Virus record (IMG/VR): IMGVR_UViG_3300025011_000164
Location: 1 to 27,113 of that record
DNA length: 27,113 nucleotides
Origin: a virus
Strand: one strand, 5' to 3'
In this document: piece by piece, positions 1 through 27,113 of the stretch
Layout of the letters: every line of letters begins with the position of its first letter
How positions within the stretch are numbered: the stretch's first letter is position 1
Program-made: the position numbers and the translations under genes
Notes under the pieces: model-generated
The model's input: only the letters and a program-made list of their open reading frames with translations
What the model was told of the DNA's origin: nothing
The model's database searches: none

Positions 1-626
1 TGAGCTGCTTGAGCCGCTTGCTGCTGCTGTTGTTGTTGTTGGGCTGCCTGTTGAGCTACTTGTGTTTTATAAACATCAAGATTAAACGCATTAAGGTTCT
101 GATTGGTAGAAAGATTATAGTTATTAGCCATCTGAGCATTGGTAGAATCCCAACCAAATTGAGTATTAAGTCTATTAGAAAGATTTCCAAGCGTTGAATC
201 TGACATATTGGAAGCATTCATATAAGGCTGCATTAAAATATCAGGCAAGTTATAAGCACTAATCTGCGCATTATCCATTGCCTGTGCCTGACTGTTTGCA
301 AGATTTTTAGTAAGAACATTGTTAGCATAATTATTAAAGCCAACACTTCCTCGTGTTCCCATTGAGCTTGCATTGTTGATATTATCGCCCATAGCTTTAT
401 CGTAAGTATCAGTTAAAACCTGATTCTGAGGTTCATAAAGAGCTTGAGCATATTTCTGAATATCATATGCTGAAGTTGGAAGAATATTATTAGCTCCCTG
501 AAAAGCAGTATTTTGCAACGCATATGCGCTATCTTTAATTTGCTTTTCTTGATCGTTTGGCTCAGGGATTTTTGCTTTTTCTACAGCAGGAGCCGCTGTA
601 TAATCAGGTGCTTTAGATCCGCCCAT
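1..626 (-). CDS. Gln/Asn-rich virion or ejection protein, partial
   Basis: The reading frame opens at ATG 624-626 and stays open to the left edge, giving 208 codons of an incomplete gene. The protein is hydrophilic, rich in Asn, Gln and Ala, and has a poly-Gln run next to an Ala-rich stretch close to the cut end. No enzyme motif is visible. It lies directly downstream of the GNAT gene and the gp10-like gene. In P22-like phages that place holds the tail needle and ejection proteins, so a virion or ejection protein is the best guess from order and composition. The family itself is not recognised. The start overlaps the end of the upstream GNAT gene by 14 bases, which fits translational coupling. 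Confidence 0.6.
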   Translation of the reverse strand, partial: MGGSKAPDYTAAPAVEKAKIPEPNDQEKQIKDSAYALQNTAFQGANNILPTSAYDIQKYAQALYEPQNQVLTDTYDKAMGDNINNASSMGTRGSVGFNNYANNVLTKNLANSQAQAMDNAQISAYNLPDILMQPYMNASNMSDSTLGNLSNRLNTQFGWDSTNAQMANNYNLSTNQNLNAFNLDVYKTQVAQQAAQQQQQQQQAAQAA

Positions 627-1209
627 TTTTTATTTTCCTTATAATTTCTAATAAATTACTTCTTAATTCTTTTTTTATATCTTTATAAAATTTTCTATCT
701 CTATTAGGAAATTTATTACACTGGAAATCATAATCTTTTCTGGTAATAGCAAGTAAAAGAACATTGTGAAATCTGCTGTTTATTTTTCTTTCGTTTCTTA
801 AAAGACCTTCTTTTGTGAAACCTGCATATCTGCAAGCTATTTCAGAGTTAGAATTGTTTATAATAACCTCTGCCTTGATTTTATTAACACCTTCAAACTC
901 AAATAAATATTCTACAAAAGCCCTTAAAAATTTCTGAGAAATAAAGAAATGATGACTTTGATTAGTTAAAGCGTGAATATCGGCAATATTAAACCTATCT
1001 ATCCGGGCAAAAAGAATTCCATATAATTCACCGTTCACATAACAAATAACACCTTTGCCGTTATACTCTAAATTAGCTTGAATGATTCCTGCTAAAGTTT
1101 TGAAATCAGGAGTGTAATCATCTTTAAGCCATTTTTCATTCATCAGATAAAGTTTTTCAGCTTCTTTGTAGTGTTCTTCTTTTGTTAAATCAAGTGTTTC
1201 AATTCTCAT
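613..1209 (-). CDS. GNAT-family N-acetyltransferase
   Basis: This 198-residue protein resembles RimJ/RimL-type GCN5-related acetyltransferases, which move an acetyl group from acetyl-CoA to an amine. The C-terminal half carries the expected signature: N-x-x-S-x-x-x-A-C-x-x-A-G-F, then K-E-G-x-x-R-N, then a strand ending L-L-A-I-T-R-K-D-Y. The frame extends to a TTG at 1213-1215, but AAGGA lies 9 bases before ATG 1207-1209 and only 3 before the TTG, so the ATG is preferred. It sits inside the structural operon between the gp10-like gene and the edge protein. Its target, perhaps a virion or host protein, cannot be read from the sequence. Confidence 0.75.
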   Translation of the reverse strand: MRIETLDLTKEEHYKEAEKLYLMNEKWLKDDYTPDFKTLAGIIQANLEYNGKGVICYVNGELYGILFARIDRFNIADIHALTNQSHHFFISQKFLRAFVEYLFEFEGVNKIKAEVIINNSNSEIACRYAGFTKEGLLRNERKINSRFHNVLLLAITRKDYDFQCNKFPNRDRKFYKDIKKELRSNLLEIIRKIKNGRI

Positions 1210-1215
1210 TCTCAA

Positions 1216-2763
1216 CTATCCTTTTGCATTTCCAATTATTACTGAACCAAGTTCAAGCCTTTTTATTCTTAAATGTTCACCGGAATTCAAAGCTCTGATT
1301 CTTAATTTTATTGCTTCAGATTTCCCACAATTATGAATACGAATTATTTGAACTGACTTTTGATTCCAGATAAACTGATTCCAGATTATTTGATTCCAGA
1401 CAGCACTTACAGGCAAAGAACGGTGTTCCGTTTTATAGGTGTCTAACTGGCTACCTCTTTTAATATGAGCCCATTCAATAATTAAATCCGTTAAAGTTGT
1501 ATCTGATTCCACTAATAAAAATAAATCTTTCCAGATTTTATTTGATTGCATAGCGGCTTTTGAAGTAAAAAAATGTGTTTCATAAATAAAACCGCTATCG
1601 GTATAATTTGCATCTATGACATTGTAAATATTCCCGGCATTATCACCGTACCAGATGGTATTATCTATATATGCACCTAAAGTATATGTAGTAGCAAAGA
1701 CAGCCTTTTCAAAGTCTATAACACCTTTACCCATTAACATTGAATTTACTCTTGATACATCATAACCGTATCTTACCGTTGATCCATCAATATTTCTGAA
1801 ATGAAAATAAACCTTGCCTGTTGTTTTTTCGTAAAAAGAAAAAGTTTTTGAGGCATAAGCATTTGTTAAAAATAACTTTATATCATCCTGAATTCCATAA
1901 CCAAGTTCGGAAGCATGAACATCTCCATATGCAGTAACAGCTTGTAAGGTAACAGGTCCATTTTTTGAAATCCAGTGATGATCTGTGCCAACTTCAAGAA
2001 TTGTATTTTTTGCTATGCAACCAATTTCATTAGAAATAAGTTGAACTATATGAGGATCGGCGGCTGTGTTTGAATATGGTTGAGAACCTTTTAATTTATA
2101 TACAGAATTTTCAAAGTATATTATAAGTAATTCACCGATGTAAGGAAGCGCACCGACAAGTTGATCTCCCATCCCTGAAGCTATAACAAAACCGTCAACA
2201 GTTCCATTTGTATTATCAAAATCGTTATGAGTTCCGGGAGCAGGAGTATAGCATTTATTATATTTATCAAAGTAATAAAGCCTGTTAGCGTGAACTTTTG
2301 CACATAAAGGACGAGCATCAAGCCAGATGCTACCAGGATCAGTAAAAGAAACTTGTTGACAAGTTATTCCGTCATACTGTAAAACTTTTTTGCCATCCTG
2401 ACAAATTATAATTAAATTGTTATAAATGCAAAAATCCAGAAGCTTTGTAGCATCCAGACTTGTGTAAATAGTATTTAAATTTGTTCCATCAAAATTATAT
2501 AAATTTGTTCCTATTCCTATTAATCTATAAGAAGTTCCGTTTAATTTGCATTTAAAATCACCAATAATATCAGATGCCGGAGGAGTTCCAACAACTGTAT
2601 ATTTTTTTGGAGAATTTATTCTTTCAACAGCACCTTTATTTATTCTGAAATTCTGACCAGTTTCAGCAAATTTAAAATTCTTAGGATTAGCAAGGGTTTG
2701 ATATTGATACATACCCCTGAAATCTTCTATTATAGTTGTATTTCTTTGAACAGAATTACTCAT
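1216..2763 (-). CDS. Tail hub / DNA-stabilising stopper candidate (P22 gp10-like)
   Basis: A protein of about 515 residues, mostly beta-strand-like, with many aromatic and Gly-Asn turns as in propeller or hub proteins. Length and position, after the adaptor and before the ejection genes, match P22 gp10, which plugs the portal-adaptor channel and keeps packaged DNA inside. The assignment rests on synteny and overall character rather than a diagnostic motif. Near the C terminus a pentapeptide with core W-N-Q occurs three times in tandem. An ATG at 2770-2772 lies directly against the GAGG, while ATG 2761-2763 has it at 9 bases, so the second start is chosen. It overlaps the end of the upstream gene by 8 bases. 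Confidence 0.55.
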   Translation of the reverse strand: MSNSVQRNTTIIEDFRGMYQYQTLANPKNFKFAETGQNFRINKGAVERINSPKKYTVVGTPPASDIIGDFKCKLNGTSYRLIGIGTNLYNFDGTNLNTIYTSLDATKLLDFCIYNNLIIICQDGKKVLQYDGITCQQVSFTDPGSIWLDARPLCAKVHANRLYYFDKYNKCYTPAPGTHNDFDNTNGTVDGFVIASGMGDQLVGALPYIGELLIIYFENSVYKLKGSQPYSNTAADPHIVQLISNEIGCIAKNTILEVGTDHHWISKNGPVTLQAVTAYGDVHASELGYGIQDDIKLFLTNAYASKTFSFYEKTTGKVYFHFRNIDGSTVRYGYDVSRVNSMLMGKGVIDFEKAVFATTYTLGAYIDNTIWYGDNAGNIYNVIDANYTDSGFIYETHFFTSKAAMQSNKIWKDLFLLVESDTTLTDLIIEWAHIKRGSQLDTYKTEHRSLPVSAVWNQIIWNQFIWNQKSVQIIRIHNCGKSEAIKLRIRALNSGEHLRIKRLELGSVIIGNAKG

Positions 2764-3418
2764 AATAAGCATCCTCAGGCATTATTTGAGAACAAATAGA
2801 CAAATGGGATTTTAAAGAACTTAAATAACTATCAAGACAACTTTGATAATCAGCAAAAGCCATTGATGCCCTTGGATCGAAGTTGTAAGAATGTACCTTA
2901 TAAAGAGCGTAATTAATTAATATATCTTCATCTACAAGGGGAACAGAAACATTCAGAGCAAGCGGAACAAAACCAGCGTGAGCAGAATAATTTAATGTAT
3001 AAGGAGCAGATGGGTAAGGAATAACATCGAAATAAATCTTTCCACCCCATAATGCAGCAACATTTGGATAACCATAAGGCTGCGGTGTATTTGGTTGATT
3101 GTAATAACTTTGCTTGAATTCTTGCCAATTCATTATTGTAATAGGCTTATAACCTGCTACATCAAGCTCAATGATTCTAAGTAAATTATAAGAAGAAACA
3201 TCAAAAGGTGAAGCAGAAACACTAAAACTGCCTGATACTTCAGCCAGTTCATTGCTATATGCTCTTTTGAAAACTTTTTTATAACCTTCATTTATTGCAT
3301 TAACAATACGAATAACCCAATCTGTAGTGCTTCCTTGTGTCAATCCTTCGACTGTTGATAATGGTAATTCTTCATCTGTCTGTAATGCAACGGTTTGAGC
3401 CATTGATAAAAGTGTCAT
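2756..3418 (-). CDS. Head-tail adaptor candidate
   Basis: A 220-residue protein in the position of the P22 gp4-type adaptor, between the capsid genes and the gp10-like gene. Its start is predicted to be a short helix plus a linker (L-P-L-S-T-V-E-G-L-T-Q-G). A helix containing the R-I-V-N-A-I-N-E-G-Y-K-K-V segment follows. Later come beta-rich parts and a C-terminal helix with A-L-Y-K-V-H-S-Y. This layout is common in phage head-completion proteins that dock on the portal ring. ATG 3416-3418 is preceded by GAGG at 6 bases. It overlaps the previous gene by 47 bases, an unusually long overlap. Confidence 0.5.
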   Translation of the reverse strand: MTLLSMAQTVALQTDEELPLSTVEGLTQGSTTDWVIRIVNAINEGYKKVFKRAYSNELAEVSGSFSVSASPFDVSSYNLLRIIELDVAGYKPITIMNWQEFKQSYYNQPNTPQPYGYPNVAALWGGKIYFDVIPYPSAPYTLNYSAHAGFVPLALNVSVPLVDEDILINYALYKVHSYNFDPRASMAFADYQSCLDSYLSSLKSHLSICSQIMPEDAYYE

Positions 3419-3944
3419 AAAATTCCTCTATCGTTAAATCTTGTTTAAGTTTTGAATACGGACTAATGTTAAAGACTTTAATACCTTCGCTTCTTATTTT
3501 TTCAATAGCAACGGACATTTTTTCAGCTTCGTTGTTTAATAAACCTTGTATCTGTTCATCATCGTAATTTATGCCGTTTGTTTGCCCTGAAAAATCTATG
3601 CCTGCTATTAAAATAATTTGTGGATTCAGCTTGTAAGCTAAATCCAAGCCCCTGAATGCCGATGTTGAACTGGATGTTATTTTGTCTAAATCCTTTGAAA
3701 TATCAAATTGATATGCTTGGTTAAAATCATATTTTGTTAATGTGTTTTCAGGATAACCATTTAAATTTTTATGGTCAGAAATAAAACATAAATCAGTTTT
3801 TGGAATAAGTTGAAAAGTTTGACAAAGAGAAATAACAAAACAGGAAGTAAAAAGTTTTTCAGGAATCAATTTTATAGACCTACCTGATCCGGAAAGCAGA
3901 ATGATTTTATTCCTGCCTTTTACTTCCTGTAAGTTAAATTTCAT
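3372..3944 (-). CDS. MptE/DUF115-like glycosyltransferase-fold protein
   Basis: A 190-residue protein. Near the start, L-L-S-G-S-G-R-S-I is a variant of the G-x-G-P-S nucleotide loop seen in DUF115 (MptE-like) proteins and bacterial sialyltransferases. It is followed by a V-I-S-L strand and P-K-T-D-L-C-F-I-S-D, the usual second element. Further on, S-T-S-A-F-R-G-L-D-L-A and I-L-I-A-G-I-D-F-S match the family's STS helix and G-x-D-F strand. Related proteins use a nucleotide-activated substrate, so modification of a virion surface or of host glycans is conceivable. The substrate is unknown. The gene sits among capsid genes, directly after the decoration candidate, with only a weak ribosome site. 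Confidence 0.6.
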   Translation of the reverse strand: MKFNLQEVKGRNKIILLSGSGRSIKLIPEKLFTSCFVISLCQTFQLIPKTDLCFISDHKNLNGYPENTLTKYDFNQAYQFDISKDLDKITSSSTSAFRGLDLAYKLNPQIILIAGIDFSGQTNGINYDDEQIQGLLNNEAEKMSVAIEKIRSEGIKVFNISPYSKLKQDLTIEEFYDTFINGSNRCITDR

Positions 3945-4406
3945 TTATCTTGTAACCAGAATAATTGCTTCACCGACAACATTTGTAGCTGAGGTTAAAT
4001 CAGCCCAAACACCAAGGACTGAAGCAATGTTTGATACTGCTGAGCTTGCGCCTTCTCTTGACATTGAAATAAGAGCTTTTCCAGCAGCAGTAATATTTGC
4101 TGAAGCAAAAGCAGTTGAGCCATCGCCCTTGACAGCAGCAGTTGAAGATGTTGTTAAATCTGCTGTAGGATCAACTCCTGTAACAGCTTTAAAAGCAACA
4201 CCAGTTGTTAATACAGCCGGATCAATATCAGTAATGTTTAATTCCATAATGATATGTTTCCAGTCAGGCATATCTTTAAAAAGCGGAATATTTGGTGAAC
4301 CATTTGCATCAATACTGCTGCCAGTAAAACTTAACATACCATCGGCTGTTTTAGTAAATGCTGCACGATAAAGCATATAATCGTGAACGCTTGAATTGTA
4401 ACCCAT
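3945..4406 (-). CDS. Possible capsid decoration protein
   Basis: A 153-residue protein rich in Ala, Ser, Thr and Val, with no Cys, without a signal peptide. The alternating small hydrophobic and Thr/Ser residues suggest a compact beta fold such as Ig-like or decoration domains. It lies immediately downstream of the major capsid gene, where decoration proteins are often encoded. GGAG sits 6 bases before ATG 4404-4406. A hairpin at 4469-4497 separates it from the capsid gene. No family motif is recognised, so the role comes from position and composition only. Confidence 0.45.
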   Translation of the reverse strand: MGYNSSVHDYMLYRAAFTKTADGMLSFTGSSIDANGSPNIPLFKDMPDWKHIIMELNITDIDPAVLTTGVAFKAVTGVDPTADLTTSSTAAVKGDGSTAFASANITAAGKALISMSREGASSAVSNIASVLGVWADLTSATNVVGEAIILVTR

Positions 4407-4468
4407 TTTTATCTCCTTATTTAAATTTAAAGTACAAATTTATAACATTAATCAACTTAAAATCATTA

Positions 4469-4497
4469 AATCAGGAGAGCTTTAAACCCTCCTGATT
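4469..4497 (-). terminator. Hairpin downstream of major capsid gene
   Basis: A perfect 9-bp stem (AATCAGGAG / CTCCTGATT) with an 11-base loop lies 28 bases after the capsid stop codon. The following leftward sequence is T-rich but broken, so it probably acts as a partial terminator or an RNA-end stabiliser that sets capsid mRNA levels. Confidence 0.5.
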
Positions 4498-4525
4498 CTT
4501 CAATAAAATATGATCGGTATATATA

Positions 4526-5665
4526 TTATCCGATATTTTTTCTTCTTAATGCCGCACCAAGAGCCCAGCCGGGGAATTCAGCAGTTGATTCCATCACTAA
4601 CAGTTTTTTATCAGCATCGCCAGTAGCACCCAAATCTTTAGTTGCTAACGGTCTTAAATGTTTAACCTTAATTGAATCTTTTGGATAGATAAAATATTCA
4701 TTAGGATTAAACACTGCTGCTGTAGGGGGGATTTCAAGCCTGTAACCCTGTGGAGTTACAATAAAATCGGCATTATAATCAATACCTTTTTGTGAACTTG
4801 GGTCTTGAGTTTTAAAAGCTTTCAAATCAGAAATGCTTTGTCTAACTGCTGTACCACAAGCAAAATCAAGTTTTGTAGGATCAACACCATTTCTAACAAG
4901 TTGAGCAATATCATTGTCGATAGTTCTCAAATCAAGTTGATTTCCTTTAGAATCTTGATTTACCCCACCGTTTGAACAGAAATAATACATTCCGCCCATT
5001 ATTCTTTTTGCGCCTGATTGGTAACGAATACCAGAAACAAGAGCATTTTCCAATTCCTGAAGCATCTCAGGGAACAGTTCAGCAGCATGTGTTTCAAGCT
5101 TAAGCTCGTTTCCGTACGTTGTTACTGCTTGAGCTGTACCAGAAAGTGCCAATTCTCTTTGGAATATTTGGGTATAGTTATAACCCTGTACCCCAAAATC
5201 AGCATCGGAACGTGTTGCATCTGCGCCTTCAGTTCCCGGATTAATAATATTAATCTGAGCACCAACAGAGTGAGCACCTCCTGAAGAAGTGTCAAATCCT
5301 CTCACTACAGTTAAAGTCCATTTAGAACTACCCCAAACTGCTGTAGTTACTGTCATATATTCATCGTCAACCTGAATAATAGATTGTCCGTCAATATATC
5401 TTGCATACTGGTTTGAAGTGTAAAGAGTTGTTGCGCTGTTATCAATAGCGGTTAAAACATTATCACGATTGCTTTTAAGTTTCTTTTCGTTCCATTCGTG
5501 TTTTACGTTTTTAACTGCTGGATCTGCTTTTGTTCCTGAAGGTCCTTCAGCATTCATATATCTTGCAAGAAATGGTCTGTTATGATTTGCAAGCATATAA
5601 ACTAACTGTTCAATGGATTGAACCATTAAGCTGGAATTGGCTGTTGTTTGTCCATAATATGACAT
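4526..5665 (-). CDS. Major capsid protein, SU10-like family
   Basis: A 379-residue protein matching the SU10/DUF5309 type of HK97-fold coat proteins. The N terminus has a helix leading to N-H-N-R-P-F-L-A-R-Y, where family members carry a T-P-F-L-type motif. An insertion with R-Y-I-D-G-Q-S-I-I-Q-V-D-D-E-Y then R-G-F-D-T follows. The spine-helix region contains T-Y-G-N-E-L-K-L-E-T-H-A, then E-L-E-N-A-L-V-S-G, then R-I-M-G-G-M-Y-Y-F. The C terminus (P-G-W-A-L-G-A-A-L-R-R-K-N-I-G) is typical. AGAGGT is placed 7 bases before ATG. The gene follows the scaffold candidate, the usual order, and is flanked by hairpins on both sides. Confidence 0.85.
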   Translation of the reverse strand: MSYYGQTTANSSLMVQSIEQLVYMLANHNRPFLARYMNAEGPSGTKADPAVKNVKHEWNEKKLKSNRDNVLTAIDNSATTLYTSNQYARYIDGQSIIQVDDEYMTVTTAVWGSSKWTLTVVRGFDTSSGGAHSVGAQINIINPGTEGADATRSDADFGVQGYNYTQIFQRELALSGTAQAVTTYGNELKLETHAAELFPEMLQELENALVSGIRYQSGAKRIMGGMYYFCSNGGVNQDSKGNQLDLRTIDNDIAQLVRNGVDPTKLDFACGTAVRQSISDLKAFKTQDPSSQKGIDYNADFIVTPQGYRLEIPPTAAVFNPNEYFIYPKDSIKVKHLRPLATKDLGATGDADKKLLVMESTAEFPGWALGAALRRKNIG

Positions 5666-5696
5666 ATTGTTACCTCTTTCTTTAAATACTCAAAAT

Positions 5697-5717
5697 CCCC
5701 TTGAAGAACTCAAGAGG
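5697..5717 (-). terminator. Weak hairpin between scaffold and capsid genes
   Basis: CCCCTTGA and TCAAGAGG pair around a 5-base loop with one internal mismatch. In the leftward direction the stem is followed by ATTTTGAG. It may be an mRNA processing or attenuation site ahead of the capsid leader, but the evidence is slight. Confidence 0.3.
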
Positions 5718-5747
5718 AAAACTAATAAACTTAACTAAATTTTTAAA

Positions 5748-6923
5748 TTATTTTTTGTTTAATAAATTAAACATTACATTGCCAACTTCTTGCGGATTGT
5801 CGAGATTGTTAAGACTTAAAGCAACATTACCAGCGTTTCCTTGGGATTGATTCGGATTTTCCATTTGTTGACGTTGGAAATTCTGAAGGGACTGCTGAGG
5901 ATTAGGAACAACACCCGGAGCAGCTTGTTGTTGAACATTAACAGCTTGCAATCCTAAACGATTGCGTAAGTGTGGATATAAAGATTTATATTCTTTTAAA
6001 GTAGCGTTAAAAGCTCTTTCTAGTATTTCAGGATTCTTTTGAGCCTGTGCCCCTAATCTTGAAAGCTTACCCTGCATACTTCTTGAAAAATGCGCTCTTA
6101 ATTGTTTTGAAGCTATATCTTCAGATTTTAATTCCGGGAAATCTGTATAAAATTTATTATCAAGTTTGGACTGAAAAGAAGTCCATTGTTCTTGTTTTTT
6201 AGAAACAGTATTTACTCTGTCTGTTAATTCTCTGTCATGATGTTTGTAGGTTAATTGAGTTGCCAGCGTAGCAATACCATTAATGAAATTGTTTATTCTT
6301 TCGTCTGGTTTTCCTTCAGCATCTAAAATTACTGGAATTTCAACACCTAAAGAAGCTTGAAAGAATTTGTGAACATCTTCAGGTTGAGGAGCAGAAGCAA
6401 GTCTTCTGATATTCTGTACTTCAACAGGATTCTGCATTAAATGAACATAAGGATCATTTTGCTGTTGAACATCCTGTTCTTGTGGCTGAACATCCTGCTG
6501 TTGAGTTCCGTAAACCTGATTATAAGCTTCTTCTTGAGTATAACCCAATTCTTTTTGTAAATATGAAACCTGAGCAAGCAAAGGATCATTCTGTAATAAC
6601 TGGTTAATTTGTTCTTCAGTTAAAGGTGTTTCCTGTTGTTGTTGCTGTTGTCCTTCTTGTTGCTGTTGATTTTGCTGACCTTGAACTTGTCCTTGTTGGT
6701 CCTGTCCCTGCTGTTGATTTTGTCCTTGAGGAAGAAGGTTTGAAAATAAATTTCCAACTTCTACAGGATTATCAAAATTAACCTGTGGGGTTTGTTGTTG
6801 TCCTTGACTTTGTGATTGAGCCGGAGCGGCTTGTTGTGAACCTTGAGATGGAACATTCGCAACTGGTGAGCTTGGTGAACTTGGGATGTTTGCATTAACA
6901 GTAGTGGATACTTGTGTAGACAT
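5748..6923 (-). CDS. Gln-rich scaffolding protein candidate
   Basis: A 391-residue hydrophilic protein directly upstream of the capsid gene. Residues about 28-100 are dominated by Gln, Gly and Pro, with several poly-Gln runs. The middle (about 180-340) looks alpha-helical. The last 20 residues form a short conserved-looking helix ending N-L-L-N-K-K. Scaffolds are usually elongated, helical and bind coat through a terminal helix, so the call is reasonable, although no sequence family is recognised. A motif D-N-P-x-E-V-G-N occurs near both ends. ATG 6921-6923 has AAAAGGAG at 6 bases; the frame also has an upstream TTG, which is not favoured. Confidence 0.6.
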   Translation of the reverse strand: MSTQVSTTVNANIPSSPSSPVANVPSQGSQQAAPAQSQSQGQQQTPQVNFDNPVEVGNLFSNLLPQGQNQQQGQDQQGQVQGQQNQQQQEGQQQQQQETPLTEEQINQLLQNDPLLAQVSYLQKELGYTQEEAYNQVYGTQQQDVQPQEQDVQQQNDPYVHLMQNPVEVQNIRRLASAPQPEDVHKFFQASLGVEIPVILDAEGKPDERINNFINGIATLATQLTYKHHDRELTDRVNTVSKKQEQWTSFQSKLDNKFYTDFPELKSEDIASKQLRAHFSRSMQGKLSRLGAQAQKNPEILERAFNATLKEYKSLYPHLRNRLGLQAVNVQQQAAPGVVPNPQQSLQNFQRQQMENPNQSQGNAGNVALSLNNLDNPQEVGNVMFNLLNKK

Positions 6924-6951
6924 TTTCAACTCCTTTTAAATAATTTACTTG

Positions 6952-7134
6952 TTATCTTTTAACTAATTCTTGTTCGATAATTTCTTTCAATTTATCTAAC
7001 ATATTGGTTACATCAGGAAGAACGGATAAAAACATTTTAAGTTCTTCAACATTAGTCTCAGGAATTTCCTTAATTAATGCTTCATAACCTTGATTTATTT
7101 CTTTTAATACTTGATCTTTAGTCTTTTCTGACAT
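6952..7134 (-). CDS. Small hypothetical protein in head operon
   Basis: A 60-residue acidic, all-helical protein without cysteine or membrane segment; Leu/Ile spacing suggests a short coiled coil (E-E-L-K-M-F-L, then L-D-K-L-K-E-I-I). AGGAG is 6 bases from ATG, and it lies 9 bases after the previous gene, so expression with the portal and scaffold genes is likely. No function is recognised. An assembly chaperone or scaffold partner would be a guess from position alone. Confidence 0.6.
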   Translation of the reverse strand: MSEKTKDQVLKEINQGYEALIKEIPETNVEELKMFLSVLPDVTNMLDKLKEIIEQELVKR

Positions 7135-7143
7135 TCACAACTC

Positions 7144-7554
7144 CTATTTCTTCTGAATTTCACTGTAATAATCAACTATTTTCTTAGGTATATTTATAAA
7201 TTCCTGTAAAATTTCACGTCTATATTGATTAAAAGCCATTTCCTGAAGCAAAGAATCGAATTTCTTTTCAGGTGGATTCTGAGAATTAACCAGATTAATA
7301 AATAAAGCCCATCCGGGATGGTTAATTAATTCTTGCAAAACAATAAAATCATTCTCGAATTCACTTTTTAAATAAACAGAAAAGGCTTGTTCATAATCCT
7401 TTCTTATTAAAATCTGCTCGTGTTCATCGAAAACATGTCCTGTTATTGTTTCAGGAGCATTTGCAAGAACTTTATCTACAGTCAAAAGAGAATCTTTTGT
7501 AGCTATAGACTTAACTTTTTCAATAATATTCTCTAAATATCTATTGTTGAACAT
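7144..7554 (-). CDS. Hypothetical protein between portal and scaffold
   Basis: A 136-residue mostly helical protein with the segment I-N-H-P-G-W-A-L-F-I-N-L-V. Similar H-P-G-W segments occur in small proteins beside portal genes in other phages, though their role is not known to me. Near the N terminus is G-H-V-F-D-E-H-E-Q. A GTG at 7561-7563 is in frame, but AAGGT lies 7 bases before ATG 7552-7554, which is chosen. The start overlaps the end of the portal gene by 14 bases, implying translational coupling. Confidence 0.6.
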   Translation of the reverse strand: MFNNRYLENIIEKVKSIATKDSLLTVDKVLANAPETITGHVFDEHEQILIRKDYEQAFSVYLKSEFENDFIVLQELINHPGWALFINLVNSQNPPEKKFDSLLQEMAFNQYRREILQEFINIPKKIVDYYSEIQKK

Positions 7555-9544
7555 TAACGGCACCTTCAGGTTGAGTATTATTATTTGGTGGAACTTGCGG
7601 AGGAATACCGTTTTCCATCATTATTTTTTGTTGAGTAATAACCTTAAACACTTCAAGCTGTAAACTTTCCACAATGTTTTTCATTGCGTTGTTTACAGCT
7701 TCATCTTCAGAATACCAAGCATCAGCAGGATCAATGTCGAGCATAAGCATAATTTCATCAATAATATTTTTATGGTTTATATGCCTTAAATCTCCTTCAT
7801 CTGCAAAGTTTTTAAGCATATCCATAAAGACTTTATAATTTTGAAGTTTTTGTTGTTTCTTGATATTGGTATTATAACCAGAAACTTTTACATCAACTCT
7901 TTCAAGTGGAAGAATTTTCCCGAACTCATCAAGCAATTCTTCATCTGACTTTTCAACTTGAACCTCTTCCATAACTGGCATTCCAGTTTCAGGATTAATT
8001 TCAGGTTCCATTGTTAAATCATCAAACTTAGGCATAGTAACCATTTTTGTATGGTCAAGACAAATCTTTGCCATTTTTATTTTAACTTCAGGATCAATTT
8101 CAGATCGTTGTTTGTAAAGAATATATATAAGCTGAATCAGCATTTTTAAAATTTCTTCGTTGAAATTATCAGCAGCGTTATTAAGTTTATTTTCACCGCC
8201 TTGCTGAACAAGAACATCTCTTGTTGCTGTTTCATCTTTTTGTGGTCTGACTCCACGAATAAAATCAGGAACCGTTGAAGCTTCAAACTCTGATTTTAAA
8301 AGCTGTAAAGACTGCATCAATGCAGGAATCTTTGAAGCATCCTGCATAAATGGTTTAGGTCCAAGTCCTAATTTTAATAATTCATCCGGCCATGGAATCT
8401 TTCCGGCTGGTCTACTGACTATCGGAACATCTGCCATAGATTGAGGAACTATAGACATAGGATTTGCAGCAACTTTTAGAATATCAAAGATTAAATTAAT
8501 ATATGTGTTAGCTGCTGACTGAATAGTTGTTGAGCTAAAGCAAAGCCCTTTGCCGAACAAAGAGCCTTCAATAGTTTCAAAAACAGAATACATATAAGGT
8601 TCAATACCATAATCATAAGGATATGGCTTGTATTCAATAACTGTTTTATTATTTGCAATTACACAAACAACATTAGCAAGCTCTTTTCCTTCAATATATG
8701 CAAGTGGAATCCATACTTCAGTTATCTTGATGCCTTTTTCTTCAAGATTATTCTTTGTTCCAGAATTTCCTTGCTGAAGTTTATCAATACTTCCGGGAAC
8801 ATATCTATTTGGGAATTGTTCATAATTGTGTTTAAGTTCAGTATATTTTTTTTCTTTACATTCCTGAACTTTTATAGCATCTGAAAATCTGCCATCAATA
8901 GGATAGAAAGAGAATTTCTTAATATCAACATATTCAAGTTGAACATCGTTAAATCTGTTTACTATGCCCTTTTTAGCCTGAAAACCTGTTATGTTTCCGG
9001 CTGCATCTTCAATAGGATCATAATTATAAACATAAGATTTAATAACCTGCCAGAATCCTTTACAACAAGTCATTCCACGTTTTACAAACTGTACTAATGT
9101 TTGTATTAAAACTTTCCTGAAATGATAATCTGTATCAAATTTATAATTAATTACCTTGGACATATATTCAGCGTTTTTCTTATCTTCAGGTGTATTACCT
9201 GTCAAAGATTTCCATTGACCGCTCATCATCATTGCATACATAAATACAACAGTGGAAAGATGCGCCTGATTAGTCCATCCAAGAAATATTTTAGAACGAT
9301 ATTTAGGTTTATTTTTAATTGCAGCACAATGTTCAAGCCTGTCTGCTCTTTCAACTTCTTCCATTTTTTCAGAAAGATTTAAACCATTACAATCTTTAAG
9401 AGCTTCAGCATGTTTGTTTTGAACATCTTGAGCAAGTTTAATGATACCTCTTTCAAGGGTATCATCCATTTGTGGAAGTCCAGATTCGCCTTGAATCTGA
9501 ATATCTATGAAATTGTCGTAATTTTGATTTGGTTGATTAATCAT
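7541..9544 (-). CDS. Portal protein
   Basis: A 667-residue protein that would form the twelve-fold ring at the capsid vertex through which DNA enters and leaves. Its length is close to that of P22-type portals. It follows terL by 10 bases, the standard position. Recognisable features are an N-terminal helical part with H-L-S-T-V-V-F-M-Y-A-M-M-M, a central stem/clip part, a later segment Q-S-L-Q-L-L-K-S-E-F-E-A-S-T-V-P-D-F-I-R-G with Q-K-D-E-T-A-T-R, and a long helical C terminus. AAGGAT precedes ATG 9542-9544. Individual motifs are not diagnostic by eye; the call combines length, helix pattern and synteny. Confidence 0.85.
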   Translation of the reverse strand: MINQPNQNYDNFIDIQIQGESGLPQMDDTLERGIIKLAQDVQNKHAEALKDCNGLNLSEKMEEVERADRLEHCAAIKNKPKYRSKIFLGWTNQAHLSTVVFMYAMMMSGQWKSLTGNTPEDKKNAEYMSKVINYKFDTDYHFRKVLIQTLVQFVKRGMTCCKGFWQVIKSYVYNYDPIEDAAGNITGFQAKKGIVNRFNDVQLEYVDIKKFSFYPIDGRFSDAIKVQECKEKKYTELKHNYEQFPNRYVPGSIDKLQQGNSGTKNNLEEKGIKITEVWIPLAYIEGKELANVVCVIANNKTVIEYKPYPYDYGIEPYMYSVFETIEGSLFGKGLCFSSTTIQSAANTYINLIFDILKVAANPMSIVPQSMADVPIVSRPAGKIPWPDELLKLGLGPKPFMQDASKIPALMQSLQLLKSEFEASTVPDFIRGVRPQKDETATRDVLVQQGGENKLNNAADNFNEEILKMLIQLIYILYKQRSEIDPEVKIKMAKICLDHTKMVTMPKFDDLTMEPEINPETGMPVMEEVQVEKSDEELLDEFGKILPLERVDVKVSGYNTNIKKQQKLQNYKVFMDMLKNFADEGDLRHINHKNIIDEIMLMLDIDPADAWYSEDEAVNNAMKNIVESLQLEVFKVITQQKIMMENGIPPQVPPNNNTQPEGAVNVQQ

Positions 9545-9554
9545 TTATTTATCC

Positions 9555-11147
9555 TTAAATTTCGTATTCTTCATAAGTGTTTAAGGCTTGCTGTATTGAT
9601 TTTTGTTTATTCTTTTCATAGTTAGGATTTTGAGGTTTATAATTCTTATAAGCTTCATATCTTATACAATCCATTGGTTCCTCGTATGGATGTACTTGAA
9701 CAGGTGACATTTCTTTACCTTGTCCGGTCTGATCTTCTGGTCTGTAATAACCACCTTCAAAAGCTTCAATAGTAATCTTGCATTCAGAATCTACAAGCAT
9801 ACCGTCAGGCTTATCTATCAGTGATTGCACTACCAAAATACCGTCTTCAATAGGAACCATTTCACTTTCAGGATATATATTTTCAGCATTAAGTATTTCT
9901 ATTGAAGTTTTTCCAGTTTGAGCAGAAGTCTGTCTACCTGCAACATCGCAACGGTCCTTGATAGTTCTTCCTGAAAAGTATTGATTTGTTGTAAATAAAA
10001 CAGAAGGAATAAATCTGCTTAGTGTGGTTCTATCAAGCGGGATAAGCTCCCTTAATACTCTCATTCCGAATGGTGTAGACATAATGAATATAACTGCCGG
10101 ATGTAATCCAAAATCCCAAACTCTTGTTATTGGAATATCTTTATAATTTGGATTATTAAGAATCTGTTGTAATAAACCTTTTACAACATTTATTTTACTA
10201 TTCCATAAATATACTGCGCCTTCTTTAGAAGATTGATAATCAATATCAATTTCTTTTGCCATTTCAGACTTAGTATTTCTTGTTTTTTCGTATTCATACC
10301 AGTCTGAAGTATAACTTCCATCTTCAAGTTGCGTTAAATTCTTTGTTTTGCGTGGGTGATAGTACCAATATAAAGTTAAAACCTTAATAATAGAATTCCA
10401 ACGTAATGAAGCGAATTTGTTTCCTTTTCCGTAAGGTGTTGATAAAGCAATTCTGCATCTTGTTGATTCACTTGCAGCAGCCCATGCCGGATAAGCTTGT
10501 TCCCAATGTGCAAATTCATCAAATAATATTGCTGAATATCTTCCTGATCTTGCAAAGTTAGCGTTTGAACTTTCCCCAGTGATAGCATTACTATTTGAGG
10601 GATTAATTATTTTCAGGAAAGAAGTGTTTTTTTCAGGAAGAAAGTATTTTGGTAATAACCAAGCTGGTTGTCGATTTATGTTATATCTTAACTTTTCAAA
10701 TAATGTTGATATATCGCCTATTTTATCAACATTATCTTCTTTTTTACTTCCTAAATGGAAACTATAACCATCGTGAAATTGCCATAACCATTGGAATATA
10801 TATAATATAAACCAAGTTGCACCCATATCTCTTGACTTTTCAATTAAAAGATCTTCACCTTTTAATATTTTGTCTTTAACTTCAAGTATTGAAATGTCTT
10901 GAAATTCATAAGGGATAAAAGGTAAGTGCTTTTTACCAGCTTCAGGTCTTGGATCAAAAGTACAACAGAAGTATTTTATCCAGAATAAAACATCTTCTTT
11001 GCATTTTTGAACTATTTGCGCCTGAAACTCTGGATTTTTAGAACATAATTCAAGTAATTCAATTCTGTCTTTTAAATTTTGTTCTTGAATTGCTTGTAAT
11101 TCTGAATCATCCAAATATGGAATTGTTTTAAATTCTTTATTTTCCAT
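9555..11147 (-). CDS. terL: Terminase large subunit
   Basis: The packaging motor, 530 residues, combining an ATPase that pumps DNA and a nuclease that cuts concatemers. The Walker A variant is S-R-D-M-G-A-T (residues 105-111), as in many terminases with R/K shifted forward. Walker B is A-I-L-F-D-E (206-211), with the catalytic Glu last. The coupling motif is S-T-P-Y-G (236-240). The RNase H-like nuclease has Asp345 in W-D-F-G and candidate metal ligands Asp401 and Asp492 (P-M-D-C-I-R-Y). The gene overlaps terS by 11 bases and has no clear ribosome site of its own, suggesting coupled translation. Confidence 0.93.
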   Translation of the reverse strand: MENKEFKTIPYLDDSELQAIQEQNLKDRIELLELCSKNPEFQAQIVQKCKEDVLFWIKYFCCTFDPRPEAGKKHLPFIPYEFQDISILEVKDKILKGEDLLIEKSRDMGATWFILYIFQWLWQFHDGYSFHLGSKKEDNVDKIGDISTLFEKLRYNINRQPAWLLPKYFLPEKNTSFLKIINPSNSNAITGESSNANFARSGRYSAILFDEFAHWEQAYPAWAAASESTRCRIALSTPYGKGNKFASLRWNSIIKVLTLYWYYHPRKTKNLTQLEDGSYTSDWYEYEKTRNTKSEMAKEIDIDYQSSKEGAVYLWNSKINVVKGLLQQILNNPNYKDIPITRVWDFGLHPAVIFIMSTPFGMRVLRELIPLDRTTLSRFIPSVLFTTNQYFSGRTIKDRCDVAGRQTSAQTGKTSIEILNAENIYPESEMVPIEDGILVVQSLIDKPDGMLVDSECKITIEAFEGGYYRPEDQTGQGKEMSPVQVHPYEEPMDCIRYEAYKNYKPQNPNYEKNKQKSIQQALNTYEEYEI

Positions 11148-11613
11148 GGCGATTTAACAAACTTGTCCATTTATCGTAAGTTTCTTTATCTTCAATAGAA
11201 ACATTCAAGTTAGTATTTGTGTTTTCTTCCACAATATTTTCTGTAGATTGCCCCTGTTCAAGTCTATGGATAATGTGAGAATCTTTTAATGCTGCTGCTA
11301 AGGACCTTAAATCTTTTGCATCTTTTGAATTTTTAATTAATTTTTTAATTTCTCTGTGTAAATCTTTGTTTGTTTCCAGATAATCAAGAATCTCTTGAGC
11401 TTCTTTATCTGAAGCCTTTTCAATTACTTTTGATATTGCTTTAATGTTTTTTTTCTTTCTTAAATCAACCCATTTTTCCTTCTTACACCATTCTCTAAGC
11501 GTAGGATAAGGAATATTTGCTTCAACAGCTAAGTTGCGTAAAGAAATTTCATTAGCAATATAATAGTTTTTTGTTTTGGATTTAGTCCATTTTGATGGTG
11601 TATTCTTTGACAT
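11137..11613 (-). CDS. terS: Terminase small subunit
   Basis: A 158-residue protein that likely recognises the packaging site and hands DNA to TerL. The N-terminal half has a helix-turn-helix of the type S-L-R-N-L-A-V-E-A-N-I-P-Y-P-T-L-R-E-W, followed by basic K-K-E-K-W-V-D-L-R-K-K-K. This pattern is frequent in phage small terminases. The remainder is helical, for oligomer formation, with a polar C terminus. It sits directly upstream of terL with overlap. The ribosome site is weak; AGGT is about 12 bases from ATG 11611-11613. Confidence 0.8.
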   Translation of the reverse strand: MSKNTPSKWTKSKTKNYYIANEISLRNLAVEANIPYPTLREWCKKEKWVDLRKKKNIKAISKVIEKASDKEAQEILDYLETNKDLHREIKKLIKNSKDAKDLRSLAAALKDSHIIHRLEQGQSTENIVEENTNTNLNVSIEDKETYDKWTSLLNRHGK

Positions 11614-11674
11614 AGCAATAAAAACCTAACATTAAACAACTAAAAAACATTAACAACCTTGTAAATACTTATAA

Positions 11675-11704
11675 AAGCCCTCCTCGAAAAGATGAGAGCT
11701 TTTT
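11675..11704 (-). terminator. Terminator-like hairpin upstream of terS
   Basis: AAAGC plus CTC pair with GAG plus GCTTT, with one opposed mismatch and a loop of about 11 bases. T runs lie on both sides. It lies after the 63-residue gene at 11728-11919 in the leftward direction, so packaging genes may depend on read-through or on a promoter in the 60 bases that follow. Confidence 0.55.
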
Positions 11705-11727
11705 AAATATTTATATCTTTAATTAAT

Positions 11728-11919
11728 TTAATCTTTGATAGATAAAAAGTCTTTTACAGCCTGTGCATACTCCTCAACTGCTTGATTGTATTTAGTTGCA
11801 TCAACCAAATTGCTTTGTTTTAATCTAATAAGCTCGTGAAATATATTAAAAAGATTATCAATTTCACCCGGTCTATAAGCATTTAATTGGCTTGTATTTG
11901 CTGCTAATCCTTGTAACAT
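11728..11919 (-). CDS. Small hypothetical protein upstream of terminase
   Basis: A 63-residue, cysteine-free, helical protein. Two probable amphipathic helices surround L-V-D-A-T-K-Y-N-Q-A-V. AAAGGAT lies about 9 bases before ATG 11917-11919. The gene stands alone between the palindrome at 11990-12009 and a hairpin at 11675-11704. No family is recognised. Being first in the late direction, it may be a small structural or regulatory protein. Confidence 0.55.
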   Translation of the reverse strand: MLQGLAANTSQLNAYRPGEIDNLFNIFHELIRLKQSNLVDATKYNQAVEEYAQAVKDFLSIKD

Positions 11920-11989
11920 AATATTTTTATCCTTTCATTTTCATCTAATTTACATTAATCAGCTTTATATTTCATTACTTAAATAAAAT

Positions 11990-12009
11990 AACAGCTTATA
12001 TAAGCCGTT
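11990..12009. promoter_or_regulatory. 20-bp palindrome, possible late-operon operator
   Basis: AACAGCTTATATAAGCCGTT is symmetrical in 9 of 10 base pairs, with a perfect core GCTTATATAAGC. It lies about 70 bases upstream of the first gene of the packaging operon, in a gap with no gene, so it could bind a regulator or overlap a leftward promoter. No convincing -35 box was found. Confidence 0.45.
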
Positions 12010-12071
12010 TTAAGAAGTTTTAATTCATTCTCGTTTGTGTTTATATCCCCAAAAACAGCCAAAAATAAAGA

Positions 12072-12110
12072 AAAAAGGGAAGGAAAACAAAAAATAAACC
12101 TTCCCTTTTT
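12072..12110 (-). terminator. Strong leftward terminator
   Basis: A perfect 12-bp stem (AAAAAGGGAAGG / CCTTCCCTTTTT) has a 15-base loop and a T-rich run on the leftward strand. It ends the transcript of the gene at 12142-12543 and so insulates the packaging operon from it. Confidence 0.85.
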
Positions 12111-12141
12111 GGCTAAAAATGACAAACAGGGAGAAACAAAA

Positions 12142-12543
12142 TTAATTAATAAAACATCTTTCAATTCTTTGAACTCTTCCGATATCAAAATATTTTGAAA
12201 CTTCTAAAGTTCTTATCTTTCCTGCAATCCTCATTTTCATCCGGTCCCCATAATTCCAAGTTGAAAAAGTGAAGTTTGCAAATTCAAGCGGCTCAGGTAA
12301 ACATTTAACTTTCTTAGCGTATTTTTTTAAAACTTTTATTATTTTGTTTACTCTGTTCGGGATTGGATTGTTAAACATATCCAAAACAACCAGTAAACCT
12401 TTTCTTTGTATTTTTTTGTTCAGCCAATAAAATTCAACAATCAAAAAAATATTGTTTCCGTATAAATTAAGTCTTTGTGCTTCTGATAAACAATTTAAAA
12501 CCTCTGAAGCAGGCGAAAGTCTGAATGACCTTATTTTTGACAA
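12142..12543 (-). CDS. Hypothetical protein, TTG start
   Basis: A 133-residue basic protein (many Lys and Arg) with no recognised family. The centre has a hydrophobic stretch I-F-L-I-V-E-F-Y-W-L then K-G-L-L-V-V-L-D-M-F, suggesting a beta-alpha core. The C terminus is R-I-E-R-C-F-I-N. There is no ATG near the N terminus; TTG 12541-12543 with GAGGGG at 8 bases is the likely start. The gene is closed by a strong terminator, so it forms its own unit. Its leader carries a 6-bp hairpin at 12577-12594, and farther up the two copies of the 15-19 bp repeat. A basic protein alone beside a control region could be a regulator, but this is inference. Confidence 0.6.
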   Translation of the reverse strand: MSKIRSFRLSPASEVLNCLSEAQRLNLYGNNIFLIVEFYWLNKKIQRKGLLVVLDMFNNPIPNRVNKIIKVLKKYAKKVKCLPEPLEFANFTFSTWNYGDRMKMRIAGKIRTLEVSKYFDIGRVQRIERCFIN

Positions 12544-12632
12544 TAGTTATTCCCCTCTCTACTTGGAACGGCTAATCTAAGACGCCAATCTTAGGTTCGT
12601 TCTGGTGCTGAAAACCACTAAGCAAGCATTGT

Positions 12633-12651
12633 TTTGTTGATTTTGTAAATT
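12633..12651 (+). repeat. 19-bp repeat copy A
   Basis: TTTGTTGATTTTGTAAATT. The same 19 bases occur in inverted orientation at 17206-17224, and the 15-base core recurs at 12743-12757. It lies in the leader of the leftward gene at 12142-12543 if transcription starts farther right. Confidence 0.75.
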
Positions 12652-12742
12652 CGATTACTTCACGAGTATTCGGAAACCACTGATTTGATACTAAATTGAT
12701 TTGTAATTGATACTTTTTGAAAACTTACATTTTTATTGACCT

Positions 12743-12757
12743 TGTTGATTTTGTAAT
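12743..12757 (+). repeat. 15-bp repeat copy B
   Basis: TTGTTGATTTTGTAA, the core of the sequence at 12633-12651, in the same orientation, 109 bases farther right. Confidence 0.7.
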
Positions 12758-12875
12758 TTTTTATAGTACGAAAAAACTTCTATTAAATCACTGTATCAGA
12801 TTTTAATTTATTTTCAAGATTGCTTTTTGGATGATATTTCAAATTTGAAGAAAAAAATAAAAAATAAAAAAACTC

Positions 12876-12916
12876 TTTTAATACTGTTTTTAAATATGTT
12901 TTTAATACTGTTTTTA
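12876..12916 (+). repeat. Pair of 17-bp direct repeats
   Basis: TTTTAATACTGTTTTTA occurs exactly at 12876-12892 and 12900-12916, start-to-start 24 bases. The spacing of just over two helical turns would let two protein molecules bind on nearly the same face. The sequence differs from the palindromes to its right. Confidence 0.65.
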
Positions 12917-12962
12917 GACACTGCCAAAACCCTTGATTTTACTGGATTGTGTCAATTGAAAA

Positions 12963-13099
12963 GTTCTTATTTTAAGAATGTCCATGTTCTTGTTTTAAGA
13001 ACTTTTTTTAAAAATTTGTTCTTATTTTAAGAACTTTTATGTTCTTGTTTTAAGAAATATTGTTTTTTAAAACATAAAATTATTTCTTGTTTTAAGAAC
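12963..13099. promoter_or_regulatory. Cluster of five 17-bp palindromes (operator candidate)
   Basis: The consensus GTTCTT-(A/G)TTTT-AAGAAC occurs at 12963-12979, 12986-13002, 13018-13034, 13041-13057 and 13083-13099. The second and third are perfect palindromes around the 5-base centre; each other copy has one changed end base. Start-to-start spacings are 23, 32, 23 and 42. The centre base alternates A, G, A, G, G. The cluster lies just upstream of the candidate promoter at 13131. Dimeric repressors typically bind such sites, so it is the best operator candidate in the window; an origin iteron array is the alternative. Confidence 0.75.
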
Positions 13100-13130
13100 T
13101 TTAATAATCATTTGTTTGAAGTAGAAATTA

Positions 13131-13159
13131 TTGTAACAATTTTGTAATATATTTATATT
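13131..13159 (+). promoter_or_regulatory. Candidate rightward promoter
   Basis: TTGTAA at 13131-13136 and TATATT at 13154-13159 are separated by 17 bases, a good match to a housekeeping sigma promoter. Transcription would reach the gene at 13263 after a leader of about 95 bases. Confidence 0.5.
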
Positions 13160-13262
13160 ATTTTTGATTAAATGATTGCAGAAAATCTAAAACAATGTAT
13201 ATTGAATATTATTCCAGTTGTGGGAAAGTTTATAGTAAATAGCAAAAAGGAGAAACAAAAAA

Positions 13263-13697
13263 ATGAAAGAAGTTTTAAACAAATTAGAAGAAGGAAAGCA
13301 ATACACAATTGCTTTAATTAATGACTTTGGTTTTCCGTCTGGTTTTAATTTTACTTTCTGTGGCGGAGAGGTTAAACCTTATGCTCAGTACAAAGAAAGT
13401 TTAATTCTTTGGTTTAAAAAACCAAGACAAAGAAATAAAAGAGGATTAAGATTTCTTCCTTGCAAAAGTTTTGTAATATGGGAAGGTTTTGAAAAACCTG
13501 ATACAGAAATGTTTAAAGAAAATACAGGAGATTGTTTAAAAGCTTCTTATTTTGGATTTGACAGACAATATTTAATTGATGCTATTAATAGCGTTGAGAA
13601 AAAACCTATAATTATTTTTAATGTTGAAGATCATAAACTTACAAATTTAAATACAGGAAAATGCGCAGAAATTCTTAATCAAGGAGCATACGCATAA
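13263..13697 (+). CDS. Hypothetical early protein
   Basis: A 144-residue protein, first gene of the rightward arm, with a very strong ribosome site (AAAGGAG, 9 bases from ATG). It is probably a mixed alpha/beta soluble protein: an N-terminal helix, strands around Y-T-I-A-L-I-N-D-F-G-F-P-S-G-F-N-F-T-F, a basic K-K-P-R-Q-R-N-K-R-G segment, and a strand I-I-I-F-N-V-E-D-H-K. The basic loop may contact nucleic acid. No family is recognised. Proteins made first from such a position often take over host functions, but nothing here proves that. Confidence 0.65.
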   Translation: MKEVLNKLEEGKQYTIALINDFGFPSGFNFTFCGGEVKPYAQYKESLILWFKKPRQRNKRGLRFLPCKSFVIWEGFEKPDTEMFKENTGDCLKASYFGFDRQYLIDAINSVEKKPIIIFNVEDHKLTNLNTGKCAEILNQGAYA

Positions 13698-13767
13698 CAA
13701 GAGGGCCTATTAAAGCCCTCTCTATCTTACCCACCGACCAAAGTAGACAAGACGAAAGGATTTTAAC

Positions 13768-14547
13768 ATGAATTATCAAGAAAGAAAACAGAACAGAATT
13801 GAACGTTATCAAGAATTAGCAGAAAAAAACAGAGAATTAAGTTCAAATATTCATGAAGCAGCTCATAAAATGGCTTCAGTGATTCCATTTGGACAGCCCA
13901 TTTTAATCGGTCATCACTCAGAAAAAAGCGACAGAGCATACAGAGGAAAAATTGAAAGAAAATTTAAAAAATCTTTTGAAGTATTAGGAAAAGCAAAATA
14001 TTATGAGCAAAAAGCAAAAGCAGCAGAAAACAATAATTCAATTAGTTCCGATGATCCAGAAGCGGTTGTAAAACTCAAAGAGAAAATAGAAAAAGCTGAA
14101 AAGCTTCAAGAATATATGAAAAAAATAAATGCAGCTTATAAAAAATATATTAAAAATCCTGAAAAATTTAATTTTGTTGACTTTACAGAAAAAGAACAAG
14201 AATTATTAAAAACTTGGAAACCTCGTTATTCTTGGATTACAGTTCCATTTGAAAGCTACGAATTAAGTAATAATAATGCAAACATCAGAAGAATGAAGCA
14301 AAGACTTGAAGAACTTCAAAAAAAATCTAATGATAAAACCTCAGAAATTGAAATAAATGATATTAAAATTCTTGATAATGTTGAAGAAAACAGAGTTCAA
14401 ATATTTTTTCCCGGAATTCCTTCGGAAGAAATTAGAAATCAACTAAAATCAAACGGTTTTAAATGGTCGAGATATAATAAAGCTTGGCAAAGAATGAGAA
14501 GTAATCACGCTTTATATTTAGCTCAAAAAATAGTTAAAGGAGAATAA
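13768..14547 (+). CDS. DUF3560 domain protein
   Basis: A 259-residue protein. Residues about 38-100 contain the DUF3560 hallmarks I-P-F-G-Q-P-I-L-I-G-H-H-S-E, a K-A-x-x-Y-E-Q-K-A-K-A-A-E helix, and I-S-S-D-D-P-E-A followed by a Leu/Lys-rich helix. Residues about 210-256 form a separate C-terminal domain with G-I-P-S-E-E-I-R-N-Q-L-K, then F-K-W-S and W-Q-R, often found joined to DUF3560 in plasmid and phage proteins. The molecular role of the family is not established; association with mobile elements suggests anti-defence or DNA metabolism. It is followed closely by a TTG-start gene. Confidence 0.8.
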   Translation: MNYQERKQNRIERYQELAEKNRELSSNIHEAAHKMASVIPFGQPILIGHHSEKSDRAYRGKIERKFKKSFEVLGKAKYYEQKAKAAENNNSISSDDPEAVVKLKEKIEKAEKLQEYMKKINAAYKKYIKNPEKFNFVDFTEKEQELLKTWKPRYSWITVPFESYELSNNNANIRRMKQRLEELQKKSNDKTSEIEINDIKILDNVEENRVQIFFPGIPSEEIRNQLKSNGFKWSRYNKAWQRMRSNHALYLAQKIVKGE

Positions 14548-14548
14548 A

Positions 14549-14701
14549 TTGACTAGAGGCGGTAAAAGGGACGGCTCAGGTCGTCCCCCCGGAATTAGAA
14601 CAGCTAAAACAGAAAAATATTTTGAAAGATGTACACCAGAAAAAAAAGAATATTTAAAAAAATGTTCTGAAGAATATGATAAAAAGGAGATAAAAGAATG
14701 A
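14549..14701 (+). CDS. Small GGKR-x-GSGRP protein, TTG start
   Basis: A 50-residue basic protein starting at TTG 14549-14551, with AAGGAG 6 bases upstream and no ATG alternative. The N terminus T-R-G-G-K-R-D-G-S-G-R-P-P-G is a motif seen at the start of many small phage proteins and resembles an AT-hook (G-R-P core), so DNA minor-groove binding is likely. The remainder is a charged helix with two Cys. It overlaps the next start codon in an ATGA arrangement at 14698-14701. Confidence 0.7.
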   Translation: MTRGGKRDGSGRPPGIRTAKTEKYFERCTPEKKEYLKKCSEEYDKKEIKE

Positions 14702-14862
14702 TTCTAATAGATAAAATAAAGAAAATACAGGAATTTGCAGAAATTGGATTAAAAGAACAGGAAAAACTTTGTATAGAAAAAGAGCCTTTAAATTGCAGAA
14801 GCTGCACTAAGTGCCCTTGTTATTGCATCTTAGCAGAGTTAGGATTAAAAGAATATAATTAA
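14698..14862 (+). CDS. Small cysteine-cluster protein
   Basis: A 54-residue protein beginning at ATG 14698-14700, overlapping the preceding stop and with GGAG 8 bases upstream. It has an N-terminal helix, then C-R-S-C-T-K-C-P-C-Y-C, five Cys within eleven residues, plus an earlier Cys. That spacing suggests a zinc or iron-sulfur knuckle. It is the last gene before a strong terminator. The family is not recognised. Confidence 0.65.
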   Translation: MILIDKIKKIQEFAEIGLKEQEKLCIEKEPLNCRSCTKCPCYCILAELGLKEYN

Positions 14863-14878
14863 GAATAACCAAAAAAAA

Positions 14879-14913
14879 GAAGCCCCTGAAATTAATCAGG
14901 GGCTTCTTTTTTT
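14879..14913. terminator. Strong bidirectional terminator
   Basis: A perfect 11-bp stem (GAAGCCCCTGA / TCAGGGGCTTC), a 6-base loop, an A run on the left and a T run on the right. It ends the rightward unit starting at 13263 and the leftward unit ending at 14920. Confidence 0.95.
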
Positions 14914-14919
14914 CTGATT

Positions 14920-15189
14920 TTAATAATTTTTAGGTTGATTCCAAATTTTCATAGGTTGAATTTGATTACTTTGCATTTGTTGTTGAAATTGTTGTCTTTG
15001 TAAAGTATTAATCAACATTCCCTGTTGCTGTTGCTGCTGTATTTGCTGCATCTGTTGATTATAATTTATCATAGGTGGAGTATAAACAGATTTATAATTA
15101 TTTTGATAAATTGGCATTGGTTGAGGATTATAGTATTGAGCGAATGCCGGAGTCGACAAAAAAGCCAGTAAAATAAACAGTTTTTTCAT
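14920..15189 (-). CDS. Secreted Gln-rich small protein
   Basis: An 89-residue protein with a classic signal peptide: M-K-K, then a hydrophobic core L-F-I-L-L-A-F-L, then cleavage after T-P-A-F-A, leaving Gln at position 19. The mature part is rich in Gln, Asn, Tyr and Pro, with a poly-Gln run. An upstream ATG at 15205-15207 is in frame, but AAAGGA placed 9 bases before ATG 15187-15189 supports the shorter form. It shares a leftward unit with the membrane protein at 15211-15378 and ends at the terminator. Because it lies beside repressor genes and outside the lytic operons, it may be a cargo gene expressed from the prophage. Confidence 0.7.
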   Translation of the reverse strand: MKKLFILLAFLSTPAFAQYYNPQPMPIYQNNYKSVYTPPMINYNQQMQQIQQQQQQGMLINTLQRQQFQQQMQSNQIQPMKIWNQPKNY

Positions 15190-15210
15190 TGTTTTTTGTC
15201 CTTTCATTAA

Positions 15211-15378
15211 TTAATAATCATCAGTAACAATACGATCTTCTTGAATAGCCTGTTTTATATATTGAGCTTCTATTGGTGAATCAGCAACATTATCTATTTT
15301 TAAATTTGTTATTTCTTTTTGCATATTATTATATGAAACCAAAAATAAAATAATTATAATAATAGCAACTGTAGGCAT
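15211..15378 (-). CDS. Small single-pass membrane protein
   Basis: A 55-residue protein with an N-terminal hydrophobic segment (residues 3-15: T-V-A-I-I-I-I-I-L-F-L-V-S) and an acidic tail ending D-D-Y. The ribosome site is weak (GAAAGAG). It lies 21 bases upstream of the secreted Gln-rich protein, so the two are probably co-transcribed and may work together at the envelope. An inner-membrane spanin is possible by shape but not supported by a partner lipoprotein. Confidence 0.55.
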   Translation of the reverse strand: MPTVAIIIIILFLVSYNNMQKEITNLKIDNVADSPIEAQYIKQAIQEDRIVTDDY

Positions 15379-15499
15379 TTTTACTCTTTCTTTGATTTAT
15401 ATTCTTTTTCCAGTCTGATAAACTACACGACTTATTGTAAATAATCTTTGTATTAAAAGAGTAAGTTAAATTTAATATAAAAGAAATAAGTTTGCAAAA

Positions 15500-15712
15500 T
15501 TATAGTTTTTTAAATAAAGTTTCAAGGGTTAAATTTAAAGCTAAAGCAATTTTGTATGTATTTTCTACGGAAACGCTTGTTTCGCCTCGTTCAATCATTC
15601 CTATTAAATTTTTTGAAAGGTCAGCAAGTTCAGCAAGTTTTTCTTGGCTAATTTCTTGATTTAATCTTTCCTTCGCAATCCGCTTGCCGATGATTTTTTT
15701 AATGTTTCTCAT
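15500..15712 (-). CDS. XRE-family HTH regulator
   Basis: A compact 70-residue repressor-type protein made up almost entirely of one Cro/C1 helix-turn-helix. I-G-K-R-I-A-K-E-R-L is helix 1. The HTH is S-Q-E-K-L-A-E-L-A-D-L-S-K-N-L-I-G-M-I-E-R-G, then P/T-type helices ending L-E-T-L-F-K-K-L. The frame can be extended 19 codons to a TTG at 15767-15769, but the HTH homology begins at ATG 15710-15712. Neither start has a clear ribosome site. It probably binds the inverted repeat at 15818-15843 upstream, controlling itself and the rightward unit. Confidence 0.8.
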   Translation of the reverse strand: MRNIKKIIGKRIAKERLNQEISQEKLAELADLSKNLIGMIERGETSVSVENTYKIALALNLTLETLFKKL

Positions 15713-16022
15713 AACGGCTATTTTAGCGGTAAAAAATTTATTATCGACCCAATTATTTGGGTTTAACAAGTTTAAAAAAGCTTTATTAAAAGTGATGCAA
15801 GTTTAATTTTTATTACAAAGTGTTAAATAAGTTATAAACACTTATTATACATGAATCGTAAACAATATTATACACAAATTTTATAAATTAATTTGAATAA
15901 AACCTTGCAGATAGATTTATGTTTTGTTACTCTTTTTCATGAATTATAAAGGCTTTTAGGGAAAATGGTTTTAATTTTCTCTATTATAACAATGGAATTA
16001 GGCTATTAAGTGAGGTGTAATC
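15713..16022. promoter_or_regulatory. 310-bp intergenic control region
   Basis: An AT-rich gap between the leftward XRE gene and a rightward small gene. It contains the inverted repeat AAGTGTT/AACACTT at 15818-15824 and 15837-15843. It also has a possible rightward promoter, TTTGTT at 15923-15928 and TATAAA at 15945-15950 with a 16-base spacer. No gene was found in it. Confidence 0.5.
15818..15843. promoter_or_regulatory. Inverted repeat, XRE operator candidate
   Basis: AAGTGTT and AACACTT, 7-bp arms with a 12-base spacer, between the XRE gene and the rightward unit. Position and symmetry suit a dimeric HTH repressor. Confidence 0.45.
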
Positions 16023-16154
16023 GTGTCTGTAATTACGGATAGCGGAAAAATTGACGTGCAAAAAAATGAAAAAGAAACAACCAAAGAAATTGAAAAGATG
16101 ATCTTAGATATTTTAATTGACATTATTTATGATAATATATTTCATGAAAATTAA
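16023..16154 (+). CDS. 43-residue hypothetical protein, GTG start
   Basis: The frame begins at GTG 16023-16025 with a well placed GAGGT 6 bases upstream, which is why it is accepted despite its length. It has a charged, Lys/Glu-rich middle and a C-terminal amphipathic helix (M-I-L-D-I-L-I-D-I-I-Y). It lies just upstream of the folded RNA with the 32-aa peptide frame and may share its transcript. No family is recognised. A small antitoxin or regulator partner is imaginable but untested. Confidence 0.5.
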   Translation: MSVITDSGKIDVQKNEKETTKEIEKMILDILIDIIYDNIFHEN

Positions 16155-16270
16155 ATACTAAAGGGAATTTAAGCCCCACCTCCTGAAAGAAAAATTATAA
16201 ACTTTTACTGCCTGAATTATTATGCGGAGTAATTCAGATTCGACGCAGTTCCGCAAGGAGGATTCACACG

Positions 16271-16369
16271 ATGTGTGATATGTCGCCAGATAAATGGTTT
16301 GACATAATAAAAATAGCCCTCGAACTTCTTAGGCTATTTTTAAAAATTGTCGCTCTGTTTATCAAATAG
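16271..16369 (+). CDS. 32-residue amphipathic peptide, TisB-like toxin candidate
   Basis: The frame runs from ATG 16271-16273 (AGGAGG 9 bases upstream) to TAG. The start is M-C-D-M-S-P-D-K-W-F. The remainder is one helix of about 22 residues with Leu, Ile, Phe and Val on one side, Lys, Glu and Arg spaced along it, and a C-terminal Lys. That is the design of TisB and similar membrane-depolarising type I toxins, or of phenol-soluble peptides; similarity is in pattern, not proven homology. The frame contains a perfect hairpin at 16309-16341 that could halt antisense or sense transcription. Folding of the surrounding RNA would limit translation. Confidence 0.55.
   Translation: MCDMSPDKWFDIIKIALELLRLFLKIVALFIK
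16309..16341. terminator. Hairpin inside the peptide frame
   Basis: AAAAATAGCC pairs perfectly with GGCTATTTTT (10 bp, 13-base loop). It looks like a bidirectional terminator, yet it lies within the 32-codon frame, so it may limit sense transcripts or be part of the RNA fold. Confidence 0.5.
16337..16365 (-). promoter_or_regulatory. Possible antisense promoter
   Basis: On the leftward strand TTGATA (16360-16365) and TAAAAA (16337-16342) are 17 bases apart. A start near 16330 would make RNA antisense to the peptide frame and its ribosome site. The -10 match is modest. Confidence 0.3.
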
Positions 16370-16379
16370 GGGCTTAAAT

Positions 16380-16421
16380 GATAGGAATGTCTTTAGGCGA
16401 GATGTTCCTATCGCCCTTTTT
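16380..16421 (+). terminator. Terminator with a competing hairpin
   Basis: GGCGA (16396-16400) pairs with TCGCC (16411-16415), followed by CTTTTTT, a rightward terminator. GATAGGAA (16380-16387) also pairs perfectly with TTCCTATC (16405-16412), sharing two bases with the first stem, so the two folds exclude each other in part. Confidence 0.65.
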
Positions 16422-16459
16422 TATATTATATATCCAAATGAAAAAATTTTAAACCCTTT

Positions 16460-16834
16460 TTATTTATCTTTATACATTTCTTTTATCAAAAGATTAAACA
16501 TGTCAAGAGCTTTCATATTTCCATTAATTGCTTTTATTGCATAACTTAAAAGCTCTGGCTCTGCTTGGATAATTTCAGCTATATCATAAAATAAATCTGG
16601 TTTTAGTTTTAATATATCTAATACTTTTTTAAACTGTGGGCTGATTTCTTTTTCCTGTTCATCTTTCAATAACCCTTTTCCTTTTAACTTTTTAATAAAT
16701 TTATCTGGAATTGGATGTTTTCCGTTTTCCATCCTTGAAAGATATTCAGGAGTAATACTTAAATCAATAGCCATTTCTTCCTGGCTGCAATAATTTTCAA
16801 GTCTTATTTTTGTTAATTGTTCAGGTGTAATCAT
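16460..16834 (-). CDS. XRE-family repressor candidate
   Basis: A 124-residue protein with an N-terminal Cro/C1 helix-turn-helix: T-P-E-Q-L-T-K-I-R-L-E-N-Y-C-S-Q-E-E-M-A, then I-T-P-E-Y-L-S-R-M-E-N-G-K-H-P. The C-terminal helical part (about 60-124) is likely for dimerisation. It has no S24 peptidase domain, so it would not be cleaved like lambda CI. ATG 16832-16834 has AGGT at 6 bases; an ATG 33 bases upstream has none. The gene diverges from an RHH gene, and the shared gap carries four TTGATATTT-like half-sites. This is the best candidate for the lysogeny repressor. Confidence 0.8.
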   Translation of the reverse strand: MITPEQLTKIRLENYCSQEEMAIDLSITPEYLSRMENGKHPIPDKFIKKLKGKGLLKDEQEKEISPQFKKVLDILKLKPDLFYDIAEIIQAEPELLSYAIKAINGNMKALDMFNLLIKEMYKDK

Positions 16835-16870
16835 AATATTACCTATTATTAAAAAGTTAATTGACATTTT

Positions 16871-16940
16871 TTGATATTTTATTGATATTTCTTAATAAAA
16901 GACTTGACATAAAATATCAAATGGTTTAATATAATATCAA
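16871..16940. promoter_or_regulatory. Divergent promoters with TTGATATTT half-sites
   Basis: The half-site TTGATATTT occurs at 16871-16879 and 16882-16890. It recurs inverted as AAATATCAA at 16912-16920 and TAATATCAA at 16932-16940. Rightward promoter: TTGACA 16904-16909 and TAATAT 16927-16932, 17-base spacer. Leftward promoter: TTGATA (16915-16920) and TATTAA (16892-16897), 17-base spacer. Sites and promoters overlap, as expected for mutual repression by the XRE and RHH proteins. Confidence 0.7.
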
Positions 16941-16978
16941 GTTCGATATAAACATATTAAACCAAAAAGGAGACTTCA

Positions 16979-17116
16979 ATGGAAGCACTATATTTAAAGA
17001 TACCTGAAGACTTGAAAATTGCAATTCAACACAGGGCTATAGATGAAAAAAGAAAAACTGTTGCTGAATTGGTTATTCAAGCTCTTCAGGAATATTTAAT
17101 AAATCATCCTCTATAA
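16979..17116 (+). CDS. Ribbon-helix-helix DNA-binding protein
   Basis: A 45-residue protein with the CopG/Arc fold pattern: a short strand A-L-Y-L-K-I-P, then helix E-D-L-K-I-A-I-Q-H-R-A-I-D, a turn, then helix T-V-A-E-L-V-I-Q-A-L-Q-E-Y-L. Dimers of such proteins insert the strand into the major groove. AAAGGAG lies 8 bases upstream of ATG. It is transcribed divergently from the XRE gene and probably plays the Cro or Arc part of the switch, or regulates the early operon. Confidence 0.75.
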   Translation: MEALYLKIPEDLKIAIQHRAIDEKRKTVAELVIQALQEYLINHPL

Positions 17117-17179
17117 TTTATAAACAAATTATCAATCAATTTAAAGTCTTATAAATATTGTTATATAAGACTGTTGAAC

Positions 17180-17202
17180 AAAAAAAGAGAGCCGAAGCTC
17201 TC
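17180..17202 (-). terminator. Leftward terminator with no known gene
   Basis: On the leftward strand GAGAGC-TTCG-GCTCTC is followed by seven T, an ideal terminator with a stable UUCG tetraloop. Rightward it is followed by A, so it works leftward only. No leftward gene lies upstream of it, which implies a short leftward RNA. Confidence 0.75.
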
Positions 17203-17205
17203 AAA

Positions 17206-17224
17206 AATTTACAAAATCAACAAA
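17206..17224 (-). repeat. 19-bp repeat copy C, inverted
   Basis: The plus strand reads AATTTACAAAATCAACAAA, the exact reverse complement of copy A at 12633-12651. It lies between the orphan terminator and its possible promoter. Confidence 0.75.
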
Positions 17225-17324
17225 CTTCAGAGAACTGAAATTTATCAATACTAAAAAACTACCACAAAACAATTAAATCTGGCAATCAGGTTAATTGTTG
17301 CATACAAAAATCGGGGAAATGCAC

Positions 17325-17468
17325 ATGAAAAAAACCTTTTTAATTATCGGAATCATAGCAATTTGTATAGGCTGTACAGGTTTAAAAATGGCTAATGACA
17401 ATCATATACAAAAATGTCCTATGTATTCAGCACCTGAATGCTATGGACAATTAAGCGGAGGTGAGTAA
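17325..17468 (+). CDS. Small exported or lipoprotein-like peptide
   Basis: A 47-residue protein. M-K-K-T is followed by a hydrophobic core F-L-I-I-G-I-I-A-I-C-I-G-C, which ends in a Cys preceded by Gly as in lipoproteins, although the -3 position is Cys, so the lipobox is imperfect. The exported tail has two more Cys. GGGG lies about 8 bases upstream of ATG. It is the first gene of a rightward run of small genes. Membrane or periplasm location is likely; function unknown. Confidence 0.6.
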   Translation: MKKTFLIIGIIAICIGCTGLKMANDNHIQKCPMYSAPECYGQLSGGE

Positions 17469-17469
17469 A

Positions 17470-17700
17470 TTGAAAGATTTTATGATGTTCTTGCTTCTGT
17501 TTGGATTGCTTTTTGGCACTATAACTAATTTTAACGAAATTCAAAAACTGAATTCTCTGGAGCACCAACAAGCATATTTGAGAACTTGCGGACAAGATTG
17601 GATTTGTTATAAAGCAGCCCTTTACGATATGTCCGAATATGAAATGTGTAATGTGTACGGGCTTAAAAACTGCGATAAATACAAGCTACAAGGAGAATAA
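17470..17700 (+). CDS. Small membrane-anchored Cys-rich protein
   Basis: A 76-residue protein with an N-terminal hydrophobic segment (F-M-M-F-L-L-L-F-G-L-L-F-G) and an outside part with four Cys, enough for two disulfides. A GTG at 17461 is in frame but abuts the GGAGG, while TTG 17470-17472 is 8 bases from it and is preferred. The TTG starts one base after the previous stop, so the two exported proteins are surely co-expressed. No family is recognised. Confidence 0.65.
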   Translation: MKDFMMFLLLFGLLFGTITNFNEIQKLNSLEHQQAYLRTCGQDWICYKAALYDMSEYEMCNVYGLKNCDKYKLQGE

Positions 17701-17703
17701 AAT

Positions 17704-17955
17704 ATGAAAAAATTTGACAAATTAGGAGCATTAGGCAATGCAATCGCCATTGTAGAAGAATTTAACGAAAATCAAAATCCTACACTTACTGAATACGCTG
17801 AAGCCATTAAGGCAGAGAAGGAGATCGGCGACATTATTCTGGCAATTGGCTTTATAAATGTGGAGTTAAACGGCTTAGCAGCTACAAAGATTTGTAGGGA
17901 AGCAAGACAAGTTATAACCTCTCTTAGAAATCTGGAAATTAAAGAGGTCGGATAA
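17704..17955 (+). CDS. Hypothetical helical protein
   Basis: An 83-residue soluble protein, mostly helical, with a single Cys. AAGGAG is 7 bases from ATG. It ends directly against the next start codon. No motif is recognised; its place in the early operon is the only clue. Confidence 0.65.
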   Translation: MKKFDKLGALGNAIAIVEEFNENQNPTLTEYAEAIKAEKEIGDIILAIGFINVELNGLAATKICREARQVITSLRNLEIKEVG

Positions 17956-18174
17956 ATGGCTATAAGTGATTATTACAATGATAATTACGACGATTACAGA
18001 GATAATCATCCGGTTGAAAACCACGAAGAAGAGTATAAACCAAGAAAAAGAACCTTAAAACAAAAACTTAAACTTAAATTATGGAAAACAGAACTCTTCT
18101 TTACTTACAGATTCAAACTCATAAGAGATATTTTTAAAGCAAGTTTAGGTTTACAAGACGAAATACCATTTTAA
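17956..18174 (+). CDS. Small Asp/Tyr-rich then basic protein
   Basis: A 72-residue protein with two contrasting halves: an N terminus of repeated Asp, Asn and Tyr (D-Y-Y-N-D-N-Y-D-D-Y) and a basic middle K-P-R-K-R-T-L-K-Q-K-L-K-L-K-L. Its start follows the previous stop without a gap, indicating coupled translation. The acidic head could mimic DNA, but this is speculation. Confidence 0.6.
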   Translation: MAISDYYNDNYDDYRDNHPVENHEEEYKPRKRTLKQKLKLKLWKTELFFTYRFKLIRDIFKASLGLQDEIPF

Positions 18175-18185
18175 GGAGTACATAA

Positions 18186-18344
18186 ATGTCATTAGCATTA
18201 GAAGACATACTGGAAGCACAAAACCATCTAGAATTATGGGCTAAAAGCAAAACTGTACCAACAGAAGCCAGAGCACATTTAATTTTATCCCTCGTGGAAA
18301 TCACAAAAGCAGTAGAAATAATTAAAAAAGGAGAAACACCATGA
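18186..18344 (+). CDS. Small helical protein
   Basis: A 52-residue protein from ATG 18186-18188 with AAGGAG 8 bases upstream. Two helices (L-A-L-E-D-I-L-E-A-Q and A-H-L-I-L-S-L-V-E-I-T-K-A-V) form a likely hairpin. The last codon overlaps the next ATG in ATGA fashion. No family is recognised. Confidence 0.6.
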   Translation: MSLALEDILEAQNHLELWAKSKTVPTEARAHLILSLVEITKAVEIIKKGETP

Positions 18345-18766
18345 CAACAGAAACATTAAAAGAATCAAAAGACAGCAAAGTAAATCTATGTGAAACTTGC
18401 GTCCATCAATTTCCAGAATGTAAATCAACAGATGAAGATGTCGAGTATGGGAATGACATAGGAAATGACAATATTTGTGAATGCAAAATTTACATAGATA
18501 AAAGAACAAATGAAGGTCAGAAATATTTAGTAGAACTATTAAAAGAAAATAAAGAAAAAACTGAAGCTCTTTATAAGGAAAGAGATGATCTTGAAAAAAG
18601 ACTTCCTGAAAAAGTTATCTATCAAAATGAAGACGGCACTTGGACAAGATTTACTAAAACTGACAATTTTAAAACCATAGAAGAAATCGGAATAGTTTGG
18701 AAATCAACAAGCTTTGGTAGATTCTCAACTAAAATTGATGGCTCTTTAAAAAACGAACCAAAATAA
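18341..18766 (+). CDS. Hypothetical Cys-motif protein
   Basis: A 141-residue protein. The N terminus has C17-E-T-C20, then C27 and later C47-E-C49, a probable zinc site of a kind common in small phage proteins. A charged helix follows (L-K-E-N-K-E-K-T-E-A-L-Y-K-E-R), then a beta-like C terminus. AAAGGAG lies 9 bases from the ATG. The molecular role is unknown. Confidence 0.65.
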   Translation: MTTETLKESKDSKVNLCETCVHQFPECKSTDEDVEYGNDIGNDNICECKIYIDKRTNEGQKYLVELLKENKEKTEALYKERDDLEKRLPEKVIYQNEDGTWTRFTKTDNFKTIEEIGIVWKSTSFGRFSTKIDGSLKNEPK

Positions 18767-18770
18767 AAAT

Positions 18771-18819
18771 AAACCTTTACCCTGCTTTCAGGATAAGCGG
18801 AAGGCAGGATTAAGGGTTT
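18771..18819 (+). other. Two-part RNA hairpin between genes
   Basis: CCTGC (18781-18785) pairs with GCAGG (18804-18808), and AAACC (18771-18775) with GGTTT (18815-18819), separated by an internal loop. There is no T run, so it is an mRNA structure, perhaps a processing site, rather than a terminator. Confidence 0.35.
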
Positions 18820-18858
18820 AAACCAAAAACGGAATATGGCAAATACGGAGATAGAAAA

Positions 18859-19437
18859 ATGAAAACAATAGTTTTAGATGTAGAAACAACAGGACTTGAC
18901 CCAATAAATGACGATATTATTCAACTATCCTGTATTATTTTAGAAAACGGAATAGAAATTGATTCCTTTGATGAAAAATTAAAGCCAAGAGCAGGAAGAT
19001 TACCAAGTACAATATCAAAAGAAGCTCTTGAACTCGCAGGAATAACAATTGAACAGTTAAGAACTTTTGAATTACCTGAAGTCGTTTTTAATAAGTTTTT
19101 AACTTTTTTAAAAAAACATGTTCCCTATAAAGCAGAAAAACTTACACTTGCAGGTCAAAACGTATGCAATTTTGATAAATTTTTTATTGATAATTTTTTC
19201 AAAATGTATGCTGAATCCGCTAAACCATATTATTACTTCAAATATCACATGTTGGACACAATGATAATTGCTAATTTTATGGCATATTGCGGCATTATCA
19301 ATGTTGAAAATTTTAAACTTGAAACTCTCTGCAAAAATGCAGGGATAAATTTAATTGCTCATAACGCTATAAATGATGTTAGAGCAGTTTATCAGCTATT
19401 ACAACACTATAAACAATATATTCCAGAGTGTTTATAA
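18859..19437 (+). CDS. DnaQ-like 3'-5' exonuclease
   Basis: A 192-residue DEDDh exonuclease, which removes nucleotides from DNA or RNA 3' ends using two metal ions. Exo I: D7-V-E9-T-T-G. Exo II: N-V-C-N-F-D106. Exo III: A-H168-N-A-I-N-D173. All four acidic residues and the general-base His are present, so it should be active. It is a free-standing domain without polymerase, next to the recombination gene, and may proofread or trim ends during phage replication. GGAG is 9 bases from ATG. Confidence 0.88.
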   Translation: MKTIVLDVETTGLDPINDDIIQLSCIILENGIEIDSFDEKLKPRAGRLPSTISKEALELAGITIEQLRTFELPEVVFNKFLTFLKKHVPYKAEKLTLAGQNVCNFDKFFIDNFFKMYAESAKPYYYFKYHMLDTMIIANFMAYCGIINVENFKLETLCKNAGINLIAHNAINDVRAVYQLLQHYKQYIPECL

Positions 19438-19468
19438 ACGTATTTAACAGTAGAAAAGGAGAAACAAA

Positions 19469-19951
19469 TTGAAGAAAAATATTACAGAAGAAATGAATAT
19501 TCACAAAGAGTGGTATGAAGAAGCTAAAAAAATGACAGTTGAAAAATTACCAGAGTTTATTAATAAGCTTACTAACAATTATGGACATGATTATGGAACA
19601 ATTTGTCATGCTATTTCTGCTAGTTCAATTGCGGTAGCACATGCTATTAATAACTCTCCACAGGGAGGTATTACGGGCTTTCAAGCAGGCTGCGTAATGT
19701 GGGGTTTTATAAAAAACTGGATGCCAGAATATCAAGATACTTATGCAAGAATAGTAGATTTTAAAAATTTGTTATTTCCGCAGTATGAAGAAAAATTTAC
19801 CTCAATAAGTAAAGATTGTTTTGAATGGCTTCAAAAAGAAGTACAGAAAGAACTTAATACTCCTCGTGAGTTAATAAGTGAAAAAGTTTATAAACATTGG
19901 CAGTCTATCGTTGCCGGCAAAGTTCCGTTTGGACTAAAAGTTTCAGAGTAA
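19469..19951 (+). CDS. Conserved phage hypothetical protein, TTG start
   Basis: A 160-residue protein containing N-Y-G-H-D-Y-G-T-I-C-H-A-I-S-A-S, then G-G-I-T-G-F-Q-A-G-C-V-M-W-G-F-I. I know this block from uncharacterised phage proteins of diverse hosts; the role is not established. AAAAGGAG lies 8 bases before TTG 19469-19471, and no ATG is better placed. It comes directly before the annealing protein, consistent with a part in DNA metabolism. Confidence 0.7.
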   Translation: MKKNITEEMNIHKEWYEEAKKMTVEKLPEFINKLTNNYGHDYGTICHAISASSIAVAHAINNSPQGGITGFQAGCVMWGFIKNWMPEYQDTYARIVDFKNLLFPQYEEKFTSISKDCFEWLQKEVQKELNTPRELISEKVYKHWQSIVAGKVPFGLKVSE

Positions 19952-19978
19952 AAACTATAAAGAAGGAGAAAAAACACT

Positions 19979-20971
19979 ATGAGTACGGCATTAACAACTT
20001 TTAAACCACAACAAGCAAATTTAGTGAATCTTGAAAATCCAACAACGATTGAAACTATTAAAGCTTCAATCTGTAAAGGCGCAAGCAATGAACAGTTAAG
20101 TACATTTTTAACTTTAGCAAAACATTTTAACTTAAACCCTTTCAACAAAGAAATTTATTTCAGTTCTCAAATCGGTGTATTTGTTGGCAGACATGGGAAA
20201 TTAAGAATTGCTAATCGTCATCCTGAATTTAGGGGGTTAAATTCCTGTGAAATCAGAGAAAAAGACGACTTCCAGTTTGATGCAGCAAGCAACAAAATTG
20301 TTAAACATATTACAGGCAAAAATATGGGTAAAATCATCGGGGCTTGGGCTACAGGCAAAAGAAAAGGTTTTGATGATATAACTGTTATTTGTTGGCTTGA
20401 TGAATACAAAAAAGAAAACCCTGCTTGGAAAAATTACACTCAAGATTTAATTAAGTATAAAGCAGAAGACAGAGTTTTAAGAACTTTATTCAACTCTGAA
20501 TATGAAGGCATAAATACTGTTGATCCTGAAGATGAATTTATTACAGAATTAAGACCAACTTTTGCAGAATCTCATAGCCCTGCTGTTCAAATTCCAACAT
20601 TAGAAATGTTCGGATGGAAAGACGAAGAAGATTCAAGCATGAACACTTGCGGAGCAACTCTAAGAGATTATCAAAACCCAAGCAATGAAAATGAACCTTC
20701 TTCAACCATTTCCAACAATGTTCAAGAAGAACAAATAGAAGAACCTGAACAGGAATCCGAAATAGCTAAAAGCGGAATGACAGATTCAGAAATAAGAATC
20801 GAATTTCAAACCTTCTGTAAAAATAAAGGCTTAAAAACAACAAAACAATTACAGGAATTTGTAGCAAAAAATAGAATCGACAGCCAGAATACAGATGCTT
20901 TAGTCGGTTTGATTTACGACAGACCGGAAGAGCTTACAAAATTAATTAATGAGTTCCTTGCCTTTAATTAA
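19979..20971 (+). CDS. Bet/RecT-like single-strand annealing protein
   Basis: A 330-residue protein. Residues about 20-190 match the lambda Bet family: a helical start with I-K-A-S-I-C-K-G-A-S-N-E-Q-L-S-T-F-L, L-N-P-F-N-K-E-I-Y-F, then V-G-R-H-G-K-L-R-I-A-N-R-H-P-E-F, then A-W-A-T-G-K and Y-K-A-E-D-R-V-L-R. These proteins coat single strands and pair complementary ones. The C-terminal third is acidic and Glu-rich, ending in a helical domain that may recruit a partner. No paired exonuclease of the Exo type is next to it; the DnaQ-like nuclease is the nearest candidate. GAAGGAG precedes the ATG. Confidence 0.85.
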   Translation: MSTALTTFKPQQANLVNLENPTTIETIKASICKGASNEQLSTFLTLAKHFNLNPFNKEIYFSSQIGVFVGRHGKLRIANRHPEFRGLNSCEIREKDDFQFDAASNKIVKHITGKNMGKIIGAWATGKRKGFDDITVICWLDEYKKENPAWKNYTQDLIKYKAEDRVLRTLFNSEYEGINTVDPEDEFITELRPTFAESHSPAVQIPTLEMFGWKDEEDSSMNTCGATLRDYQNPSNENEPSSTISNNVQEEQIEEPEQESEIAKSGMTDSEIRIEFQTFCKNKGLKTTKQLQEFVAKNRIDSQNTDALVGLIYDRPEELTKLINEFLAFN

Positions 20972-20989
20972 AAACATAGTCTGACCATT

Positions 20990-21024
20990 GGGGGAGGTTG
21001 CTCCGAATTCCTCCCCTTCTTTTT
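20990..21024 (+). terminator. Terminator after annealing gene
   Basis: GGGGAGG (20991-20997) pairs with CCTCCCC (21010-21016), followed by TTCTTTTT. It would end or reduce transcription before the LuxR-HTH gene, so later genes may need read-through or another promoter. Confidence 0.85.
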
Positions 21025-21064
21025 AACGTAGCTGAAATATTTAGGGAAGTGAGAATTAAGGGAA

Positions 21065-21475
21065 ATGATTGAAGAAAATCTTATGAATGACCTTACTCCG
21101 AGAGAAGGTGAAGTTCTTGATCTACTTACTAAAGGTGTAACTTATCCCGGAGTAGCTAAACAATTATTTATCAGTGAAACAACCGTAAAAACACATGTAA
21201 ATAACATCTTCCAAAAATTGCAAGTACATGATAGAACTCAGGCTGTTCTTTACGCAATAGATAAAAAGAGAGAAGAAGTAGAAGCATTACTTAAATTAAA
21301 CATGGAAAAACCTAAAATTTATTTAAAAGATAATCTTTCAGTAAATGAAATAAATATTTTAAATAATTTATCTCTTGGTCATACTATCCCTCAGGTTTCA
21401 GACAAAACAAATCTTTCCCCCTTTGAAATAGTTAATTTTCTAAATGATTTTTTTAAAAAGCTTGAAATGATCTAA
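21065..21475 (+). CDS. LuxR-type HTH protein with second degenerate copy
   Basis: A 136-residue protein without a receiver domain. Residues about 10-65 are a complete NarL/LuxR DNA-binding domain: L-T-P-R-E-G-E-V-L-D-L-L, I-S-E-T-T-V-K-T-H-V-N-N-I-F-Q-K-L, then V-H-D-R-T-Q-A-V. Residues about 90-134 repeat the pattern in decayed form (L-S-V-N-E-I-N-I-L, then L-S-P-F-E-I-V, then F-F-K-K-L). Host regulators of this class normally carry a phosphorylated receiver, so this phage form is free of that control. It overlaps the next start (TAATG). Confidence 0.82.
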   Translation: MIEENLMNDLTPREGEVLDLLTKGVTYPGVAKQLFISETTVKTHVNNIFQKLQVHDRTQAVLYAIDKKREEVEALLKLNMEKPKIYLKDNLSVNEINILNNLSLGHTIPQVSDKTNLSPFEIVNFLNDFFKKLEMI

Positions 21476-21690
21476 TGGACAAGCTTCTTGAGAGAATTCG
21501 TTGGGATGAAGATATTTGTCTTTATTTAAAAACTGTAAAAATTCAAATGCTTCCAGAAAATCTATCACTTTATAGAGCAAAAATAAAAAATAAAGAAGAA
21601 TTAGCAGATCGTTTACTTGAATATTGGGAAACACAAGGTTTTAAGCCTTCAAGACCAAATCCCTATGTTTGGAAGGAAATAAAGTTATAA
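21475..21690 (+). CDS. Small hypothetical protein
   Basis: A 71-residue soluble, charged protein ending W-E-T-Q-G-F-K-P-S-R-P-N-P-Y-V-W-K-E. Its ATG shares a base with the previous TAA, so translation is coupled. The C-terminal W/G-F/P pattern suggests a small folded domain, but no family is recognised. Confidence 0.65.
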   Translation: MDKLLERIRWDEDICLYLKTVKIQMLPENLSLYRAKIKNKEELADRLLEYWETQGFKPSRPNPYVWKEIKL

Positions 21691-21700
21691 GAGGAAAAAG

Positions 21701-21877
21701 ATGAGTAGTGAAAGATATTGCAAATTAGCAAAAGGTTGCCCGGCATTTAACAAACTTGAAACAAATAACTTTCATCAGGTGGCAGCGCTTAAATTAATAA
21801 GAGAAAAAATCAAAATAAATTCTTTTACAGCAAACGAAACAGTAACGCTAATAAACGGGGTTTTGAGAGATGAATAA
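21701..21877 (+). CDS. Small hypothetical protein with two Cys
   Basis: A 58-residue protein with C-K-L-A-K-G-C-P near the N terminus and a helical remainder. GAGG is 6 bases from ATG 21701-21703. It overlaps the following gene by 8 bases. The role is unknown. Confidence 0.6.
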   Translation: MSSERYCKLAKGCPAFNKLETNNFHQVAALKLIREKIKINSFTANETVTLINGVLRDE

Positions 21878-22127
21878 AAACAAAATAGCAACAGAATTTA
21901 TAAAATCTCTGAATGAAAATCCTTACGAAATGTATCGCCTTATTCATGAAATTGATATAGCAGTAGTGCGATTTATATATGAATATTCATCAGGTCTTTC
22001 AGAAAACGTATGCCCTCATATTTCTAAAGCTGATCTTTTTAATACGGCTATGTTGACGGGTTATTTATTAAGAGATCACATAAGACGTGCTGAATTAGAC
22101 GAACTAAAAGATAGAGGATTGCACTAA
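21870..22127 (+). CDS. Hypothetical helical protein
   Basis: An 85-residue all-helical protein (F-I-K-S-L-N-E-N-P-Y-E-M-Y-R-L-I, then L-F-N-T-A-M-L-T-G-Y-L-L-R-D-H-I-R-R-A-E-L). It lies between overlapping neighbours and ends directly against the initiator gene. Nothing identifies its function. Confidence 0.6.
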   Translation: MNKNKIATEFIKSLNENPYEMYRLIHEIDIAVVRFIYEYSSGLSENVCPHISKADLFNTAMLTGYLLRDHIRRAELDELKDRGLH

Positions 22128-22616
22128 ATGGCTTCTCCGCAAATAGAAAAAGGTTATTTAAGAATAGCAAATGAGCTTTTTGATGAAATACTCAAAAGGG
22201 ATTTTACTAAAAGACAATTAAGTATCGTTTTTTTTATAATTCGTTTTTCTTATGGTTGCCAGAGAAAACAAACTTTAAAACTCAGAAACATTGATTTTGA
22301 TGTTATTGGGCTTTATCCACAAAATGCAAAAACAGAATTGGATTACTTAAAACAAGCAAAAGTTATTAATTATGATGAAGAAACAAAAATATTTTCTGTA
22401 AATAAAGATTATTCTCAATGGCGTATAAGTTATTACAGAAAATGCACCGATGAAAAATTTGATACTTTAATCCATCAGCAACTTGAAGGGATTCAAGCAA
22501 AAGAAAAAAATGACCCAGAAGATCAGGAACCGAAAAATAAAAACAAACAACAGCCAGAAAGTGAAGCGGAAAAGGAATTTAACGAAGGCTTAAAATACGC
22601 AGGAAGATGGGAATAA
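22128..22616 (+). CDS. Phage O-like replication initiator
   Basis: A 162-residue protein. Its N-terminal half matches the lambda O DNA-binding domain: Q-I-E-K-G-Y-L-R-I-A-N-E-L-F-D-E-I-L, then F-T-K-R-Q-L-S-I-V-F-F-I-I-R-F-S-Y-G. It then has a winged-helix region ending V-N-K-D-Y. The C terminus is polar and charged, suited to helicase recruitment. Such proteins bind iterons inside or near their own gene. The next gene is the DnaB helicase, so this phage brings both initiator and helicase. The gene starts directly after the previous stop. Confidence 0.8.
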   Translation: MASPQIEKGYLRIANELFDEILKRDFTKRQLSIVFFIIRFSYGCQRKQTLKLRNIDFDVIGLYPQNAKTELDYLKQAKVINYDEETKIFSVNKDYSQWRISYYRKCTDEKFDTLIHQQLEGIQAKEKNDPEDQEPKNKNKQQPESEAEKEFNEGLKYAGRWE

Positions 22617-23925
22617 TGGGCGAAAGAATACCACCAAATGATATAACAGCCGAACAAACTATTTTAGGAGCCTTACTTGTAGATGCTGATGCTATTAACA
22701 AAGTATCAGAATTATTAACTCCTGATAGTTTTTATAAATCTTCACATAATACTATTTATAAAGCCATTTTTGACTTGTATAAAAAAGATGAACCTATAGA
22801 CATAACAACTGTTTCAGATCAATTACAAAAACAAAAAAAACTTAATGCTATCGGTGGTAGAGCTTTTATAAATGATTTGGCTCTATCTGTTATTTCTTCA
22901 GCAAATATTGAATATTACGCAAAAATAATTTCCGATAAAGCTCTTCTGAGAAACATAAGCAAAATAGGAAAATCATTACTTGAATTGGGTTATGAAGAAG
23001 ATAAAGCAGACGAAGCCGTTAATATTGCCGAAAAACTTATTGATAATCTTATAAATGGCACTATCACAAGTAAACTTGAGGGCTTAGATGAAATCTGTTT
23101 TGATGTCTATAACAAAGCTGAAAAGAATTTTGAAAATAAAAATTGTATCGTAGGGCTTGAAAGCGGCTTTTATGATCTCGATAACTTAACAGCAGGATTC
23201 CATCCTTCAGATTTAATAATCCTTGCTGCAAGACCTTCAATGGGTAAAACCGCTTTAGCTTTAAATATAGCTCAAAAAGTAGGAATTCAGGATAAAAAAC
23301 CTGTTGCAGTATTCAGTCTTGAAATGCCTAAAGAGCAGCTTGTCCAAAGGATGATGTGTTCTCAACAGGGTATTAATTCCCAAAATTTAAGAACAGGTCA
23401 GTTAAATAGTGATGAATGGTCTAAACTTGCAACAGCTTTAAGTGAAATGGCTTCTTGTCCTGTTTTTATTTGTGATACTCCCGGAATAAATGTTCTGGAT
23501 ATAAAAGCTAAATGCAAGCAGTTAAAAAATAAAAGACCTGATTTAAGTCTAATTATTGTTGATTATCTGCAACTTATAAGCGGTGATAATCCAAAAAACA
23601 GAGTAGAAGAAATTTCAAAAATTTCAAGAAGTTTGAAAAACTTAGCAAGAGAACTCAATGTTCCTATAATTGCACTCTCCCAACTTTCAAGAGCAGTAGA
23701 AGCAAGACAATGTAAAAAACCTATGCTTTCAGATTTAAGGGATTCAGGAAGTATTGAGCAGGATGCCGATGTTGTTATGTTTATTATCCGAATAAATCCG
23801 AGAACAAAGGAAAAGCAGAAATTATTATTGCAAAACAAAGAAACGGACCTATAGGAGATGTAACCCTTTTATTTGAGAAAAATAAAACACAGTTTAAAAA
23901 TGCAGCACAAAGAAAAATGTTTTAA
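22607..23925 (+). pseudogene. dnaB: Replicative DNA helicase DnaB, apparent -1 frameshift
   Basis: A hexameric helicase that unwinds the fork. The N-terminal DnaB domain begins P-P-N-D-I-T-A-E-Q-T-I-L-G-A. The ATPase has Walker A A-R-P-S-M-G-K-T-A (208-216) and Walker B L-I-I-V-D-Y-L-Q-L (315-323), then S-Q-L-S-R-A-V-E and D-L-R-D-S-G-S-I-E-Q-D-A-D-V-V-M-F-I. After residue 393 this frame runs into unrelated sequence and stops at 23854. The expected tail K-A-E-I-I-I-A-K-Q-R-N-G-P continues in the -1 frame to TAA 23923-23925. One added T near 23783-23787 would restore the gene. Listed over both parts: mutation, assembly error or recoding are all possible. The start may be ATG 22607 or ATG 22616. 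Confidence 0.85.
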
Positions 23926-23937
23926 GGAGAAGGAATA

Positions 23938-24186
23938 ATGCCAAAAGGAATAATTAAAAGCACAGATGAAGTCACAAAATTGACTACAAGAGAAATGGAA
24001 ACCCTAAGGCTTCTAGTCCAAGGGAAAAGTAACGCTGAAATAGCAGAAGACCTTGTTGTAAGTATCCATACTGCCAAAGCACATATTTTTAGTATTATGC
24101 AAAAACTTGAAGTTAATAATAGGGTTCAAGCTGTGGTAAAAGCAGTAAAAGAAAATATATTAGGGGATCATCAATCATGCTCGTAA
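23938..24186 (+). CDS. Stand-alone LuxR-type HTH protein
   Basis: An 82-residue protein that is a single NarL/LuxR DNA-binding domain: L-T-T-R-E-M-E-T-L-R-L-L, S-N-A-E-I-A-E-D-L, H-T-A-K-A-H-I-F-S-I-M-Q-K-L, then V-N-N-R-V-Q-A-V. There is no receiver domain. It lies 12 bases after the helicase and has AAGGAG upstream. It is a second, diverged relative of the protein at 21065-21475, and both sit in the replication operon, suggesting phage or host gene regulation timed to replication. Confidence 0.82.
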   Translation: MPKGIIKSTDEVTKLTTREMETLRLLVQGKSNAEIAEDLVVSIHTAKAHIFSIMQKLEVNNRVQAVVKAVKENILGDHQSCS

Positions 24187-24302
24187 GAGAAAGCCTAAAA
24201 ACAAAATGTTCCAGATTAAGGGCAAAACTGGTGGCTTATAAAGTAACAAACAAAGCTCTTCAAAGAAAAATTACTATGTTAGAAGCGAAAGGAGGTAAAT
24301 AA
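24177..24302 (+). CDS. Small basic coiled-coil protein
   Basis: A 41-residue very basic helical protein starting at ATG 24177-24179 inside the end of the LuxR-HTH gene. Leu, Val and Ile at regular spacing give a short coiled coil. GGGG is about 9 bases upstream. It ends G-G-K next to a strong ribosome site for the next gene. No family is recognised. Confidence 0.5.
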   Translation: MLVRESLKTKCSRLRAKLVAYKVTNKALQRKITMLEAKGGK

Positions 24303-24484
24303 TCCCGAATCCATATGTTGATAAAGACGATAACCTTATAATCCCTCATGATTGTGATGATAGTTATAAATGGTGGAATGGAAAGGAGGATAACGAAGCA
24401 GTCGAATGTATTGAACAGTTACTTTGGGAGTTAGGAAGAACGGATTTATCAGAAAAATATATTTACAGAACGAGTGGAAATTAA
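24302..24484 (+). CDS. Small acidic protein with probable ATC start
   Basis: This 61-codon frame has no ATG, GTG or TTG. It has an upstream in-frame stop and an ideal ribosome site AGGAGG at 24290-24295. The codon at the normal distance is ATC 24302-24304, sharing a base with the previous TAA exactly as a TAATG junction would. The encoded residues (P-Y-V-D-K-D-D-N-L-I-I-P-H-D, then Y-K-W-W-N-G-K-E, then Q-L-L-W-E-L-G) look like a real protein. Either ATC is used as a rare start, or an ATG has mutated and expression is weak or lost. Confidence 0.5.
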   Translation: MPNPYVDKDDNLIIPHDCDDSYKWWNGKEDNEAVECIEQLLWELGRTDLSEKYIYRTSGN

Positions 24485-24501
24485 AGAAAAGGAAATTTAA
24501 A

Positions 24502-25977
24502 ATGTCAAAAATTTACAAAATCAACATCGAAAAAAAAGATAATGAATTTCAGTCAATAACATGCGCAAATCAAAAAGTTTTTCTTCACTTTGTAAATGCA
24601 ATTCAGCAAGTTTTATTAGAAGAAGAAGTAAAAACTGTTAAAAAGGCTCAGGAAGAATTGAACGCTCATAACATTGGCTGGGAAGAATTCGATTCTAAAG
24701 AATGTGAAAAAGCTATATTTGCTATTCATAAACAAAATGCTATTAAGGAAATTGATGTTTTGCAAGATGGTTATCAGGAATCACTTTTGTTAATTGAAAA
24801 AACTTTTGAAACTCCTGAGCCGGAAGAAGATGAAGTTTTACCTGAGCCTGATGTTGTAACTGGTTCTGATGAAACACAAGAAGAAACAACCGCTGAACCT
24901 CCTGCAAGTTATTATATATGCGAAAACTGCGACCATGAAGACTTTTTAAGAGAAGGTCAGGTTAAATGCGGAAGCTGTGGAAAGTCTATTGCTACACTGA
25001 AAAAGATTGTCTGCAAAGATCCTGATTGCATGGCAGAAATGTATGTTACAGAAAATGTTAAACAATGTCCTTATTGTAAAGAAGATTTATACACAGTCAC
25101 AGAAAGACTTGAAAACACTGGAGTTATTCCAACAGAAGACCCTGTAAAAGCTGCTGAAATTGCAGAAAAGAAAAAACAGGAATTGAATTGGGAATACAAA
25201 AGCTTAGAAGCTAAAGAAGAAAATCTTTGTCAAATAACAAACACGGCTGTTAAAGAATCTCTTGATGAACTTATGCAAGTAACAACAGTTACTTATTCCG
25301 AGTTAGTCAATGAGATTCTTGATGAAACAGATGAAAAGAAAATAAAAGCTTTAACAACTTGTAAAAATAAAGCAAATAGTCTTATAACAGCCATTACAGC
25401 AGTAAGAACAGCTATTACAAGTTTAGATGCTGAATTAACTCAAATAAAACAGCGAAAAGAAAGCGTTAATAATAAAATACAAAACTTCCAGATGCCTATA
25501 CCTTTTAACGCTCCGAAAAAGCTTGAAGCTGTAAGTAATCAGGTTGAGGAAGACAATAGCGGTGATACTGCTGCTGAAGCAATTGCAGAAGCTATTGCAA
25601 AAGAAAACAAAGAAGCTGCTGAAACTTCTTGTGTATATGGTTGTGATGGTATAGCAGATGCATGCTCAAGTTGTCCAAGCATGGAAATAGCTGAAACTTC
25701 CAGTAATAGTTTACCAGTTCCCGAACCTGTTCTTGAATGTGATGGTATGGAAACAGGAGATTGTTTTGATTGTCCAAACTGTGAAAAACATCCTGAAGAA
25801 ATATCCGAAACAGAAGAAGTAAATCCTGCTTTAGAAAAAATTGTAGATGAAGAAATACAGGAAATGATTCAGCAAGAACAATCAGAAGAAATTCCTGAAG
25901 ATGCTGCAATAGATTTTTCTGGTGATTGGCCGGAAGAAGTTGAAGAATCAAAAACAGAAACAACAACAGCAGCGTAA
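24502..25977 (+). CDS. Acidic multi-zinc-ribbon protein
   Basis: A 491-residue protein. Residues 1-100 are mixed alpha/beta, and about 103-135 are very acidic. Residues 140-192 hold four Cys pairs: C140-x2-C143, C156-x2-C159, C171-x4-C176, C189-x2-C192, two rubredoxin-like zinc ribbons. A long helical part (about 215-350) is followed by a Glu-rich tail. The tail carries two more Cys clusters (C-V-Y-G-C with C-S-S-C, and C-F-D-C-P-N-C). AAAGGA lies 8 bases before ATG 24502-24504; an in-frame TTG at 24424 lies inside the previous gene. The family is not recognised. Zinc ribbons suggest nucleic acid or protein docking. Confidence 0.7.
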   Translation: MSKIYKINIEKKDNEFQSITCANQKVFLHFVNAIQQVLLEEEVKTVKKAQEELNAHNIGWEEFDSKECEKAIFAIHKQNAIKEIDVLQDGYQESLLLIEKTFETPEPEEDEVLPEPDVVTGSDETQEETTAEPPASYYICENCDHEDFLREGQVKCGSCGKSIATLKKIVCKDPDCMAEMYVTENVKQCPYCKEDLYTVTERLENTGVIPTEDPVKAAEIAEKKKQELNWEYKSLEAKEENLCQITNTAVKESLDELMQVTTVTYSELVNEILDETDEKKIKALTTCKNKANSLITAITAVRTAITSLDAELTQIKQRKESVNNKIQNFQMPIPFNAPKKLEAVSNQVEEDNSGDTAAEAIAEAIAKENKEAAETSCVYGCDGIADACSSCPSMEIAETSSNSLPVPEPVLECDGMETGDCFDCPNCEKHPEEISETEEVNPALEKIVDEEIQEMIQQEQSEEIPEDAAIDFSGDWPEEVEESKTETTTAA

Positions 25978-25995
25978 GAGTACACACAGATTATG

Positions 25996-26011
25996 GGGGC
26001 TTAATTGCCCC
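25996..26011 (+). other. Small GC hairpin after zinc-ribbon gene
   Basis: GGGGC-TTAATT-GCCCC forms a 5-bp stem followed by TTGTAATCTT. The T run is broken, so it is at best a weak terminator or pausing site. Confidence 0.35.
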
Positions 26012-26042
26012 TTGTAATCTTAATAAAAGGAATTTAAAAACA

Positions 26043-26303
26043 GTGAAATTAAGATTTAAAAGTTTATTTAATGATAATGCAAGGTATTTGTATAGCCAAC
26101 AGGAACTTGAAAGCAATGTTTTTATAAGCATGATGATTGGTTTTATTTTGGCTACAAACGTAGGAGTTTTGATTGTACAACCTCACAATATTAAAAGTTT
26201 TGTAATCACTTTGGTAGTAGGTTTGTCATTATTCCTTTTAACTCCATTTATTGGATTTTGGATATTTATGAATCAAAAATATCAAGAAAAAGAGGAGGGA
26301 TAA
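26043..26303 (+). CDS. Two-helix membrane protein, GTG start
   Basis: An 86-residue protein with two hydrophobic segments (about residues 28-45 and 53-75) and charged ends (N-terminal Lys/Arg, C-terminal K-E-K-E-E-G). The start is GTG 26043-26045 with AAAGGA upstream. It sits in the early operon just before the resolvase, so an envelope function such as superinfection exclusion is as likely as a holin. Nothing in the sequence decides. Confidence 0.6.
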   Translation: MKLRFKSLFNDNARYLYSQQELESNVFISMMIGFILATNVGVLIVQPHNIKSFVITLVVGLSLFLLTPFIGFWIFMNQKYQEKEEG

Positions 26304-26915
26304 ATGATAATAGCCGGAGTTGATCTTTCCCTTAGAGGAACAGGGATTTTTATAAATAATCTTGATATTAATAAAACTTATTTTTATTACTTCACTAAAA
26401 ACCCAAGAGATATAAACCCTCAATCTTTTTTTATTCCCGAAAAGTTAGAACAGGAAAAAACAATAGACAAAGTGATTTTTTCTTTAAAAGAAATTCTTAG
26501 AAATCACAGGATAAGCAAAGTTTGTATCGAAGCCCCAATAGGCAGCGCATATTATGAATGGATGGATTTATATGGAATCTTTAAATACATTCTTAGAGTT
26601 CAAGGAATTGAATGTATAAAATTAGCTCCTGCTGCTTTAAAAAAATATGCTACCGGAAGCGGAGGAGCTAAAAAGCCACAGATGGGTTATGCGCTTAGAC
26701 AAGAATTCGGGCTTGACTTTGATTATCTTGGAGAAGAAGCAAATAACGTTGTTGATGCCGCTTGGTGTTGTGATGTTATGAAAAATTATGTATCTGTTCA
26801 GGATGAATATATTTCAATAGCTTCCTTACCTGAACAGAAACAGGATTTAATAGCTATCTTGACCGGATTAAAAGTTAAACCTAAAAAACCGAGGAAGAAA
26901 AAAGCAAATGCATGA
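26304..26915 (+). CDS. RuvC-like Holliday junction resolvase
   Basis: A 203-residue RNase H-fold nuclease that would cut branched DNA before packaging. Strand 1 I-I-A-G-V-D7-L-S-L-R-G-T-G carries the first acidic residue. V-C-I-E76-A-P supplies the second. N-N-V-V-D151-A-A-W-C-C holds the C-terminal one, with another acidic residue in the E-E-A segment just before it. The Gly/Lys-rich G-S-G-G-A-K-K-P loop before it is typical of RuvC-type active-site regions. The C terminus is basic (K-P-K-K-P-R-K-K-K). It starts directly after the membrane protein gene, and its stop region overlaps the next gene. Confidence 0.82.
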   Translation: MIIAGVDLSLRGTGIFINNLDINKTYFYYFTKNPRDINPQSFFIPEKLEQEKTIDKVIFSLKEILRNHRISKVCIEAPIGSAYYEWMDLYGIFKYILRVQGIECIKLAPAALKKYATGSGGAKKPQMGYALRQEFGLDFDYLGEEANNVVDAAWCCDVMKNYVSVQDEYISIASLPEQKQDLIAILTGLKVKPKKPRKKKANA

Positions 26916-27113
26916 AACAGAATTATTAATACTTCTGGCTTTTTTAATTTTACTTTATTGGTATCATACCAAGCCACTTAAAATTAAGGATATTAAGCCC
27001 GAAAAAACTTATTATATTACGAAATTAACAGATGATTCGTTTCAAGTATCAAGATTACCAAGTATTAAAGGACTTATCAATCAGTTAAAAAAATCTCATA
27101 GCTTTAGCAAAGG
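26908..27113 (+). CDS. Membrane-anchored protein, partial
   Basis: The frame opens at ATG 26908-26910, overlapping the resolvase end, and is cut by the window edge after 68 codons. An N-terminal hydrophobic segment (L-L-I-L-L-A-F-L-I-L-L-Y-W) is followed by a polar part with repeated Lys. A nearby ATG at 26912 reads into a stop after five codons and is excluded. The function is unknown. Confidence 0.55.
   Translation, partial: MHETELLILLAFLILLYWYHTKPLKIKDIKPEKTYYITKLTDDSFQVSRLPSIKGLINQLKKSHSFSK

Follow-up and report, generated by a model that had tools for sequence, protein, structure and literature searches.

Folding models of its RNA suggest that the virus locus described here is likely a phage orphan resembling type I toxin-antitoxin systems. 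Its core (16160-16421, plus strand, about 260 bases) combines a hidden translation start signal with a gene for a 32-residue membrane-type helix, and a self-silencing toxin gene, of the type that serves addiction or dormancy in bacteria, is therefore probable. The complete proposal, in which a type I toxin-like gene carried by the phage is locked by a 5' anti-Shine-Dalgarno, sealed end to end and silenced by an RNA from the minus strand, is tentative, and we regard it as a serious possibility.

The window, i.e. the whole stretch of DNA analyzed (virus record IMGVR_UViG_3300025011_000164), comprises 27,113 bases with the G+C content of 31.6%. The terminase, portal- and capsid-like genes are on the left strand, and those for replication (an RNase T-type exonuclease, RecT and a DnaB-like helicase) on the right. 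The element is flanked by two genes of helix-turn-helix (HTH) proteins on the minus strand, 15500-15769 and 16460-16867, being convergent with the latter, and lies directly 3' of a 43-aa ORF.

Fold of the element and the encoded peptide

The features of the plus strand, with their evidence in brackets, are the following.

16023-16154, plus: 43-aa ORF just upstream of the element, GTG start, possibly on the same transcript (codon usage)
16105-16133, plus: alternative candidate promoter, TAGATA (16105-16110), 17 nt, TATGAT (16128-16133) (consensus scans)
16117-16145, plus: candidate promoter, TTGACA, 17 nt, TTTCAT, weak -10 box (sequence, consensus scans)
16160-16177, plus: 5' arm, AAAGGG and the 11-bp closing strand 16167-16177 (RNAfold MFE, pair probabilities, shuffles)
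16179-16184, plus: anti-Shine-Dalgarno CCUCCU, pairing with AGGAGG at 16256-16261 (MFE)
16207-16250, plus: 5'UTR hairpin, 10 bp (16213-16222/16229-16238) and outer 5 bp ACTGC/GCAGT (MFE)
16255-16261, plus: Shine-Dalgarno AAGGAGG, 9 nt 5' of the AUG (sequence)
16264-16278, plus: small 6-bp hairpin with the start codon (RNAfold MFE)
16271-16369, plus: toxin-like ORF, 32 aa, MCDMSPDKWFDIIKIALELLRLFLKIVALFIK (translation, helix prediction, amphipathicity)
16369-16379, plus: 3' closing strand GGGGCTTAAAT, starting in the stop codon (pair probabilities)
16379-16421, plus: strong intrinsic terminator of the toxin mRNA, tail TTTTTATAT (-23.4 kcal/mol for 16369-16417)

The region 16160-16421 folds far beyond chance, with the RNAfold minimum free energy (MFE) of -91 kcal/mol (z = -7.31) reached by none of 200 shuffles. 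When 898 windows of 215 nt were tiled along both strands, two of the three most stable ones after GC correction fell in 16201-16475 on the plus strand. The first-pass annotation had described a hok/aapA-like RNA in which four complementarities meet: an 11-bp closure of the two ends, an anti-Shine-Dalgarno against the Shine-Dalgarno (SD), a hairpin with an outer extension, and a start codon inside a small hairpin. All four are present in the MFE structure and pair probabilities at the positions it gave. The closure (16167-16177 with 16369-16379) joins the 5' and 3' ends of the full-length mRNA, as in hok and aapA, with pair probabilities of 0.81 at its outer end, rising to 1.0; 11 bp is the longest Watson-Crick helix at an outer span of 190-230, while 500 dinucleotide shuffles yield at most 10 bp (in 3 of them). 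The closing strand had been placed at and after the peptide stop, and it indeed begins at the last base of the stop codon, since the latter occupies 16367-16369. The AAAGGG of the 5' arm (16160-16165) also pairs with CCCUUU in the terminator tail (16414-16419), a contact missed at the first pass, as was the strong terminator at 16369/16379-16417. The 5'UTR hairpin juxtaposes the anti-SD with the SD; shuffling the upstream stretch 2000 times produced CCTCCT by chance in 45 cases. The start codon (16271-16273) occupies the loop and edge of its 6-bp hairpin, with the unpaired probability of the AUG being 0.66. When 2.3 Mb of loci were scanned with a descriptor of the whole architecture, a single place matched, and it was unrelated.

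The product, being shorter than 60 aa, has the predicted features of a type I toxin, i.e. a small amphipathic membrane peptide. It is predicted (without an alignment) to form a single helix, residues 7-31, with the mean pLDDT of 87; its charges (D11, K14, E18, R21, K25, K32) lie on one helix face within an arc of 80 degrees, and its hydrophobic moment is exceeded in 0.075% of shuffles (p = 0.00075). Searches of Pfam (to E 10), NCBIfam, PHROG and PDB sequences with the peptide gave no match. In local alignments, its scores against DinQ (p = 0.04) and TisB (p = 0.12, letters checked against the MG1655 gene) are near chance relative to shuffles; thus the resemblance to these toxins is one of design only. 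With no significant similarity and no match to a Pfam, NCBIfam or PHROG model, the peptide was not assigned to the TisB or DinQ family.

The structure being the strongest signal, the region could be a structured non-coding RNA or a terminator region with a fortuitous 32-aa frame. This agrees with the absence of homologues of the peptide and with codon usage, as the frame is the best of six by the codon usage of the window, but its log-likelihood ratio (LLR) is still slightly negative (-2.8). On the other hand, the frame starts with an ATG placed 9 nt after a good SD, its end meets the closing strand exactly, and the amphipathic pattern that it encodes is rare by chance, so that we consider a purely non-coding role improbable.

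The coding region is itself more structured than its peptide demands. The MFE of the ORF is -27.0 kcal/mol, compared to -13.2 +/- 2.9 kcal/mol in synonymous recodings with the codon usage of the window, none of 500 reaching it; moreover, an 11-bp perfect stem within the ORF, overlooked by the first-pass annotation, is absent from all 2000 synonymous recodings. Hence selection beyond the peptide is probable here, on either strand.

The predicted Shine-Dalgarno lock and its opening

The first-pass annotation had suggested, by analogy with hok and aapA, that the end closure keeps the mRNA untranslatable until the 3' end is trimmed. In hok and aapA mRNAs, a long-distance interaction between the 5' and 3' ends is silencing, and 3' trimming activates (PMC6733600; PMC5668327). 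For the present element, an equilibrium folding model restricted to pseudoknot-free structures gives the same SD unpaired probability, about 0.14, whether the RNA is of full length, truncated ahead of the closing strand, or nascent with its end at 16275 or 16300; the cost of opening the SD is 7.0 kcal/mol at full length and 7.5 kcal/mol without the 3' closure. In contrast, deletion of the first 27 bases, which carry the 5' anti-SD, lowers this cost from 7.0 to 4.0 kcal/mol and raises the unpaired probability from 0.14 to 0.40. The accessibility in nascent and trimmed RNAs, together with the opening costs, indicates that in this model the SD lock is local and 5', and is already in place when the 3' end has yet to be transcribed. 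By these figures (14% unpaired, 7.0 kcal/mol), the primary mRNA is predicted to be structured and translationally inert, as in type I systems.

These values bear on the reading in which the closure is the lock, slow 3' trimming activates the mRNA, and an antisense RNA then silences it. The 5'-3' closure is genuine and sited at the stop codon, and the precedent of hok and aapA speaks for such control; however, removal of the closing strand and all 3' sequence leaves SD accessibility as it was, and the anti-SD is a 5', local segment rather than a 3'-end one. As the SD is insensitive to the 3' end, we reject this mechanism as the primary one and deem it unlikely overall. The part of the earlier reading that stands is the anatomy, as in type I toxin genes: the mRNA is compact, inhibits itself and encodes a small peptide of membrane type. 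Activation by 3' trimming does not stand. In this model, the closure would make the mRNA more compact and stable without shutting the SD.

The mRNAs of tisB, dinQ and zorO are activated through loss or processing of the 5' end (PMC5668327), and opening of the element by 5' processing would resemble this logic. According to the folding model, the element may thus have the look of hok/aapA and the logic of tisB/dinQ/zorO. In the fold of the 5'-trimmed RNA (16187-16420), GGGGC of the closing strand is able to re-pair with GCCC of the terminator.

Under the preferred type I toxin-like reading, the primary mRNA would be silent from birth, CCUCCU capturing the SD once transcribed and the AUG being held in its small hairpin, and a transcript with its ends sealed together beside the terminator should be compact and long-lived. 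Translation would need the 5' anti-SD segment to be removed or displaced, presumably by 5' processing; the 32-aa product, an amphipathic helix, may then enter the inner membrane and depolarize the cell. The fold, the ORF, the terminator, the amphipathicity and the excess structure of the ORF are computed results, and transcription, the antitoxin, processing and toxicity are inferred. The weakness of the plus-strand promoter, whose -10 box TTTCAT departs from the conserved A in position 2, counts against this reading, as does the dependence of the 5'-processing step on an equilibrium, pseudoknot-free fold.

The 43-aa ORF has coding-like codon usage (LLR of +7.7 in its own frame, negative values in the others) and no family in Pfam, NCBIfam or PHROG; its weak PADLOC match to AbiEi (E 0.001) covers 28 residues only and was discounted. 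The element could respond to translation of this ORF, as an attenuator or a coupled second cistron, considering that the ORF end (16154) is 13 nt before the closing strand. Still, a ribosome terminating at 16154 falls short of the anti-SD at 16179, and the two frames do not overlap, unlike mok-hok, making such coupling very unlikely.

The minus strand and the convergent repressor gene

The silencing partner of the toxin-like gene would be a minus-strand RNA over the 3' part of the mRNA, ending at the terminator-like site within the toxin ORF and originating from a separate promoter and/or from read-through of the convergent repressor gene. The features of this strand are listed below.

16453-16425, minus: candidate antitoxin promoter TTTAAA-17-TATAAT (10/12 consensus matches)
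16311-16418, minus: predicted antisense RNA of about 105 nt, start near 16418 (from promoter and terminator)
16311-16339, minus: intrinsic-terminator-like stem inside the toxin ORF, AAATAGCC...GGCTATTT, tail TTATTATGT (terminator scan)
16460-16867, minus: HTH_3 repressor-like gene, convergent with the toxin (Pfam HTH_3, E 1.2e-5; PHROG transcriptional regulators)

The site at 16339-16311 is the only minus-strand terminator-like one between 15780 and 16900. The predicted antisense RNA would overlap the 3' part of the toxin mRNA, the closing strand included. A minus-strand RNA, either from about 16418 or as the 3' tail of the repressor mRNA, is a plausible candidate antitoxin. Across the 27-kb window, the minus strand has about 7 promoter-like places with 10/12 matches, hence the chance of one in a target of 80-100 nt is about 2-3%, and this few-per-cent chance also counts against the type I reading. 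The stem within the ORF may serve the mRNA fold rather than antisense termination.

As the terminator scan found no terminator of the repressor-like gene before the toxin ORF is reached, the 3' tail of its mRNA would be antisense to the 3' half of the toxin mRNA and end at the terminator-like site in the toxin frame. That the repressor mRNA itself is the antitoxin seems rather improbable; were it so, immunity and addiction would be one RNA, and a cell losing the repressor or the prophage would also lose the antitoxin.

The adjacent repressor gene would also suit lysogeny-linked functions of another kind. The same peptide and SD lock would serve a lysis accessory or a superinfection exclusion protein whose mRNA is translationally controlled and which has no antitoxin RNA. 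However, the peptide matches no family, and the excess structure of the ORF and the antisense-oriented terminator would be superfluous for such a membrane protein, which leaves this alternative unlikely, if worth keeping in mind.

Beyond the repressor gene, the segment 16857-16964 is a divergent early/repressor control region with TTGACA promoters on the plus strand at 16861 and 16904, a 13-nt perfect inverted repeat TTTGATATTTTAT/ATAAAATATCAAA (16870-16882/16909-16921), and repeated TTGATATT. The inverted repeat and the TTGATATT repeats are likely operators of the repressor. TTAATTGACATT from this region is found again at 16113, upstream of the element. The TTCATGAA palindromes near both plus-strand units (15936 and 16141) show no enrichment.

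Relatives, known type I systems and the phage setting

The peptide, the DNA and the motif have no homologue in the phage, plasmid, viral-contig and genome-contig collections. In particular, neither blastn of the element region, nor tblastn of the peptide against phages and plasmids, nor the N-terminus of the peptide as a degenerate DNA pattern yielded a relative. A 16-mer of the 5' arm had 15 chance matches, none with the architecture. The gapped closure/anti-SD/SD motif was absent from genome contigs and occurred in 69 stretches of viral contigs, about the number expected by chance, none being a relative after the fold and ORF were checked. The neighboring repressor, DUF3560, terminase, DnaB and RecT genes have distant relatives only, and their gene order is not shared. 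At gathering scores, Rfam has no match to the element, and sub-threshold matches (eukaryotic snoRNA and miRNA, E 0.58-2.3) are chance ones; by Rfam and Pfam, the element does not belong to the hok or aapA sequence families. As no relative was found, the type I toxin reading is based on one sequence, and the resulting lack of evidence from covariation, its main weakness, and from peptide conservation counts against it.

Among known systems, tisB/IstR-1, dinQ/AgrB and zorO/OrzO of E. coli resemble the element in a single amphipathic or hydrophobic helix of 27-32 aa with a narrow charged strip (the charges of TisB are on one narrow strip, and DinQ has a polar patch at 17/20/24; PMC8309996), and in a primary mRNA silenced by 5'UTR structure, the element opening on 5'-end loss in the model. 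They differ in that their antitoxins are encoded apart from the toxin, whereas that of the element is a predicted convergent cis-antisense RNA; they have no significant sequence similarity to the element, and the review PMC5668327 does not report end-to-end closure for them.

With aapA/IsoA of Epsilonproteobacteria and hok/Sok, the element shares a compact mRNA, the 5'-3' interaction, anti-SD elements and a small membrane peptide, toxic in those systems (PMC6733600) and presumably so here. In contrast to them, the strand that masks its SD is 5', loss of the 3' end leaves the SD closed in the model, the peptide is unrelated, and an overlapping mok-type frame is absent.

The txpA/RatA, bsrG/SR4 and yonT/SR6 systems of B. 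subtilis prophages are phage-borne, like the element. According to PMC5848175, these toxins have a convergent antisense RNA of about 100 nt over the 3' end of the toxin mRNA, which the predicted antisense RNA of the element resembles. The latter, however, is a prediction and would end inside the toxin ORF, and the peptide of the element is shorter and amphipathic.

If the proposal is true, the element would be an unrelated phage-borne answer to the common problem of type I toxins, transcription without translation; it would unite locking by a 5' anti-SD with sealing of the two ends, devices used separately in known systems, and place the terminator of the antitoxin inside the toxin frame. A type I-like system would thereby be added, in a phage without a close relative on record. 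It would also show that structure can reveal such loci where protein and RNA family libraries give nothing.

At 21065-21475 and 23938-24186, the plus strand encodes two small HTH proteins of the LuxR/NarL type that lack receiver domains; they share about 50% identity with response regulators from Synechocystis, Chloroflexota and other groups, and are unusual in a phage. These genes are a possible host clue, judging by sequence likeness, and Gastranaerophilales-type Cyanobacteriota were considered as a candidate host on account of the low GC content and the LuxR likeness; used as a host probe, the LuxR-type gene has matches spread over many phyla. As cyanobacterial regulators are among these matches, msoT1/msoA1 of Microcystis, the first type I candidate in Cyanobacteria, has a possible phylum link as its only common feature with the element; MsoT1 differs in having two predicted membrane helices (PMC12390103).

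The DUF3560 protein (13768-14547, plus strand) also matches a PHROG called primase, and its relatives, about 40% identical, are in viral contigs with very different GC content (0.23 and 0.42). The segment 14761-14960, which separates the DUF3560 operon from the convergent genes, folds strongly on both strands and is probably a bidirectional terminator.
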